Below, one piece after another: positions 1-64,000 of a DNA stretch of 64,000 nucleotides. The position numbers and the translations under genes are program-made. Positions within the stretch are counted from its first letter, which is position 1. Each line of letters begins with the position of its first letter. The notes beneath the pieces were generated by a model. That model was given only the letters and a program-made list of their open reading frames with translations, was not told where the DNA came from and ran no database searches. The DNA is from Paraeggerthella hongkongensis (GTDB lineage: Bacteria; Actinomycetota; Coriobacteriia; Coriobacteriales; Eggerthellaceae): the NCBI RefSeq assembly GCF_003340345.1, contig NZ_PPTQ01000004.1, positions 62,001 through 126,000 of the forward strand, read 5' to 3'.

Positions 1-53
1 TCGGGGGTTTTCTTCAACTTGTCAGTCATATTTCAGTCATCTTTCCTCCGAAC

Positions 54-93
54 GTTCGTGCGCCCGCCGAATGGATCGGGCGGGCGCACGAAC
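54..93 (-). terminator. Inverted repeat downstream of dnaA
   Basis: A 15-bp perfect stem (54-68 paired with 79-93) with a 10-nt loop lies just past the dnaA stop codon. No T-run follows on the dnaA strand, so it is either a weak or factor-assisted terminator or an mRNA 3'-end stabiliser. Confidence 0.45.
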
Positions 94-97
94 AAGG

Positions 98-1612
98 CTA
101 TATTTCCCTGATAATTTGCCGGAGCGTTTCAAGCTCTTCGCGAAGCTCCCGGTTCTCCTTCATTTTCGCCTCGATGTTCGAGACCGAATACATGACGGTC
201 GAATGGTCGCGGTTGAACTTCTTTCCGATGTCGCTGTACGGTATATCGACCATTTCGCGGCATAGGTACGTGGCGATCTGTCGTGCGTAGGTAATGTTGC
301 GCGTTCTTTTTTTCCCTACGAGATCGGCGTGGCTCACCTTGTAAAACGTTTCGACTTCCCTTTGGATATCGGCAATGGTCAGGCGTTTCGACGGGCCTCC
401 TGAGAAATGGTTCTCAAGCAGCGCGCGCGCATCGTCGAGCTTCAGGTTCGGTTGGTTGAAAAACGTCATCTGGTAGATAACCTTCGTGACGGCGCTTTTC
501 AATTCTCGGATGTTCGAGCTCGAGCTTTCCGCTATGTACATCTGAATGTCTTCGGGAATATTGAAATCTTGAGACCCCTCCGCATCCCGGTATTCCTGAA
601 CGAAGCTTTTCACGATGCCCAGTTTCGTCTCGATCTCGGGAGGCTGGATGTCGAACGTCCCGCCCGAATTGAATCGGCTTTTGTAACGCTCGTCGATGTC
701 GATGTTCTTGGGAGCGCGGTCTGCGGAGAGCACGACTTGCTTTCCCTGGCTGGTCAGCTTGTTGAAGATCTGGAACACGATGTCGAGCGTCTGCTTCTTT
801 CCTTGCAGATACTGAACGTCGTCGATCAGCAGCACGTCGGCTTCTTCGTAGCGCGTTTTGAAGTTCTTGTAGCTGGATTTCTGCTTGTCGTGCGCCGCGC
901 TTGCTTCGGTGTATTCCGATAAGAACTCGGCCGAGTCCACGTAAATGGTGGACAGCTGGGGGATGTTCTCGCTGATGTAATTTTGGATCGCGCGCATGAG
1001 GTGCGTTTTCCCCAACCCTGATTTTCCGTAGATGAACAGGGGATTTAAGTGTGCTTTACCCGGCATTTCCGCAACGGCGACCGCCATGGAGTACGCCATG
1101 CGGTTGGAATCGCCTATGACGAAGTTCTCGAACGTGAGCGTGGACGTCGGACCGTCTTGTCCGGTCTCCGCGTTCTCGCCGTCTTCGCTGCCGCTTTCCT
1201 CTATTTTTGGGGCGACATCTTCCACGAGCGGTTCTTCCGGGCGCAACGTCGGTGCGGGCTCCACTGCGGCCGCCGGCGTCGGCATCGGTGCAGCGGGTCG
1301 TTCCTGGCGCGGCGCGCTGCTCGCCGCAGGCGTCGACATCTCGTCAGCGGCGGTGATGTCCACTTCTATGATGACGGTGAACGAAACATGGAACAGGTCC
1401 TCGAGCGCTTGCTTGATGAACCCGGCGTAATGACGCTCGATCCACGTTTTGATGAAGTCGTTATCGGCCGTCAGCATGAGAAAACCCTCGCTCATCGCCT
1501 GGGGATGCAGGCGGGAGAAGAAGGCGCTGATCTGCGACGGGTCTATGTTATTGTAGCTTTTGACCTGGTCGCATACTTCTTGCCAGGTTTCTTCGAGTTT
1601 TTGGCTGTTCAT
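98..1612 (-). CDS. dnaA: Chromosomal replication initiator DnaA
   Basis: DnaA binds 9-mer boxes in oriC and, in its ATP form, melts the origin and recruits the helicase. The protein is 504 residues from an ATG at 1612 that has an AAGGAAG ribosome site; an in-frame ATG 36 codons upstream lacks one. Domain I is about residues 1-90, followed by a long Ala/Pro/Glu-rich linker to about 160. The AAA+ domain has Walker A GKSGLGKT at 196-203 and Walker B LLIDD at 261-265. The C-terminal domain IV carries the DnaA-box signature DHSTVMYSVS near 469-478. The gene points away from oriC, as in many Gram-positives, but another gene (1725-2822) lies between it and the origin. Confidence 0.98.
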   Translation of the reverse strand: MNSQKLEETWQEVCDQVKSYNNIDPSQISAFFSRLHPQAMSEGFLMLTADNDFIKTWIERHYAGFIKQALEDLFHVSFTVIIEVDITAADEMSTPAASSAPRQERPAAPMPTPAAAVEPAPTLRPEEPLVEDVAPKIEESGSEDGENAETGQDGPTSTLTFENFVIGDSNRMAYSMAVAVAEMPGKAHLNPLFIYGKSGLGKTHLMRAIQNYISENIPQLSTIYVDSAEFLSEYTEASAAHDKQKSSYKNFKTRYEEADVLLIDDVQYLQGKKQTLDIVFQIFNKLTSQGKQVVLSADRAPKNIDIDERYKSRFNSGGTFDIQPPEIETKLGIVKSFVQEYRDAEGSQDFNIPEDIQMYIAESSSSNIRELKSAVTKVIYQMTFFNQPNLKLDDARALLENHFSGGPSKRLTIADIQREVETFYKVSHADLVGKKRTRNITYARQIATYLCREMVDIPYSDIGKKFNRDHSTVMYSVSNIEAKMKENRELREELETLRQIIREI

Positions 1613-1724
1613 ACGCTGCTTCCTTGGTGGGTTCGCCCCCGCCCGGGGAGCGACGATGGCGTGCTCCCAATGGCCGTCCGCTTCGTGTTCGATTGTATAT
1701 AAAACGATAGGGTCAGGCAAAGGG

Positions 1725-2822
1725 TTACAGGGAAATGGCTACCTGGTATCCCAGATCCGTCAGAATGCGCTTCTGCCCCGCGGTTTTCTCTATCAGTCCG
1801 GCTTGCTCGAGCTTCGTTAGCGTTACGTACGTGCTCGATTGGGGAACGCCGGTGATGCGCACCAGGTCGGTTACGCCGAGCGCCCCTTCGTTCAGGAATA
1901 TAGGAAGGAAATCTCGCTCGCGTTGGGACAGGGGCGGCACCAGCGGCGTGACGGAATGCTGCGGATAACCCGCTTGAGGCATGGACGGCATCGCCGCCGT
2001 GGGGTACCCGTAGGCGGGCGCTTGCATCGGATATCCTGTCGTACCGTACGGTTGTGCTTGCTGAACAGGGTAAACGGTTCCCGGCATAGCGCTCATCGGG
2101 GCCATGTGCTGGATGGGCTGCATAGGTTGAATAGGCTGTGCCGGCACCGTGTAGCCCTGTGCTTGGGGTTGGTACGCCTGCTGTTGGTAGAGGTTTTCCT
2201 GATAAGGCTGCACGGCTTGCGCGCCCTGAGCCTGGGCCTGCCTTGCGGGTCCTTCCGCCACGGCGTCAAACAGCTCCTGCACTGCCGACTCGCTCGGCTG
2301 CAGGCTGATGGTGACGACGGATCCGGTTCCCAGGTTGTCCTCTATGGTTATGGTTCCGTGGGAGAAGTCCAGGTATTCCTTCACGATGGGAAGCCCCGAC
2401 CCTACGCCGCGGATGTACTGCTTCATAGACTCGACCGCCGAGGAGAACCCCGGAAGCTGCGCCTTGTCTTTCTGAAATATCCCCGGTCCCTGGTCGGCGA
2501 AGCGAATCGTGTTTCCACCGTCCAGGATGGACACGGTTACCTCGGCGAATTGGGCGTGGATGAAGTTTTCCGACACCTCCCGGATCACCGTGTACGGGAT
2601 AGTTCCTCCGCTGAGCTTCGCTTGTTCGTAAATGCTCGATGCGAGGTTTTCAATGTAATCCGCCGTCGGTGCGGGGTTGATCTCGGTGACGCGCGGCGCG
2701 CTCTTGAGATCGTCGTACAAAGCTATGCGCGCGATCGAGTCGACATGTGCATAGTCGTACAACGCCGAGTTTTCATCGGGCGTTTTACCTTGGTGATCTG
2801 CTTTTTCAGTCTGGTTGTTCAA
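1725..2822 (-). CDS. GHKL-type ATPase with C-terminal winged helix, between dnaA and oriC
   Basis: I recognise the domains but no named family. Residues about 55-175 form a histidine-kinase/anti-sigma-like ATPase fold: N-box REVSENFIHA (81-90), G1 DQGPGI (110-115) and G2 GVGSGLPIV (139-147). A Gln/Pro/Tyr-rich flexible linker spans about 180-290. The last ~70 residues are a MarR-like winged helix (LVRITGVPQSSTYVTLTKLE). No His phospho-acceptor domain or membrane segment is seen. The start is a TTG at 2822 with only a weak ribosome site. It is codirectional with dnaA, 112 nt upstream of the dnaA start, so the two are probably cotranscribed. ATPase plus DNA binding at this spot suggests regulation of dnaA or origin firing, which is inference. 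Confidence 0.75.
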   Translation of the reverse strand: MNNQTEKADHQGKTPDENSALYDYAHVDSIARIALYDDLKSAPRVTEINPAPTADYIENLASSIYEQAKLSGGTIPYTVIREVSENFIHAQFAEVTVSILDGGNTIRFADQGPGIFQKDKAQLPGFSSAVESMKQYIRGVGSGLPIVKEYLDFSHGTITIEDNLGTGSVVTISLQPSESAVQELFDAVAEGPARQAQAQGAQAVQPYQENLYQQQAYQPQAQGYTVPAQPIQPMQPIQHMAPMSAMPGTVYPVQQAQPYGTTGYPMQAPAYGYPTAAMPSMPQAGYPQHSVTPLVPPLSQRERDFLPIFLNEGALGVTDLVRITGVPQSSTYVTLTKLEQAGLIEKTAGQKRILTDLGYQVAISL

Positions 2823-3635
2823 TTCTGTTCCGTTTTTCAGATCCGATATTCAGCATTTTTCAATGACTTTCAACGGCATTGTATACGTTTTCAACTTTAG
2901 AATCTATCCACCTGGGATATTCAATGCGTTTCATTGCGGATATTCCCGTTTTCCAGAAAAGAAAATCGACTATCTACGCGGCCTTTTCAGCGTTTTCCAC
3001 TTTTTATTCAAAAATTGTGGAAAACTTTGAAGAAAAGAAAGAACCGAGAAGAAACCCATAGTGAAAAACTCTTGGGAAATGTTGATAGAACCGTGGTCGG
3101 GCGCGATCGAAGGGCGTCTGTTTAACGCACCATCGGCCATAGCTGAACGGTTTTCCTGAAACAGTGGATTTGTATCATCTACGTCAAAGAACGCCTTCTT
3201 CAAAAGCTAGAGCTTTATAAAACACCAGTTCAGAAGCCTAATTATTCAGTTGAAAACAACTAATGCCTGATGAGGGGCTTGTAAAAATAAGCAAATTCAT
3301 ATCTTGACAAAACAGCGAAATTGGAGATTTCCACAATGATGCTCGAATGAAATAAGAGTTTTCAACATTTTCCACAATTTGGTTTCTCGCTTTTGGGGAT
3401 AAGTCTGTTTAGCGGGCCCTTTTTCACGCTTTCGGAAGCGATTCAACGCTGTTTTCAGCATGAGCATGGCGTTTGACATCGACGAGGGAAACGGGCGTTC
3501 TTGTTGGCAGTATGTTGAAACGCGTATTCGGGGGTCTTTTCGACCGAGTCGACGAGTGGTGAGCGTGCAGCGGGTAGGCAGTGCGACCCAGCGCGAAGAC
3601 TTGAAACGGAGTTGGTTTGTTCTTGTGAGTTTCGC
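2823..3635. other. oriC: Putative chromosomal origin oriC
   Basis: This AT-rich, gene-free region separates the dnaA-direction genes from rpmH. DnaA-box-like 9-mers of the form TTTTCCACA or its reverse are at 3016-3024 (TGTGGAAAA) and 3370-3378 (exact). Near matches are TTTTCCAC at 2993-3000, ATTTCCACA at 3327-3335, TTTTCAACA at 3361-3369 and TGGGGATAA at 3396-3404. The 3361-3404 cluster is the densest. A run of AT-rich sequence at about 3205-3300 could be the unwinding element. Location and boxes agree with an origin; function is inferred. Confidence 0.8.
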
Positions 3636-3663
3636 TTGACTACGCCGTAACCTGCGCTATACT
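3636..3663 (+). promoter_or_regulatory. Predicted sigma-70-type promoter of rpmH
   Basis: TTGACT (3636-3641), a 16-nt spacer and TATACT (3658-3663) lie 37 nt ahead of the rpmH start. This is the best promoter match in the origin region and faces the rpmH operon. Confidence 0.6.
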
Positions 3664-3699
3664 TTCGAGGTTGCTCTAAAACCATGAAAGGGAATCAAT

Positions 3700-3834
3700 A
3701 TGAAGCGCACGTATCAACCTAACACTCGTAAGCGGGCTAAGTGCCACGGTTTCCGTGCTCGTATGTCGACGAAGGGCGGCCGCAAGGTGCTGGCTGCTCG
3801 CCGCGCAAAGGGCCGCAAGCGTCTCTGCGTGTAA
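3700..3834 (+). CDS. rpmH: 50S ribosomal protein L34
   Basis: A 44-residue, highly basic protein beginning [14 protein letters not shown] and ending KGRKRLCV, the standard L34 pattern. It is a small structural protein of the large ribosomal subunit. AAAGGGAA lies ahead of the ATG. It is first in the rpmH-rnpA-yidD-yidC-jag-rsmG block. Confidence 0.97.
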
Positions 3835-3845
3835 AGAGAGCGAGA

Positions 3846-4172
3846 TTGGAGACGATAAAGTCCCGCGAGGACATCTCCGATCTGTTCTCTTGCGGCAAGC
3901 GTTTGCATACGCCGTACCTTACGCTCATAGTGTTACCCACGAAGCAGCACGGCCTCAATGGTCGTGTTGCTTTTGTTGCGGGTAAAAAGCTAGGGAACGC
4001 CGTCTGGCGCAATAGAGCAAAGCGGCGTATGCGCGCAGTCTGTCATGAGCTCGGAGGGCCTTGGAAGGGCTTCGATGTGATATTTCTCGCGAAGTCGGGT
4101 ATTTGCAGGGGTTCTTATAGTAAAGTGCTAGCAGCATGCGACGAGACGTTGGAACGCGCGGGGATCCGATAA
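3846..4172 (+). CDS. rnpA: Ribonuclease P protein component
   Basis: The protein subunit of RNase P, which helps the RNA subunit remove 5' leaders from pre-tRNA. A TTG at 3846 gives 108 residues starting METIKSREDI, matching the family's usual start and length. Reading on upstream in frame would run through rpmH and is rejected. The RNR-like signature is seen as GNAVWRNRAKRRMR. It starts 11 nt after rpmH and ends 11 nt before yidD. Confidence 0.93.
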   Translation: METIKSREDISDLFSCGKRLHTPYLTLIVLPTKQHGLNGRVAFVAGKKLGNAVWRNRAKRRMRAVCHELGGPWKGFDVIFLAKSGICRGSYSKVLAACDETLERAGIR

Positions 4173-4183
4173 GGTCGATCGAT

Positions 4184-4417
4184 ATGAAGGCTTTTGTAAA
4201 GCGCTTGCCGTGTACCATTGCGGTGATGCTGATCACCTTCTATAGGGCCGCTATATCGCCCCTGTTTCCTTCTTGCTGTCGTTTTACGCCGACATGTTCC
4301 GAGTACGGACTCATAGCGTTTCAACGCTACGGGTTTTGGAAAGGCTTGAAGCTCACGTTCAAACGTGTGCTGCGCTGCCGTCCGGGAGGTCCGCACGGCT
4401 ACGATCCAGTACCGTAG
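4184..4417 (+). CDS. yidD: Membrane protein insertion efficiency factor YidD
   Basis: A 77-residue small basic protein that peripherally assists YidC in inserting membrane proteins. The signature PTCSEY is present, with three conserved cysteines in CCRFTPTC, and the C-terminus has GGPHGYDPVP. The ATG at 4184 starts MKAFVKR; an in-frame ATG 16 codons upstream lies inside rnpA and is unlikely. Confidence 0.93.
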   Translation: MKAFVKRLPCTIAVMLITFYRAAISPLFPSCCRFTPTCSEYGLIAFQRYGFWKGLKLTFKRVLRCRPGGPHGYDPVP

Positions 4418-4464
4418 GATTGTAGAAGCGGCCTTCTTTGGTATAGAGGAAGGAACAACATACA

Positions 4465-5250
4465 ATGTGGGACGTAATCAAGGACTGGGTGTTCAACATC
4501 ATCCATTTCTTCTACGATTTTTGCGGTGACTGGGGACTCGCCATCATCGTCGTTACGGTGATCTTCCGTGTGCTCATCTCTCCCTTGATGCACAAGCAGA
4601 CGAAGTCTTCTTATCAGATGCAGAAGGTTCAGCCTCTGATGCAGGAAATCCAGCGTAAGTACGCTGATGATCCTCAGCGTCAGCAGGAGGAGATGCAGAA
4701 GCTGTACGCCGAGGCGAAGTTCAACCCACTGGCCGGCTGCCTGCCGATGCTGCTTCAGATGCCTATCTTCATCGCGCTGTTCCAGGTGTTGAGCGAGATG
4801 GGTTCCCGTACGCAAGGCACCACGTATGAGTTCTACAACCTGGTTCCCAGCTTGGTTATGCGTCCTTCCGAGGCGTTTTCCATGGGATTTGGAACGTTTG
4901 TTCCCTATCTGATCCTTATGGTCGTGTTCGCCGCCGCCACGTTCTTGCCCATGATTCTCATGCAGATGGGCAACAAGGACAACCCGCAGCGCAAGCAGAC
5001 CATGATCATGGCGGCCGTCATGAGCGTTTTCATGCTGTGGATCAGCTGGGGCTCTCCTGCCGGCGTGCTCTTGTTCTGGGGCGCTTCGTCGCTCATCGGC
5101 ATTGCTCAGCAGCAGATCTCCATGCGCATCATGAAGAGGCGCGACGCTGAAGCTGCCGAAACTATCGAGGTTAAGCCTATCGAGGTTGACGTTACCCGTA
5201 AGGTGAAGAAGCCGCGCCCGACCAAGAAGGACACCGTCAAGAAAAGGTAG
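4465..5250 (+). CDS. yidC: Membrane protein insertase YidC/Oxa1
   Basis: Inserts and folds inner-membrane proteins with or without SecYEG. At 261 residues it is the short Gram-positive Oxa1 form with about five membrane segments, including DWGLAIIVVTVIFRVLI and a long cytoplasmic coil (QMQKVQPLMQEIQRKYADD) after it. The tail is strongly basic (KVKKPRPTKKDTVKKR), typical for ribosome contact. There is no obvious lipobox. It is in operon order with yidD and jag. Confidence 0.95.
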   Translation: MWDVIKDWVFNIIHFFYDFCGDWGLAIIVVTVIFRVLISPLMHKQTKSSYQMQKVQPLMQEIQRKYADDPQRQQEEMQKLYAEAKFNPLAGCLPMLLQMPIFIALFQVLSEMGSRTQGTTYEFYNLVPSLVMRPSEAFSMGFGTFVPYLILMVVFAAATFLPMILMQMGNKDNPQRKQTMIMAAVMSVFMLWISWGSPAGVLLFWGASSLIGIAQQQISMRIMKRRDAEAAETIEVKPIEVDVTRKVKKPRPTKKDTVKKR

Positions 5251-5258
5251 CTCGGCGG

Positions 5259-5274
5259 TGTTTCACGTGAAACA
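5259..5274. promoter_or_regulatory. parS: parS site 1
   Basis: Perfect 16-bp TGTTTCACGTGAAACA, identical to the Bacillus-type ParB centromere consensus, within a 20-bp palindrome. It lies between yidC and jag. Confidence 0.93.
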
Positions 5275-5309
5275 CCCCAGCTTTTCTGTTTCGATAAAAG
5301 GAGTCTGTT

Positions 5310-5846
5310 ATGGCTGAAGAGTTGGTTGAAAACGTTGAGGAGTGCATCGATCCCTCTGAGATTGATTCCACCGAGTTGACCGATGAGGAGCTTGATCGTA
5401 TTGCTGATACTGCGATCGGTGCCCTGCAGGATATCCTCAAGTATTTCGACGTTGGAGAAGTCACTATCGATGAGTACGAGGGTGACGAAGGCGAGCTGAT
5501 TCTTGATATTACCGGTGACGATCTGGCCGTGCTTATCGGTCGCCATGGTAAGACGCTTGATGCCCTGCAGTTCTTGGTATCGGCGATCACGGTGCGGACG
5601 ATCGGCTTCCGTTATCCGGTTATCGTAGATGTCGAGGGCTATAAGGGGCGTCAGCGAGAGAAGCTTGAGTCGATTGCTCGTTCTTCAGCGAATCGCGCTG
5701 CAAGTCAGCACCGCAGCGTCAAGCTTCGTCCAATGACTCCTTACGAACGCCGAATCGTTCACATTACGCTTCGTGACGACAAGCGCGTTGAGACTGCTTC
5801 TGAAGGCGAGGGAAGCGCGCGCCACGTGGTGATTCTTCCTCGATAA
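5310..5846 (+). CDS. khpB: KH-R3H RNA-binding protein Jag (KhpB)
   Basis: A 178-residue single-stranded nucleic-acid binding protein of the Jag/KhpB/SpoIIIJ-associated family, implicated in cell-wall and division control through sRNA binding. The N-terminus is acidic. A KH domain contains the GRHGKTLDAL loop (about 75-85), and an R3H domain follows with RRIVHITLRDD. The N-terminal Jag_N domain of some homologues is absent. AAAGGAG precedes the ATG. parS site 1 is in its leader. Confidence 0.92.
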   Translation: MAEELVENVEECIDPSEIDSTELTDEELDRIADTAIGALQDILKYFDVGEVTIDEYEGDEGELILDITGDDLAVLIGRHGKTLDALQFLVSAITVRTIGFRYPVIVDVEGYKGRQREKLESIARSSANRAASQHRSVKLRPMTPYERRIVHITLRDDKRVETASEGEGSARHVVILPR

Positions 5847-5869
5847 CGGCACGTTCCTTGTTTTGATCG

Positions 5870-5901
5870 AAAGCCCGTATCTTCGGATACGGGCTTTTTC
5901 A
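5870..5901 (+). terminator. Rho-independent terminator after jag
   Basis: A 12-bp perfect stem (5870-5881 with 5886-5897) closed by a TTCG tetraloop and followed by T-rich sequence. It ends the rpmH-jag block; rsmG begins 64 nt later. Confidence 0.85.
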
Positions 5902-5909
5902 TGTTTGAA

Positions 5910-5925
5910 AGTTTCACGTGAAACA
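5910..5925. promoter_or_regulatory. parS: parS site 2 (one end mismatch)
   Basis: AGTTTCACGTGAAACA differs from the consensus only at the first base. It lies between the jag terminator and rsmG. Confidence 0.85.
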
Positions 5926-5965
5926 TTCCTTTATACTACAGAGGACATCTTATGAAGGAGCATGC

Positions 5966-6607
5966 ATGCACGAAGATCTACTGAAGCGACACCTCGAGCT
6001 TGTTATAGAGGCAAATAAAACAACGAATATCACTCGAATTTCAACATGGGACGAAGGTATGCTCCTGCATGTGCAGGATTCTCTCATAGGTCTGCCGGAA
6101 TTGAATGATGCTCCCGAGGGTTGGTATGTGGATATAGGATCGGGTGCGGGATATCCGGGGATACCGTTGGCAATAGAAAGCGGGAGAAAGACGCTCCTCG
6201 CCGATTCAGTAGGCAAGAAAACCGCTATACTTGACGGTATTATTGCTCAACTTGGCCTTAGCTCGGTAGAAACCTACACGGGGCGAATAGAGGACCTCGC
6301 ACGAGAGCATCCGGGTGAATTCGCTGTAGTCACCGCTCGTGCATTGTCTCGAGTTTCCGTGCTTATGGAATTCGCGTCGCCTCTTCTGCAAAAAGGCGGC
6401 CGCTTAATCTGTTATAAAGCCCGTATGGAAGATGATGAGCTAGACCACGCGCTATCGTTGCAGGAAACGCTAGGTATGACTCTCGTGTCTGATCGAACGC
6501 TTGAATTGGAAGATCGGTGTCGTAGGATCATGTGCTTCGAGAAAACGGCGAAGCCAAAGATTAAGCTTCCCCGTAAAACAAGTTTTGCCCAAAAACGTCC
6601 TCTCTAA
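5966..6607 (+). CDS. rsmG: 16S rRNA m7G527 methyltransferase RsmG (GidB)
   Basis: S-adenosylmethionine-dependent methylation of G527 in 16S rRNA. It is 213 residues from the ATG at 5966, which has GAAGGAG just upstream. The SAM loop is DIGSGAGYPGIPLA (about 55-68), and later motifs VTARALSRV and CYKAR fit the family. The C-terminal basic tail is slightly extended. It sits in the classical position between jag and parA. Confidence 0.95.
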   Translation: MHEDLLKRHLELVIEANKTTNITRISTWDEGMLLHVQDSLIGLPELNDAPEGWYVDIGSGAGYPGIPLAIESGRKTLLADSVGKKTAILDGIIAQLGLSSVETYTGRIEDLAREHPGEFAVVTARALSRVSVLMEFASPLLQKGGRLICYKARMEDDELDHALSLQETLGMTLVSDRTLELEDRCRRIMCFEKTAKPKIKLPRKTSFAQKRPL

Positions 6608-6610
6608 GGG

Positions 6611-6626
6611 TGTTTCACGTGAAACA
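6611..6626. promoter_or_regulatory. parS: parS site 3
   Basis: Perfect TGTTTCACGTGAAACA, four bases after the rsmG stop and about 105 nt ahead of parA, inside an 18-bp palindrome. Confidence 0.93.
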
Positions 6627-6730
6627 CTGGCAGAGTAGAGCGGTTGTGGGAATGCTCCGTTTCAAGGGGAGCGCTTTATATAAGATGCAAACAAGGTATA
6701 CTGTCGTTGCGGTTAAGAAAGGGGGTCCCT

Positions 6731-7696
6731 GTGGGACTATTCGATAGTCTTAAACGAGACAAAAAGCCAGCCGAGACTGTCAAGCGTGACGAAACCATAC
6801 TTGTTGAGGATGATTTGTCGATCGATCATATAGAAGTGGTTGAGCGAGAGGTTCCCGCTAAAGTGGAGGAACCTGCTCCGCCGAAGCCTATCAAATCGTT
6901 CAAGGATAAGGCTCCGGTGAAGCATGTGGTTGGTCAAACCAAGGTTATGGCCATTATCAACCAAAAAGGCGGCGTCGGTAAATCTACGACGGCGATCAAC
7001 CTTTCAGCTGCTCTAGGAGAGCTTGGCAAGCAGGTTTTGCTCGTTGATTTGGACCCTCAAGGGAATTCCTCAAGCGGCTTGGGCATCGAGAAGAGCCAGG
7101 TGTCCAACTGTATTTACGATGTCCTGCTCAATGATGTGCCTATCGAGAACGTGATCATTCCCGATGTATGCGACGGTCTTGACGTCATTCCAGCTACCAT
7201 CAACCTTGCTGGCGCTGAAGTCGAGCTTGTCTCCGAGATGGCACGAGAGAACCGTTTGAAAGACTCCGTTGGAAGTCTGCGCGGCAAGTACGACTACGTT
7301 TTCATAGATTGTCCGCCTTCCCTTGGGCTTCTTACCGTGAACGCATTAGTAGCTGCGGACAAGCTGCTTATTCCTATCCAGTGTGAGTTCTATGCACTGG
7401 AAGGTGTGACAAAACTTCTTGATTCAATGAAACGTGTCAAAACTCGCCTTAATCCTACTTTGGATATCTTCGGCGTGCTTTTGACTATGTACGATGGACG
7501 TACCACGCTCTCGCGGCAGGTGGTAAGCGAGGTGCGCGGTTATTTTGGAAAAACTGTCTTTACGACATTGATCCCTCGTACCGTTAAGTTGTCCGAGGCA
7601 CCAAGCTTCGGGCAGCCTATTACGCAGTACGACCCGTCGGGAAAAGGTGCTCAGTCGTATGTGGAGCTTGCAAAGGAAGTGATTCAGCGTGGCTAA
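6731..7696 (+). CDS. parA: Chromosome-partitioning ATPase ParA (Soj)
   Basis: A MinD/ParA-type ATPase that, with ParB-parS, moves replicated origins. It is 321 residues from a GTG at 6731 preceded by AAAGGGGG; an upstream ATG would add 29 unlikely residues. The deviant Walker A KGGVGKST is at 79-86, followed by DLDPQGNSSSGLG and the FIDCPPSLGLL switch. The ~70-residue charged N-terminal extension before the ATPase is longer than in short ParA proteins; its role is unknown. It overlaps parB by 8 nt. Confidence 0.97.
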   Translation: MGLFDSLKRDKKPAETVKRDETILVEDDLSIDHIEVVEREVPAKVEEPAPPKPIKSFKDKAPVKHVVGQTKVMAIINQKGGVGKSTTAINLSAALGELGKQVLLVDLDPQGNSSSGLGIEKSQVSNCIYDVLLNDVPIENVIIPDVCDGLDVIPATINLAGAEVELVSEMARENRLKDSVGSLRGKYDYVFIDCPPSLGLLTVNALVAADKLLIPIQCEFYALEGVTKLLDSMKRVKTRLNPTLDIFGVLLTMYDGRTTLSRQVVSEVRGYFGKTVFTTLIPRTVKLSEAPSFGQPITQYDPSGKGAQSYVELAKEVIQRG

Positions 7697-8744
7697 GTCG
7701 GCGAAAAGTGGTTTGGGACGAGGTCTGAACTCGCTGCTGGGAGGTGCTTTCGAAGAAGCGGCTCCTATCGAGTCCGCTCCGAAGCGGGTGTTGGTGGAAA
7801 ATGAGCAAGAGGAAGCCCCCCGTCCTCCTCGTTCGGCACCGAGTGAACCGGCGCGTCCTCTTGACGATGCAAGCGTCAGAATCACCTCTTTTCCTGCTGA
7901 AGGCGAATCTATCGTCGAAGAAGGAAGCCAGGTAACCATCAAAAGCGTGGTGCAACGTAATACGGACGAAGTTGCTATCGAGTCCATTAGCCCGAACCCC
8001 GATCAGCCTCGTACGAATTTCAAGCGCGAGGAATTGGAGGAGCTTGCTGCTTCCATCGAAAAAGACGGGTTGTTGCAGCCTATCCTGGTAAGGCCGCTCG
8101 GCCAGCAAACGTATCAGATCATAGCCGGAGAGCGCCGTTGGCAAGCGTGCAAGCTTGCTGGCTTGAAGAAGGTTCCCATTCGCATCAAGGAAGCTGACGA
8201 CGATCGTTCTTTAGAGCTTGCACTTGTTGAGAACATCCAGCGTTCCGATTTGAACCCTATCGAGGAAGCGTACGGGTATCGTCGCTTGATGGAGCGCTGC
8301 AACTTTACTCAGTCTGAAGTTGCGCAAGCTATGTCGAAGGGTCGCTCGACCGTTGCGAACGCGTTGAGGTTGCTTGAACTTCCTGAAGAAGCGCAGCAGC
8401 TTTTGTTCGAGGAGAAGATTACGGCAGGCCATGCTCGTGCGATTCTATCCATTCCGACCAAGGAAGGCCGTCAAAAGCTCACCGATAAGATTATTGCGGA
8501 TAAGTTGACGGTGCGGGAAGCTGAAGCAATCGCGCGTTTGATGTCGGGTAAGAAGAACGAATCCGCTCAGCCGAAGGCTCCGCTGCCTAAAACTTACAAA
8601 ACCGTCGCTCGTGCTTTGAAAGATGCTCTGCATACGAATGTAAGGGTTAAGTCGGTCAAAGGGAAGAATAAGATAGAAATCGAATTCAAAGACGAAAAGG
8701 ATCTTGAAAGATTGTTCGAGGAGCTGCTTTCTAAGCCCTCATAA
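7689..8744 (+). CDS. parB: Chromosome-partitioning protein ParB (Spo0J)
   Basis: A 351-residue CTPase/DNA-binding protein that loads at parS and spreads. It starts with GTG inside the parA end. The first ~95 residues are low-complexity. The ParB/Srx CTP-binding domain follows with the GERRW box, ENIQRSDLNPIEEA and QPILVRP. The HTH is SEVAQAMSKGRSTVANALRLLELP, and a C-terminal dimerisation region follows. Its likely targets are the TGTTTCACGTGAAACA sites scattered over the next 20 kb. Confidence 0.97.
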   Translation: MAKSAKSGLGRGLNSLLGGAFEEAAPIESAPKRVLVENEQEEAPRPPRSAPSEPARPLDDASVRITSFPAEGESIVEEGSQVTIKSVVQRNTDEVAIESISPNPDQPRTNFKREELEELAASIEKDGLLQPILVRPLGQQTYQIIAGERRWQACKLAGLKKVPIRIKEADDDRSLELALVENIQRSDLNPIEEAYGYRRLMERCNFTQSEVAQAMSKGRSTVANALRLLELPEEAQQLLFEEKITAGHARAILSIPTKEGRQKLTDKIIADKLTVREAEAIARLMSGKKNESAQPKAPLPKTYKTVARALKDALHTNVRVKSVKGKNKIEIEFKDEKDLERLFEELLSKPS

Positions 8745-8780
8745 TGATTTAGACGAGTCTGTACTCAAGAAACACCAATA

Positions 8781-8822
8781 TATGACGTTAGAAGGGCTTA
8801 GAAGAGCTCTTCTAACGTCATA
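8781..8822. terminator. Hairpin between convergent parB and rlmN
   Basis: A 14-bp perfect stem (8781-8794 with 8809-8822) with a 14-nt loop in the short convergent gap. It may terminate in both directions, but T-runs are weak. Confidence 0.6.
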
Positions 8823-8840
8823 GTACTTTAAATAGGTTAT

Positions 8841-9890
8841 CTATCCTTGGTTTTTATGATACGTATTTTTTAACTGTCCGCACGCTCCGTCGATATCGGA
8901 GCCGCGAGAATCACGCAAGGTAGCTTCGGTGCCGTGCTTCTGAATTTCACGGAGCCAGGTTTCAATGGTTTCCTGATCGCTCGGTTGAAAAACGGAATCG
9001 GGAACGGCGTTGATGGGAATCAGGTTGACATGGCAGTGAAGACTGGAGCAGAACTCTTTCAGTTTGGAAAGCTCTGCATTCGAATCGTTCACGCCTTCTA
9101 TCATGATGTATTCCAACGTCACGCGACGGTTGGTTTTCTCGACGTACGACCGTAGCGCCTGCTTGAGGTTTTTAAGCTTGAAGCGATCGACTTTCGGCAT
9201 AAGCAAATCGCGGGTGCCTTGTGCGGCGGAGTGAAGCGATACCGCAAGCGTGAACTGCTCGGGCTCCGTGGCGAACTTTTCTATACCGGGAAGTATGCCG
9301 CAGGTTGAAATGCTAATGTGGCGCGCGCCAATTCCGACTGCCTTCGGGTCGTTGAGTATGCGCAGCGCGGCAAGCGTATTGTCGTAGTTAAGGAACGGTT
9401 CGCCCTGTCCCATGCCCACAGCGTTCGTGACCCGCGTTCCCGTGTCCTTCTGGATCAAGAGTATTTGGTCCACCATTTCACCCGGAAGGAGGTTCCTGGT
9501 GAACCCTTCCCTTCCCGTTGCGCAAAAGGCACATGCCATGCCGCACCCAGCTTGTGTCGAGAAGCATACTGTCAAACGATCTCCGCTTCTTGAGGGTATG
9601 GCAACCGTTTCGACGCACACGCCGTCTTCGTACGATATAAGGTATTTTCTGGTGCCGTCGCTCGATATTTGACGGTCAACTACCGAAGGAGCATCTATCG
9701 AGAACTTTTCAGCAAGAGATGATCTGAACGCTACAGGGAGATTCGACATTTCATCAAACGACTGCACGTTGTGTGTATAGAGCCATTCGTAGAGTTGCTT
9801 TGCGCGGAATGCCGGCTGTCCCAGGTCTTTCACAATCTGAGTAAGACCGTCGAGTGTATAAGCTTTAATTGAAGTATTCATGCCGGTCAT
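8841..9890 (-). CDS. rlmN: 23S rRNA (A2503-C2)/tRNA (A37-C2) methyltransferase RlmN
   Basis: A radical-SAM enzyme methylating C2 of A2503 in 23S rRNA and A37 in some tRNAs. It is 349 residues with the radical-SAM cysteines in CGMACAFCATG, and GMGQGEPFLNY and the VNLIPINAV region fit the family. A catalytic C-terminal Cys lies in GACGQL. The start could be the ATG at 9890 or four residues further in (9881). The upstream side abuts parS site 4, leaving little room for a conventional ribosome site. Confidence 0.95.
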   Translation of the reverse strand: MTGMNTSIKAYTLDGLTQIVKDLGQPAFRAKQLYEWLYTHNVQSFDEMSNLPVAFRSSLAEKFSIDAPSVVDRQISSDGTRKYLISYEDGVCVETVAIPSRSGDRLTVCFSTQAGCGMACAFCATGREGFTRNLLPGEMVDQILLIQKDTGTRVTNAVGMGQGEPFLNYDNTLAALRILNDPKAVGIGARHISISTCGILPGIEKFATEPEQFTLAVSLHSAAQGTRDLLMPKVDRFKLKNLKQALRSYVEKTNRRVTLEYIMIEGVNDSNAELSKLKEFCSSLHCHVNLIPINAVPDSVFQPSDQETIETWLREIQKHGTEATLRDSRGSDIDGACGQLKNTYHKNQG

Positions 9891-9896
9891 TATACA

Positions 9897-9912
9897 TGTT
9901 TCACGTGAAACA
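9897..9912. promoter_or_regulatory. parS: parS site 4
   Basis: Perfect TGTTTCACGTGAAACA in the divergent gap between rlmN and ddl, only 6 nt from the rlmN start. Confidence 0.93.
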
Positions 9913-10000
9913 TTGCTCCTCTCGCACCATGGTTTTCGCTCGGTGTTGCTCGTTTTGCTATACTGCTGACGTTCGTATCCATAGGGTGAAAGAAGGACGC

Positions 10001-10945
10001 ATGTCTGAATGCTTCGATCCGCGCGAGTGTCGCGTGGCGTTGCTTGCCGGGGGAAAAAGCGGGGAGCGAGAGATATCGTTGGCTTCTGGAGAAGGGGCTT
10101 CCCAAGCTCTGAAAGAAGCGGGATTTAACGTGACCGTCCTTGATCCTGCTGAGAAAGAGGATTTGAAGCGTCTGATCGACGAACCTTTCGATGTTGCATT
10201 CCTATGCTTGCACGGAAAACTTGGCGAAGACGGCACGGTGCAGGGCTTCTTGGAAGTGATTGGGCTTCCTTATATTGGCTCAGGGGTGTGGTCAAGCTCC
10301 TTGGCCATGGATAAGGCGAAAGCGAAGTTGTACTATCAGCAGCACGATATTCCTACGCCTCCTTCCGTGACGGTTCGCGCAGGCGATTCCGTAGACGCTC
10401 GTCAGGTTATCGCTTTTCTTGGGGATCACTGCGTGGTGAAGCCTGGTACGGAAGGCAGCGCGCTCGGTGTGTTCATCGTCGAGGGAGAGCAAGCTATTCT
10501 GGATGCGGTGGAAAAGGCGCTCGAGATAGATGATGAGGTCCTTATCGAACGGTACGTCAAAGGCACCGAGCTGACTGTTGCGGTTATCGGAGGGGATGAT
10601 CTACAGGCTCTTCCGATTATCGAAATCGTTCCGAAAAGCGACTTTTATGATTTTGAATCGAAGTACGCTCCCGGAGGGTCGCAGCATATCTGCCCTGCTC
10701 TGCTTTCTGACGAGACGACGAACATGGTGCAGAAGCTAGCTATCGAAGCGCACAAGGCCCTTGGATGCGATGGTGTTTCGCGCTCCGATTTCATTTTGGA
10801 AGAAGATGGGTCGTGCTGGATTCTGGAAACCAATACGATTCCTGGCATGACCGGCACCTCGCTTTTGCCGGATGCTGGCAGGGCGGCGGGGATTTCCTTC
10901 CCTGACTTGTGCACGAAGTTGGTACAGTACGCGCTTCGCGCCTAA
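10001..10945 (+). CDS. ddl: D-alanine--D-alanine ligase
   Basis: An ATP-grasp ligase making D-Ala-D-Ala for peptidoglycan. It is 314 residues from ATG 10001 with GAAAGAAGGA upstream. It begins with ECRVALLAGGKSGEREIS, then HGKLGEDGTVQG, GSGVWSSSLAMDK, the ATP-grasp lysine region VVKPGTEGSALGV and ETNTIPGMT near the end. The ligand motif appears as KSDFYDFESKYAPGG, the Y-type associated with D-Ala rather than D-Lac. It ends at a strong bidirectional terminator. Confidence 0.95.
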   Translation: MSECFDPRECRVALLAGGKSGEREISLASGEGASQALKEAGFNVTVLDPAEKEDLKRLIDEPFDVAFLCLHGKLGEDGTVQGFLEVIGLPYIGSGVWSSSLAMDKAKAKLYYQQHDIPTPPSVTVRAGDSVDARQVIAFLGDHCVVKPGTEGSALGVFIVEGEQAILDAVEKALEIDDEVLIERYVKGTELTVAVIGGDDLQALPIIEIVPKSDFYDFESKYAPGGSQHICPALLSDETTNMVQKLAIEAHKALGCDGVSRSDFILEEDGSCWILETNTIPGMTGTSLLPDAGRAAGISFPDLCTKLVQYALRA

Positions 10946-10962
10946 ACTTTCAACGGTGGGGT

Positions 10963-11001
10963 AAAAAATAGGGCGAGGTCACGAACCTCGCCCTATTTTT
11001 T
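10963..11001. terminator. Bidirectional terminator between ddl and the 11012 gene
   Basis: A 17-bp perfect stem (10963-10979 with 10985-11001) with A-run and T-run at its edges and a 5-nt loop. It can terminate both convergent genes. Confidence 0.92.
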
Positions 11002-11011
11002 CTGTAAGCGT

Positions 11012-11656
11012 TTACAGTATTCCGCAGGATTTCAATCCGAACAACGCTAAGGCGACAATTGCAAGAAGGAATATCCAGCTTACCGCATAGCACCCCTTGT
11101 TTCCCTTGCGCCCTTGCTCGATCAGCTTCTCGCTCATTTTGCGGCGGCTTTTCATAATGACGGTTCCAGGCTTTTTCTCAGGAAGCGGCACGGTGTCTTT
11201 CGGTTGCCATGATCCTTCGCTTTCGACAATCTGCTGCACTGCTTGATCGCCGAATGAGATATCGGGGCGAACCCCGTCCGCCAAGCGCGCCGAGATTCCC
11301 TGTATGAAGGAACCCATAGGCTGCTCAAGCTCTTTCTCGTAGCAAACGAGCGCGACTTGTCCCCAGTAATGGCCTGGATCGGGCGCGTCGGTGAACGCTA
11401 TGAAAGACAGGATCGCCTTGAGGTTCCACCCGCGCGCAACGAGGATGTTGAGCGTGCGAGAAGTCTCTTCGTCAAGATATCCGATAAGCCCGCCGAAACG
11501 GTTCTTCAGCCAGGCAACGTTCTTCTTGTCCTGAACGATGAACTCTAGTTCGAACACATCGCCAACCAGGTTGTCGGCGCCAAGCAGTGCCGCTGCATCC
11601 TTCTTGGATTTTGTCTCGAATCGAGCGTATGTTCCGAAATAGCGTTCCGCCTGCAT
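11012..11656 (-). CDS. Hypothetical tail-anchored membrane protein
   Basis: Not recognised. It is 214 residues from ATG 11656 with GAGGAG upstream. The first ~140 residues look globular (starts MQAERYFGTYARFETK, with VARGWNLKAILSFIAF in the middle). A basic stretch follows (MKSRRKMSEKLIEQGRKG), then one C-terminal membrane segment (WIFLLAIVALALFGL) ending KSCGIL. The topology suggests a cytoplasmic domain anchored by its tail. It is divergent from the DnaQ-DinG gene. Confidence 0.7.
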   Translation of the reverse strand: MQAERYFGTYARFETKSKKDAAALLGADNLVGDVFELEFIVQDKKNVAWLKNRFGGLIGYLDEETSRTLNILVARGWNLKAILSFIAFTDAPDPGHYWGQVALVCYEKELEQPMGSFIQGISARLADGVRPDISFGDQAVQQIVESEGSWQPKDTVPLPEKKPGTVIMKSRRKMSEKLIEQGRKGNKGCYAVSWIFLLAIVALALFGLKSCGIL

Positions 11657-11731
11657 CTTTTCTCCTCTACCATGATATAGCTCAGGGTGTGTCGGGCGTG
11701 TAATCACCGTGTTTTAGGTTTGTGCGATCCT

Positions 11732-14700
11732 ATGATAGATGATAGGCTGATAGCTATGGATAATCAAAGTATGCTCAAGCAGGATACCCTGCAAAGTTTC
11801 ATAAGCGATGGAACACCCCAGTCCGTGTGCGACCGTTACGCATTGCTCCCTTCGTGGGCGGAATCCCTTGATTTCGGCGAACTTGACCGTAACGTGGTTG
11901 TGCTTGATACGGAAACGACGGGGTTCTCGTACAATCACGATGAACTGACCCAAATTGCCGCTGCTCGCTTCGAGCAGGGCGAGATAGTGGATTGGTTCAT
12001 CACGTTCGTGAATCCGGGAAAGCCTATTCCGGAAGAAGTGGCTCGTCTGACCGATATTCACGATAGCGATGTTGCTGAAGCCCCTTCCCCTGAAGAGGCG
12101 CTTGCTGCACTGGTGTCGTTCGTCGGCGATGCGAGCGTGGTTGCTCATAACGTTGATTTCGATCGCACGTTCACGACGCGTCATCCCAGCGGGTATCCGC
12201 TTCTGGAGAACACTTGGATCGACTCTCTTGATCTTGCTCGCATAGCTTTACCGCGCTTGAAGTCTCATCGGCTTTTAGATCTTGTGCGAGCTTTCGGCGC
12301 ACCGCTTTCCACTCATCGCGCCGATGCGGACGTGGCGGCCACCTGCGCGATGTATCGCATCCTTCTTGCTGGCGTGGCGGCTATGCCTCCTGCGCTTGTG
12401 AGGGAAATTGCTCAAATGGCAACCCCTGACCAGTGGTCTACGCAGGTTGTGTTCGATCGTATTGCCGATCTTCAATCGAGCTCAGCGTACAGCAAGGTCT
12501 TTTCCAGCCTTTGGAACGATGTTTCACGTGAAACATCGTCGAATGCCGCCGTTGAGCCCGGTGATGTTTCACGTGAAACATCACCGCTTGATGCAAAGCA
12601 CCACTTCTCCCTTCGTGCTTTGAGAAGGGATCGACTGGGTAAAAAAGAGCATGCTCCTAAGGTGGATGCAGACGATATAGCCTCCAATCCCCAACGAGAG
12701 CTTGTGTTTCCTTCGCAGGAAGCTATCGACCAAGCGTTTTCCGAACAGGGACTTGTTGGAGCTTTGTACGGCGATTTCGAGCCGCGCAAAGAGCAGCGCA
12801 TTATGGCCGAAGCCGTGCGCGATGCGTTTGCCAGTTCGGAAAATCTTATTGTCGAAGCGGGTACGGGCGTTGGAAAGTCGATGGCTTATCTGGTGCCGGC
12901 TGCGCTTACGGCGCAGGCGAACAACATTACGGTAGGCGTTGCGACGAAAACCAACGCACTGCTTGATCAGCTGGTGTACCATGAGCTTCCTGCGCTCGCC
13001 GAAGCGCTTCATACGGTGAATCCCGAGATGCCGCTGTTGACGTATGCTCCGCTGAAGGGGTTCTCTCATTACCCGTGCCTGCGGCGCATAGATCGCATTG
13101 TGTCTGATGGCCCTCAGATGAGGTTTGTGAATGGTAAGGAGCAAACTCAGGCTCCGGCGCTCGCGGCTCTTCTTTCTTATGTGGAGCAAACCTCGTACGA
13201 CGACATGGACGGGTTGAAAATCGATTATCGAGTACTGCCCCGTCGAGCGGTAACCACGACGAGCCATGATTGTCTTCGCCGTAAATGCCCTTACTTCGGA
13301 ACGTCTTGTTTTGTGCACGGGTCTCGCCGGCGCGCCGAGGCGGCCGATATCGTTGTGACCAATCATAGTCTTCTCTTTTGCGATTTAGTGGCCGATGGCG
13401 GGTTGCTTCCCTCTATTCGATACTGGGTGGTGGACGAGGCTCACGGGGCTGAATCGGAAGCGCGCCGAGCTTTTTCGGTTTCTCTGGCTGCTGAGGATAT
13501 TACGCGTCTTGCTCATCGCGCCGGTGCTGACGAAGCTTCCCGTAACGTGTTCGTTCGAGCCGAGCGCCGCGTGGTGGTTTCCGGAAGCGAAGAAGGAAGC
13601 TCCCTGTTCTATGCGTTGACCAGTAAAGCTCGAGCTGCCGGGAAAACGTATGCCGAAGCTGCGCAGGAATTCGCTTCCCACATGAAAGACCTGCTGTTCT
13701 TCGATCAGAACAAACGAGGACGAGGGTACGAAACCGTAGAACTCTGGATCAATAACGATATTCGCAACAGCGCTACGTTCGGTCAAGTTACATTGCTGGG
13801 GCGGGCTATGTCGGATGCTGCGGAAAAGCTGGTGGCCGCATGCCAAAATCTGGTTGCGTATCTGGAAGAGGTTGACGGGGCGGCTGAAATTCAGCGCGAG
13901 ATCGCATCGATGGCTATCGAGCTGAAAGAACAGATCGATTCCGTTGACATCATATTGACTAAAGCGCCCGAATCCTGCGCATACTCCGCAACAATCAATC
14001 GCAAGAAAGACCGCGTTGCCGAAAAGCTTGAAGCGCTGATGGTCAACATGGGCGCGATTATGAACGAGACCTTGTTCGCGAAAACCCACTCAGTGGTGTT
14101 TGCTTCGGCTACGCTGTCGGTTAATGGAAAATTCACCGCGTTTGAGAACTCGCTCGGGCTGAACGAAACCGAATTCTCGCAATCCAGGACTTGCAAGCTT
14201 GATTCGAGCTACGACTACGACGGCCATATGACGGTGTACGTTGTTGACGATATGCCTGAACCGAGCGACGCAGCCTACCTTTCTTCGTTGCAGCGCCTTC
14301 TGGTGGACGTTCATCGTGCGCAGCAGGGGTCTATGCTGACGCTGTTCACGAATCGTCGCGAAATGGAGAAGTGCTTCGACGAAGTTAGTCCGCAGCTTAA
14401 AGAAGACGATCTCCGTGTTGTCTGCCAGAAATGGGGCGTGTCGGTAAAGGGACTTCGCGATGATTTCCTTGCCGACGAACATCTATCGCTGTTCGCTCTC
14501 AAGAGCTTTTGGGAAGGGTTCGATGCTCCCGGGGCTACGTTGAAGGGCGTGATTATCCCCAAGCTGCCGTTCTCCAAACCTACTGACCCCTTATCGTGCG
14601 AGCGCGCGGCGCGCGACGATCAAGCATGGCGCCGTTACGTGCTTCCCGCTGCTGTCCTTGAAACGAAGCAAGCGGCAGGAAGGCTTATTCGCAAGGCCGA

Positions 14701-14845
14701 GGACGAAGGCGTGCTTATTCTTGCTGATAAGCGATTGCTTACCAAGAGCTATGGCAAGGCTTTTTTGAATTCTCTACCAAGCCGAACTATCAAAATCATG
14801 TCCGCGCGCGAGATAGCGGACGATGTGCGGCGCGGTCGTGCGTGA
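11732..14845 (+). CDS. DnaQ-family exonuclease fused to DinG-family helicase
   Basis: A 1037-residue fusion. An N-terminal DEDDh 3'-5' exonuclease carries DTETTGF, HNVDFD and the final HRADAD. A linker follows, then an XPD/DinG-type helicase with Walker A EAGTGVGKSMA, a cysteine set compatible with an Fe-S cluster (YPCL, DCLRRKCPYFGTSC), DEAH box and a C-terminal motif QAAGRLIRKAEDEG. Likely roles are R-loop or D-loop removal and repair; this is family knowledge. The start is uncertain: ATG 11732, 11756 and 11771 are all in frame with weak ribosome sites. The exonuclease-helicase linker contains two parS sites, 45 bp apart, each read as DVSRETS. Confidence 0.9.
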   Translation: MIDDRLIAMDNQSMLKQDTLQSFISDGTPQSVCDRYALLPSWAESLDFGELDRNVVVLDTETTGFSYNHDELTQIAAARFEQGEIVDWFITFVNPGKPIPEEVARLTDIHDSDVAEAPSPEEALAALVSFVGDASVVAHNVDFDRTFTTRHPSGYPLLENTWIDSLDLARIALPRLKSHRLLDLVRAFGAPLSTHRADADVAATCAMYRILLAGVAAMPPALVREIAQMATPDQWSTQVVFDRIADLQSSSAYSKVFSSLWNDVSRETSSNAAVEPGDVSRETSPLDAKHHFSLRALRRDRLGKKEHAPKVDADDIASNPQRELVFPSQEAIDQAFSEQGLVGALYGDFEPRKEQRIMAEAVRDAFASSENLIVEAGTGVGKSMAYLVPAALTAQANNITVGVATKTNALLDQLVYHELPALAEALHTVNPEMPLLTYAPLKGFSHYPCLRRIDRIVSDGPQMRFVNGKEQTQAPALAALLSYVEQTSYDDMDGLKIDYRVLPRRAVTTTSHDCLRRKCPYFGTSCFVHGSRRRAEAADIVVTNHSLLFCDLVADGGLLPSIRYWVVDEAHGAESEARRAFSVSLAAEDITRLAHRAGADEASRNVFVRAERRVVVSGSEEGSSLFYALTSKARAAGKTYAEAAQEFASHMKDLLFFDQNKRGRGYETVELWINNDIRNSATFGQVTLLGRAMSDAAEKLVAACQNLVAYLEEVDGAAEIQREIASMAIELKEQIDSVDIILTKAPESCAYSATINRKKDRVAEKLEALMVNMGAIMNETLFAKTHSVVFASATLSVNGKFTAFENSLGLNETEFSQSRTCKLDSSYDYDGHMTVYVVDDMPEPSDAAYLSSLQRLLVDVHRAQQGSMLTLFTNRREMEKCFDEVSPQLKEDDLRVVCQKWGVSVKGLRDDFLADEHLSLFALKSFWEGFDAPGATLKGVIIPKLPFSKPTDPLSCERAARDDQAWRRYVLPAAVLETKQAAGRLIRKAEDEGVLILADKRLLTKSYGKAFLNSLPSRTIKIMSAREIADDVRRGRA
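12520..12535. promoter_or_regulatory. parS: parS site 5, inside the dnaQ-dinG gene
   Basis: Perfect TGTTTCACGTGAAACA inside a 24-bp palindrome, in the coding sequence of the exonuclease-helicase linker. Confidence 0.92.
12565..12580. promoter_or_regulatory. parS: parS site 6, inside the dnaQ-dinG gene
   Basis: Perfect TGTTTCACGTGAAACA inside a 26-bp palindrome, exactly 45 bp (15 codons) from site 5 and in the same frame. Confidence 0.92.
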
Positions 14846-14866
14846 TCTAAGCTGCGACGGGGTTGT

Positions 14867-16240
14867 ATGGCCAGGAGAGACGACAAGCTAACTCGAGCTG
14901 CACATATTAAGAGGCATACGAAGGGCACGTCGAACGAGATTTCGTTCAGCGTGCTCGATGCCGCTCGAGAGGCTCTTGACGGTGGCCGCGCAGAGAAGGA
15001 AAAGCGCGGCCCGTTCGGTCATGTGTCCTTGTTTACGCTGCCCGCGCGCAGAAAAAAACCCTCAGGGACTCCCACTAAGGAAAAAGGACTCCCTCTTTCG
15101 ACTGGTGACTTCGTGTCGGTGGACGACAAAGAGGTTTCTTCGCGCTTCGATGCGTTTGATTTTGCAGCTCCAGCGATGGGGGGCGCTCAGGCTGTATCCT
15201 CGGACAAGACAAGACGTTCGAGGTCGTCTTCGTCGGCCTCCTCTGCACCGAGGAAAGCATCGAGCCCCTCTAAACCCGTTCGGTCTCCTGAAGAGGAGAT
15301 AGCCCTGCGCAAAGCCCGCCGCAAATTGAGCAAAGTGGTGGCTGCTGTTGTCATATCGCTTACGATGGTGGTATTGCTGTCGCTGGGCGGGATGTATCTG
15401 TACAACGATCTTAAGAGTCACCAGAGCAATGTCGCGCAATTGGACGAGGCGCTTGATTTGGTGAATCAGGCTGACGAAGTGATCGTGGAGCTCGATGATG
15501 TGGTCTCGCATCCTTTTGACGAGGGGATGGCGCAACGGCGCAAAGACGTGTACTCGCAGCTTGAAGCCGCGTCCCTTCAATTGAATCAGGCTGACGAAAA
15601 AGCCCGCGCTTCATCGCTTAATCTGAACGAATCGCGCGATAAGGAAGCGGCTAATCAGACTGTGGCCGCTATTGCCGCTCGTCGGTCGCTTATTGAATCG
15701 GGTACAGAGCTGCTTGAAGAGTCTTCCAGGGCTGAAACTGCCGCTATCAATCTTCAAAATGCTTGGAACGAGGTTCTGAAGGCAGATAGCCTCGCACGCG
15801 ACGCGGCTAAACTGGTAAAAAATACGACAGCTGAGAATGTTCAGGCTTCGAAAGATAAGACCAACGAGGCTCTTGCTGCGTTCAATGACGCCTATAGCGC
15901 TCTTTCCGAGGTGCAACGTGCCTACGGTGAAGCCGATATGAGCGCATTGCTCTCTTATGTGGAAAAAAGAATAGAGTCCCTTGGCTATGCGATAGCTTCG
16001 GATGACGCGTTTTTAGCTAAGAACAAAGAAGAGGCGTCTGCTCAGAACGAGGCGTACAACGTTGCCGATGCAGAGGCGGTCGCTCTTGCGAAGGCTATTC
16101 CCGAAAAACCCGAAACGCTTGTGTACGAAGCATACGAACAGGTCGTGTCCAGCATGGAGGAGTCGTACTCAACAGCTCGTTTACAAGCGGGGACGGCCGA
16201 TGCTTTTATTCGCGATTATTTGGGCGCGGAAAGCAAATAG
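14867..16240 (+). CDS. Hypothetical single-pass membrane protein with extracellular coiled coil
   Basis: Not recognised. 457 residues. The first ~145 are hydrophilic, Ser/Arg/Lys-rich and probably disordered and cytoplasmic. One membrane segment is at about 157-177 (VVAAVVISLTMVVLLSLGGMYLY). The remaining ~280 residues are Ala/Glu/Asp-rich with heptad-like helices (NQADEVIVELDD, LLEESSRAETAAINLQNAWNE), so a coiled coil outside the membrane is likely. It follows dnaQ-dinG by 21 nt and precedes the 16298 gene by 57 nt, suggesting a shared transcript. Confidence 0.7.
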   Translation: MARRDDKLTRAAHIKRHTKGTSNEISFSVLDAAREALDGGRAEKEKRGPFGHVSLFTLPARRKKPSGTPTKEKGLPLSTGDFVSVDDKEVSSRFDAFDFAAPAMGGAQAVSSDKTRRSRSSSSASSAPRKASSPSKPVRSPEEEIALRKARRKLSKVVAAVVISLTMVVLLSLGGMYLYNDLKSHQSNVAQLDEALDLVNQADEVIVELDDVVSHPFDEGMAQRRKDVYSQLEAASLQLNQADEKARASSLNLNESRDKEAANQTVAAIAARRSLIESGTELLEESSRAETAAINLQNAWNEVLKADSLARDAAKLVKNTTAENVQASKDKTNEALAAFNDAYSALSEVQRAYGEADMSALLSYVEKRIESLGYAIASDDAFLAKNKEEASAQNEAYNVADAEAVALAKAIPEKPETLVYEAYEQVVSSMEESYSTARLQAGTADAFIRDYLGAESK

Positions 16241-16297
16241 CGTATACTTGCGTTATATGTGCCTTGTAGAAACACCAGGGAACGAAAGGCAAAGCTA

Positions 16298-19200
16298 ATG
16301 CCGGAAATAGTAGATCACGTTGCGTATCTGTCCCAGGAAATCGGCCCGCGTCCAGCGGGAACCGAAGAGGAGCAGCAGGCGGCGCTGTACATAACCGAGC
16401 AAATGCAGAAAGAAGCTGGCCTTTCCGCAGTGATCGAGGATTTTAACGGCTCTCCGGATGCCGATATTCCCCGCATGATTTGCTGTGGTTGCTCGCTGGT
16501 CATCACGGTCGCGGCTTTGTTCGTGCCTGTTCTGGGAATAGCCTCGGTGGTTGTTACATTGATAGCAGCGCTTTTGTTTGCAGCGGAGGCGTTCGATCGA
16601 CCGGTTCTGTCTAAGGTTTTGGCGCGAGGCGTCAGTCAAAACGTGGTGGCGAAGTACGATCCGGGCTATTCTGCTGAAGCGGGCGGATCTCGTCGGCGTA
16701 AAGTCGTCCTGGTGGCTCGTTATGATAGCGGCAAGGTGCGTGCCGAGCTGAACGGTCCGCTTGCGCAGGCGCTTCCTGCCATTCAATGGACGACGTTTGG
16801 GGCTATGGCCTTGCTGCCCGTTGTTTTGCTGCTGCGCAACGTGGTGTTCTTGAACGACGGTGGAATGGTTTCCACGGTTCTTAACGTGATTGTCGTCATC
16901 CTGCTGGTTCTTGCCTGCATTCCTTTGGTGACCGGCGCTCTTCATAAATTCGCCGCTTACAACGAGGGCGCGAACAGCAACGCTGCGGGTACGGCCGTAC
17001 TGCTTGAAGTGGCGCGCCGCGTGGGTCGCGGCCGCGTAAGCGAAGCTGAACTGGCCGAACGTGGAGAAGCTGCCATTCATGGCGAAGATGCGGCCCGGGC
17101 TGCTGGATTGGTTCCCGAGGGAGTCGAGCTGGTATACGAGGCCGAGAACTTGAAGCCGCCCGCGATGGCTCCCCAGACGCCCGAAGCTCGTTTGGCGGCT
17201 GCAAAAGCGGCCGTTGCGGCTTTGACCGGAAAACCTGTGGCGGGTGCTGCTGCCGCTGACATAGCGCAGAATCTCGTCCAGATCAAAGAGCCTCCCCTGC
17301 CTCGTCCTTCCGATGAAGATTATCACGAGGTGCGCGGAGAGGTTTTGGAAGCGTTTTCCACTATTCCCCCCGATACCATGCAGGAAGCGCTCGCTAAGGC
17401 TGAAGCCGCTGCCCAGGATGTTGAGGGAATCGTTGCAGCCGGCGATGCTGCCCTGAACGTGGTTTCGTCGGTCGAGCCTACCTCGTACTCCACCGCATCG
17501 ACGGGTGGAGTTCCCGACTGGTTCAGGAAAGCACAGGAAAAGGCAAAGAAGCCCCGCACCGTTGAAAAGCCCGTGCAGCGTTCTCGTTATGCGAGCGCGC
17601 TCGATGCGGCCGTAAGCGAAAGCGCTGGTCATTTTGCCGAGGCGAACATGGCTGTTGAGCGCCGCTTCGAGCAGCAGATGGACGCGAACCGCGATGGCAT
17701 TCGCGAGATAAAGGCCCCTCAGTGGAACGTTTCCCCCGACCATGCCGAAGCTCCTGGCAATGCTTCCAAGGACGAAGAATCGGTCGACAGCGCTGCTTCT
17801 GCTGCCGAACATGGCGCTGAGAACGTGCATTCGTCGGACCCCTTCGACGGATCTGCGCCTTCCGCTCCGCAGGATGCGGAAAACGATCCGCTGTCCACCA
17901 CCGCGATGGCTCCTATCGATGTCAGCGGCCTTCGACCGGGTGATCTACCTTCCATGCCGGAACTCTCCATGCCGTCGTTTTTGGATCCTCGCAAGGTTCA
18001 GGAAGAGGCTTTGGCAACGCGTCAAGACGAGCACCGTACGGATAATCGCGTAAACGTGACCGACGGCGTTTCTGAAGAGGATGAAGCGGTGTTCGGGCTT
18101 GCTCAGGATACCCCGCTCGACGAGGCGGCGCGCAAGCCCATCGTGCTGCCCGATATCGGCGTTTCTGCGGCGAAGCCGGCTCCTATCACCGAGCTGCCGA
18201 AACAGCGTGCTCCTTTAGCGGACGTTGAAAGCGCTGGTAAAACTGCTGCGAAGAGCCTGCTTACCATGCTTCCTTCCATCAGTTTGGGATCTTCTGACGA
18301 AAACGACGGATCGGGATCGACGTCTGCCGAAGGTTCCCTATCCGAAAAAGGCGCTTCCCTTCGCTCTATGCTTCCGTCTTTGTCGGGGGCTATTGCACGC
18401 ACAAATGCGCCCGAGGCGAAAAGCTCTAACGTAAATGCCGCGGGGTCGTTCGCGCCTGCTGGAGCTACCGGCGCCTTCGCTCCTGTTGGCGATGAACTGC
18501 TCGACAACGTGGATCCCGACGACATCTATGTCGACGATGCTGATGACTCGGCATACGATGCTAACTTTACCGAAACGGGCGCTTTTGCCGGGCCTGGGTA
18601 CGTGGAAATGCCGAAATCGCGCGTCCGTCGCTTGTTCGATCGTTTCCGTCGCAAAGATAAGGAAGAGGCGCCGAGCGCTCAGGAGTGGTTGAACGTAGAC
18701 GACACGTTCGATGCGCGCACCGTGGGAGCCGAGCGTGGCGGATGGGAGAGCTTCCGCGAGGAAGATGAGTCCGCGGGCGGCGTTGATCCTTCTGCAACTA
18801 CGCGTATGGATGCGTACGAGGGCGATTATCTTGATGAGTCGTTCGATACGTTCGACGAGAACGCTTTTGTTGGCCAAGGTGATAGCTTTGAAGCCGATGG
18901 GTTCTACGACGAGGAACTTGATGTTGAGGATGACGAATTCGACGGCTACAAGGGCAACGCTTCTCGCCCTTGGAACGGCGGCGCGTTCTCGGCCCGTCGC
19001 GTAGAGAACGCGGATTTCGATTCTGAAAGCCTTGCGGAGGAATCGGCTCAAGCTGCTGCGTCTGAAATCGAGATTTCGGACGAACTTCAGCAGATATACC
19101 AGTTCCGCAACCCTGATATCAATACGGAAGTATGGTTCGTCTCGCTGGGATCCGAGCTTACTCAAAACAGCGGTATGAAGGCTTTCTTGGCAGAGCACCA

Positions 19201-19555
19201 GCAGGATTTGCGCGGCGCGATCATCATCGATCTCGAAGCTCTGGGTGCAGGCGATTTGAGCATGATTGAACAGGAAGGCCAGTTCAAGACGGTAAAAACT
19301 TCTTCTCGTATGAAGCGGTACGTAAAGAAAGCTTCTCAAGCAACCGGAGTCAGCGTGTCGGGCGGGCGTATTCTGTGGCAGGACAGCGCTGCTTCGTTCG
19401 CTATCAAGCACGGCCATCAGGCAATGCACCTGGTGGGCATGGCGGGGTCCAAGCCTGCTTACTTCGCCCAAAGCGACGACGTTTTGGAAAACATCGATGA
19501 AGAAACGCTGTCGTCGAATGCAGACTTTGTTATGGAGTTGTTGAAGAATATATAG
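16298..19555 (+). CDS. M28-peptidase-like membrane protein with degenerate metal site and large acidic insert
   Basis: 1085 residues from ATG 16298. The N-terminus (YLSQEIGPRPAGTEEEQQAA) and the final ~170 residues (from NTEVWFVSLGSE) resemble the two halves of an M28 aminopeptidase. About four membrane segments lie between residues 50 and 230. The expected metal-binding motifs look altered: VARYDS where families have AHYDS, and GANSNAAG where they have a D-N-x-S-G pattern; a His remains in KHGHQAMH. About 500 Ala/Glu/Asp/Ser-rich residues separate the halves. A catalytically dead scaffold is plausible. The M28 relationship is judged by eye. Confidence 0.6.
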   Translation: MPEIVDHVAYLSQEIGPRPAGTEEEQQAALYITEQMQKEAGLSAVIEDFNGSPDADIPRMICCGCSLVITVAALFVPVLGIASVVVTLIAALLFAAEAFDRPVLSKVLARGVSQNVVAKYDPGYSAEAGGSRRRKVVLVARYDSGKVRAELNGPLAQALPAIQWTTFGAMALLPVVLLLRNVVFLNDGGMVSTVLNVIVVILLVLACIPLVTGALHKFAAYNEGANSNAAGTAVLLEVARRVGRGRVSEAELAERGEAAIHGEDAARAAGLVPEGVELVYEAENLKPPAMAPQTPEARLAAAKAAVAALTGKPVAGAAAADIAQNLVQIKEPPLPRPSDEDYHEVRGEVLEAFSTIPPDTMQEALAKAEAAAQDVEGIVAAGDAALNVVSSVEPTSYSTASTGGVPDWFRKAQEKAKKPRTVEKPVQRSRYASALDAAVSESAGHFAEANMAVERRFEQQMDANRDGIREIKAPQWNVSPDHAEAPGNASKDEESVDSAASAAEHGAENVHSSDPFDGSAPSAPQDAENDPLSTTAMAPIDVSGLRPGDLPSMPELSMPSFLDPRKVQEEALATRQDEHRTDNRVNVTDGVSEEDEAVFGLAQDTPLDEAARKPIVLPDIGVSAAKPAPITELPKQRAPLADVESAGKTAAKSLLTMLPSISLGSSDENDGSGSTSAEGSLSEKGASLRSMLPSLSGAIARTNAPEAKSSNVNAAGSFAPAGATGAFAPVGDELLDNVDPDDIYVDDADDSAYDANFTETGAFAGPGYVEMPKSRVRRLFDRFRRKDKEEAPSAQEWLNVDDTFDARTVGAERGGWESFREEDESAGGVDPSATTRMDAYEGDYLDESFDTFDENAFVGQGDSFEADGFYDEELDVEDDEFDGYKGNASRPWNGGAFSARRVENADFDSESLAEESAQAAASEIEISDELQQIYQFRNPDINTEVWFVSLGSELTQNSGMKAFLAEHQQDLRGAIIIDLEALGAGDLSMIEQEGQFKTVKTSSRMKRYVKKASQATGVSVSGGRILWQDSAASFAIKHGHQAMHLVGMAGSKPAYFAQSDDVLENIDEETLSSNADFVMELLKNI

Positions 19556-19702
19556 TCACCTGCGGATATACTCTTCAAGCATGTTCCAGGTGACCTATAA
19601 TGGGCAATTGCGCATCTTGGGATGCGGGTTTACAACCTTGATTTAAGAGACGGGCTGCTTTGCGGTTCGTGAGAGTACAGGACAGAGAGGTGTTTTTCAG
19701 CC

Positions 19703-19852
19703 ATGGCTATTGAGGCATATTGCGTGAAGTGCAAGGCAAAGAAAATCATGAAGGATCCCGTTGAGAGCACGACGAAGAACGGTAAGCCCATCACGAAGGG
19801 CAAGTGCCCGGACTGCGGCACCACGATCTGCCGTATCGGTGCTGCGAAATAG
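19703..19852 (+). CDS. Small zinc-ribbon protein (DUF5679-like)
   Basis: A 49-residue protein beginning MAIEAYCVKCKAKKIM, with two CxxC pairs (CVKC and CPDC, plus a later Cys) and a TKNGKPITKGKCPDCGTT core, as in the DUF5679 zinc-ribbon family of Actinobacteria and Chloroflexi. Function unknown. A GAGAGG lies about 13 nt upstream. It is monocistronic, followed at once by a terminator. Confidence 0.85.
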   Translation: MAIEAYCVKCKAKKIMKDPVESTTKNGKPITKGKCPDCGTTICRIGAAK

Positions 19853-19877
19853 CCACCATCTCTTTTAAGAGTATTGA

Positions 19878-19905
19878 ATGCCCGTCGTAGGACGGGCATT
19901 TTTAT
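19878..19905 (+). terminator. Terminator after the zinc-ribbon gene
   Basis: A 9-bp stem ATGCCCGTC (19878-19886) paired with 19891-19899, a 4-nt loop and a T-run. Confidence 0.88.
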
Positions 19906-19922
19906 ATATACCGAAGGTCTCG

Positions 19923-19928
19923 TATAAT
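19923..19928 (+). promoter_or_regulatory. Possible -10 box upstream of citrate synthase
   Basis: An exact TATAAT about 175 nt ahead of the citrate synthase start, after the previous terminator. The -35 is poor (T/A-rich), so the call rests on the -10 only. Confidence 0.35.
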
Positions 19929-20103
19929 ACTCTTTCACCATGGTTTTCACCGATAACTCCCTTTGGCTCGTTGTGCGGAAGGTTGTTGCGCTTTATCATG
20001 GTAAAGACTTCATTCTCCACTCTACAGGTACGCAAGGCCGTCGTTTCAGATTGGCCGTATCCGCTTTATCGAAAAGCCGTTGCTGCGGCAGGAAGGATGC
20101 GCT

Positions 20104-21450
20104 ATGGGAGACGAGAAAAAAATCGCGCTGTACGAAAGCTTCAAAACCATTAACTCGATTGATGTCGATAATTACGACCTATACGACGTTAAGCGCGGTT
20201 TGCGCAATGCTGATGGCACGGGTGTCGTAGCGGGATTGACCAATATTGCGAACGTTCATGGCTACGTGATTTCGGATAATGAGAAAATAGCCGATGACGG
20301 CATGCTCCGATATCGTGGCTATGATATCTACGATCTGCTTGATACCGATGCTATTGATCGTCGCTTCAACTACGAAGAAGTTGCTTACCTTCTTCTAATG
20401 GGAGAACTTCCTACGCAGGACCAGCTGGATCGTTTCGTTTCCGTTCTGGATGCTGAGCGCGAACTTCCCGATGGGTTTACCGCGTCGATGATCATGCGCG
20501 ACACTCCCCCCGATATCATGAACGTTCTTGCGCGCACTATTCTGCTGCTGTATGCGTACGACCCCGAAGCCGAAGATCGCAGTGCTCATCACGAGGTTCA
20601 TACGGCTATTTCCCTCATATCGCGCCTGCCTCGTATTATGGTCCTTACGTATTACGCCAAGCGTGCGCGTTACAACAACGAATCGATGATTATGCATCGG
20701 TTCCTGCCGGGGCAATCTACTGCAGAGACCATCTTGTCTATGCTTCGCCCGGACCGTGCTTTCACGCCCGAAGAAGCGCGAATGCTCGATATTATGCTGT
20801 GCCTGCACGCCGAACACGGCGGCGGCAACAACTCCACGTTCACGACGCGCGTTTTAACTTCGGCGGATACTGACGCGTATTCCACGTATGCAGGCGCAAT
20901 TGGATCGTTGAAAGGCCGTAAGCACGGCGGTGCGAACCATCAGGTGCTGGCTATGCAGAAGGAAATCAAAGACCATGTTTCCGATTGGTCTGATGAGGGC
21001 CAGGTTGCAGATTACCTGGCGAAGATCGTCAATAAGGAAGCATACGATAAGACGGGGCTGGTATACGGCATGGGCCATGCCGTATACACGAAGTCGGATC
21101 CGCGTGCCGTGATCTGCAAGAAGTTTGCGGAGAAGCTTGCTCGAGGAACGGAATACGAGGCGGAATTCCAGCTGCTTGAGAATATCGAACGTCTTGCTCC
21201 TGAGGTTATCTTGAAGGAAAAGGGTACGCGCAAGGATATGTGCGCCAACGTCGATATGTACTCAGGCTTCGTGTATTCGATGATGGGCATTCCTGAAGAT
21301 CTGTTTACTCCCCTGTTCGCTTGTGCTCGCATGTCGGGATGGGCTGCGCATCGTTTCGAGGAAATCGTTTCGGGCAAGCGCATTATTCGTCCGGCTTACA
21401 AGTCTGTACGCAAGGGAAAGCGCGACTACGTTCCCATGACGGATCGTTAA
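20104..21450 (+). CDS. gltA: Citrate synthase
   Basis: Condenses acetyl-CoA and oxaloacetate to citrate. 448 residues from ATG 20104, with GGAAGGA ahead. Motifs are GLTNIANVHGYV near the start, RYRGYDIYDL, GSLKGRKHGGANHQV and GMGHAVYTKSDPRA, giving the catalytic His/His/Asp environment of the family. It belongs to the citrate synthases of anaerobic Gram-positives with an N-terminal extension. It stands alone and ends at a terminator that contains parS site 7. Confidence 0.95.
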   Translation: MGDEKKIALYESFKTINSIDVDNYDLYDVKRGLRNADGTGVVAGLTNIANVHGYVISDNEKIADDGMLRYRGYDIYDLLDTDAIDRRFNYEEVAYLLLMGELPTQDQLDRFVSVLDAERELPDGFTASMIMRDTPPDIMNVLARTILLLYAYDPEAEDRSAHHEVHTAISLISRLPRIMVLTYYAKRARYNNESMIMHRFLPGQSTAETILSMLRPDRAFTPEEARMLDIMLCLHAEHGGGNNSTFTTRVLTSADTDAYSTYAGAIGSLKGRKHGGANHQVLAMQKEIKDHVSDWSDEGQVADYLAKIVNKEAYDKTGLVYGMGHAVYTKSDPRAVICKKFAEKLARGTEYEAEFQLLENIERLAPEVILKEKGTRKDMCANVDMYSGFVYSMMGIPEDLFTPLFACARMSGWAAHRFEEIVSGKRIIRPAYKSVRKGKRDYVPMTDR

Positions 21451-21470
21451 AGATTGCAGCACCACTCAGG

Positions 21471-21513
21471 AAAAGCCGATGTTTCACGTGAAACATCGGC
21501 TTTTCTTTTTTTG
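21471..21513 (+). terminator. Terminator of gltA built around a parS site
   Basis: A 34-bp perfect palindrome (21471-21504) followed by a T-rich tract to 21513. The centre is the 16-bp parS core. In RNA it would fold as a 17-bp hairpin with essentially no loop beyond the core, then U-tract. Confidence 0.8.
21480..21495. promoter_or_regulatory. parS: parS site 7
   Basis: Perfect TGTTTCACGTGAAACA, centre of the 34-bp palindrome that ends gltA. Confidence 0.93.
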
Positions 21514-21602
21514 GAACGTATCGCTACTTGCTTTACGAGGATAGGCGATAGATTGGTTTTCATGCGCTGTGCCCTTCATGTCTGAACGTTTTGAGTTTAA
21601 GA

Positions 21603-21618
21603 TGTTTCACGTGAAACA
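21603..21618. promoter_or_regulatory. parS: parS site 8
   Basis: Perfect TGTTTCACGTGAAACA at the centre of a 30-bp perfect palindrome (21596-21625), with a flank unlike that of site 7. Confidence 0.93.
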
Positions 21619-21674
21619 TCTTAAAAGCTGGGCATTAACGAAGGCTATTGGTTGCAATCGAGGTACTTTTTTCT

Positions 21675-21720
21675 GTGCAGGTGTGCAGGTGTGCAGGTGT
21701 GCAGGTGTGCAGGTGTGCAG
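21675..21720. repeat. 8-bp tandem repeat GTGCAGGT, nearly six copies
   Basis: GTGCAGGT is repeated five times exactly with a partial sixth. It is a simple-sequence tract in an intergenic region, prone to copy-number change by slippage. It lies about 350 nt upstream of the flavoprotein start. Confidence 0.9.
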
Positions 21721-22066
21721 TCGCTTCGCGTCAAACAAATAAAGGGCCAGTTCGCGAGTTACTGTGATACTAAACCCTGCTACTCTTAAATATTATTAAA
21801 TAAATTATAAATAAAAATACGAAAGCATACGTTCTGGAACAAACGCTTTTTTAGTCCCGTTTCCCCCGTAGCGAAAATCGTCACCGTGTGGTATTGCCTT
21901 TCATAATACGCATTTGATCAGGTAAAACAAGAATATCAAGCTAACGATTATTGCCATCTTGACGCTTTTAGAATCGGTTTCGTACACTGGCGCAACCGGT
22001 AAGGGGAATCTGCAGATCCTTCGCAATCGAACATGTGAAACAGTCGTGCTTTGGAAAGGATCGGCC

Positions 22067-23737
22067 ATGGAGGGCATGAAACGTACCGTAGAGGCAAGCG
22101 CTGCAAAGCAATTTACTCGTCGCGAGGCGTTGTTCGCTGGCGGCGTCGTGACAGTCGGCGCGTTGGCGAGCAGCTTGCTTGGGGGTTGTTCAGGCGCGGC
22201 GTCATCGTCGTCCGCAGAATCATGGGATAAGGAAGCGGACTTGGTAGTCGTAGGCGCTGGGACAGGATTGTACACTGCGCTTCGAGCACGTGAAGAAGGA
22301 CTGAGCGTTATCGTGCTGGAAAAGGGTGCGAAGCCCGGTGGCTCTACCCTGTACTCGTCCTCGGTGGTTTGGGCTCCTGCGAACAAGCTTATGGAGCAGA
22401 ACGGGGACAAGGACTCGAAGGCGGACGCACTCGCGTACCTTGCCGCAGGATCGGGCGAAACGTACCTTCCTGATCATGCTGAAGCTTTCGTAGACAATGT
22501 GAACATCGCTCTGGACAACGTGACGCGCCTAGCAGGCGTCGAATGGGTGTATTGGGCACCCGGTATCGACTACCGCTCTGATCTGCCGGGAGGAAGGACC
22601 ATAGGGCGCTCTCTCTGCCCCAAGGTAGAAAAAGATCAGGCAATCGCCGGAGTTCTGGGCGGCGCCCTTGTATCGAGCGCGGAAAAAGCAGGCGTTGAAA
22701 TCATGGCGAAAACTCCGGCAACCCAGCTTGTCACGCGCGTTTCTGACGATGGTTCCACCGAAGTGCTTGGCGTGGTCGCAAAGGACGGCAAGAGCGAAAT
22801 GAAAATTCGCGCCAAACGGGCGGTCGTCATGTCGTCGGGAGGGTTCGATTGGAACGAATCGATGATGAAAACCTATCTGCGCGTCCCCGCGTTGTATAGT
22901 TGGGGCACGCCGGACGGTACCGGCGACGGACAGCGAATGGCTATGAAGGCGGGCTGCGATCTTAGCTTCATGAACGAAGCTTGGCTTTCGCCCGGGTACA
23001 AGGTCGAGTACGAAGAAGCTCGGGCTATGGGAGTGAGCAAGCTTTCAACGGCTATTCGCGACGATTGCAAGCGCGGGGTGATCTACGTCAACAAGCACGG
23101 AAAGCGATTCACGAACGAATGCTCCAACTACGATTCCGTAGGCAGGTCGTTCTGCGCTTTGGAGAACGGGGTTGAGCCTCGCGGTTGGCAGAACCTTCCC
23201 GCGTTCGCGATAGCCGACCAGGCTGCGGTTGACACGTATGGGCTGAACGGCGGAAAGCCCGGTCAGCCGGGGGCGGCGTTCAAGCAGTACGGCTCCATCG
23301 AAGAACTTGCCCAGACATGCGGCATCGATGCTGCGGGTCTTGCCGAGGAGCTTGCCCGATACAACGACCATGCGCGGAACGGTTCGGATCCTGATTTCGG
23401 TCGCGGGCAAGACTACTATGGACAGCACTACGTGGGTGGCGACTCGAACTACGAAGGAGCGGCTCGCACGCTTGCTCCACTGGAAACCGGTCCTTTCTGG
23501 GCGGCTGAAGTGGTTCCCGTTGTGCTTGGAACCATGGGCGGGATGAAAATCGCCGCAAACGCTCGGGTTTTGGATACGGACGGTAACGAGGTTAAGCGTT
23601 TATTTGCTCATGGCAACTGTGCGGGGGTTGGCTGTGGAGGGGCATTTTATGCAGGAGGCGGCGGCACGTTGGGCCCCTCTCTGGCGTTCGGTGAAATCGC
23701 CGCGGCCCAGCTTTCTTCGCTTGAAGCCTGGTCGTAA
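22067..23737 (+). CDS. Tat-exported lipoprotein FAD-dependent oxidoreductase (fumarate-reductase/KstD-like)
   Basis: 556 residues from ATG 22067, with GGAAAGGA ahead. The N-terminus has a twin-arginine motif (TRREALFAG) and a lipobox-like LLGGC, so it is probably exported folded and lipid-anchored. FAD-binding GAGTGLYTALRAREEG follows at about 65-80, and GGAFYAGGGGTLGPSLAFGEIAA closes the fold at the C-terminus. No FMN-binding domain is present, unlike the reductase at 36287. Flavoproteins of this kind reduce double bonds of organic acids, steroids or other substrates in anaerobes; the substrate here cannot be told. It is probably controlled by the regulator just downstream. Confidence 0.87.
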   Translation: MEGMKRTVEASAAKQFTRREALFAGGVVTVGALASSLLGGCSGAASSSSAESWDKEADLVVVGAGTGLYTALRAREEGLSVIVLEKGAKPGGSTLYSSSVVWAPANKLMEQNGDKDSKADALAYLAAGSGETYLPDHAEAFVDNVNIALDNVTRLAGVEWVYWAPGIDYRSDLPGGRTIGRSLCPKVEKDQAIAGVLGGALVSSAEKAGVEIMAKTPATQLVTRVSDDGSTEVLGVVAKDGKSEMKIRAKRAVVMSSGGFDWNESMMKTYLRVPALYSWGTPDGTGDGQRMAMKAGCDLSFMNEAWLSPGYKVEYEEARAMGVSKLSTAIRDDCKRGVIYVNKHGKRFTNECSNYDSVGRSFCALENGVEPRGWQNLPAFAIADQAAVDTYGLNGGKPGQPGAAFKQYGSIEELAQTCGIDAAGLAEELARYNDHARNGSDPDFGRGQDYYGQHYVGGDSNYEGAARTLAPLETGPFWAAEVVPVVLGTMGGMKIAANARVLDTDGNEVKRLFAHGNCAGVGCGGAFYAGGGGTLGPSLAFGEIAAAQLSSLEAWS

Positions 23738-23746
23738 AAGTTACTG

Positions 23747-23780
23747 CATGCCATGGGAGGTGCAGCCCTCCCATGGCATG
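23747..23780 (+). terminator. Hairpin between the flavoprotein and its downstream regulator
   Basis: A 14-bp perfect stem (23747-23760 with 23767-23780), 6-nt loop, no T-run. It starts 9 nt after the flavoprotein stop and ends 17 nt before the next start, so it may protect or partly terminate the message. Confidence 0.55.
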
Positions 23781-23797
23781 AGGGAGCGGAGGGGTCT

Positions 23798-25102
23798 GTG
23801 TCTTTGGGGTTTTTAAGCAGTCCGGAGTTTCAGCTTCTGCTTTCGGCAACGGCGCGCCGCCCCATGCTGAAAAGCGAGCTTGATCGCCGGTTTGTACCGG
23901 ACGGTTATACAGCGGACGAAATATGGGAAGCGTTGACGGCCATCCGACGTGGCCAGGCGTTTTACGGGCCGATCGTCGAATTCACTCCCGAGGGAGTTCG
24001 TAAGAACTGGCATACGGTTCCAGCGACGTTGCAGTATTCGTTACGCCAGATAGCTCGTAAAACGCAACGGGGATCGTTTCTTGATCTTCTTATATCGGAG
24101 CGTGCCGGGTGTCGCTTTGTGACGCAGTATTACATAGAGGAAGCCGTTGCGAACTTAAAGCACGATGGGTTTGAAACGGACTACGAGAGCGTTCGTGCGG
24201 CAATATTCGGCGAGCGTGCATGCATGACCTTCGCGGAGCAGCTTGCGGTGAACTTTCATTCTATTATGAGGGATTTGCCTGCGTACGAAGAGCTCCCCTT
24301 CGACGAATCGGTCATTATGCGTTTGTACCAGGACCTTACCGAAGGGCTTTCGGATGAGGATCTTCCTGCTCCGGGTACGGTGTCCTTGTTGGATCAACAT
24401 GCTGTTTCGGCTCGAGACAACGGCGTGCTGGATATCATCGTTGCCACCGGAAACGACTTGAACACCGAGCCGGTTCAAGATCCCATTATGGTGTCGATGC
24501 TGGTGAACTGCCATTTCTGGAGGCTTTCACCGCTTCCGTCGTGCAATAACCTCATGGGGTGCATAGCCAGCCGGTTCTATCTACTTAAAAAAGGGCTTCC
24601 TGCGTTTCGCTTCCTTCCGAAAACGAAGATTCTGGAAGATTGGAGCATGGGAAGCAGTTTTTCAGGAAGCGCTCGCTACTCTTTGCGAGAGTCGATCGTG
24701 GCGGACGGGGCTGCTACGGATTGGACGGCGTACTACGATTCGTTTATGTCCATCATGTTGCACATGCTTCAGCTTATGGAGGAATCCCTTGCAAACCTCA
24801 AGGAGTCAGACGATTTGATCCTTACGCGCATTGCGGCTTCGGATGGATTCAATCATCGACAGAAAACCCTGTTGAAACGCGCGGTTCTTGCACCCGAGAC
24901 GGAATTCGCCATATCGGAACATCGCGCTGCGCATGGAATCGCGTACTCGACAGCACGGACCGATTTCGAAGATTTGGTTGCTCGGGGGCTGCTTGTTCGA
25001 ACTACGAGGGCTACGGCGAACGTGTACTTGAGCGCACCCGACTTGCGGGTATCGTTCGCTCGGCTGATCGAGCGATCCGCATCGGAAAAAGCTGCGTTGT
25101 GA
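23798..25102 (+). CDS. Degenerate Fic-like protein with C-terminal winged helix
   Basis: 434 residues from a GTG at 23798 preceded by GGAGGGG; an upstream in-frame ATG would lie in the hairpin. The layout is that of Fic proteins with a DNA-binding tail: a helical middle, a short SPLPSCNNLMGCIASR segment where the HPFxDGNGRxGR motif should be, and a C-terminal FNHRQKTLLKRA...YSTARTDFEDLVARGLL winged helix. The catalytic His and the GNGR residues are missing, so AMPylation is not expected. It may be a transcriptional regulator of the flavoprotein upstream. The Fic assignment is by pattern only. Confidence 0.55.
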   Translation: MSLGFLSSPEFQLLLSATARRPMLKSELDRRFVPDGYTADEIWEALTAIRRGQAFYGPIVEFTPEGVRKNWHTVPATLQYSLRQIARKTQRGSFLDLLISERAGCRFVTQYYIEEAVANLKHDGFETDYESVRAAIFGERACMTFAEQLAVNFHSIMRDLPAYEELPFDESVIMRLYQDLTEGLSDEDLPAPGTVSLLDQHAVSARDNGVLDIIVATGNDLNTEPVQDPIMVSMLVNCHFWRLSPLPSCNNLMGCIASRFYLLKKGLPAFRFLPKTKILEDWSMGSSFSGSARYSLRESIVADGAATDWTAYYDSFMSIMLHMLQLMEESLANLKESDDLILTRIAASDGFNHRQKTLLKRAVLAPETEFAISEHRAAHGIAYSTARTDFEDLVARGLLVRTTRATANVYLSAPDLRVSFARLIERSASEKAAL

Positions 25103-25127
25103 TTTGGGCGATCAGCAAGAATAGCAA

Positions 25128-25215
25128 TGGCGGAGGCGGTAGGATTTGAACCCACGAACGCGTGAACGTTAACAGTTTTCAAGACTGCCGCCTTCAACCA
25201 CTCGGCCACGCCTCC
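25128..25215 (-). tRNA. tRNA-Ser (anticodon UGA)
   Basis: Reading the minus strand, GGAGGCG (from 25215) pairs with CGCCTCC (25132-25138), then discriminator G and encoded CCA (25128-25130). The anticodon loop CTTGAAA gives UGA, the D-arm begins TGGCCGAGTGG, a long variable arm follows, and the T-loop GGTTCAAATCC is standard. Confidence 0.95.
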
Positions 25216-25272
25216 GCATTTTTGGTCCTGGGGCTTTGCGCGATTGGTTTGGCGAACGCGTTTGGGCTTGCT

Positions 25273-25288
25273 TGTTTCACGTGAAACA
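25273..25288. promoter_or_regulatory. parS: parS site 9
   Basis: Perfect TGTTTCACGTGAAACA between the tRNA-Ser gene and tadA, within an 18-bp palindrome. It is the last perfect site seen in the window. Confidence 0.93.
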
Positions 25289-25376
25289 ATGATATTTGAG
25301 CCGCTCCAGCATTCTGGCCATGCGAAAATCGCGTTGAATCCCTGAACGATTGGTAGGATACCATATAATATGCGAC

Positions 25377-25880
25377 ATGACTGATGAAGACTACATGCGT
25401 ATGGCTCTTGCCGAAGCGCGCCGTGCCGAACAGTTGGGCGAAGTTCCTATCGGCGCCGTTGTCGTATACCAGCCTATCGATCCCGCTACCCGCAAGCCGT
25501 TGGCTGATCCGATGGTTATTTCTCGGGCTTGCAATATGAGGGAAACGACGAAAGACCCAGCTGGGCATGCAGAGTTTTTGGCTATGAAGCAGGCTGCTGA
25601 GTATCTAGATGCATGGCGTCTGACAGGTTGCACGGTGTACGTGACGCTCGAACCCTGCATTATGTGCGCTGGGCTGATGCACCAAGCGCGCGTCGATCGG
25701 TGCGTCTTTGGCGCTCCTGATCCGAAAGCTGGTGCGACGGGCACGTTGTACTCCGTCAACGCTGACGAACGGCTTAACCATACCTTCGAGGCGACTTCCG
25801 GCGTCCTTGCCGACGAATGCGCCCAGATACTACGCGACTTCTTCGCAAGCAAAAGAAAGAGGCGAACGAAACCTTTATGA
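25377..25880 (+). CDS. tadA: tRNA-specific adenosine deaminase TadA
   Basis: Deaminates A34 to inosine in tRNA-Arg(ACG). 167 residues from ATG 25377 (MTDEDYMRMA). Zinc and catalytic motifs are GHAEFLAM and EPCIMCAG; RVDRCVFGAPDPKAGA follows. There is a short insertion after GAVVVY (QPIDPATRKPLADP) relative to E. coli. Its stop overlaps the ispE start (ATGA). Confidence 0.95.
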   Translation: MTDEDYMRMALAEARRAEQLGEVPIGAVVVYQPIDPATRKPLADPMVISRACNMRETTKDPAGHAEFLAMKQAAEYLDAWRLTGCTVYVTLEPCIMCAGLMHQARVDRCVFGAPDPKAGATGTLYSVNADERLNHTFEATSGVLADECAQILRDFFASKRKRRTKPL

Positions 25881-26935
25881 CGAATACGACCGAGCTTCCG
25901 GAATCCAGGCCCGTTTCTCCAGGTGCGGAAGGGCCCTCTTCTCGTGCAAACGACCCGCATGTTGTTGATATGTTCGAGGTTGCGCGCATCGCTCAGGGGG
26001 TGGATGTCGCCTCGTTCAATGCCTTCGGCTCCGTTAAGCTGGTTGCTCCTGCGAAGGTGAACCTGTACCTCGATATAGGCGAACAGCGCGCGGACGGATA
26101 CCACGAGGTTGCTACCGTCATGCATGCGCTGTTGCTGCATGACGTCTTGCGCATGAAAACCGCCCCGGCGGCGCCGGGTGCGGGATTGGCGGTTGATCTG
26201 GCTTCACGCTCGTGCGAGGGACTTGCGCCGCTCGACGTTGCCCCTTCAGACAATATCGTGAGCAAGGCTATTCGCCGTTTCGCCGCCGCGCTTGGGCGGC
26301 AGCAAGACGAAACGATTGTGGTAAGTATCGAGAAGCACATTCCCGCAGAAGCCGGTCTTGGGGGCGGGTCTTCCGATGCCGCCGCCGCTTTGGTGGGCGC
26401 GGCGCTCTTGTGGGGCGTTCCAACCGACGATGCTTTGATTGAGGAAACCGCTCGGTCACTCGGTGCCGATGTGGCGTTTTTCTTGCACGGCGGCTGTGCG
26501 TGCTTGACCGGCGTAGGGGATGTGCTTGACCATAAGCTGACGCCCATGAACGGGCCGGTGGTGTTGATCAAGCCTGAAGGGGGCGTTTCAACGGCCGCTG
26601 CTTATCGCGCCTTTGATAAGAACCCTTCGTTCGTTTCAGCCGATCAACGTGCTATTGCATTACGTGCCACGCGTGCGCAGGATGTCCCCTTGATCAATAA
26701 CTTGGTGCCGGTCTCCGAGGATATGCTTCCGGCTCTTGCGGATGTTCGAACATGGGCAAGCTCTCATGAGGATGTGGATGCCTCGCTCATGTCCGGCAGC
26801 GGATCCGCCGTGTTCGCGATGTGCAAGTCGATCGATGCCGCCACGCGCGTGGCGGCGCAGGCTCGAAGCCGGGGTTGGTGGGCTCGCTCGACAACCTTCG
26901 GTCCTTCGCGTGCGGCTTCCGTTCCGGTGAGATAG
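25877..26935 (+). CDS. ispE: 4-diphosphocytidyl-2-C-methyl-D-erythritol kinase
   Basis: A GHMP kinase of the MEP isoprenoid pathway. 352 residues. The kinase proper begins at about residue 50 (VKLVAPAKVNLYLDIG), then DGYHEVATVMHAL, the glycine loop PAEAGLGGGSSDAAAAL and SGSGSAVFAM. About 48 extra N-terminal residues, Pro/Ser-rich then VVDMFEVARIAQG, are not part of the usual fold. The start ATG overlaps the tadA stop, so the extension is probably translated, unless a downstream start is used. Confidence 0.93.
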   Translation: MTNTTELPESRPVSPGAEGPSSRANDPHVVDMFEVARIAQGVDVASFNAFGSVKLVAPAKVNLYLDIGEQRADGYHEVATVMHALLLHDVLRMKTAPAAPGAGLAVDLASRSCEGLAPLDVAPSDNIVSKAIRRFAAALGRQQDETIVVSIEKHIPAEAGLGGGSSDAAAALVGAALLWGVPTDDALIEETARSLGADVAFFLHGGCACLTGVGDVLDHKLTPMNGPVVLIKPEGGVSTAAAYRAFDKNPSFVSADQRAIALRATRAQDVPLINNLVPVSEDMLPALADVRTWASSHEDVDASLMSGSGSAVFAMCKSIDAATRVAAQARSRGWWARSTTFGPSRAASVPVR

Positions 26936-27075
26936 GTTCCCGGCCCGCTTGATGCGGGACTGGGGCGATTGATCGGCGAGTCTTACCGTAAGGGAACGGT
27001 TACAGAATAGTGGCGTACGGTAGTCTCGTTTCCAGCGATGGTAGAATGAGCCGTACGCATTAGCAAAGGAGAGCT

Positions 27076-27630
27076 ATGGACATCGTATGGATCGTCGTGC
27101 TTGTCATTGTTGTTGTGCTTGCTTTGGCTGTTATCGGGTTGTACAACAACCTGGTCAAGCTGCGCAACATGGTGGACAACGCCTGGGCACAGATCGACGT
27201 TCAACTGCAGCGTCGTTTGGATCTTATCCCCAATCTTGTTGAGACCGTCAAGGGTTATGCTTCGCACGAGCGCGGCACGCTCGACGAGGTCACGCAGGCT
27301 CGCGCAGCCGTTATGAACGCCGGCACTCCCGAAGGGAAAATGCAGGCTGATGGCATTTTGACCGGGGCCCTGAAAAGCCTGTTCGCCGTTGCGGAGGCAT
27401 ACCCCGACCTGAAGGCGAACGTGAACTTTCAACAGCTGCAAGCAGAGCTTTCCAACACGGAAGACAAGATCAGCTACATGCGCCAAAGCTATAACGACAC
27501 GGTCATGAAGTTCAACACCGCTATTCAGACGTTTCCTGCCGTGCTTATTGCCGGTATGATGGGTTTCAAGGAGCGTCAGAGTTTCGATGCCGCGTCGGGC
27601 GCGGAAGTGGCTCCCCAAGTTCAATTCTAG
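27076..27630 (+). CDS. lemA: LemA family protein
   Basis: 184 residues with a single N-terminal membrane anchor (VWIVVLVIVVVLALAVIGLY), then LVKLRNMVDNAWAQIDVQLQRRLDLIPNLVETVKGYASHE split across the canonical LemA four-helix core. Function is poorly defined in the family. AAAGGAG precedes the ATG. It is isolated: the DUF2207 protein at 32500, a common partner of LemA, is 4.9 kb away. Confidence 0.93.
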   Translation: MDIVWIVVLVIVVVLALAVIGLYNNLVKLRNMVDNAWAQIDVQLQRRLDLIPNLVETVKGYASHERGTLDEVTQARAAVMNAGTPEGKMQADGILTGALKSLFAVAEAYPDLKANVNFQQLQAELSNTEDKISYMRQSYNDTVMKFNTAIQTFPAVLIAGMMGFKERQSFDAASGAEVAPQVQF

Positions 27631-27637
27631 CAAGGGC

Positions 27638-27674
27638 AGCCCCTCGTTTCGTGTCTGGGACGAGGGGCTTTTGT
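27638..27674 (+). terminator. Terminator after lemA
   Basis: A 10-bp stem AGCCCCTCGT (27638-27647) with 27660-27669, then T-rich sequence. Confidence 0.85.
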
Positions 27675-27783
27675 TCTATACCGGGATCGTGCTGCTGAGT
27701 TTTGACGATTGACGGGGTCCGGTACAACGACCCGGCTCGATGCGTCCTGCTCCCCTTCCCTGGTTTGTCAGACGGAGCGGTTT

Positions 27784-29736
27784 ATGGGCAAGCGCGAAGA
27801 TCGACAATCGAAAACGTTTGACCGCCTTCTGGATTCCTCGGGCGTCTTTGCCGTTGTCGCGTTGATTCTGGTTGCGTTTTTGGTTGGCTTCTACGTTGTT
27901 CTGTCTATAAACATGAATGAGATAGACCAGCGAACCGAGCGGTTGAAAGACCACCCCTACGCGGTGACGCTGTCCGCTGGTCGGGCTGAGACGTATCTGA
28001 TGTCCATGAGAACGCTCGACGATCGCCTGGGTTTCGCGCGCACTCCTGAAACCGTGGAGAGCGTTCGGGTTGAGTTCGAGGAAATCGACCAGCAGATGAT
28101 CAAAGAGCTTGAGCAGGTTTCCGATCGGTTCATCGCCGCTCCTGAGCTTGCCGTCGAGCTCTCGAACCGCTACGAAGAGTTCCGTCTTCAACAGCAAGAG
28201 CTCATCGATATGAGCTTGGGCGATGCGAGCGATCATGATGTAGCTCGCTTCCTTTCCGACAATATCGACCCGCGCATCAACCACATGCTAACGATCAACA
28301 CCGAGATCATCGACGTTGCGTCCGAATCGTTTGACAGGACGTACGCTCAGATAGCCGATGCCCGGAAAGAGGCTATAGACACGGCAACGGTTCTCTTGAG
28401 CGTGTTCGTCGTTGCGCTCATCCTGTTCATCATTGTGATCATGCGGAAAAACAATCAACAACGTGCGCTCCAGGAAAGCCTGAGCTGCGCGCTTGAAGCT
28501 GCGCAGGAAGCCAACGAGGCGAAGTCGAGGTTTCTGTCGAACGTGTCCCACGACATTCGCACGCCCTTGACCGCGATCATCGGGCTGGCGAACATAGCCA
28601 GCGAGCACGAGGATGACCGCGAGCGCGTGGGGGAATCTATCAGCAAGATAAAACTCTCCTCGCATCATCTTTTGAACCTGGTCAACGACGTGCTGGACAT
28701 GAGCAAGATAGAAAGCGGACAAATCGATCTAACCCGCGCGCCGTTCAACGTGTGCAATTTGGTGGAGATGATGGTTTCCATCGTTCGCCCGCAGGCCGAT
28801 ACGAAACAACTTTCGTTCGAGGCGGTCAATTGCTCGCTTGGGCGCACGCTGGTGGTTGGCGACGAGATGCGCGTAAGTCAGATTTTGGTCAACTTGCTGG
28901 GCAATGCGGTGAAGTATACGGAGCCGGGCGGTCACGTGTGGTTCTCGGCGGCCCGTATGCCGTTCGGCGAAGTGGCGGAAGAGTTGAGCCTGAACGAGCA
29001 GGATGCCCAGAAAACCTGCGTAGTTCGCTTTGTGATCGAGGACGACGGCATAGGGATGTCGTCGGATTTCGTTGAGCGTATGTTCGATCCGTTCGAGCGG
29101 GAGGAGCGCCCATCGCGTCTTGCGGTGGAGGGAACGGGTTTGGGGATGTCTATCGTGAAGAACCTGATCGATGTTATGAACGGGTCCATTAAAGTGGAGA
29201 GCGTTCAAGGGAAGGGTTCGAAGTTCACGGTGGATCTTCCCTTCGAGATGCAGGAGGAGGCTTCGGCGGACGCCGAAGATCTTTCGACGGCGCCAGACGA
29301 CGCAGAACTGCCTGATGGCGGCCGTTCGGCTGACTGGGCGCGCGTACGGGTTCTGCTTGTTGAGGATAACGACATCGTGGGAGAAATCGCCGAGGAGTTC
29401 ATCAAGAGCACGGGCGCTTCGGTCGATCGCGCTTGGGACGGTCTTGAAGCGGTCGAAACGTTGAGGTCGGCACCGGAAAACCATTATGACCTGGTGTTCA
29501 TGGATATACAAATGCCGCGCATGGACGGTTTGGAGGCCGCTCGCGCAATCGTGGAGGAAAGCTCTTGCGCGCATCGTTCGCATCCGCCGATTATTGCCAT
29601 GACGGCCAATGCGTACGTCGAGGACAGAAAACGTGCTTCCGAGGCGGGGATGGACGGCTATGCGGTCAAGCCAATCGGAAAAGACGAGATCGTACGGCTG
29701 CTTGAAACGCACGTGAAGCCACGGAGCGCCCGTTAG
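27784..29736 (+). CDS. Hybrid sensor histidine kinase/response regulator
   Basis: 650 residues from ATG 27784. Membrane segments at about 22-43 and 202-220 enclose a ~158-residue helical extracytoplasmic sensor without recognisable motifs. HisKA follows with phospho-acceptor H256 (SNVSHDIRTPL), then a GHKL ATPase (VNLLGNAVKYTEPGG, EDDGIGMSSDF, EGTGLGMSIVK), and a receiver domain with D574 in FMDIQMPRMDG. No separate output gene is adjacent, so the phosphoryl group probably goes to a distant Hpt or regulator. Signal unknown. Confidence 0.93.
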   Translation: MGKREDRQSKTFDRLLDSSGVFAVVALILVAFLVGFYVVLSINMNEIDQRTERLKDHPYAVTLSAGRAETYLMSMRTLDDRLGFARTPETVESVRVEFEEIDQQMIKELEQVSDRFIAAPELAVELSNRYEEFRLQQQELIDMSLGDASDHDVARFLSDNIDPRINHMLTINTEIIDVASESFDRTYAQIADARKEAIDTATVLLSVFVVALILFIIVIMRKNNQQRALQESLSCALEAAQEANEAKSRFLSNVSHDIRTPLTAIIGLANIASEHEDDRERVGESISKIKLSSHHLLNLVNDVLDMSKIESGQIDLTRAPFNVCNLVEMMVSIVRPQADTKQLSFEAVNCSLGRTLVVGDEMRVSQILVNLLGNAVKYTEPGGHVWFSAARMPFGEVAEELSLNEQDAQKTCVVRFVIEDDGIGMSSDFVERMFDPFEREERPSRLAVEGTGLGMSIVKNLIDVMNGSIKVESVQGKGSKFTVDLPFEMQEEASADAEDLSTAPDDAELPDGGRSADWARVRVLLVEDNDIVGEIAEEFIKSTGASVDRAWDGLEAVETLRSAPENHYDLVFMDIQMPRMDGLEAARAIVEESSCAHRSHPPIIAMTANAYVEDRKRASEAGMDGYAVKPIGKDEIVRLLETHVKPRSAR

Positions 29737-29838
29737 AATCGATGAGCCTTCGCGCGGCCTCTTGCGAGTCTGGTATGATGCGGAATCAAGGAGTTCGTAC
29801 AAGCAAGGCGCTTGCTGTTCTGAGAGAGGAGTTCCGTC

Positions 29839-30201
29839 ATGATCGCCCGCTTATCGCGCATCGCTGTGCTGTTGGTTGTTTTGGCGGTGGTCGCGCTGGT
29901 GGTCTATCTTGTTGCCACGTATCGCTACTCGCCAACCCGTGCGAAGGAAATCCTCATCAAACTGTTCACGGCTATCACGGGCGTTCTTTCCTCGTTCTTT
30001 GGATTGTTCAGCCTGTATGCGTGGTTCGAGCACAATGTGGGCGTGTTCGATCTGGCGTTTAGCTTTTTACTTACCGCTTTGGTTGCGCTTGGCGTGACAC
30101 AAGTATGCCGCGCCGTTTTCCTCAAGCATCATCCGGCGTACCGCAAAAAGCCGATGAAGGCGAAACGGATCGGCTCGCGCTTCAGGGGCCGCCGAGGCTG
30201 A
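29839..30201 (+). CDS. Small multi-pass membrane protein, hypothetical
   Basis: 120 residues, AGAGAGGAG ahead of ATG 29839. Three predicted membrane segments: [36 protein letters not shown] and [16 protein letters not shown] very basic C-terminal tail follows ([21 protein letters not shown]). Not recognised; it sits between the kinase and oleate hydratase on the same strand. Confidence 0.75.
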
Positions 30202-30404
30202 TCGGCTGTACTCGTTGGTATTCGAGCGGACCTGCGCAACAGCGGGTCCGCTTGTTTTCCAACCTATTCGTAACTGCTCTTTTTCGATCCGCCTTCCTTT
30301 TCGTACTGGCCCCTGTTTCGATCGTGGTCAGTCATACGATGGCATTCGTGCAACGTATGGTTCCGGCGCTTGCCGGCGCTGGCGATGGGAAAGGAAGGGT
30401 TCGC

Positions 30405-32177
30405 ATGAGGTACACCAACGGCAACTACGAAGCGTTCGCTCGGCCTAGAAAACCCAAGGGAGTCGATGACAAGTCGGCGTATTTGGTAGGCGGCGGCCTT
30501 GCCGGTTTGGCAGCTGCGGTGTTTTTGCTACGCGACGGACACATGCAGGGCGGTCGGATTCATGTATTTGAAGAAACGGCTGTTCCGGGAGGATCTTTGG
30601 ACGGTAAGGCGGTGCCGCTTGACGGATTTGTGACGCGCGGCGGCCGCGAGATGGAGAACCACTTCGAGTGCTTATGGGATTTGTTTCGATCCGTTCCATC
30701 GCTTGAGGTGGAGCATGCGTCAGTGCTCGATGAATTCTACTGGCTTGATCACGACGATCCGAACTCCTCCAACTGCCGCATCATTCACGATCGCGGGTGC
30801 CGGGTTGAAGACGATGGCGACTTCACGCTTTCCAAGAAGGCGAAAAAAGAGCTGATCGAGCTATGGATGGCTTCCGAGGAATCGCTTGAAGGCAAGCGCA
30901 TAGAAGACGTTTTCACCGAGGAGTTCTTCAAATCGAACTTCTGGCTGTACTGGTGCTCGATGTTCGCGTTCGAGCGTTGGCATTCCGCTATAGAAATGCG
31001 CCGCTACATCATGCGCTTCATTCACCACGTCAAGGGGCTTCCTGATTTCACCGCGCTTAAGTTCACGCGCTTCAATCAATACGAATCGCTGGTCAAGCCC
31101 CTGGTTTCGTACTTGAAAGAGAACGGCGTCCGGTTTGAGTGCCATGCGCGGGTCGTTGATGTTCGCGTTGACGTTTCCGACGACGCGAAGGTCGCCCGCG
31201 AGCTGGTGGTGGACCGCAGCGGTCGCATCGATCGCATAGGGCTGACGGAAAACGATCTGGTGCTGATCACGAACGGATCCATAACAGAAAGCTCCACGCA
31301 AGGCAGCCATTTCGACCCGGCTCCCGTCACCCATGAGCTGGGCGGCAGCTGGACGTTGTGGAAGCGGTTGGCCGAGCAATCGCCCGAGTTCGGCAACCCT
31401 GACGTGTTTTGCGAGGACCTGCCCAAGGAAAGCTGGTTCGTTTCCGCAACGGCTACCTGGCAGAACAGCAAGATCGATCCGTATATAGAGCGATTGACGA
31501 ACCGGGGCCTCAGGACCGGAAAGGTTGTGACCGGCGGCATCGTTACCGTGAAGGACTCCAACTGGCTTATGAGCTTCACGATACATCGTCAGCCTCATTT
31601 CAAGGAACAGCGTCCCGACCAGACGGTCATGTGGGTCTACGGCCTGCTGTCGGGCGTTCCCGGCAACTACGTCAAGAAACCCATCGAGGCGTGCAGCGGC
31701 CAGGAGATCGCGCAAGAGCTGCTGTACCATTTGGGCGTTCCCGAATCTCAAATCGAGGCTATGGCGCACGATGATTGCACGGTGATACCCGTGTACATGC
31801 CGTTCATCACGTCTTACTTCATGCTGCGCAAGCCGGGGGATCGTCCTTTGGTGGTTCCCCAGGGATCGAAGAACCTTGCGTTCATCGGCAATTTCGCTGA
31901 AACCGAGCGCGACACGGTTTTCACGACCGAGTATTCCGTGCGCACCGCCATGGAGGCGGTGTACCAATTGCTCGACGTGGAGCGCGGCGTGCCTGAGACG
32001 TTCGCGTCTGCGTACGATGTGCGCGCCCTTGCGAGCTCTCTGTACTATCTGTCGGATCGCAAGAAGCTTGTCGACATGGATCTTCCCTTTGTGGAGCAGC
32101 GAATTGTCGATTCGTTCGTCAAAAAGACCGAGAACACTTACATCGGCGATATTCTCAAGAAAAGCCATTTGGCGTAA
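30405..32177 (+). CDS. ohyA: Oleate hydratase
   Basis: An FAD-dependent hydratase (myosin-cross-reactive antigen family) adding water to cis-9 double bonds of unsaturated fatty acids, giving 10-hydroxy acids; it helps detoxify host fatty acids. 590 residues from ATG 30405 with a perfect AAGGAAGG site, the usual length. [17 protein letters not shown] opens the protein, the FAD loop [10 protein letters not shown] is at about 29-38, and the catalytic region [15 protein letters not shown] is intact. [21 protein letters not shown] closes the FAD fold. Soluble, or peripheral to the membrane. Confidence 0.96.
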
Positions 32178-32310
32178 GCGTTCGGCGTATGCTGCGTTGC
32201 TTGCCGCTTGGCTTCGCTTGGGCCAAGCATCGTGCGGCCGGTTTGCACCTGAGGGGCGGTGCACTGGTACCTATCCGTTGCCGTAGGGAAACCGGTTGGA
32301 CGATATAATG

Positions 32311-32342
32311 AAGCCCGGCAGTTGAAAAACTGTCGGGCTTTT
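32311..32342 (+). terminator. Terminator downstream of ohyA
   Basis: A 13-bp stem (32311-32323 with 32328-32340, one G-U pair) and short T-run, 130 nt past the oleate hydratase stop and just before the convergent tRNA-Ser. Confidence 0.8.
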
Positions 32343-32350
32343 GAAGTTGG

Positions 32351-32441
32351 TGGCGGAGAGCTGGGGATTCGAACCCCAGACACCCTTTTGGGGTGTACTC
32401 GCTTAGCAGGCGAGCACCTTCGGCCTCTCGGTCAGCTCTCC
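32351..32441 (-). tRNA. tRNA-Ser (anticodon GCU)
   Basis: On the minus strand, GGAGAGC (from 32441) pairs with GCTCTCC, discriminator G and encoded CCA end at 32351. The anticodon loop CTGCTAA gives GCU, the class II variable arm is long (TACACCCC...GGGTGT), and the T-loop GGTTCGAATCC is standard. Confidence 0.95.
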
Positions 32442-32499
32442 ACAATATAATAGGTGCGGTTTGCTATGATACCGTGACCACCTCCAAGTTGCAAGGAGC

Positions 32500-34512
32500 A
32501 TGATTGTGCAAAACATGAGCGGTACGCAACTCCACATTTCCTTCGCTATGCAGCGCGGGCGATTCGCGCTTGCATTCGCCTGCCTGATCGCCTTAGCCGT
32601 GGGCATTCTGGCGTGCTCGCCGGCCTATGCCGACGCGAAGTCGTACACCATGCCTAAGGTTGATATTCAGGCGCAAGTTGAAACCGATGGGTCCTTGCAT
32701 GTGGTGGAGCAGCGCGCATTCGACTTCAGCGGCGATTTCACGGCTGTGTGGTGGGAGCTCGGCAGCGGTCTTCCGTCGAACGCGTCCATCAAGATCAACG
32801 GCATGCGCATGGGCCAGCTTGGCGCCGACGGATCCATTTCGGGCGAATGGACAACGCTCAAAGACGTGCCGTTCGTGCTGGGCTGGCGCGAATCGGGCGG
32901 ACCTGGCACGGATGCGTACTCGTTCGACGAGCCGAAGAACACCGTGTACGCATTCTTCAATCAATCCGATACGCAGGCGATGATAGAACTTGACTACACG
33001 GTGGTCAACGGCGCGCAGGCCTACGGAGACGTGGGAGAGGTGTACTGGAAGTACATAGGGTCCCAATGGGCCGAAGCGTCCGATAACGTGACGATGACCC
33101 TTGCGCTGCCGGTGCCTCAAGGAACCGAGGTGAAAGCGGGCGATAACGTGCGCGCTTGGGGCCACGGCCCGCTTGACGGATCGGTGTCGGTCAATGCGGA
33201 TGGATCCGTTACGTACAAGGTCCCCCATGTGTCGGCCGGGCAGTTTGCCGAAGCGCGCGTTGTGTTTCCCGTGAAATGGCTCACGAACCTTTCAGCGAAA
33301 GATGCCGCTGCGCATGGTGGGGCCATGCGTCTTGATACGGTGTTGAAAGAAGAGCAGTCGTGGTCTGACCAGGCGAACGTTCAGCGCACCATGTCGCTTG
33401 CGTTCATTGTGGGCTGCGGTGTGATAAGCGTTTTGCTGCTGCTTTGGGGCTTGTGGTCGTATCGTCGGTACGGTCGCGAGCATGAACCTGACTTCAAGGA
33501 CGAGTATTGGCGCGACGTTCCCGATTCTGCCGTGCACCCTGCGGTGATCGGTCGCCTGTGGCGTTGGGATCGCGAAAGCCAGGATGATTTCTCGGCTACG
33601 CTCATGCATCTGGCTCATATCGGTGCCGTGCGCATCGATGCCGGCAGTTATGACGAGCCGGGTTTGTTCGGATCGTCCAAAACGAAGGGCGACTACTATA
33701 TAACCAAGCTGCCCGCCGCCGACGCGGTGGCCGATCCTATCGACCGTGCGGCGCTCGACCTTCTGTTCGGCCGGGTTGCCGAAGGCCGCGACTCGCTGTG
33801 GTTCGGCACGATCGAAACGTACGGCAAAGACCATCCTCAAGAGTTGCTTGACGCCATGCAGTCGTGGCAGGGAACGCTGTCCGCCGCAACGAACAGCCAG
33901 GATTTCTTCGAAGCAAAGGGCAAGCGCTATCAGGGGTATCTGATTGCCCTTGCCGTAGTGATGGCCGTTGGCGGCGTGGCGATTTGGTTGATGATGGAGA
34001 ACTTCATACCTCTCATCTTCATGCTTCCCGTGGCTATTGCCTTGGGCATTATCGCCAACTACATGCCGCGCCGAAGCGTGCGTGGAAACAACCTGATAGC
34101 GCGTTGCAAAGCGCTGCGCAACTGGTTGCGCGATTTCTCGTCGCTTGACGAGCGCCCGCCCACCGACGTTAAAGTGTGGGGCGAGTTCATGGTGTATGCG
34201 TACTTGTTCGGCGTTGCCGACCAAGCTATCAAGCAGCTGCAAACCACCATGCCGCAATTGTTCGAGTACGACGGATCCTTGGGCGTGTCCTACATGCCGT
34301 GGTGGTTCTGGTACACGGGCGGGCATACGTCGACCGGCGTTGCCATGCCTGCGGTGGGCGATCTGTTCCAATCGTCCATGGCTAACACCTTGTCGTCGGC
34401 TCAGGCCGCCCTGTCCGCTGCAAGCGGGGACTTCTCAAGCGGCGGCGGATTCGGTGGAGGGTTCTCGGGCGGCGGAGGCGGCGGCTTCGGCGGAGGCGGC
34501 GGCGCGCGCTAG
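32500..34512 (+). CDS. DUF2207 membrane protein
   Basis: 670 residues with AAGGAG ahead of ATG 32500. The signal peptide (RFALAFACLIALAVGILACSP) ends near AYA-DA. An extracytoplasmic DUF2207-like domain follows (VETDGSLHVVEQRAFDF, YWKYIGSQWAE). Membrane segments are around 300-320 (LAFIVGCGVISVLLLLWGL) and 485-525. The very Gly-rich C-terminus (GGGFGGGFSGG...) is typical of this family. Function unknown; it is often found with LemA proteins. Confidence 0.9.
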   Translation: MIVQNMSGTQLHISFAMQRGRFALAFACLIALAVGILACSPAYADAKSYTMPKVDIQAQVETDGSLHVVEQRAFDFSGDFTAVWWELGSGLPSNASIKINGMRMGQLGADGSISGEWTTLKDVPFVLGWRESGGPGTDAYSFDEPKNTVYAFFNQSDTQAMIELDYTVVNGAQAYGDVGEVYWKYIGSQWAEASDNVTMTLALPVPQGTEVKAGDNVRAWGHGPLDGSVSVNADGSVTYKVPHVSAGQFAEARVVFPVKWLTNLSAKDAAAHGGAMRLDTVLKEEQSWSDQANVQRTMSLAFIVGCGVISVLLLLWGLWSYRRYGREHEPDFKDEYWRDVPDSAVHPAVIGRLWRWDRESQDDFSATLMHLAHIGAVRIDAGSYDEPGLFGSSKTKGDYYITKLPAADAVADPIDRAALDLLFGRVAEGRDSLWFGTIETYGKDHPQELLDAMQSWQGTLSAATNSQDFFEAKGKRYQGYLIALAVVMAVGGVAIWLMMENFIPLIFMLPVAIALGIIANYMPRRSVRGNNLIARCKALRNWLRDFSSLDERPPTDVKVWGEFMVYAYLFGVADQAIKQLQTTMPQLFEYDGSLGVSYMPWWFWYTGGHTSTGVAMPAVGDLFQSSMANTLSSAQAALSAASGDFSSGGGFGGGFSGGGGGGFGGGGGAR

Positions 34513-34562
34513 AAAGGCCGTGCTACAATGCGGATGAAGTTGTCAGCTAGGGAGGAGCCAGT

Positions 34563-35084
34563 ATGGCGGAAAAAGACAATATCGTTCTGATCGGCATGCC
34601 CGGTGCGGGCAAGTCGACGCTGGGCATTGTGTTGGCTAAGATCATGAACTATCACTTTATAGACGCAGACCTGGTCATCCAGAACCAGTGCGATAAAACG
34701 CTTCAGAAGCTTATCGATGCATGCGGGCCCGAAGGGTTTATCGAGGTTGAAAACGAGATCCTGCGCGATATCGAAGCGTCCAAGAGCATTATCTCCACGG
34801 GCGGTTCCGCGGTTTACTCGGATGAGGCCATGCAGCACCTGACCGAAATCGGCACGGTTGTGTACTTGCAGATATCCTACGACGAACTGGTGAACCGCTT
34901 GCACGATTTGCAGGAGCGCGGCGTGGTTCTCAAGGGCGGCATCGGCATGAGCCTGCGCGAGCTGTTCGACGAGCGCAAGCCGCTGTACGAGCAGTACGCC
35001 GAGATCACGGTCGACGTGAACGACTTGACCATTACCGCGGCAGCCCGCAAGGTTGCCGACGCGATCAAGCAGGCGCAAGCGTAG
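34563..35084 (+). CDS. aroK: Shikimate kinase-like protein
   Basis: A 173-residue P-loop kinase. Walker A GMPGAGKST is at 11-19, the DADLVIQ acidic pair binds Mg/shikimate, and STGGSAVYSD carries the GG motif. The lid region (GVVLKGGIGMSLRELFDERKPLYEQYA) ends with the conserved R-x-PLY. Likely shikimate to shikimate-3-phosphate in aromatic amino-acid synthesis. AGGGAGGAG upstream. No other aro gene is next to it, so a divergent substrate is possible. Confidence 0.85.
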   Translation: MAEKDNIVLIGMPGAGKSTLGIVLAKIMNYHFIDADLVIQNQCDKTLQKLIDACGPEGFIEVENEILRDIEASKSIISTGGSAVYSDEAMQHLTEIGTVVYLQISYDELVNRLHDLQERGVVLKGGIGMSLRELFDERKPLYEQYAEITVDVNDLTITAAARKVADAIKQAQA

Positions 35085-35097
35085 CGAAGGAGGCTCC

Positions 35098-35466
35098 ATG
35101 GTCGAAACGATAGAAACCGCTCCCGTGAAACCGCTGATCACGATTGACGACTTGGACAAGCTGGATATTCGCGTCGGGCGTATCGTGCTGGTTGAAGACG
35201 TGGAGAAGTCGAGCAAGCTTATAAAGATGACGGTGGATTTCGGTGGCTTTACGCGCACCATTCTTTCGGGCATGAAAGAGGAGCGAGAAGATCCGAAGGC
35301 CGAGATCGAGGGCAAGCAAGCTCTGTTCGTGGTAAACCTTGCTCCGCGAAAGATGGCGGGCGAAGTGTCCGAGGGCATGATCTACGATATCGGATACGAA
35401 GACGGCATCCTGCCGGTTCTCGCCGTCCCTGAACGCGACGTGCCGAACGGCGTGCGTCTCGGCTAA
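35098..35466 (+). CDS. tRNA-binding OB-fold protein (CsaA/MetRS-C-terminal type)
   Basis: 122 residues from ATG 35098 with AAGGAGG. The OB-fold EMAP-like tRNA-binding domain has LDIRVGRIVLVEDV and VNLAPRKMAGEVSEGMI. It resembles the dimerising C-terminal domain of MetRS or the free-standing CsaA chaperone. It follows aroK by 13 nt, so the two are one operon. The partner cannot be told from sequence. Confidence 0.88.
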   Translation: MVETIETAPVKPLITIDDLDKLDIRVGRIVLVEDVEKSSKLIKMTVDFGGFTRTILSGMKEEREDPKAEIEGKQALFVVNLAPRKMAGEVSEGMIYDIGYEDGILPVLAVPERDVPNGVRLG

Positions 35467-35474
35467 GTGCGAAA

Positions 35475-35511
35475 CAGGGACGGAGCGCGCAACTTGCTGG
35501 CTCCGTCCCTG
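35475..35511. terminator. Bidirectional-looking terminator between convergent genes
   Basis: A 12-bp perfect stem (35475-35486 with 35500-35511) in the gap between the tRNA-binding protein gene and the convergent kinase gene. Confidence 0.75.
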
Positions 35512-35526
35512 CTGGAGTTCCCTGGT

Positions 35527-36135
35527 CTATCGGGGCTGTTGCGCTTCGACGAACGCGTGAATCACCGAAACGGCTCCTTGCGCATCAAGCTGTCCGGAGT
35601 TGAGGCACAAGTCGTAATTGGAGGCTTGCCCCCATTGCTCGTCCGTGAAGTAGCGGTAGTAGCTGGCGCGCGCTTTGTCCACTTTGGCGATGCGCGCACG
35701 AGCTTCTTGTTCCGACAGGTTGTTGCGGCGCATGACGCGCTTGACGCGGGCGTCCATCGGGGCGCTGACGAACAGGCTGACCAAGCCCGGGTGCTTTGAA
35801 AGCACGTAGTCGGCGCAGCGGCCTACGATGACGCACGGTCCCTCGTCCGCTATGGATTTGAGAATGCCCACTTCCGCTTTGTAAATGCGCGCCGCGACGG
35901 GGTGTTCGATGTCCGTTCCGCAAAAAAAGTTGTTCGGGTTGAGCAGCAGCGGTCGCAGGGGCTTTTCGTCGAAGTCCGCGATAACGTCCCCGTCGAGGCC
36001 GCTTTCCTCGGCTATGCGCTTGAGCAGCAACTTGTCGTAGTAAGCGATGCCCAGCTCGTTTGCAAGGTGCTCGCCTATCTCGCGCCCTCCGCTGCCGTAT
36101 TCTCTGCTGATTGCGAATATCAGATGCTGGTCCAT
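35527..36135 (-). CDS. Cytidylate kinase-like P-loop protein
   Basis: 202 residues from ATG 36135, AAGGGG ahead. ISREYGSGGREIGEHLANELGI is the degenerate P-loop of the cytidylate-kinase-like family (AAA_26). Further motifs are YYDKLLLKRIAEESG and VIVGRCADYVL, with the nucleotide-lid RRNNLSEQEARARI. This family is widespread in anaerobes and distinct from housekeeping Cmk; the substrate is not established. Confidence 0.85.
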   Translation of the reverse strand: MDQHLIFAISREYGSGGREIGEHLANELGIAYYDKLLLKRIAEESGLDGDVIADFDEKPLRPLLLNPNNFFCGTDIEHPVAARIYKAEVGILKSIADEGPCVIVGRCADYVLSKHPGLVSLFVSAPMDARVKRVMRRNNLSEQEARARIAKVDKARASYYRYFTDEQWGQASNYDLCLNSGQLDAQGAVSVIHAFVEAQQPR

Positions 36136-36193
36136 GCAATCCCCTTCTTGCGTTTCGAGCGCGGACGTCTGTGGTATGCCGCTCATTGTACCA

Positions 36194-36268
36194 GTTCGGG
36201 CCCGCGTGCTGCGGGCCCGAACCAAGGGAGGGAATACGCTCGGCCGCTGCGGGAGCGCCGCGGCCGAG
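36194..36268. terminator. Two adjacent hairpins between kinase and reductase genes
   Basis: The first stem, GTTCGGGCCCGC (36194-36205), pairs with its complement after a 5-nt loop. A second GC-rich stem lies around 36239-36268. The second probably ends the minus-strand reductase transcript. Confidence 0.6.
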
Positions 36269-36286
36269 CCGGATGGACCGACGGCG

Positions 36287-38107
36287 CTATGCCGAGTAGG
36301 CAGCTGCGTTCGTTCCGGCAATGCGTCCGAACGTGTAGATGTCGGTCATCGAGCAGGAGCCCAGGCGGTTCGTGCCCATCTTGTGACCCGCCACTTCGCC
36401 GGCTGCATAGAAGCCCGGAATGGGCGCGCCCGTCTGGTCGAGCACCTGCGCGTCGGTGTTGATGTGCAGGCCGCCCATCGTGTAATGGACCGCGGGCTTG
36501 CAGGCCATCAGGTAGTACGGCCCCTCTTCGATGGGGTTCATCGTGCCGCGGTAGTTGAACTCGGGATCCTTGCCGTCCTTGCAGTACTGGTTCCAGGTGT
36601 CGATGGTCTTCTGCAGTTCGGCAGCGTCAACGCCCATCTGGCTGCACACGTCGTCGAGCGTGTCGCCCTTTGCGATGACCTTGCGAGCCAGAATGTTCTC
36701 GTACTCGTCGGCGTGCGTGACCAGCAGTCCTGTTTCGTCGGCGCCCTTCTGGTTGAACAGCAGGTAGCCCTTGCCGTCGCTTTGCTTCGTGATGGCGTTG
36801 GAAATGACGTCGCGGCGGTCGAGTTCTTCCACGAAGCGATCGCCTTCCTTGTTCACCATGATCGCCTGGTATTCCAGACGCACGTCGCCGACGTACAGCA
36901 GCGCGCCGGTCGAGGGGTCGCATACGGGATACGTCTGGATGTACTCCATGTCGATCAGGTTTGCTCCGGCTGCCTCGCCCATGGTGATGCCGTCGCCCGT
37001 TACGCCTACGGAGTCGGTGGACAGGATCTTGTCGTCCATGGCCGGGTTGTACTTCACGCGCATCTCGATGTTGGAGCCGAATCCACCGCTTGCCATGACC
37101 ACGGCTTTGCAGGCAACCGTGCTCTCTTCGCCGGTCACGGTGTTCTGCACCTTGACGCCGCTGATGGCGTCGCCGTTTTTCACCAGCTCAACGGCGCGCG
37201 TGCAGTCGACCAGCGTAATGTTGTCGATCTCGTTCACGCGCTTGGTCAGCTTGGTGGTCATCTCGGACCCCGAGTGCGTGATGGGGATGATGGAGCGCTT
37301 CGTGTTGTGCCCGCCGAACTGCATGAGGTCGTGCTTCCACGACACGCCGCCTTCGAAGGTGAGCCATTGCGAGCTTTCCAGCGCGCCGTCAGCGATCACC
37401 TGCACCAACGCCGGATCGCCCGCGTTGTCGCCGCCTTCAAGCATGTCCTTCGCCAGGGCTTCGGGGCTGTCGGCGATGCCCTCCTTTACCTGGATCCAGT
37501 TGCCCGGAACGGCCATCTCGCCGCCGGAAAGCGCGGTGTCGCCGCCCAGTACGCCCATTTTTTCCATCAAGACGACCTTCTTGCCGGCGTTCGCTGCGGA
37601 AATAGCCGCTGCGAATCCTGCACCGCCGGCTCCGATGACCACCACGTCGGTGGATTCGGGCAGCGTCGTCTCGTTCGCGTATTCGGCCTTGTCGCGCTTC
37701 TGCCATTCGCTCGACTTCTGCCCCAGGTCGTCCAGGGCGCTTGCCACGGCGCCGGTGAACGCCATGCTGGACAGCGTGGCTCCTGATACGGCGTCAACGT
37801 TGAGCGTCTGATTGTCGATGATCAGCTTGGTGAGTTTCTGCATGGCGACGTCGCCCATGCCCGGCGTTTCGCGCGAATCGAGCACGGTGATGCGGTCGAT
37901 GGCTCCGTCGGTTACCGACACCTCTACGTTGAACTCGCCATGCTTGCCCATGCCCGACCCGATTGCCGTGCTGGTTGCGCCGTCGCCGGCCGCTGCGTTC
38001 TTGGAGCCTGCTGTGCCGCTGGGCGCGCACCCGGCGAGTGCCAAAGTGCCGCCGAGCGCCGCTACGGCGCCGCCTGCAATGAACTGCCTACGCGAGAATC
38101 GTTCCAT
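36287..38107 (-). CDS. Tat-exported FMN/FAD reductase (flavocytochrome-c-like)
   Basis: 606 residues from ATG 38107 with a strong GGGAGG. Twin-arginine motif FSRRQFIAGG and lipobox-like ALAGC are present. An FMN-binding domain (about 55-140) carries DAVSGATLSS, the motif for covalent FMN attachment by ApbE. The FAD domain has VVVIGAGGAGFAAAISAANAG, ERAR-like KPAVHYTMGGLHINTDAQV and GFYAAGEVAGHKMG. Likely an extracytoplasmic reductase of a fumarate/urocanate/acrylate-like acceptor. Divergently transcribed from a membrane-LuxR gene that probably regulates it. Confidence 0.92.
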   Translation of the reverse strand: MERFSRRQFIAGGAVAALGGTLALAGCAPSGTAGSKNAAAGDGATSTAIGSGMGKHGEFNVEVSVTDGAIDRITVLDSRETPGMGDVAMQKLTKLIIDNQTLNVDAVSGATLSSMAFTGAVASALDDLGQKSSEWQKRDKAEYANETTLPESTDVVVIGAGGAGFAAAISAANAGKKVVLMEKMGVLGGDTALSGGEMAVPGNWIQVKEGIADSPEALAKDMLEGGDNAGDPALVQVIADGALESSQWLTFEGGVSWKHDLMQFGGHNTKRSIIPITHSGSEMTTKLTKRVNEIDNITLVDCTRAVELVKNGDAISGVKVQNTVTGEESTVACKAVVMASGGFGSNIEMRVKYNPAMDDKILSTDSVGVTGDGITMGEAAGANLIDMEYIQTYPVCDPSTGALLYVGDVRLEYQAIMVNKEGDRFVEELDRRDVISNAITKQSDGKGYLLFNQKGADETGLLVTHADEYENILARKVIAKGDTLDDVCSQMGVDAAELQKTIDTWNQYCKDGKDPEFNYRGTMNPIEEGPYYLMACKPAVHYTMGGLHINTDAQVLDQTGAPIPGFYAAGEVAGHKMGTNRLGSCSMTDIYTFGRIAGTNAAAYSA

Positions 38108-38478
38108 GTGTATAGTCCTCCCTACAAATCCCGTCCCGCTGCTTCGCGGGTTGCTCCTTTTGCATGCGGGTCCGTCGGATGTTGCCGAGCGTTGGCCGCA
38201 CACGCCCGCCTCAGCTTGGCGAACGTTCGCAACCGTGCCGCAATGCCTCTCCAAAATGCCGCGATGAGCCGCGTCGCGCAATTGTCCGCGTAGGTTAAAT
38301 GCGTAACCCTTGCTATAACCCTCTTTCGCCATCAGGTTCTTTTGGCTATGATGAACCGCGGCTAGGGAGTTGAAGCTGCACTGCTTCGCCGCCCGGGCGC
38401 AGGGGCGCCGAAGCCCTTGGACGTTTCACCGGTTGGTGCTGCATCGCACCGCCGTTCCACTTGTTTGGGGAGGAAACC
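38108..38478. promoter_or_regulatory. Divergent regulatory region of reductase and LuxR genes
   Basis: 371 nt holding the leaders of both genes. No gene or clear operator dyad is seen. It must contain two outward promoters; candidate -10s are weak (TATAAC near 38314 on the plus strand). Confidence 0.6.
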
Positions 38479-39909
38479 GTGGAAAGCGTGGAGAAGCAAG
38501 GGTTCGCCCAGCGGTGGAAAGCCATATTCGGGCGCGTGGCGATCATCCCGTTCGTGTTCTTCGGGGTTGGCCTGTACCGCGCGTGGATTGCGACGCTTTT
38601 CCGCTACGAGGCGTTTCCCACCATTACCGTGTTCGACTACTTTTTGTTCGAAGCCGCTATTGGCGTGGTGTCGTTGGTGCTTGCTTTCGCTGCTCGGCGC
38701 GTGGCGCCCCTCTGGGCGAACAAGCCCGCCGTGATCGCAACGGGCGCCAGCATGACGGGCGGCTCGGCTCTTGTCGTGATCGCTTGCTTCTTCGTTCCGT
38801 TCGAGCCTTTGAAGGTGGCCGGATTGCTGCTTGCCGGTGGCGGTTTGGGATCCCTGATTCTTATGTGGGCGGAATTCTACGGGTCGCTCAACCCGCTTCG
38901 CGTGGCGCTGTACCATGCTATCGCCATCTTCGTGGGCGAGGTGGTGAAGTGGCTGTTTCTGGGGATGTCCGTTCCGTACCTGGCGTTTTTCGCCGTGGTC
39001 TTGCCGCCGATCTGCCTGGCGTGCGTCCGTTCGAGCATGCGCCGGCTGCCCGACCGCGATCTTCCGCGTGCCGTGCGCGAAGGCGATGTGAAAACCATAC
39101 CCTGGAAGCCCATCTTCCTTATGGCCACCTGCACGTTCGCAGCGGCTTTCGGCGCGCTGCCCATGCAGCCGCTGGTGCCCGGCAATATCGTGGGCGCGCT
39201 GTTCGTGACGGGGCTCGTGTTCTTCGGCGTGCTGTCCGCATCGCGCTGGTTCAACTTCGACACTATTTACCAGTTGGCATTTCCACTGTTCATCGTGGGA
39301 TTTTTGTTCGTTATGCCCTCGTTTGCCGGCAGCGCTCAAATTATGGCGCTGTGCTACGACGCCGGGTACACGATGCTGTCCATGTACATCATGATCGTCA
39401 TGAGCAACATCACGTACCGCTTCGGCGTGAACGCGGTGTGGATCAACGGCATCGAGCGCGGCATTCGCTACCTTGTTGAGCTTTTGGGGTGGCTGACGTT
39501 TGCGGGCGCTTCGGCGTACCTGGGCAGCGCCGATACGAGCATGGTGTACAACGGGATTGTGGTGGCCGTTGTGGTCGCGTTCTTGGTGATCTTCTTCACC
39601 GAGCGTGGGCTTTCGGCGAAATGGGGCGTTGCTCTGAACGACGACCAGATGGAAAGCGGCCCCGCCGAAGGTCGCACGGCTATGCGCGTGTCGGACCTTT
39701 CTCGCGTGTACAGCTTGAGTCCTCGCGAAGAAGAAGTGCTGCAGCTTTTGGCCCAACGCGCCACGGTCGCGGAGATCGAAGAGGCGCTGTACGTGTCCCA
39801 GGGCACGGTGAAAGCCCATATCAACCATATTTACCGGAAGCTGGGCATTCACAGTAAAGCCGAATTGTTCGGTTTGCTTGACAGCCCTGAAAAGCCGGCA
39901 AGGCGCTAG
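38479..39909 (+). CDS. Membrane-embedded LuxR-family regulator
   Basis: 476 residues from a GTG at 38479, five nt after GGGGAGG (a TTG at 38461 is less likely). Some 10-12 hydrophobic segments fill residues 10-395 (e.g. VAIIPFVFFGVGLY, VVAVVVAFLVIFF). A C-terminal LuxR helix-turn-helix follows: LSPREEEVLQLLAQ, then VSQGTVKAHINHIYRKLGIHSKAE (split across the recognition helix). This architecture, a transporter-like sensor fused to LuxR HTH, recurs next to reductases in Eggerthellaceae. Likely senses a substrate and activates the divergent reductase. Confidence 0.9.
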   Translation: MESVEKQGFAQRWKAIFGRVAIIPFVFFGVGLYRAWIATLFRYEAFPTITVFDYFLFEAAIGVVSLVLAFAARRVAPLWANKPAVIATGASMTGGSALVVIACFFVPFEPLKVAGLLLAGGGLGSLILMWAEFYGSLNPLRVALYHAIAIFVGEVVKWLFLGMSVPYLAFFAVVLPPICLACVRSSMRRLPDRDLPRAVREGDVKTIPWKPIFLMATCTFAAAFGALPMQPLVPGNIVGALFVTGLVFFGVLSASRWFNFDTIYQLAFPLFIVGFLFVMPSFAGSAQIMALCYDAGYTMLSMYIMIVMSNITYRFGVNAVWINGIERGIRYLVELLGWLTFAGASAYLGSADTSMVYNGIVVAVVVAFLVIFFTERGLSAKWGVALNDDQMESGPAEGRTAMRVSDLSRVYSLSPREEEVLQLLAQRATVAEIEEALYVSQGTVKAHINHIYRKLGIHSKAELFGLLDSPEKPARR

Positions 39910-40017
39910 CCGGCGGGGGTGTGGGCCTGGCGGGCGATGGCGGCGCGTCGGCGCTGCGAGGCGCCGCCATCGCGGAGTGCGAACTGGCGCCCCGCCCCGC
40001 TGGGCTGGCGTCCTATG

Positions 40018-40048
40018 CGAAAGGCCCGCAACGTGAGCGGGCCTTTCG
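40018..40048. terminator. Terminator between LuxR gene and agcS
   Basis: A 12-bp perfect stem CGAAAGGCCCGC (40018-40029) with 40037-40048, in the convergent gap. Confidence 0.78.
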
Positions 40049-40073
40049 CGGAAGTGCGGAGAGTTTTAGCGAG

Positions 40074-41591
40074 CTAGTTCTTCGATCCCAGACGATCGGT
40101 CAATGCGTCCAGGGGCGGGATGTCCCAGTTGTCGCCGATCAGGTGAGGTTCCATACCGTCTTCGTCACCCGCGGCTTTCAGGCGCGCGAAGTAATCCTTC
40201 GTCTCCTTCGCCACCACGCCAGACAGGGCGATAAGGGCGATCATGTTCGGCAGGGCCATCAAGCCGTTGAAGATGTCGGCGATGGTCCATACGGCAGCAA
40301 CCGTCATGTACGGGCCGATGAACACGGCGGCAATGTAGAGCCAGCGGTACACCTTCACGGATTTCATGTTGCCGTTGCTGAAGTACTCCAGGCAACGCTC
40401 ACCGTAGTAGTCCCAACCGAGAATGGTGGTGAAGCCGAACAGAACCAGGCACGCCATCAGCACGAACGACACGATCTCGCCCGGGATGAACGGCAGGCCG
40501 GCCTGGAACGCTGCCGTGGTAACGGCGGCTCCCTCAAGGCCGGGGATCTGGTAGGCGCCCGTCATGACCAGGGCAAGGCCCGTCATGGAGCATACGACGA
40601 TGGTGTCCAAGAACGTGCCGGTCATGGACACGAGGCCCTGACGCACCGGCTCTTTCGTCTGAGCGGCCGCCGCGGCGATCGGAGCGGAGCCAAGGCCGGC
40701 CTCGTTCGAGAAGATGCCGCGTGCGATACCCTTCTGCATAGCGATGATGATGGCACCCAACGCACCGCCGGCAGCTGCCTGCAGACCGAACGCGCTTTCG
40801 AAGATGGTCACGAACGCGCCGGGAACCTTGTCGAGGTTCGTGAAGATCAGCAGCAGCGAGAAGCCTACGTACAGCACCACCATGGCGGGAATGACGCGCT
40901 CGGAAACCTTCGCGATGCGCTTGAGGCCGCCGATGACCACCAGGCCCACCAGCACGGCCAGCACGAGCGAGCCGATAACGGTGAAGATGGAGTAGTCCAT
41001 GCCCAGGATGCTGACCGTCATGGACTTATTGGGATCAAAGAAGCCGGTGATGGCCGTCGAAATCGAGTTCACCTGCGTGAACGTGCCGATGCCGAACAAA
41101 CCAACGCACATGCCGAAGAACGCGAACATCTTGGCGAGCCAACGCCAGTTGCGCCCCATGCCGCGCTCGATGTAGTAGAACGGACCGCCCAGCACGTGCC
41201 CCGTCTTCTTGTCGACGCTGCGGTACTTGACGGCAAGCAGGCCCTCCGAGTATTTCGTCGCCATGCCGAACAGCGCTGCAAGCCACATCCAGAACATCGC
41301 ACCCGGGCCGCCGGCTACGATAGCCGTGGCCACGCCCACGATGTTGCCCGTGCCGATGGTGGCCGAAAGCGCGGTGCACAATGCGCCGAAGCTGGTCACT
41401 TCGCCGGTGCCGTCTTTTTCGTTCTTCACCATGTAGCGCAGTGCGCGGGGCAGCTGGCTGAACTGGACGCCGCGCAGGCGCACCGTCAGCAGAATGCCTC
41501 CGAACAAGATGAGCACCATGAGGGGAACGCCCCAGATGAAGTCATCGATGGCGACCAACATATCGTTGATCGTGCTGAAAAACCCTTCCAC
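40074..41591 (-). CDS. Alanine/glycine:cation symporter (AgcS family)
   Basis: 505 residues from a GTG at 41591 after AAAGGAGGA. About 11 membrane segments, with family motifs GVQFSQLPRALRYM, SFGALCTALSATIGTGNIVGVA (seen in two parts) and FSNEAGLGSAPIAAAAAQT. A sodium/proton-coupled uptake system for glycine or alanine. A glycine riboswitch lies in its leader, which makes glycine the best substrate guess. Confidence 0.93.
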   Translation of the reverse strand: MEGFFSTINDMLVAIDDFIWGVPLMVLILFGGILLTVRLRGVQFSQLPRALRYMVKNEKDGTGEVTSFGALCTALSATIGTGNIVGVATAIVAGGPGAMFWMWLAALFGMATKYSEGLLAVKYRSVDKKTGHVLGGPFYYIERGMGRNWRWLAKMFAFFGMCVGLFGIGTFTQVNSISTAITGFFDPNKSMTVSILGMDYSIFTVIGSLVLAVLVGLVVIGGLKRIAKVSERVIPAMVVLYVGFSLLLIFTNLDKVPGAFVTIFESAFGLQAAAGGALGAIIIAMQKGIARGIFSNEAGLGSAPIAAAAAQTKEPVRQGLVSMTGTFLDTIVVCSMTGLALVMTGAYQIPGLEGAAVTTAAFQAGLPFIPGEIVSFVLMACLVLFGFTTILGWDYYGERCLEYFSNGNMKSVKVYRWLYIAAVFIGPYMTVAAVWTIADIFNGLMALPNMIALIALSGVVAKETKDYFARLKAAGDEDGMEPHLIGDNWDIPPLDALTDRLGSKN

Positions 41592-41728
41592 CAGTTTCCT
41601 CCTTTATGCATGTACGTACGTGCAACTTCTGTAGCCTCGCAACAACGCGGAACAAGGCCGAACAGGAGGATATGCAAGGGGAAACCAAGGAAAGCGAGCG
41701 CCGCCTAACGCGACGAACTCGTAGCTTA

Positions 41729-41845
41729 GCTCTGTCCTTTTGCCTGAGAGTTTCAACGGTGCTGCGCGTGGATCGCGTCCACGTTCGCGTATGCATTCCG
41801 CCTTGCCCCTTCGGCACCCGATAGCCGGGATTCTCCAGAGGCCCC
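41729..41845 (-). ncRNA. Glycine riboswitch, single aptamer
   Basis: Minus-strand sequence carries the conserved elements in order: CTCTGGAGA, GGGTGCCGAAGGGGCAAG, a variable stem of about 50 nt, and AAACTCTCAGGCAAAAGGAC followed by AGAGC. This is the glycine aptamer consensus. Only one aptamer is evident. It ends ~140 nt before the agcS start, leaving room for an expression platform. It probably couples glycine level to agcS expression. Confidence 0.93.
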
Positions 41846-42184
41846 TTCCGCGTCCTGTCTCGTAAGATTCAGGACGTATCAACGGGGTACGCTATGAAAT
41901 TGTGGGCACATTGTAGCAGGTAACAGTTTGGTTGTGAACGAAAAGAAAGGCTTGCGACCTGAAAATTTGCGCTGTGCGGTTGGTCGGAGCCTTTGAATCA
42001 ACGCATCTCGTGTTGGCGGCAGCTTTTCGCACTTCCCCTAAAACACCAGTTCAGCAGCATCCCCCGCAGCGGGGCAGGGCATCTTCCTCCGAAGTTCTTT
42101 CGCGGTGGGTGATTTCCCGACCGCGCGGGAAGCGCTGATTGCAGGCGCGTGCACCCGGGTGACGTCCAGACAATCCCGCCGTCC
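41846..42184. other. Gene-free interval between riboswitch and IS element
   Basis: About 340 nt. The side nearest the riboswitch should hold the agcS promoter. A 16-bp sequence TAAAACACCAGTTCAG at 42039-42054 also occurs in the origin region at 3218-3233. GC-rich dyads lie near 42055-42080. No gene seen. Confidence 0.6.
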
Positions 42185-43881
42185 TGTCAAAACGGACGAG
42201 TTTTGCTGGTCCTCAAGCAAGGATAAATGATCCTTGCAGCTCTGTGATCTGGTGCGATGTAAAACGCGCTTGGGGGAAGGTGTCTTCGAAGGCGGAAAAT
42301 CGCCGCAAAACGGGGGTGCGGCAAGAAGTTGGACCGCCCGAGGGCGGTCCACGACCGATCGAACGGCCCCGAAGGGGCCGTGAGGAGGGAGCCGCATGTA
42401 CACGGAGCGCGAGAAGGTCAGGTACGTCGAGATGATGTGGGCCGAAGGGCTCACGCCCTGCGCCGCGCAGCGCAAATGGGGCCGCCCCACGAGGGAGGCG
42501 CTGAGGAGATGGGAGAGGCAGGCCGAGCGCGGGGAGCTTCCCGCCGAGACGCCCCGGGCGCGAGCCGAGCACGCGCCCCGCTCCCATTACCCCGAGGCGA
42601 CCAGGGAGGAGGCCGTGCGCCTCTACCGCCTGGGCGAGAAGCCCGCCCACATCGCCCGGCGCCTCGGCATCGGCAACGCGAGCATCGTGAGGAGATGGGA
42701 CGCGAGGGCCCGGAAGCGCGCTATCCTGTCCGAGACGGGCGCGCGGGACGCGCCGCGCGAGAAGGAGCGGAAGGAGCTGCGGGGCATGGTCGAGGCATCG
42801 GGGTCGGAAGACGAGGCGGCCCGGCTCCGGGCCGACCTGGAGGAGGCGCTTCTCGAGGTCGCGGCGTACAAGGAGCTGATGCGCGACCCAAAAGCCGCAG
42901 GCCCGGAGAGCCTCTCGAAGAGGCGGCTCGTCGGGTTAGGAGAGAAGCTGAGGCGGGACTCCGGGTGCTCCCTGGCCCGGATCTTGACGTTCTTGGGCAT
43001 CTCGAAGAGTACCTACCACTACCACCGGGCGAGGCTCGATAGCCCGTCCGGCATGCCGGACGGGGGCTTCGACGAGGCCGTGGTCGAGGCGTTCTCGAGG
43101 AACGGGGGGATCTACGGCTACCGGCGCCTCAGAGCGGAGCTCGAGGGCGAGGGCGTGCGCGCCCCCGAGCGCAAGGTGCGCGAGGCGATGGCCAGGCTCG
43201 GCCTCGTCGCCCGCTGCTCGAGGTCGGAGAGGAAGTGGAGCTCCTACAAGGGCGAGATCTCGGACGCCCCGGACAACCTGCTCGTCGGAAGCCGCGGGCG
43301 CCACGACTTCTCGGCGGGCGCGCCCGACGAGGTGTGGCTCACCGACATCACCGAGATGAAGGGCCGCGACGGCAAGCTCTACCTGTCCGTCATCGTCGAC
43401 TGCTTCGACGGCAAGGCCGTCGCCTGGCGGGCGTCGACGAGCCCGAACGCGGAGCTCGCGGACTCCACGCTCCGCGACGCGATCGCGACGCTCGAGGAGG
43501 GCCGGCGCCCGATCGTCCACTCCGACCGCGGCGCGCACTACCGCTGGAAGGGGTGGATCGCGCTGTGCGAGGAGGCGGGGCTCGTGCGCTCGATGTCGCG
43601 CAAGGGGCACAGCCCCGACAACGCGGCGTGCGAGGGCTTCTTCGGCCGGGCGAAGGTGGAGCTCTTCCATTCGCTCGTCCGCGCGGGGGCTTCGGTCTCG
43701 GAGCTCTTCGAAGCCGTGGAGAGGTACATGCGGTGGTACAATGACGGCCGTCTCAAGGCGTTCAAGTCAGATGGCGGAAGAGCATCCTACGAGACCATCC
43801 GCGATCGCCGCAAAAGGCTCGGGCTGGCAGCCTGAGCAGTCCAAGAATCCTGCCGCACCCCCAAACTCGCTTGTTTTGACA
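42185..43881 (+). mobile_element. Complete IS3-family insertion sequence
   Basis: 1697 bp bounded by imperfect inverted repeats: TGTCAAAACGGACGAGTTT at 42185-42203 and its near-complement AAACTCGCTTGTTTTGACA at 43863-43881 (16 of 19 positions match). Ends are TG...CA as in IS3 elements. One intact transposase gene. No target duplication is visible in the flanking 3-5 bases. It is GC-richer than its surroundings. Confidence 0.9.
42396..43835 (+). CDS. IS3-family transposase, OrfA and OrfB in one frame
   Basis: 479 residues. The N-terminal ~150 residues hold two helix-turn-helix-like segments (ATREEAVRLYRLGEKP, HIARRLGIGNASIVRRW) and a coiled coil. The C-terminal half is an rve integrase fold with DDE residues in WLTDITEM, VHSDRGAHY and ACEGFFGRAK. 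IS3 elements usually need a -1 frameshift to make OrfAB; here the reading frame is continuous, so full transposase could be made directly. No stop or frame break is seen, so it is probably active. Confidence 0.93.
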   Translation: MYTEREKVRYVEMMWAEGLTPCAAQRKWGRPTREALRRWERQAERGELPAETPRARAEHAPRSHYPEATREEAVRLYRLGEKPAHIARRLGIGNASIVRRWDARARKRAILSETGARDAPREKERKELRGMVEASGSEDEAARLRADLEEALLEVAAYKELMRDPKAAGPESLSKRRLVGLGEKLRRDSGCSLARILTFLGISKSTYHYHRARLDSPSGMPDGGFDEAVVEAFSRNGGIYGYRRLRAELEGEGVRAPERKVREAMARLGLVARCSRSERKWSSYKGEISDAPDNLLVGSRGRHDFSAGAPDEVWLTDITEMKGRDGKLYLSVIVDCFDGKAVAWRASTSPNAELADSTLRDAIATLEEGRRPIVHSDRGAHYRWKGWIALCEEAGLVRSMSRKGHSPDNAACEGFFGRAKVELFHSLVRAGASVSELFEAVERYMRWYNDGRLKAFKSDGGRASYETIRDRRKRLGLAA

Positions 43882-44025
43882 GAGCGGCGGGTCGCGACGA
43901 CCGCCGAGTGGGGATGGCGCGCCCTGCGGCCTCGAGTGAGGCATGCGCCTGCGGCCATGGGTTGGGCGGGCGGCCCTGGACGCGCGCGGCGCGGCGACGA
44001 TCCGCCGCGCCGGCAACGCGGGTTC

Positions 44026-45489
44026 CTACCAGTGGCTTACCACGACGTCGCCGCCCTGGACTATCGCGTACAGTTCCCCCGCCTTGTCGGGAGGCAGGTT
44101 GACGCATCCGTGGCTTCCCAGGCCGTCGGCGTATTTCGTGCCGCCGAAACCGCTTGTCTGCCATTCCGCGTCATGCAGGCCGATAGCGCCTCCTACGAAT
44201 GGCATCCAGTACTGAACAGGGGTTTCGTAAATCTGGGTGTCGCCGTCGTAGCCCTTCAGCGTAGACGGGCTTTCCTTGCGGTTCATCCAGTACACGCCGT
44301 CGGGGGTGTCGTGCGTCCCGTCGGGAATGCCCGTGATGATATCGGACTCCCAAACAAGAGCACCCGACTCATCGTAGAAGCGCGCATGCTGCTCGGACAG
44401 GTCGATGTCCAAGTATCGTTTGCCCCAGTCCTGCACGCCGGGGCCCTTGAATGTTTCTCCGTGCGTGACCGTAGGTACGGCGATCGCCTGCGTGCTTCCG
44501 GTGGAAACGCCTTCCTTCACGGCTGCGAGCAATGCGTCTCGGTCGATTTCCCAACCGTATACGCCGCCCTTCACGGTGATCTGCTTTCCGTCGGCACGCG
44601 TGTACGTGCGCGCGCTGCCAACGGTGTTGTTTGCTTGAACCAGTTGATCAACCCAGCTGCCAAGGGCGGTTTCGTCCAGTGTGGCCTGGGCCTCGTCGTT
44701 CACGGTGATCCACTGAGCAACCAGGTCGGCGTCGACTGTTGCAAGGGGATAGTCGTCCATGGTCAGGGGGATGTTCGCGGCGATCATTACGTTGGCGGTT
44801 TCGATGGCCGACTTCAGGCGCTCGTCGGTTTTCAGGATGGTTGGCTGCTGCAGCTGGTCCGCCGTGATGGCGGCGCGGCGATTGAGCGCGGAAAGCGCAT
44901 CTTCCGCCACTTTGACCACGGCATCTGCATCGAGGGCTGTACCCACCGATTCCGGTTCGATATTGAAGGTTTTCGTTGCCTTGTCGAACGCGAGCGTCGC
45001 GTTTTTCGGCGGCGTGGCGTTTGCATTGACCTGTTCGACGGCGGCTTTCACGGCATCTTCAAGGGCGGTGCCGCTGGACCCCGCTACCAGTTTGGCGGAC
45101 TCGTCGTGCTGCGCTCCAATCTGAAACGGCCAGAGCCAGGGATTCACGTCCGACAGCATGTCGTCTATGACGGCCGACGTGTTGACGGCCAAGCCAGCTT
45201 CGGATGCGGTCAACTTGAGGTCGAGGCCTTGTCCGCTTACGGAAAGCGTATAGTCGTCCAGCTTGTTTTTTAGGGATTGCTCGGCCTCTGACGAGGACAT
45301 GAGAGACAGGCTCATGCCTCCTGCCGTCGTGTTTGGCATGAAGCGTCCGGAAAAGTACAGGGCAACGCTGACGTATACCGCTAACAGCAAGGCCAAAGCG
45401 CAGGCCAGCATGATGCCGATGACTTTAAGGGGGTTGGTGCGGCGGTGTTCAACGTGAAAGCCGCGCGGGGCGTTTTGATACTGGTTCAT
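44026..45489 (-). CDS. L,D-transpeptidase with tandem peptidoglycan-binding domains
   Basis: 487 residues from ATG 45489. One membrane anchor at about 22-46 (VIGIMLACALALLLAVYVSVAL), then two repeats of the PG-binding/VanW-linked type, then a YkuD catalytic domain with IGLHDAEW and the cysteine motif GSHGCVNLPP. Makes 3-3 cross-links or attaches proteins to peptidoglycan on the outside of the membrane. It lies between the IS element and marR on the minus strand. AAGGAC precedes the start. Confidence 0.93.
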   Translation of the reverse strand: MNQYQNAPRGFHVEHRRTNPLKVIGIMLACALALLLAVYVSVALYFSGRFMPNTTAGGMSLSLMSSSEAEQSLKNKLDDYTLSVSGQGLDLKLTASEAGLAVNTSAVIDDMLSDVNPWLWPFQIGAQHDESAKLVAGSSGTALEDAVKAAVEQVNANATPPKNATLAFDKATKTFNIEPESVGTALDADAVVKVAEDALSALNRRAAITADQLQQPTILKTDERLKSAIETANVMIAANIPLTMDDYPLATVDADLVAQWITVNDEAQATLDETALGSWVDQLVQANNTVGSARTYTRADGKQITVKGGVYGWEIDRDALLAAVKEGVSTGSTQAIAVPTVTHGETFKGPGVQDWGKRYLDIDLSEQHARFYDESGALVWESDIITGIPDGTHDTPDGVYWMNRKESPSTLKGYDGDTQIYETPVQYWMPFVGGAIGLHDAEWQTSGFGGTKYADGLGSHGCVNLPPDKAGELYAIVQGGDVVVSHW

Positions 45490-45580
45490 GTGCGCGTCCT
45501 TGAAAAGGTGGGTTGAAAATATAGTCCAGTATAGGAATAGGGTCCAGCCGGTGCAATCGAACCCGCGAAAAACCGACAAT

Positions 45581-45664
45581 CGGCAACCCGAAGAAACGGG
45601 GGCGGCGATCGCCTTCGGCCGCAAGCCGTAAAGCGATCGCCGCCCCCGTTTCTTCGGGTTGCCG
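45581..45664 (-). terminator. Very long perfect hairpin after marR
   Basis: A 32-bp perfect stem (45581-45612 with 45633-45664), 20-nt loop. The outer edge is one base from the marR stop codon. On the minus strand a GGTTTTTCG follows within ~10 nt. It probably terminates marR ahead of the L,D-transpeptidase gene. Confidence 0.82.
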
Positions 45665-46105
45665 CTACTTGCCGGAAATGGATTCGGCGTTTTCCTTGAG
45701 CTTGGCCAACACGGCAACGAAGGTGTCGAGATCTTCCTGGTCAACGCCTTCGACCAGGCGTTTTGCTCGGTCGAACGTGATTGGTTCGGCTGCTTTCAGC
45801 AGCGCGCGCGCTTCGTCGGTGATGCTGACCGCATGAGCGCGTCGGTCGTTTTTGTCGCGCGTGCGAACAACAAGACCCTTGCGCTCGAGCAGGTCGAGGT
45901 AGCGCGTGATGGTTGCCTGTTCTTTGCGGGTTCGCTCGGCGAGTGCCTTCTGGGAAAGCTCGCCAGCTCGGTCGAGCTGGTTGAGCAGGTTGAACTGTCC
46001 GGGCGTGATGCCAAGTGGAGCGAGCGCCGTTTCCAGGGACTTATAGATGGAGCGTTGGGCGTCGTACACTTTGAAGCCGATGAGTTGATTGTGCTCGTTT
46101 GCCAT
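45665..46105 (-). CDS. MarR-family transcriptional regulator
   Basis: 146 residues from ATG 46105 after AAGAAGGAC. Winged-helix core: GITPGQFNLLNQLDRAGELSQ (seen in pieces), LAERTRKEQATITRYLDLLERKG split at the recognition helix, then RDKNDRRAHAVSITDEAR, the MarR wing. It is divergent from the molybdoenzyme operon with a 376-nt gap containing dyads, so it is likely to control that operon and itself. Confidence 0.93.
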   Translation of the reverse strand: MANEHNQLIGFKVYDAQRSIYKSLETALAPLGITPGQFNLLNQLDRAGELSQKALAERTRKEQATITRYLDLLERKGLVVRTRDKNDRRAHAVSITDEARALLKAAEPITFDRAKRLVEGVDQEDLDTFVAVLAKLKENAESISGK

Positions 46106-46153
46106 GGATGTCCTTCTTGTGAGCGTATGGCGGCAGGAGAGACTGTGTGCATT

Positions 46154-46174
46154 GTTATACAGGGTATACATAAC
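46154..46174. promoter_or_regulatory. Candidate MarR operator 1
   Basis: GTTAT and ATAAC arms flank 11 bp containing GTATAC, 49 nt upstream of the marR start, suitable for autoregulation. Confidence 0.4.
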
Positions 46175-46298
46175 CACAAGAAACGATCCTTCGTCAAGAA
46201 TCATCTCTTGTGGGGTTGAATTTGTACGCACGTGGGCGGGCGCGTGCGGCCTGGTCGGCCCTCTATACGCTGGCTATTTTATCCTCAAAATAGGAGAA

Positions 46299-46312
46299 TT
46301 TAACTTGTTGAA
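46299..46312. promoter_or_regulatory. Candidate MarR operator 2
   Basis: TTTAACTTGTTGAA, a near-dyad (TTnAAC-nn-GTTnAA) of the kind bound by MarR regulators, ~170 nt upstream of the reductase start in an AT-rich tract. Confidence 0.45.
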
Positions 46313-46481
46313 CTAATAATTACAGTAAATATAATTAGGTATGCAAGTAAATAGCGGGGATCGAGGGTTCGGGCTTCGGAAGAAGGCGCCCATGCACTGC
46401 TTGCTGCGTACCTTGCGCAGGGCGTTCAGAGAAGTCCTTCGGCTCCTGCTAGAAAAGGGAGAAGCGGGAAAAGGAGGAGGA

Positions 46482-49391
46482 ATGGCACTGAAAATGAGCC
46501 GCCGCGGCTTCGTGAAAGCTTCGGCAGTTGCGACTGCGTCCACGCTTTTGCTTGGGTCGCAAAGCGGCACCGCCCTCGCGGACAGCGCGCAAGGCGCGTC
46601 GGACGCGGCGCGATCCGACGACGTGAAGAAGATCCCCAGCGCCTGCCGGCAGTGTTACGGCCGTTGCGCGCTGTTCGGGCACGTCAAGGATGGCCGCGTG
46701 GTGAAGATCGAGGGAAACCCGGACCTGTTCAGCGAGGGAACGCTGTGCTCGCGCGCCTTCGCGATTCCGCAGGAGCTGTACAATCCGCTGCGCGTGCGCT
46801 ATCCGCAGAAGCGCGTCGGCGAGAAGGGTTCCGGCCAATGGAAGCGCATCACCTGGGAAGAGGCGTACCAGGAAGCGGCCGACCGGTTCACCAAGATCGG
46901 CGAAGAATACGGGTGGCACACCATTGCTCACCAGTACGGCACCGGCCGCGACATGCTGCAGTTCCAGGCCATCAACAAACTGTGGCTTGAGCTGGGAAGC
47001 ACGGCTACGTTCGGCGTGGGCAACCTGTGCTGGGTGGGATCGTACTTCACCAGTCAGCGTTTGTACGGCGACGAGACGCAGTACACCGGATGGGACGGCA
47101 ACAACACCAACTGCATCCTTATCTGGTGCCGCCAAGAGCGCAGCCGCGGTTACTACGACTGGCTGACCGTCAAACGTGCTCAGGAGCGCGGCGCGAAGGT
47201 CATCTGCGTGGATCCGCGTTACACCTGCACGGCCAGCAAGGCCGACCTGTGGCTGCCCATCCGTCCCGGCTCCGATATGGCGCTGGTGCTGGCCTTCATC
47301 AACGAGATCATTCACTCGGACAAGTGCGCCACCGATTTCGCGCGCGCGTACACCAATGCACCGTTCTTCATCGACGAAGCGGGCACGGGCTACCAGCTGC
47401 GTCAGTCCATGATTCAGGAAGGCGGCTCCGACGAGCTGTATCCTGCTTGGGACGAGGCACATGACCAGCTGATCTTCTGGAGCGGCGACTGGCAGAACAA
47501 GCAGAACCTGGGCGGCCCGAAGGCGTTCCAGTGGCTGGACGCCGAAGGCAACATCGTGCCCGACGCGAAGCCGGCTCTTTCCGGCAGCCGCGAGATCAAC
47601 GGCAAGACCTACCGCACCAGCTGGGACATTCTGGTCGAGCATGTCACGCCGTGGACCGTCGAGCGCGCCGCCGAGTTCTGCGAACTGCCCGAGGACAAGA
47701 TTCGGGAAGCCATCAAGATCTACATCGACGCCAGCCCTGCGGCATGCTTCTGCCGCGGTCAGAAGGTGGAGTTCTCCATCAACACGTCCGGCATCTCGCA
47801 GGCGTTCACCATCATGATGGCGCTGGCCGGCAACTTCGACACGAAGGGCGGCCAGAACATCGGCCGCGAACCTGCCACCGGTTACGACTCGTTCATGTTC
47901 GGCGTGGTTCCCAACAGGGAAGGTCGCATGGGCAAGCGTCGCATGGAAACGGCCAGGAACATCAAGAAGCTGTCCGTGTGCCAGAACACCGGCTACCAGC
48001 AGATTCTTGTGGCCGACGACGCGACGGGCGAGCTGAAGGAAACCACGCAGAACTCCGGAGGCCAGGTTATTTACGGTCAGCAGGGCGGTTTCGGCGCGGC
48101 CACCACGAAGGCCATGGCCAAGGGCGACCCGTTCCAGATCCATGGGTACTGGCAGCAGACGTCCGAGCCTATCCTGTCCATCGAAAGCGGCCACGAGATT
48201 GTCGAGGGTTTCAAGAACCTGGACTTCTTCGTGAACGTGGACATCTACATGACGCCTTCGGGCGAGCTTGCCGACATCATCTTGCCGGCCGCTCATCCCA
48301 ACGAGGTCGATCGCGTGGAGTGGGCGCACTCCGGCCACGGGTATCCCACCAGCCACACGTACCTCATCCGTCAGCCGTTCCATAAGCCGCTCGGCGAATG
48401 CAAGGACGACATGGACATTTGCTTCGAGTTCGCCAAGTACATGGACGTGGACATGTACTGGAAGGACAAGTACGAGTTCTTCGATTACATGGTGAAGGGC
48501 CCTGAGACGCTGCCTCCGAAACTGAGTTGCGCCAGCTTCGAGGAGTTCCGCGAGCGCATCAGCGTGACCGGCGTCCAGATGACCGACGTGAAGGGCGCGC
48601 CGAAGTACGAAACGGGCTTCATGCGCAAGACGAGCGACTTCCGTCCCGGCTTCAACACCATGTTCCGCGGCAACAAGATGGGGTCGGTGTATCGCTTCCC
48701 CGGCACGAAGACGCCGGACGGCAAGGTCATCCCGCCGCATCCGCAATCGGACAACGGCAAGATGGAACTGTGGTCGGAGGACCTGCTGCTGTACGGCAAC
48801 GGCCCGCTGCCGCTGTACATCGAGCCGCCCATCACGCCGCTGGCTCGACCCGACTTGCTGGACGAGTACCCCTACACCCTGATCACCGGCGGGCGCAGCC
48901 ATGCGTTCTTCCATACCGAGTATCGCAACAGTCCGTGGTTGCGCGAGGTCCACATGTTCCCGACGATGGACATCAACCCCGTCACGGCTGCCGAGCACGG
49001 CATCGAGCAGGACGATTGGGTGTACATCGAAACCTACGTGGACAAGATCAAGCAGCGCGCGAACCTGACCGAGGCCATCAAGCCCGGCACCATCCACGTC
49101 GAGCATGACTGGTGGTTCCCCGAGCGCGAAGCCACCGACGACCTGCACGGCGCGTACGATTGCAACTGCAACGTGCTGTTCGAGAACAACGGCCCTTACG
49201 ATCCAGCCGTGGGCACGGACAACTATGGCGGCCTGTGCAAGGTGTACAAGGCCGAAGACGGCGCGCCTGCGAACATCTGCATGAACGAAGAGGACCTGAA
49301 GATATTCCTGCCGCTTTCCGCCGAAACGCTGGCCTCGGACGACCAGGCGAACGGCGTGGCGCAGGTGACGGTGAAGGGAGGTGCGAAGTAG
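46482..49391 (+). CDS. Tat-exported molybdopterin oxidoreductase, catalytic subunit
   Basis: 969 residues from ATG 46482 with AAGGAGG. The Tat signal MSRRGFVKAS is followed by a [4Fe-4S] set C55, C58, C62 and C89 (ACRQCYGRC...GTLCSR). Bis-MGD domains of the DMSO-reductase family follow (VICVDPRYTCTASKADLW, FVNVDIYMTPSGELADI). The GNLCWVGS segment aligns by position with the metal-ligand region, suggesting Cys183 as Mo/W ligand. Extracytoplasmic. The large anaerobe subgroup includes catechol dehydroxylases and other reductases; the substrate cannot be assigned. Confidence 0.93.
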   Translation: MALKMSRRGFVKASAVATASTLLLGSQSGTALADSAQGASDAARSDDVKKIPSACRQCYGRCALFGHVKDGRVVKIEGNPDLFSEGTLCSRAFAIPQELYNPLRVRYPQKRVGEKGSGQWKRITWEEAYQEAADRFTKIGEEYGWHTIAHQYGTGRDMLQFQAINKLWLELGSTATFGVGNLCWVGSYFTSQRLYGDETQYTGWDGNNTNCILIWCRQERSRGYYDWLTVKRAQERGAKVICVDPRYTCTASKADLWLPIRPGSDMALVLAFINEIIHSDKCATDFARAYTNAPFFIDEAGTGYQLRQSMIQEGGSDELYPAWDEAHDQLIFWSGDWQNKQNLGGPKAFQWLDAEGNIVPDAKPALSGSREINGKTYRTSWDILVEHVTPWTVERAAEFCELPEDKIREAIKIYIDASPAACFCRGQKVEFSINTSGISQAFTIMMALAGNFDTKGGQNIGREPATGYDSFMFGVVPNREGRMGKRRMETARNIKKLSVCQNTGYQQILVADDATGELKETTQNSGGQVIYGQQGGFGAATTKAMAKGDPFQIHGYWQQTSEPILSIESGHEIVEGFKNLDFFVNVDIYMTPSGELADIILPAAHPNEVDRVEWAHSGHGYPTSHTYLIRQPFHKPLGECKDDMDICFEFAKYMDVDMYWKDKYEFFDYMVKGPETLPPKLSCASFEEFRERISVTGVQMTDVKGAPKYETGFMRKTSDFRPGFNTMFRGNKMGSVYRFPGTKTPDGKVIPPHPQSDNGKMELWSEDLLLYGNGPLPLYIEPPITPLARPDLLDEYPYTLITGGRSHAFFHTEYRNSPWLREVHMFPTMDINPVTAAEHGIEQDDWVYIETYVDKIKQRANLTEAIKPGTIHVEHDWWFPEREATDDLHGAYDCNCNVLFENNGPYDPAVGTDNYGGLCKVYKAEDGAPANICMNEEDLKIFLPLSAETLASDDQANGVAQVTVKGGAK

Positions 49392-49392
49392 C

Positions 49393-49965
49393 ATGACCCG
49401 CAACATTATTTCCATCGATCTGGACAGCTGCATTGGATGCCATTCGTGTGCGGTTGTCTGCAAGCAGGAAAACGGCGTGGGCCTGGGCACGTACTACAAC
49501 AAGGTGCTGACGGTGGGTCCGTCCGGAACGTACCCTGACCTGGAGATGTACTACCTGCCCGTATCTTGCCAGCATTGCGACAACCCCGAATGCGTCAGCG
49601 TGTGCCCCACCGGCGCAAGCTACAAGCGCGAAGACGGCGTGGTGCTGGTGGACCACAGCAAGTGCATCGGCTGCCAGTATTGCGTCATGGCGTGCCCGTA
49701 CGGCGTGCGCGCATACGACGAAGGGCGCGACAAGGGCGTTATCGAGAAGTGCACCATGTGCGCGCACCTGATCGACAAGGGCGAGCAGCCCGCATGCGTC
49801 AAGCATTGTCCCGGCCAGGCTCGTTTGTTCGGCGATTTGGACGATCCCGAGTCCGCGCCGTCCAAGATGCGCGCGTCGAAGAAGACCTACAAGCTGACCG
49901 ACGTAGGGAACCATCCGGGCGTGGACTACGGCTTGGACAAGTTCTCTTGGAAGGGCGGTGAGTAA
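49393..49965 (+). CDS. Four-cluster ferredoxin subunit (DmsB/PhsB-like)
   Basis: 190 residues. Four Cys groups for [4Fe-4S] clusters: CIGCHSCAVVC, CQHCDNPECVSVC, CIGCQYCVMAC and CTMC with CVKHC. Electron-transfer subunit between the membrane anchor and the molybdenum subunit. No signal peptide, so it may be exported in complex with the Tat partner. Starts 1 nt after the catalytic gene. Confidence 0.94.
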   Translation: MTRNIISIDLDSCIGCHSCAVVCKQENGVGLGTYYNKVLTVGPSGTYPDLEMYYLPVSCQHCDNPECVSVCPTGASYKREDGVVLVDHSKCIGCQYCVMACPYGVRAYDEGRDKGVIEKCTMCAHLIDKGEQPACVKHCPGQARLFGDLDDPESAPSKMRASKKTYKLTDVGNHPGVDYGLDKFSWKGGE

Positions 49966-49967
49966 GC

Positions 49968-50843
49968 ATGGAGATCCAGTGGCCCCTTTTGATCTTCAGC
50001 GTATGCCTGGGCGTTACTTCGGGAGCGTTCGTGTTCCTGGGCGTGGGCGAGCTCAAGGGCAAGTTCAAGGACGTGCGCTTCCTGGGAGCTTTGATCGCGT
50101 TCGTCTGCCTTGCGGTCGGCGGCTGCGTGTCGGTGCTGCACATGGGACATCCCGAGCGTGCGACGCATTTGCTGGGCAACCTGGGATCGGGCTTGTCCAA
50201 GGAGCTGTTCATCGTCGCCATCATGGGCATCGTTTCCTTTGCCTACCTGATTCTGGCGAAGAAGGACTATCCAGGCGCGAGCAAGGCGCTTGGCGTGGTG
50301 GGCGGCGTGTTGGGGTTGGCGCTTCCGGTGGTTGCCGGCATGTCGTACTTGATCGCGGCGCGTCCTGCATGGGACAGCATCACGTTGCCTCTCATGTACC
50401 TGGGTGCGGGTTTGGGCATGGGCATGCTGCTCATGTGCGGGCTGGTGCTGCTGCGCGGCAATGCCGCTGAAGAAGGCGGATTCGCGTTGCGCTTGGCGCT
50501 GGCGGGCGTGGCCGTCATGGTCATCACGTCGCTGGCGTACGTGATCTGGATTGCCATGGCGCCCTACCAGGCTCCGTCGCGTTCGATCGAGCGCCTGATC
50601 TCGGGCGATCTGGCGTTGCTGTTCTGGGGCGCGGTCGTGGTGATCGGCTTGGTGGTTCCGGCGGTTTTGACGGGCTTGGCCTGCATGAAGGCCACGAAGG
50701 GCGACAAGGGGTCGGGCGCGACCGATCCGAAGAAGCTGGCCTGGTGGCTGTTCGCGGCGTTCGCCTGCTCGGGCGTGGGAGCTGTGGCGCTGCGCGTCAT
50801 CATGTACGACTTGGGTACTAGCGTGGAGTCGTTCATTTACTGA
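49968..50843 (+). CDS. Membrane anchor subunit (DmsC-like)
   Basis: 291 residues with about eight membrane segments (LLIFSVCLGVTSGAFVFLG, LPVVAGMSYLIA, LALAGVAVMVITSLAYVIW). The HMGHPERATHLLGNLGSGLS loop, split here, fits the DmsC family. Presumably oxidises menaquinol and hands electrons to the ferredoxin subunit. Starts 2 nt after it. Confidence 0.9.
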   Translation: MEIQWPLLIFSVCLGVTSGAFVFLGVGELKGKFKDVRFLGALIAFVCLAVGGCVSVLHMGHPERATHLLGNLGSGLSKELFIVAIMGIVSFAYLILAKKDYPGASKALGVVGGVLGLALPVVAGMSYLIAARPAWDSITLPLMYLGAGLGMGMLLMCGLVLLRGNAAEEGGFALRLALAGVAVMVITSLAYVIWIAMAPYQAPSRSIERLISGDLALLFWGAVVVIGLVVPAVLTGLACMKATKGDKGSGATDPKKLAWWLFAAFACSGVGAVALRVIMYDLGTSVESFIY

Positions 50844-50860
50844 TGAAGCCGACAAGGCGG

Positions 50861-50889
50861 CCGGAACGACCTGTTCAGGGTCGTTCCGG
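50861..50889 (+). terminator. Intra-operon hairpin
   Basis: A 10-bp stem CCGGAACGAC (50861-50870) with 50880-50889, no T-run, in the 188-nt gap before torD. It may attenuate or separate transcript halves. Confidence 0.5.
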
Positions 50890-51031
50890 CGCCCCGCCCT
50901 GGATCGTCGATCGTCCCTCGTGCCGGATCGAGGCCCCCTCCCCCATGCCGCGTTCCGGTACGAAGGACGACCAACGAACGGATGTCGAACCTCCCGGCGT
51001 CATGTCGGGCTGCCTTAGAAGGAGAAGCATC

Positions 51032-51709
51032 ATGAGCGAGAATTTGACCAGCGAGCTTACCGAGAACTTGATCGAGTTTTGCGAGAGCCGCAAAAGCGTG
51101 TACGCATTGCTGTCACGCTGCTACGAGAAGGAGCTGGATGCTGCATTCGCGAGCGATTTTGCCGCAGCTCCGGCGTTGATCTCGGATGACAAAGCGCTCG
51201 CGGAAGGATTCGCTCTCTTGCAGTCCGATCTTTCGAACTGCGGCGAGGATGACCTCGAGCGGTTTGCCGTGTCGTTCAACCGGGTGTTTTTCGGCATGGG
51301 CCCGCGCACTGCCCAGAAGGCATTCCCGTACGAATCCGTGTACACCAGCTCTTCGGGTCTTATGATGCAGGATGCATACGCCCAGGTGAGAACTTTGTAT
51401 CACGCCATGCGCTTTGCGAAAAACCCCGACTTCCCGGAGCCCGAGGACCATCTGGCCGTGGAGTTGGCGTTCATGGCGCGCTTGTGCGACGTGGCGGTGG
51501 ATGCTTTGCGAGAGGGTGACGCCGCAGCCGCCGAAACCGCCCTGTCCGCTCAGCTGTCGTTCTTGCGCGACCACCTGTTGAACTGGATAGACCGGTTCGT
51601 CATCGATGCGAAGAAGGCCGACGACGGCGGGTTCTACGGGGATTTGGCTGCGTTTACGCAGGCGTATTTGAAGGCCGACGTTGATGCGGTGGCGGAGGTT
51701 GTCGAGTAG
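51032..51709 (+). CDS. TorD/DmsD-family molybdoenzyme chaperone
   Basis: 225 residues from ATG 51032, AAGGAGA ahead; an in-frame ATG 63 codons upstream is not used. All-helical, with AFPYESVYTSSSGLMMQ and EPEDHLAVELAFMARL, matching the E-P-D-H signature of TorD proteins. Protects and proof-reads the Tat-dependent catalytic subunit and aids cofactor insertion. Cytoplasmic. Confidence 0.9.
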   Translation: MSENLTSELTENLIEFCESRKSVYALLSRCYEKELDAAFASDFAAAPALISDDKALAEGFALLQSDLSNCGEDDLERFAVSFNRVFFGMGPRTAQKAFPYESVYTSSSGLMMQDAYAQVRTLYHAMRFAKNPDFPEPEDHLAVELAFMARLCDVAVDALREGDAAAAETALSAQLSFLRDHLLNWIDRFVIDAKKADDGGFYGDLAAFTQAYLKADVDAVAEVVE

Positions 51710-51729
51710 AGCGTGCGGAGGCGAGAGGG

Positions 51730-52473
51730 ATGACGGAGCAAATTACCCGACGAGGATTCTTGGCGGCCGGCGTTGTGGGCGCGGGTCTTGTGGGGCTGGG
51801 GGGATACGGCGCCTTGACGCGGCAGGCCGACGAGGCGTTCGTGCGCCCGCCCGGCGCGCAGTCGTCTTCGGACCTGGTGGCTGCGTGCGATCGCTGCCAG
51901 CGATGCCTGCAGGCATGTCCGTATGAGATTGTGACCCCGGTCCCGCTGTCGCAAAGCTTGGTGGCCTACGGCACGCCGATGCTTGCATTCGAGAACGGGT
52001 GCTGCGATTTCTGCATGAAGTGCACGGAAGCGTGCCCGACGGGCGCGCTTTCCTTCGGCGGCCCGCGCGAGCGGGATCTGGGCGTTGCCGTGGTGGTGAA
52101 GGACGCGTGCGTGGCGTGGGACTGGGCCGGATGCACGGTGTGCGTTGACGAATGCCCGGTCGAAGGCGCGATCGAGCTGGACGGCAACGACCGTCCGCTT
52201 GTGCACGCCGACTATTGCGACGGCTGCGGCAAGTGCGAGAAGGTGTGTCCGTCGGCTTCGCTGCGAGCGTACAACGCGGGCGTTGCGGACAAGGGCATCG
52301 TAGTGGTTTCGCGCGCCAGCGAAGCGGCTCAGATGACGGGCGCGGTGGATACGGCCACGCTGGAGGCGGGTAAAACCGTTGCCGTGGCGCGCGGCGCGGA
52401 ACTTGCCGCGCACACGAAGGGCGTCCATTCCGACGGCCCGGATAAAACACGCGAGGCGGGAGGGCTTCGATGA
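51730..52473 (+). CDS. NapG-like Tat-exported ferredoxin
   Basis: 247 residues beginning with a Tat signal (MTEQITRRGFLAAGVVGAG). Four Cys clusters: CDRCQRCLQACP, CCDFCMKCTEACP, CTVCVDECP and CDGCGKCEKVCP. It resembles NapG/MauM quinol-dehydrogenase ferredoxins that work with NapH. Its stop overlaps the next start (ATGA). Confidence 0.92.
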   Translation: MTEQITRRGFLAAGVVGAGLVGLGGYGALTRQADEAFVRPPGAQSSSDLVAACDRCQRCLQACPYEIVTPVPLSQSLVAYGTPMLAFENGCCDFCMKCTEACPTGALSFGGPRERDLGVAVVVKDACVAWDWAGCTVCVDECPVEGAIELDGNDRPLVHADYCDGCGKCEKVCPSASLRAYNAGVADKGIVVVSRASEAAQMTGAVDTATLEAGKTVAVARGAELAAHTKGVHSDGPDKTREAGGLR

Positions 52474-53375
52474 AGACGCGCGCGAAGATGGTTCGTATTG
52501 CGGTGGCTTCGGGCGTGCTGGTGCTTGCCGTTGCGCTTGCTCATGTGGGGGGCGTTGCGGCTGCGGGCACGCTTTGCGCGCTTTGCCCGGTTGGCTTTGC
52601 GCAGATCGCCGCGGCGTCGGGCTCGATTCCCTGGGGGCTTGTGCCCGGCGTGCTGGCCGTGTTGGCAATCGTGTTCCTGATCGGCCGGGCGTTTTGCTCG
52701 TGGCTGTGCCCTTCGCAGCTTTTGAAAAACGTGTTCGGTGGCCGTTCGCCTCGCGGCATTCTAGGTCGCAGCGGGAAGGCGGCGAACGATCGCGCGCTCG
52801 AATCGTGCGCGCCGAACGACGATGCCGCGGCGCCTGCGCATGGGGGCTGCGCGTCGTGCGCGGAGGCTTCGGGGCTCGGCCTTAAAACGCAGGGCATCGT
52901 GCTTGCCGTGCTGTTGGTCGTGTCGTTTGCCGTCGGGTTCCCGGTGTTTTGCCTCCTGTGTCCGATCGGGCTTGTGTTCGGTACGCTATGGGCGTTCAAT
53001 CGCGTGTTCGTGCTGTTGCAGCCGGGCTGGGAGCTGATCGTGTTTCCGCTTATGCTGGTGGCCGAGCTGTTCTTGTTCAAGCGCTGGTGTTCGTCCGTGT
53101 GTCCGCTGGGATTTTTCTTCGGGCTTGTGGGCAAGCTGCGCGCGAAGCTGGGGTTCGGGGTGCGCCCGGTTGCCGACTGCGCAACCTGCCTATCGCGCGA
53201 GGGCTGCCGCACGTGCTCGACGGTGTGCCCCGAGGACATCGACGTCTCGGATTCCGGCAAGACCACGCTCGAGCACTGCACGTTCTGCCTTGATTGCGTG
53301 GAAAACTGTCCCACAAAGTCCATCAAGCTAGCCGTGAAGGAATCTGCGGCCGACGCCGATCGATCCTCTCATTAG
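52470..53375 (+). CDS. NapH-like membrane iron-sulfur protein
   Basis: 301 residues, about four membrane segments with the paired CALCPVGF and CLLCPIGL motifs plus FCSWLCPSQL and CSSVCPLGF. A C-terminal double cluster (CATCLSREGCRTCSTVCP, CTFCLDCVENCP) lies on the cytoplasmic side. It forms a quinol dehydrogenase with NapG. Ends the six-gene operon. Confidence 0.92.
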   Translation: MKTRAKMVRIAVASGVLVLAVALAHVGGVAAAGTLCALCPVGFAQIAAASGSIPWGLVPGVLAVLAIVFLIGRAFCSWLCPSQLLKNVFGGRSPRGILGRSGKAANDRALESCAPNDDAAAPAHGGCASCAEASGLGLKTQGIVLAVLLVVSFAVGFPVFCLLCPIGLVFGTLWAFNRVFVLLQPGWELIVFPLMLVAELFLFKRWCSSVCPLGFFFGLVGKLRAKLGFGVRPVADCATCLSREGCRTCSTVCPEDIDVSDSGKTTLEHCTFCLDCVENCPTKSIKLAVKESAADADRSSH

Positions 53376-53500
53376 GTGTGATGCGACTAGTTTTCCGTGC
53401 TGCCCGATGCTCGCGCTTTCCGGTATCATGGCTGCATCAAGTGCGATGAAGCTTGCCGCGCGGTAGCCGTGCGGGCAACAAGGAAAGCGAAGGGAAGTCG

Positions 53501-53971
53501 ATGAAGTTCACGATTGTGGCGGTGGGCAAGCTCAAGGAGCGGTTCTGGGCGGACGCCTGCGCCGAGTACCTGAAGCGTTTGCAGCCGTACGCGAAGACAA
53601 CCGTGAAGGAGATTCCCGATGTTGATCCTGCGCGCGCCGGCGGCGTGGACGCCGCGCGCGAGCGGGAGGGCGCGGCCATCGTGGCGGCGATTCCTCCCAG
53701 CTCCCATGTTCTGCTGCTTGCCATCGAGGGCAAGCAGCATTCAAGCGTGTCGCTGTCGAAGCGCATCGATGCGCTGGCGCTAGGGGGCACGAGCGACCTT
53801 TCCTTCGTCATCGGCGGATCCGACGGCGTGAGCGCTGCGGTGCGCGAACGCGCGAACGAAACGCTCTCGTTCGGCCCCATCACCTTGCCGCACAACTTGG
53901 CGCGCGTGGTGTTGCTCGAGCAGCTGTACCGCGCTCAAAAGATCTCGCGCGGCGAGCCTTATCACAAGTAG
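53501..53971 (+). CDS. rlmH: 23S rRNA pseudouridine1915-N3 methyltransferase RlmH
   Basis: A 156-residue SPOUT methyltransferase. ATG 53501 follows AGGGAA. Core motifs FVIGGSDGVSAAVRERA and the C-terminal HNLARVVLLEQLYRAQKISRGEPYHK (in parts), ending in the diagnostic YHK. Its last 10 nt overlap the convergent protease gene. Confidence 0.96.
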   Translation: MKFTIVAVGKLKERFWADACAEYLKRLQPYAKTTVKEIPDVDPARAGGVDAAREREGAAIVAAIPPSSHVLLLAIEGKQHSSVSLSKRIDALALGGTSDLSFVIGGSDGVSAAVRERANETLSFGPITLPHNLARVVLLEQLYRAQKISRGEPYHK

Positions 53972-56900
53972 CGCGCGCTGCCGGATCGGTCGGATCGCCT
54001 CTGCCGTCGCGCGGCCGCCGCTGCGCCGCCTGCGAGCATGGCGAGCGCGCCCGCGGCAAGCGTTGCCGTTGTTGCCGAATCACCGGTTGGCACCAGGGCT
54101 TTCGGATCTTCGGGTTTCGCTGCGCCGTCCTTGGCCGGAACGTCCGGCGCAACCGGCGGGGTAAGCGGATCGTCCGGCTTCTGAGGCTCCACGTCAAGGG
54201 GCGTCGTGATGTTGTAGAACAGGAAATCGCCCGGCCATGTGTTTTCGTGGCCGCCTTCGTTTGTGCCGGCGGGCGAGCCTTTAGGCCCGAACAGCGCCAT
54301 CAGGTCATGGCCTATGTCCAGCCACCTTCCGTCTGCCAGCCAAGCGCCCGTGCACACGGGCGCCGTGGACAAGGAAGCCGTTCGATTCATGGTGGCATCA
54401 AGGAATTGAACGGTGCCCCTTATGGCTCCTTGAGCTGGCAAGGGGCCGCGCGCAAGAAGCGCGATGCCGCCGTTCTTCCCAACGCGCATGTGGCTGAAGG
54501 CGTCTCCTGTTGCGGCGTCCATGCCGATGTCGGCGCGGGCGATTTCGACGCCCTTGTCGTCGAAGCGGACGAGTAGGCCGTCCTCTCCCTCTGCTTGAGG
54601 GTCGTACGGGACCGAAAGCAGCACGTAATAGTCGCCGTTAGCGCGTTGCACGTCAAGGAGCGACCGCCCGACTGCAAGGGGGAGCGTGGCGCTCATGACG
54701 TCGGAGGTGCACGCGTTTCCTCCATCGCTTGCGTTTTCGGGGCTGTACGTGCTGTTGGCAAGCTTTCGAGCCAAGTCGGTTCCGGCTACGATGCCCACTT
54801 CCTTCAATGCGCCGGTTTCGTTGTCGATGGTTCCGCAGGCGATTGCGTCGCTTCCCGCGAGGGCGGTCACGTCGAACGATGTCCAGCCGTAGCGTGCATC
54901 GGTCGTTTTGTCCGCTTGGAGCGTCAGCTTGGTCAAAAGGTTGCCGGCTCGCCATCCTTGCGGAGTGTGCCCCGGGTACGTGGACAACATGATGACGCTT
55001 TCATCTGCGCTTATGATCCTTGGATGGCTTTCGCTGCCAAGGGAGCACGTTGCTTCCACCACGCCGCGCTCAAGATCTATCCAGTAGCCCTCGCATGATT
55101 TCGTTTCGTCGTTCGGCGCGGCCAGGAATGCGCGCTGGTTCGACAGCGGCACCGCGGTTAGGGTCTTCACCACTTCCCCGGCGGGCATGTCGACCCCTTC
55201 GACCACGACGGTTTGAAGGTGCTCGGGGCTTTGCGGATCAATCGTGTGCAGCTTGAGCTTTCCGTCTGCCACCTGGAAGAACTTCTGAGATCCGTCAGAG
55301 GCTGAAAACAGGTCGCTGGCAGCGGTTTGGCTGTCGTGGTATTCCGTTTCGAAATACTGGCCCGACTGCGAGATCGTTGCCATGTGGGCATCGACTTCAA
55401 GGGGGATGCGCACTTCGGGGGACAGGACGTCCTCATCGTTTTCCCGTGCGATCACGAACGTGCCTGCGGGAAAAACTATCTCGCATGTCGAGGTCGGCTT
55501 CAGATCGGCGGGGTTCACGAAGAACGGCACGGTTATCTTGGTTCCGTCTATTTTGATGTCGTAAAGGGGTGCATGCTCCCCGTCTATGATGAGGGTGGGC
55601 TGGGGTGTTGGGCCTAAGGGAAAGCTCGGCGCGCTCGATGCCTCGAACACCAGGTTGTTCGCGTTCGACACCGTGCTGAACGCAGGGGTCAGCGTGAAAT
55701 CGCTCGGCGCTGCGGGCTTGTCTTCGGAAGAGTAGGAAACGGAGAATTTTCCTGCGCCTCCCCCTGTTTCGGTTGCGGTTATGGTCAATCCGGTAAAGCC
55801 CAGGTTGACGTTCTCGAAGAAGTTGGTTGACGGAAAGCTGCGCGGGGAGACCGTGTCCCCTTCGTATAGCATGCAGCCGTAGCCCGTTCCGTTTACGGCT
55901 GAAGAGACAAGCCCGCCGCCGCCGTTGGTGTGGATCTCGTTCATGTCGGGATCGACCAGCTCTATCAGCTGGTTGTACACGGTTCCGTGGCTGTTCGTGT
56001 GCGCGTAGTTCTCTCCGTTCGCGGTCAGCTCCCCTTGCACGCGGAACAGGCGGAAGCCCGAGGGCAACTGCATCTTTCCCTCGGAAGAGCTGCCGTAGTA
56101 GACGCTTTGGTTCCCGGCGAATTGGTCGTACTCAAGCACGTAATACGACGAGAACATGCCTTCGTCCTGGTTCGAGACGACGGCTATCCGGCCGGCTTTC
56201 GTCGGATCGTTCGAGGTGAAAGGCTCCAGCGCCTGCTCGACGGTCGCGCTGCTGGGCGCTTGCTCCACAACGGTTTGCCCCTGCTTGACCGTGATGCCTT
56301 GCTCGTTGGCGATCACGCGCGTGACGTCTTCGTCGGCTATCCATCCGAGCAGCCATTTGGAAAAGCCGTTGTGGTCGCCTTGGTTGTCCATCATCATGTC
56401 GAAGGTGAGAAGCCCCGTTCGAGCGTCGGTGCTTCCTTGCTGCGCCGCGTACTGGTAGTAGTCGGGCAGGCCCAGAACGTGCCCGGTTTCATGGATGAGG
56501 GTTTGCGCGGCGTGCGCGTCGTTCGACGGCTCGGCCAGCGTGACGGTGTTCCAAAGGCGCACGCGTCCGTTTTCGTACGTTTCGGTCGAGCCGAAGGCGG
56601 TGCTTTCGTTGCTCCACCATACCGATCCCCATCCGGTGTCTTTCCCGGCGAATCGCAGGTACACGGCGTCGATCTTCCCGTCCTCGTTGGCGTCGAAGCG
56701 CGTTAGGTCCACGCTGTCGTCGAGCGACTTGAGCGCTTCCTCGAACAGGGCCGTTATGTTGGTCGAGTAGTAATCCCGGGGGTGTTGCGCGCGGTACTCG
56801 AACGTCTCTCCCGTAAGGGAGAGCTTGCCGTACGACGCCCGGTAATAGTACGCGCTCAAGCTTTCGTAGGGAAACGATGCGGCTCCGGGATTGGCGGCGG

Positions 56901-57372
56901 CTCCTTCGGACGTAGGCCCGATAAGCGCCTGCAAGGCTTGAGCCGTGTCGCCTGCTTCGAAGGAGTAATCGGGAAACGTGACGTGCAGGGCCAGCACGTG
57001 GGCCTTCCCTTGCGTGGCCATGCCGCTTGCCCAAACGCTGGGAACCGATCGCTGGGCAATGCCGTCCTGGGCATTCTGGCGTGCAAGGGCCTGCTGCACA
57101 AGCGCGTCGTTCGGCTGGTCGTTTTCGAGGGCTTGTTCGAACGCCAAGCGGTTTTCGAACGAGCCGTCGGCAAGGTAGGCGGCCTTTTGCTCTGCGGTGG
57201 GCGTGCACGAGGATTCGCCCGTTTCGTGCGCGAACGCCCAGCCCGGCGCAAGGAAAAGCGCGCATGTTAGGGCGATGCCCGCGGCAAGCGCGACCGCAAC
57301 GCCGTGCAGTCGGCGTTGTTCGGGCGTGCGCTCGAGCGGCAGGGCTGTTCCGTGGCGGGCGAAGCGGTCCAT
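53962..57372 (-). CDS. M6-family metalloprotease, surface-anchored
   Basis: 1136 residues from ATG 57372. Signal peptide near 24-48 (VAVALAAGIALTCALFLAPGWAFA, in parts). The zinc site HETGHVLGLPDYY is at about 293-305, with the M6 surroundings VTFPDYSFEAG and DANEDGKIDAVYLRFAG. A long beta-rich C-terminal part of unassigned domains follows. The C-terminus is Pro-rich, then LVPTGDS, a hydrophobic stretch and RRQRR, a variant sortase signal. Likely a cell-wall protease acting on host or dietary protein. Confidence 0.88.
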   Translation of the reverse strand: MDRFARHGTALPLERTPEQRRLHGVAVALAAGIALTCALFLAPGWAFAHETGESSCTPTAEQKAAYLADGSFENRLAFEQALENDQPNDALVQQALARQNAQDGIAQRSVPSVWASGMATQGKAHVLALHVTFPDYSFEAGDTAQALQALIGPTSEGAAANPGAASFPYESLSAYYYRASYGKLSLTGETFEYRAQHPRDYYSTNITALFEEALKSLDDSVDLTRFDANEDGKIDAVYLRFAGKDTGWGSVWWSNESTAFGSTETYENGRVRLWNTVTLAEPSNDAHAAQTLIHETGHVLGLPDYYQYAAQQGSTDARTGLLTFDMMMDNQGDHNGFSKWLLGWIADEDVTRVIANEQGITVKQGQTVVEQAPSSATVEQALEPFTSNDPTKAGRIAVVSNQDEGMFSSYYVLEYDQFAGNQSVYYGSSSEGKMQLPSGFRLFRVQGELTANGENYAHTNSHGTVYNQLIELVDPDMNEIHTNGGGGLVSSAVNGTGYGCMLYEGDTVSPRSFPSTNFFENVNLGFTGLTITATETGGGAGKFSVSYSSEDKPAAPSDFTLTPAFSTVSNANNLVFEASSAPSFPLGPTPQPTLIIDGEHAPLYDIKIDGTKITVPFFVNPADLKPTSTCEIVFPAGTFVIARENDEDVLSPEVRIPLEVDAHMATISQSGQYFETEYHDSQTAASDLFSASDGSQKFFQVADGKLKLHTIDPQSPEHLQTVVVEGVDMPAGEVVKTLTAVPLSNQRAFLAAPNDETKSCEGYWIDLERGVVEATCSLGSESHPRIISADESVIMLSTYPGHTPQGWRAGNLLTKLTLQADKTTDARYGWTSFDVTALAGSDAIACGTIDNETGALKEVGIVAGTDLARKLANSTYSPENASDGGNACTSDVMSATLPLAVGRSLLDVQRANGDYYVLLSVPYDPQAEGEDGLLVRFDDKGVEIARADIGMDAATGDAFSHMRVGKNGGIALLARGPLPAQGAIRGTVQFLDATMNRTASLSTAPVCTGAWLADGRWLDIGHDLMALFGPKGSPAGTNEGGHENTWPGDFLFYNITTPLDVEPQKPDDPLTPPVAPDVPAKDGAAKPEDPKALVPTGDSATTATLAAGALAMLAGGAAAAARRQRRSDRSGSARYL

Positions 57373-57530
57373 GCGGTCCTCTTTTCAAGAAAGAAATCGA
57401 TAGCCCGTATAGTATCGGTTTGCTCGATCGGGCACCACCTTTGCCGAGCGCGAAGGTTGCATTTTCCTGCGGCAGGCTTCGCGCGCGCTTCCGCTATACT
57501 GGACGCGATCAATTCGAGGGAAGGATTCCC

Positions 57531-58391
57531 ATGCGCTTTATATCGTGGAACGTGAACGGCTTGCGGGCTGTGCAGAAAAAGGGCTTCGAGGACATCGTGT
57601 CCGAACTCGATGCGGACATTGTGGCTTTGCAGGAAACCAAGCTTCAGGAAGGTCAGGCAACGCTCGATTTGCCGCAGTACCGCGAGTATTGGAGCTATGC
57701 GGAAAAGAAGGGCTATTCCGGCACTGCCGTGTTTTCCAAGGAGGTTCCTTCTCGCGTGATTCACGGCATTGGCTCTCCGTATCTGGATACCGAAGGCCGC
57801 GTGACGGCGCTCGAGTTTCCCCAGTTCTGGTTCGTTGACGTGTACACGCCCAACGCTCAAAACGAGCTTGCGCGCATCGATCATCGTATGGAATGGGACG
57901 ATGCGTTCCGGGATTTCTGCAAGGGGCTTGAAGAGGGCGTCTTGCCTGCCGGCGTGCCGGTTGAAAGCCCTGCTCCGGGAGAGGGGCACGTTACCATTTC
58001 CGAGCTGCCCTTGACGCAGCCGGGCGATAGCGCCGATCCGAAGCCCGTTGTCGTGTGCGGCGATTTGAACGTCGCGCACCAGGAGATAGACCTGAAGAAT
58101 CCCGGCCCGAACCGCGGAAAAGCCGGATTCTCCGATGAGGAGCGCGGCAAGTTCGACGAGCTGCTTGCGGCGGGCTTCACCGACACGTTTCGGTATTTGC
58201 ATCCCGACGTGACGGGCGCGTACTCGTGGTGGAGCTATCGCTTCAAGGCGCGCCAGACGAACGCGGGATGGCGTATCGACTACTTCTTGGTGAGCGATTC
58301 CCTTGCGCCGAAGATTACGAGCGCGTGCATATACGACGAGGTGTACGGCAGCGACCACTGCCCGGTCGGGTTGGAATTGGACCTTGCCTGA
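57531..58391 (+). CDS. xth: Exodeoxyribonuclease III
   Basis: AP endonuclease/3' exonuclease for base-excision repair. 286 residues from ATG 57531, GGGAAGGA ahead. Motifs MRFISWNVNGLRAV, LQETKLQ, VVCGDLNVAH, WRIDYFLVS and SDHCPVGLEL define the exonuclease III fold. It is slightly longer than usual because of a Pro/Gly-rich insertion around residues 143-170. Continuing the frame upstream would give an unsupported 167-residue N-terminal tail. Confidence 0.95.
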   Translation: MRFISWNVNGLRAVQKKGFEDIVSELDADIVALQETKLQEGQATLDLPQYREYWSYAEKKGYSGTAVFSKEVPSRVIHGIGSPYLDTEGRVTALEFPQFWFVDVYTPNAQNELARIDHRMEWDDAFRDFCKGLEEGVLPAGVPVESPAPGEGHVTISELPLTQPGDSADPKPVVVCGDLNVAHQEIDLKNPGPNRGKAGFSDEERGKFDELLAAGFTDTFRYLHPDVTGAYSWWSYRFKARQTNAGWRIDYFLVSDSLAPKITSACIYDEVYGSDHCPVGLELDLA

Positions 58392-58473
58392 TAACGCACG
58401 CCCTTCCTTGGCGGGGCGCGGTGCTTTGACGTGCGGCTGGGTTCGGGCGTGCGCGTGCGGGGTTGTTCGTCGT

Positions 58474-59562
58474 ATGCGCCGCGAGCCGGTCCTGTGCGTT
58501 GCATTTCTGTGCGCCGCGCTTTCCGCGCTGTTCGTTCCGCTTGATGCCGCCTACGCTTCGTACATTGACGCACGGGTGTTGATCTTGCTGTTCTGCTTGA
58601 TGGCAACGGTTGCAGGCTGCAAGGCAAGCGGCTTGTTCGACATGCTTGCAAAGCTGTTGCTGCAAGGGGACCGATCGTTTCGCGTGGTGTCGTTTACGCT
58701 GGTCATGCTTCCGTTTTTCGCATCTATGCTGGTGACCAACGACGTTGCCCTGATCGCGTTCGTTCCGTTTGCCGTGCTGGTGCTGACGCATGCCGGGCGC
58801 ACGCGCTCCTTGGCGTGGGTCGTGGTCTTGCAGGCCGTGGCTGCGAACTTGGGCGGCATGGCCACGCCTGTGGGCAACCCCCAGAACCTGTACCTGTTCC
58901 TGCGCTACGACGTGGGGCTTGCTGAATTTCTGGGGCTGCTCGCTCCCTACGTGGCGCTTGCCTTTGCGGCGTTGGCGGCAGCGTCGTTGGCGTCGGGGTC
59001 GGGACGCGCTCGCGTGGTCGTGCCCCTTGCGGCGAAGGGCGTCGACGTGCGGCGCGTGGCTTTGCACGGCGCGCTGTTCGCTGCGTGCTTGCTTGCCGTC
59101 GCGCGCGTGATGGACGCGTGGCTGCTTTTGGTTGCGGTGGTGGCGGTGCTGCTGCTGTTCGATAGGCCCGCGCTCAAGGCGGTCGATTACGGATTGCTGC
59201 TCACGTTCGTGTGCTTTTTCGTGTTCGCAGGCAACATGGGGCGCATCGACGAAGTGCGCGCTGCACTCGAGGGGCTTATGGACCAAAGCGCCTTGGCGGC
59301 ATCGATTGCGGCGAGCCAGGTTATCAGCAACGTCCCGGCCGCAGTGTTGCTTTCGGAGTTCACCGCCGATTGGCGAAGCCTGCTGCTCGGCGTGGACATC
59401 GGCGGGCTGGGAACGCCGGTCGCGTCGTTGGCCAGCCTTATCGCGCTGAGGATATACTTGCATTCCGAAGGGGCTGGCATCGGGCGCTTCCTTGCTACGT
59501 TTGCCGTGGTGAATGTAGCATTTCTGACGTTGCTGCTTGGCTTGTGGGCATGCATGCTATGA
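58474..59562 (+). CDS. Anion/sodium permease of the ArsB/NhaD/SLC13 type
   Basis: 362 residues, about ten membrane segments. Recognisable motifs: [18 protein letters not shown] and [17 protein letters not shown], plus the second-half [14 protein letters not shown], the inverted-repeat signatures of the ion-transporter superfamily. Substrate unknown (dicarboxylate, arsenite or Na+/H+). Start uncertain: ATG 58474 is used, with a poor ribosome site. Ends 32 nt before folE. Confidence 0.82.
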
Positions 59563-59594
59563 TGCTGGGACAAAACGACGAAGGAAAGCTTGGT

Positions 59595-60158
59595 ATGGAT
59601 AGAGCGAAAATAGAACAAGGCGTACGACTGATTTTGGAGGGCATGGGCGAGGACCCCGATCGCGAGGGCTTGCTCAAGACTCCCGAGCGCGTGGCCAAGA
59701 TGTACGAAGAGGTATTTTCCGGTTTGACCGAGGATCCCTCCGAACATTTTGAAACCACGTTCGACGAGCACCATGAAGAGATGATCCTGGTTCGGGACAT
59801 CCCCTTCTATTCCATGTGCGAGCATCACCTGGTTCCGTTTTTCGGCTTGGCCCACGTTGCCTACATTCCCGCCGCCGACGGCCGCATTTGCGGGCTGTCG
59901 AAGCTGGCGCGCCTGGTTGACGTGTTCGCCAAGCGCCCTCAGGTGCAGGAGCGCCTTACCTCGCAAATCGCCGACACGCTGATAGAGGAGCTGCATCCTC
60001 AGGGCGTCATCGTGGTTTTGGAGGCCGAGCACATGTGCATGAGCATGCGCGGCGTGAAGAAGCCGGGCACGAAAACCATGACGAGCGCCGTTCGCGGTGC
60101 GTTTGAAAAGAGCCAAGCTACCAGGGCCGAAGCGCTTTCGCTTATCTTCGCGCGTTAG
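59595..60158 (+). CDS. folE: GTP cyclohydrolase I
   Basis: Converts GTP to 7,8-dihydroneopterin triphosphate for folate. 187 residues from ATG 59595 after [23 protein letters not shown], zinc-ligand [14 protein letters not shown] and [16 protein letters not shown] are all intact. No other folate genes adjoin. Confidence 0.96.
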
Positions 60159-60178
60159 AGTCGGTGGCGCCGCGCACG

Positions 60179-60194
60179 TGCTTCACGTGAAACA
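60179..60194. promoter_or_regulatory. parS: Possible parS site 10 (one mismatch)
   Basis: TGCTTCACGTGAAACA, one base from consensus, between folE and the ACT gene. It is 35 kb from the other sites. Confidence 0.6.
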
Positions 60195-60260
60195 TGGCCG
60201 CGCGGTCGGGTATTATGGGTGCGAGCAGATTGTGGATGCAGGCGAGAAAGGGATTACCTT

Positions 60261-60530
60261 ATGAAGTGCGTAGTTTCCGTTTTGGGCAAGGATCGCAGCG
60301 GCATCGTTGCAAAGGTTTCGATGGCCCTTGCCGAGTGCGGCGCCAACATCGACGATATCAGCCAGACCATTCTGGACGACATCTTCTCGATGACGATGCT
60401 CGTCACGCTTGATACTAAGGCCGCCGATTTCAACACCGTGCAGGAAAAGCTCGAGGCGGTCGGCGAAGACTTGGGCGTGCAGATCATCATTCAGCGAGAA
60501 GACGTGTTTCAGTTCATGTATTATGTGTAG
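60261..60530 (+). CDS. ACT-domain protein (UPF0237)
   Basis: A single 89-residue ACT domain: MKCVVSVLGKDRSGIVAKVS then ANIDDISQTILDDIFSM, matching UPF0237, proposed to sense amino acids. In many Gram-positives and Actinobacteria its gene is followed directly by a UPF0210 (DUF711) gene; here a RIT element begins at the same position, and its terminal repeat covers the last four codons (TAT TAT GTG TAG). The length matches the family, so the protein appears intact. Confidence 0.88.
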   Translation: MKCVVSVLGKDRSGIVAKVSMALAECGANIDDISQTILDDIFSMTMLVTLDTKAADFNTVQEKLEAVGEDLGVQIIIQREDVFQFMYYV

Positions 60531-60613
60531 CCTTTTGCAAGGCTGCATTATGTGAAGCTGGCGGCGTTTTGCCAGATGAGGCTGAATCTCATCCTATACC
60601 AGCTCCACATAAT
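60519..60613. repeat. Left terminal repeat structure of the RIT element
   Basis: Outer repeat 60519-60544, then an internal dyad ATTATGTGAAGCTGG (60547-60561) paired with CCAGCTCCACATAAT (60599-60613), 14 of 15 positions complementary. The outer repeat overlaps the ACT-gene stop. Confidence 0.8.
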
Positions 60614-60633
60614 ATTTTTCGGCCTCCTGCCGT

Positions 60634-61665
60634 CTAGACGACTGTTTTGAGAAACTCGATGAAGTCTTCCTCGGCAGGAGGTTTATAATGGGCTTTCGCT
60701 AGCACCTTGGCGTTTGCGCGCTCGATGGCCTCCTGCTTGTCTTTATCTAGGACTTGCGCGTAGATTTCGGTTGTCGAAATGAACTCATGGCCGAGCAGAT
60801 CCCGAATTTTTTCCAAAGGGACGCCTTCTGCGAGCCAGTGGGTGGCACGGCTATGGCGCATCGTATGGGGTGTGATATGCCATGATGGAAACAATTCAGG
60901 ATGTTCGTTGCGAGCTGTATCCACATATTTGGACAGGATGTAGGCAACTCCTCCTCTGGTCAAGCGTTCGCCCTTTTGGTTTGTGAAGAGTGGATCGCTT
61001 GGTACGTAGCTTTTGTCGCGGCGCTTCAGATATTCCCTAAGATGCGAGGTGGTGAGCGCTGAAATCCCCACAATTCGGCTCTTCCTGCCTTTGCCTACGA
61101 GGTAGACCGTGCTGCTTTCGGAAGGATTTCGCAGAGCGAGGGAGTTGGTGCTCAAATTGATCAGCTCGCCTACGCGGCAGCCTGAATCGTAGAGAAGCTG
61201 CAGTAGGGCTAGATCCCGCAGGCTTCCCTCTGCCGCTTCTTCGAGGATGGCCTTCACCGCCTCGCTCGAAAGGTATTTCAGGTGGCCCTCGCTGCCTTTC
61301 TTGGTGTGAATCGACAGGATGCCGCGACACTCTGTCAGCATTTCAGGCTCTTCATATTGAAGGTAGTCAGCGAACGATCTCAGTGCGGCGAGCCGTGCGT
61401 TTCGGGTGGCAGTCGAGTTCTCCCTTTCGTCTTCGAGCCAAAGCAAGAAGTCGCCCACCGCCTCAGCGGTAAGGTCATGCAACGTCATTTTATTAGCGGA
61501 TATGCCTCGCTCGTCTCGCATGTAGACAAGGAAAAGGGAGATGGAATCTCGATACGCCGCGACGGTGTTGGCGCTCCTGCTGCGCTGCTTCGGCATCCAC
61601 GAGCGCAGGAAAACCGTCACATGTTTCTGGAAGTTCTTGTTGCTTGCCAACTGCCTAGATGGCAT
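60634..61665 (-). CDS. ritC: RIT tyrosine recombinase, third gene (RitC)
   Basis: 343 residues from ATG 61665, which follows GGAGGTGG and overlaps the preceding gene by 11 nt. N-terminal SAM-like core-binding domain (SANTVAAYRDSISLFLVYM), then catalytic residues in SGCRVGELI, HTMRHSRATHW, LGHEFISTTEIYAQ, giving R, HxxR, H and nucleophile Y. Moves the element together with its two partners. Confidence 0.92.
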   Translation of the reverse strand: MPSRQLASNKNFQKHVTVFLRSWMPKQRSRSANTVAAYRDSISLFLVYMRDERGISANKMTLHDLTAEAVGDFLLWLEDERENSTATRNARLAALRSFADYLQYEEPEMLTECRGILSIHTKKGSEGHLKYLSSEAVKAILEEAAEGSLRDLALLQLLYDSGCRVGELINLSTNSLALRNPSESSTVYLVGKGRKSRIVGISALTTSHLREYLKRRDKSYVPSDPLFTNQKGERLTRGGVAYILSKYVDTARNEHPELFPSWHITPHTMRHSRATHWLAEGVPLEKIRDLLGHEFISTTEIYAQVLDKDKQEAIERANAKVLAKAHYKPPAEEDFIEFLKTVV

Positions 61666-62659
61666 CGTAATCCACCTCCGGGAAAATGCTCTCATCGAAT
61701 GCGGCCATGGTGTTGACGATCCGACGTCGGCTCTCCTCGGTGAGATGGAGGTAGCGCATCGTGTCTTGAACGCTGGAATGCCCCAGGTAGCTTGCGAGCA
61801 CGGGGAGGAGCGCGTACGGATCTTCACCTCGCTCCGCTGCGGCATCGAGCGCGTGGCAGGCGAACGTGTGGCGCAGGTCATGGACGCGCGGGAGGTCTCC
61901 TTTGACGGTAGACAATTTCAAAGTCGCATAGGCTTCTTTAAACACCTTGCGCACTGCTTGCTCCGTATAAGGGACAATGCGTTTTTCCGGGGAGGGAAAT
62001 ATGACGCGGTCAGCCGGCCCTTCGGCAAACCGCATGTTTTCCCAATACCGCGCGAACTCGGCTGCAAGCGACTTGGACATGGGGACGAAGCGGTTCTTCT
62101 CCCCCTTCGCGTGCCGAATCGCAAGGACGTCATCACGCATATCGACGTCGCAGGCAGCGAGGTTGAGGGCTTCGCCCAGCCGCAGGCCGCATCCGTAAAG
62201 GGTTCGGAACAGCATGGGGACGACGAGATGGCGATCGGGATAGCGCTTGTCATAGGGTATGGCGTCGAATATGCGGGCCAATTCCTGAATTTCGGCATGC
62301 GTGAAGATGTAGGGTTGGAAATCCGACGAGCATTTTGGCAGCATGTTGTTGGGGAGGACGTACGCGTCGTACCCGTTGGATTGCAGGAAGAGTCCGAAAT
62401 TCCTGATCATGCTCGCACGGTTGTGCCTCGTGCCCATGGCTTCTTCTCCGCGGGGCTCGATCCATTGGAGGACGGCTTCGCGGGGAAGGACGCTATCGTC
62501 TCCAGCCGGTCTGTATGCCTCCGCCGCTTCTGAAATGCTTCGGAGCATGTAGATCTTCCCTACGTCCACTTTGTAGCCCATGGACCGCTTGTGGTTGACG
62601 AAGTCGATGCACAGCTCCGCATTCGGGCCGTTGATTTCGATTCGGTCTATAGACGGCAT
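61655..62659 (-). CDS. ritB: RIT tyrosine recombinase, second gene (RitB)
   Basis: 334 residues from ATG 62659, overlapping the first gene's stop by 13 nt. Catalytic residues: GCGLRLGEAL, HDLRHTFACH, LGHSSVQDTMRYLH. All catalytic positions present. An upstream in-frame ATG 68 codons earlier lies inside the first gene and is not used. Confidence 0.92.
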   Translation of the reverse strand: MPSIDRIEINGPNAELCIDFVNHKRSMGYKVDVGKIYMLRSISEAAEAYRPAGDDSVLPREAVLQWIEPRGEEAMGTRHNRASMIRNFGLFLQSNGYDAYVLPNNMLPKCSSDFQPYIFTHAEIQELARIFDAIPYDKRYPDRHLVVPMLFRTLYGCGLRLGEALNLAACDVDMRDDVLAIRHAKGEKNRFVPMSKSLAAEFARYWENMRFAEGPADRVIFPSPEKRIVPYTEQAVRKVFKEAYATLKLSTVKGDLPRVHDLRHTFACHALDAAAERGEDPYALLPVLASYLGHSSVQDTMRYLHLTEESRRRIVNTMAAFDESIFPEVDYDAI

Positions 62660-63822
62660 GGCGGCACCTCCAGGGCGACCGAGCGTAAGCGCTCGATGTC
62701 GATATCGAGATAGGGCCGTGCAGAGTCGATCTGCGATTGCCCGAGGACCGAACCGATGATTTTGTAGTCGGTTCCGCCGTCCATCATCGTCGTGGCGAGT
62801 GAGTGGCGTATGGCGTGCGATCCGTGGCGGCGGCCTACCACGTCGATTCCGGCTCGAGCGCAAAGTTCGGTGATTTTCGAATAGATAGCGCCGGCGCTGT
62901 TATAAGGTCGATATGGCTTTACTTCTGTTAGGAACACCGTGTCGAACCCCGATTCGGGGCGTTCGTTCTTTAAGTAATCTAGCAAAGCCATCTTCACGGG
63001 GTGAGTCATTAAAACGATCTGCGTCTCCCCGCTTTTGCTTTGCGCGAAGCGGATCTCGTCGATTGCCCAGTCGATGTCATTGAGCGAAAGGCGTATGACG
63101 TCTTTCGCTCGGAACCCATAGGTGACGAACAATAGAACCAGGGCCGTTTTCATCTTCGGGCGGCGAGGGCTTGCGGCTGCGGCATCCAAAAGGCATGCCA
63201 GCTCTTCGGCTGTGAACCAAGAAGGCAGTTGGGGAGCGGCTTTTGCGATTCGGCCTGTCAGCGCGTTTTCAGGCGAGTGACCCAGTTCGCGTACGGTGGA
63301 CACGTATGCAAGGAAATCACGAAGCCGAGTTACGGTGACGGAAACCGATTTGGGCGCCTGGCTCTCCCTTGCGTCGAGAAGGAAAGCCGTTACGTGCTCC
63401 GGCAAAAGCTCTTCGATACATCCGATTTTGCCATCAATGAAATACAGGAATTTTCGCGCGGCGTTCAAGCGGCAGCGCTTCGTGTCTTTCTTGAGCCCCC
63501 GCTCGGTAAGATGATCGCGATACCCTTCGACAAGGTAAACAAAGCGGGCCGGGCAAGGATAGCGATAGTCTGCCCTGCAGTAAAACATGCCTATCCGGTC
63601 GAACTCGACAAGCCGACGGATGGGTAAACATAAGGAAGAGGGGGCATTGGCGAGCGCGCGTGTTGCTAACTTCTCTGAATACTGGTCGTCGCCCGAATCT
63701 TTGGCGAAACGCTCCAGGTACGCCCATCCCTTCACATACCGCTCGATGATGCTTGGAGAGTAGCCTTCGGCCTCCATATAGCGACGAGCTCTGCCGACAA
63801 TCTCACTTACGGTCTGTCCCAT
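62647..63822 (-). CDS. ritA: RIT tyrosine recombinase, first gene (RitA)
   Basis: 391 residues from ATG 63822 after AAAGGA. Longest of the three, with an extended N-terminal region (VGRARRYMEAEGYSPSIIER). Catalytic residues: YGFRAKDVI, HAIRHSLATT, then LGQSQIDSARPYLD, in which the usual LGH histidine is Gln, while the Tyr is kept. First gene of the trio; translation of the next starts within it. Confidence 0.9.
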   Translation of the reverse strand: MGQTVSEIVGRARRYMEAEGYSPSIIERYVKGWAYLERFAKDSGDDQYSEKLATRALANAPSSLCLPIRRLVEFDRIGMFYCRADYRYPCPARFVYLVEGYRDHLTERGLKKDTKRCRLNAARKFLYFIDGKIGCIEELLPEHVTAFLLDARESQAPKSVSVTVTRLRDFLAYVSTVRELGHSPENALTGRIAKAAPQLPSWFTAEELACLLDAAAASPRRPKMKTALVLLFVTYGFRAKDVIRLSLNDIDWAIDEIRFAQSKSGETQIVLMTHPVKMALLDYLKNERPESGFDTVFLTEVKPYRPYNSAGAIYSKITELCARAGIDVVGRRHGSHAIRHSLATTMMDGGTDYKIIGSVLGQSQIDSARPYLDIDIERLRSVALEVPPCRL

Positions 63823-63871
63823 AAACCATCCTTTCACGTTGGGAATAGAGACAGACCTATTGTGGCGATAA

Positions 63872-63941
63872 ATTATGTGAAGTAGTAATGTCCTATAAAG
63901 AAACCTTGAACAGCTAAGACTTGCAATCACTAAACATAATA
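63872..63941. repeat. Right terminal repeat structure of the RIT element
   Basis: Internal ATTATGTGAAG at 63872-63882 and outer repeat 63917-63941 (ending ACATAATA). Complementary in pattern to the left end, but the left end has about 25 nt more between the motifs. Confidence 0.75.
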
Positions 63942-64000
63942 TTTACTTCTTGAGCACTTTGCATAAACGGTTTTATGGACAGCTAGTGATAACATGTACA
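63942..64000. other. Right flank of the RIT element
   Basis: 59 nt with no gene start visible. The UPF0210 gene expected after the ACT gene may begin just beyond the window. Confidence 0.4.

Follow-up and report, generated by a model that had tools for sequence, protein, structure and literature searches.

A RIT element at the 3' end of an ACT-domain gene in Paraeggerthella hongkongensis, with a left end that supplies the last codons and stop

The ACT gene, the recombinase genes and the sites at the element ends

The window analysed is a stretch of 64,000 nt from the genome of Paraeggerthella hongkongensis (G000), bases 62001–126000 of contig C34 (NZ_PPTQ01000004.1). Close to its right edge lies an 89-residue ACT-domain gene (60261–60530, forward strand) of NCBIfam family PRK00194.1 (113.8 bits, cut-off 74), the final codons and stop of which come from the adjoining element. 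Beyond it, the reverse strand carries three genes for tyrosine recombinases: ritC (60634–61665, 343 residues), ritB (61655–62659, 334 residues) and ritA (62647–63822, 391 residues). The overlap of ritB is 11 nt with ritC and 13 nt with ritA. All three products have a Phage_integrase domain, and a structure search retrieved Xer-like recombinases and integrases.

The order A-B-C, the adjacency with short overlaps and the length (3,472 bp between the two copies of the core described below) are those of RIT elements, which appear in the available parts of PMC3414803, PMC8138268 and PMC10214605 as overlapping ritABC genes in about 3.5 kb, with a palindrome and end repeats as here. The published overlaps are 4–8 nt (PMC3414803, same portion), versus 13 and 11 nt in the window. 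RitA is described with two N-terminal helical bundles (PMC8138268, in part). In an AlphaFold model of the window RitA (mean pLDDT 78, pTM 0.48), helices 5–77 and 92–178 likewise form two four-helix bundles preceding the catalytic domain, consistent with two sequential core-binding domains. A further trait of RITs is an extra C-terminal helix in RitC. RitB and RitC contain the HxxR, LGH and Tyr motifs, with unchanged C-terminal motifs. In RitA the LGH motif is LGQ; His is found in all 27 other aligned sequences covering the position, so that this copy may be impaired. PADLOC gave no match.

Sites of 11 bp are arrayed at both ends. At the left end, the terminal site TTATGTGTAGC (60521–60531, forward) is followed at 27 bp by a second site TTATGTGAAGC (60548–60558, forward) and by an inverted subterminal site TTATGTGGAGC (60602–60612, reverse). 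The right end comprises an inverted subterminal site TTATGTGAAGT (63873–63883, forward), a third site TTATGTTTAGT, also given as ACTAAACATAA (63929–63939, reverse), a second site TTATGCAAAGT (63956–63966, reverse) and, 26 bp from the latter, the terminal site TTATCACTAGC (63982–63992, reverse). A looser form of the site pattern has one extra match, within ritB at 61970. RITs are defined by a terminal inverted repeat of 28–34 bp with a palindrome; the window element has a palindrome at the left end and the site arrays at both, and a repeat search detected no long inverted repeat between the two. The motif TTATGYGAAGY occurs 32 times in 14,215 bp of ends from 15 RITs, where 200 first-order resamplings gave 0.03 on average; it had been derived from the very ends on which it was counted. 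It was not found in the ends of five of the 15, including the G106 element presented below.

A hairpin, GTGTAGCCTT-TTGC-AAGGCTGCAT (60525–60548, forward), overlaps the ACT stop codon with a free energy of −13.3 kcal/mol (z −2.1; 7 of 200 shuffles equally good). The G106 element has a weaker one at the matching place (z −1.1, 30 of 200 shuffles). Scores from a promoter and terminator scan were near those of shuffled sequences.

A displaced gene ending, an empty site and a second element at the same codons

The ancestral ending of the ACT gene survives intact, displaced to the right side of the element, which entered two codons ahead of the stop, is flanked by two cores and encodes a replacement ending in its left end; the empty site is present in G001, the sole other member of the genus among the 138 genomes of the family-level searches. 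The final codons in the window are TTC ATG TAT TAT GTG TAG, the gene with the element in place ending as TATTATGTGTAG. The left core CATGTA (attL core, 60515–60520, forward) takes in the ATG TA of these codons. The left terminal site TTATGTGTAGC continues the frame from the TA of the core as T-TAT-GTG-TAG, completing Tyr87 and adding Tyr88, Val89 and the stop. The protein therefore ends in Met-Tyr-Tyr-Val, where that of G001 ends in Met-Tyr-Lys-Ile, and both have 89 residues. The right core CATGTA (attR core, 63993–63998, forward) is followed by CAAGATTTAG, which runs past the window edge; there the contig reads ...GTGATAA CATGTA CAAGATTTAG. CAAGATTTAG encodes Lys-Ile-stop and is the sequence that follows CATGTA in the ACT genes of relatives. 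The original ending CATGTACAAGATTTAG is thus found at window positions 63993–64008, reaching beyond the edge, 3.48 kb from its former place. The core extent was set at the point where the two flanks stop matching; it is exactly 6 bp, as the neighbouring bases differ on either side.

In G001, the uninterrupted ACT gene ends as TTCATGTACAAGATTTAA and is followed by corA. The BLAST alignment with G001 left of the element ends at 60520, the last base of CATGTA (78% identity), and resumes 226 bases past the first base of the second core (86% identity). With this empty site as reference, Lys-Ile-stop was replaced by Tyr-Val-stop through the left end TTATGTGTAG without change of length. A degenerate 15-mer of such ACT endings has a single match in the P. 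hongkongensis genome, exactly at the displaced place. A control with the pattern written backwards likewise has one match here, and matches in 17 of the 138 genomes overall, so that the lone match is weak by itself; it counts because it sits right after the right terminal site and the second CATGTA, and because of the empty site in G001.

The original prediction, made from the sequence alone, that a three-recombinase RIT element had entered the ACT gene at its 3' end is borne out by the displaced ending and by the empty site, which it had proposed to seek in relatives. It was also right that the left terminal site coincides with TAT TAT GTG TAG and that a normal length and a working stop are retained. 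It had placed the element at 60519–63941; the position stands but both ends move, to 60521 and 63992, the sequence at 63929–63939 being subterminal. The suggestion that the element separated the ACT gene from a UPF0210 partner, to be found just after 64000, had to be abandoned: the only PF05167 match of the genome lies on another contig (C45), and the gene beyond the element is corA, which is also the next gene in G001. Among the 113 loci compared, one (L027, in G008) has UPF0210 immediately after ACT.

These 113 loci, 111 of which contain the ACT gene, come from 109 genomes: eight are from the order and 101 are among the 130 family genomes in which ACT was matched. G000 and G001 are each counted twice in the rows. 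The target NATGTA is conserved in 105 of the 111 rows, most often as CATGTA (73 rows). The protein endings are MYKI in 70 rows and MYKV in nine, the others being rarer; Met-Tyr-Tyr-Val occurs in two rows, both from G000. Rit-like recombinase genes were detected downstream of ACT (tblastn, E 1e-6, at least 1 kb covered in 104 of the 109 genomes) in two genomes, G000 and G106.

G106 is a metagenome-assembled genome of another genus (estimated contamination 5%). It contains a related RIT at the same ACT codons, with the same layout of the left end and the same spacing of right-end sites. The spacing from terminal to second site is 27 bp on the left and 26 bp on the right in both elements, and 21 of 38 positions are identical between the two left ends (P about 0.00015, 20,000 mononucleotide shuffles). 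The sites of the G106 element read TTATCTGGAGT. Its Rit proteins are 37–47% identical to those of the window; five of the 138 family genomes, G000 included, have a RitA match at E 1e-40 or better, and G106 is the nearest. The two genomes pair in the trees of RitA (100/99) and RitB (99/98), both on long branches in the former.

At the left junction in G106, the core GATGTA is followed by TAAGGTGTAGTC..., which gives Lys-Val-stop. In G013, of the same genus, the ACT gene ends as GATGTACAAAATCTAG, with 272 bp covered downstream. GATGTA is found at positions 6966 and 18981 of the G106 contig, 12,015 bp apart. The second copy is preceded by AAGATAA and, from the core on, 89 bp are identical to the left junction (189 bp at 93%), so the left end of a second element follows. 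The 12-kb island thus delimited contains ritABC and genes for a molybdopterin oxidoreductase, an FAD-binding flavoprotein and a LysR regulator, which suggests that RITs can carry cargo. The second unit, ended by the contig edge, contains a TetR regulator and part of another molybdopterin oxidoreductase. A displaced native ACT ending was not found on this contig. Upstream of ritA in the island (L040:7365–7808), and in its open frame, there is a small cysteine-rich frame (MACPECGAACGYVGHG...).

Proposed integration at the core and relation to known systems

With a probability of roughly 0.9, the RIT integrated by site-specific recombination at the 6-bp core within the Met-Tyr codons close to the ACT 3' end. 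The core is CATGTA in the window and GATGTA in G106. RitA, RitB and RitC would bind the repeated 11-bp sites (TTATGYGAAGY-like) arrayed at each end, and strand exchange by these proteins would take place within the core. By this scheme the window RIT is presumably a mobile element. In both elements GTGTAG lies within the left terminal site, so that a site for recombination also serves as last codon and stop. Since this site became GTGTAG, the element would restore the open gene and escape the penalty of disrupting it. The same att system would, in G106, carry cargo and accrete in tandem. A broader proposal is made tentatively, as one that may well prove wrong: a RIT lineage specialised on one host gene end, with a left site doubling as the last ACT codons, stop and hairpin, and an att system that also moves redox-gene cargo, which accumulates as tandem arrays behind the ACT gene of gut Eggerthellaceae.

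Strand-biased copy-out/copy-in has been proposed for SE elements and Tn554, and integration here could have followed this route instead of simple cut-and-paste, with a right core derived from the donor. This is a serious possibility, though not the favoured one. In the available part of PMC10214605, SEs and Tn554 have a 6-bp spacer and a donor-derived 6-bp footprint, and the core here is also 6 bp. The two cores agree within G000 and within G106, which fits either route; this agreement says little, as the site most often reads CATGTA.

The stop-bearing left end may also be devoid of adaptive value, GTGTAG being a chance in-frame variant of a putative binding site. There are only two such elements, and their other sites vary as well. 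Moreover, the ACT genes of G107 and G108 end in GTGTAG with no Rit gene found, so that GTGTAG may simply copy a natural ACT ending. However, despite 37–47% protein identity, it is the terminal left site that contains GTGTAG in both elements, the second (TTATGTGAAGC in the window; TTATCTGGAGT in G106) reading GTGAAG or CTGGAG, and both elements supply two in-frame codons and TAG. An origin by chance is considered somewhat unlikely. That Tyr-Val-stop is natural ACT variation which the element adjoins by accident is highly improbable: ACT endings do vary, and that of G107 is GTGTAG without a downstream Rit gene, but an intact MYKI-stop lies beyond the right end beside a copy of the core, and the flanks are collinear with G001.

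The target of Tn554 lies in radC. SE elements and Tn554 share with the window element a 6-bp core, several recombinases and a fixed chromosomal target (PMC10214605, in part), but their gene sets differ: these comprise one long and one ordinary recombinase with TnpC/Srap, whereas the recombinases of the window have 391, 334 and 343 residues. GInt islands, encoding ginABCD, also have three recombinases. In the part of PMC5385486 consulted, six GInts lie in an ssb gene, attL overlaps the gene end and the product is unaltered; staggered cuts of 6 nt are inferred, and the cargo is 2.5–70 kb. Unlike GInts, which have a fourth essential gene, ginD (PMC5385486, same portion), the window element has no room for it: 113 bp separate ritC from the left end (60521–60633) and 170 bp lie upstream of ritA, neither with a frame of at least 60 codons. 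The window element also differs in having no cargo, in changing the last two residues from KI to YV and in having an ACT gene as target. RITs are thus a known kind of element, and GInts are a precedent for an attL overlapping a gene end.

RITs are present in many bacteria, and their target specificity, empty site and movement are listed as not tested in Table 1 of PMC10214605, as far as its accessible part goes. In that of PMC3414803, a transposase gene and a radC gene are named as locations of RITs, without an attachment site. Unlike these published RITs, as partly consulted, that of the window displays its core, both junctions and the empty site, and completes the target gene with its left end. 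The literature searched, itself partly accessible and lacking most subscription papers, yielded no RIT whose attachment site is resolved together with its empty site and a displaced gene end, and no work linking ACT domain, attB, integrase and genomic island. The core, junctions, empty site and displaced ending allow the design of an exact PCR and of a plasmid-integration assay. They also illustrate a way for a mobile element to insert in a conserved gene and leave it unbroken, through a recombination site readable as the ending of the gene.

Occurrence of related elements and recombinase trios

A scan of genome contigs with a single protein confirmed no RitA relative; a search with a two-row alignment gave 16 loci in genome contigs and none confirmed in viral contigs. 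The element DNA had no match among plasmids. Protein matches numbered 588 in plasmid and 15 in phage records, all below 60% identity and at most 33.8% among the matches listed. The ACT gene was not found at the other RIT loci compared, several of which are short, and the preference of RITs for ACT is based on two elements, those of G000 and G106. At one RIT locus (L043, G134:C829), the two flanks resemble, by eye, inverted and similar copies of one sequence, from an assembly artefact or an inversion.

The right-end pattern was found in P. hongkongensis and G108 only, among 138 family and 396 class genomes, and in no viral contig. G108 has an exact 26-bp copy of the window right end with the core, followed by CAAGATCTAG (L120, G108:C1:936207–936232), with a flavoprotein-like frame nearby. 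An ACT island in G108 was considered but not supported, the right-end copy being on C1 and the ACT gene on C3, with no Rit match in the stretches examined. The GTGTAG endings of G107 and G108 were likewise dropped as scars of an element, being indistinguishable from native variation. After the ACT gene of G108 (L171, on C3), about 11.9 kb precede the next stretch in common with the sister species G107, where this distance is about 0.14 kb.

A distant clade of recombinase trios is inserted in other RIT genes, exactly at codons of catalytic motifs. No interrupted RIT gene was found within about 1.5 kb upstream of the trios of L178, L179 and L184, and L177 covers about 0.1 kb there. In L054 (G387:C36, identical to L175), the trio is inserted at LR|H in ritC, which resumes beyond the insert. 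In L066 (RAYY01000073.1), it lies at LR|H in ritB, and the right flank resumes with LRHS, with a weak RitC match (E 0.29). In L176 (G359:C76), an insertion at LG|H in a ritC is seen from one side. This clade is possibly an element homing to the active-site DNA of recombinase genes.
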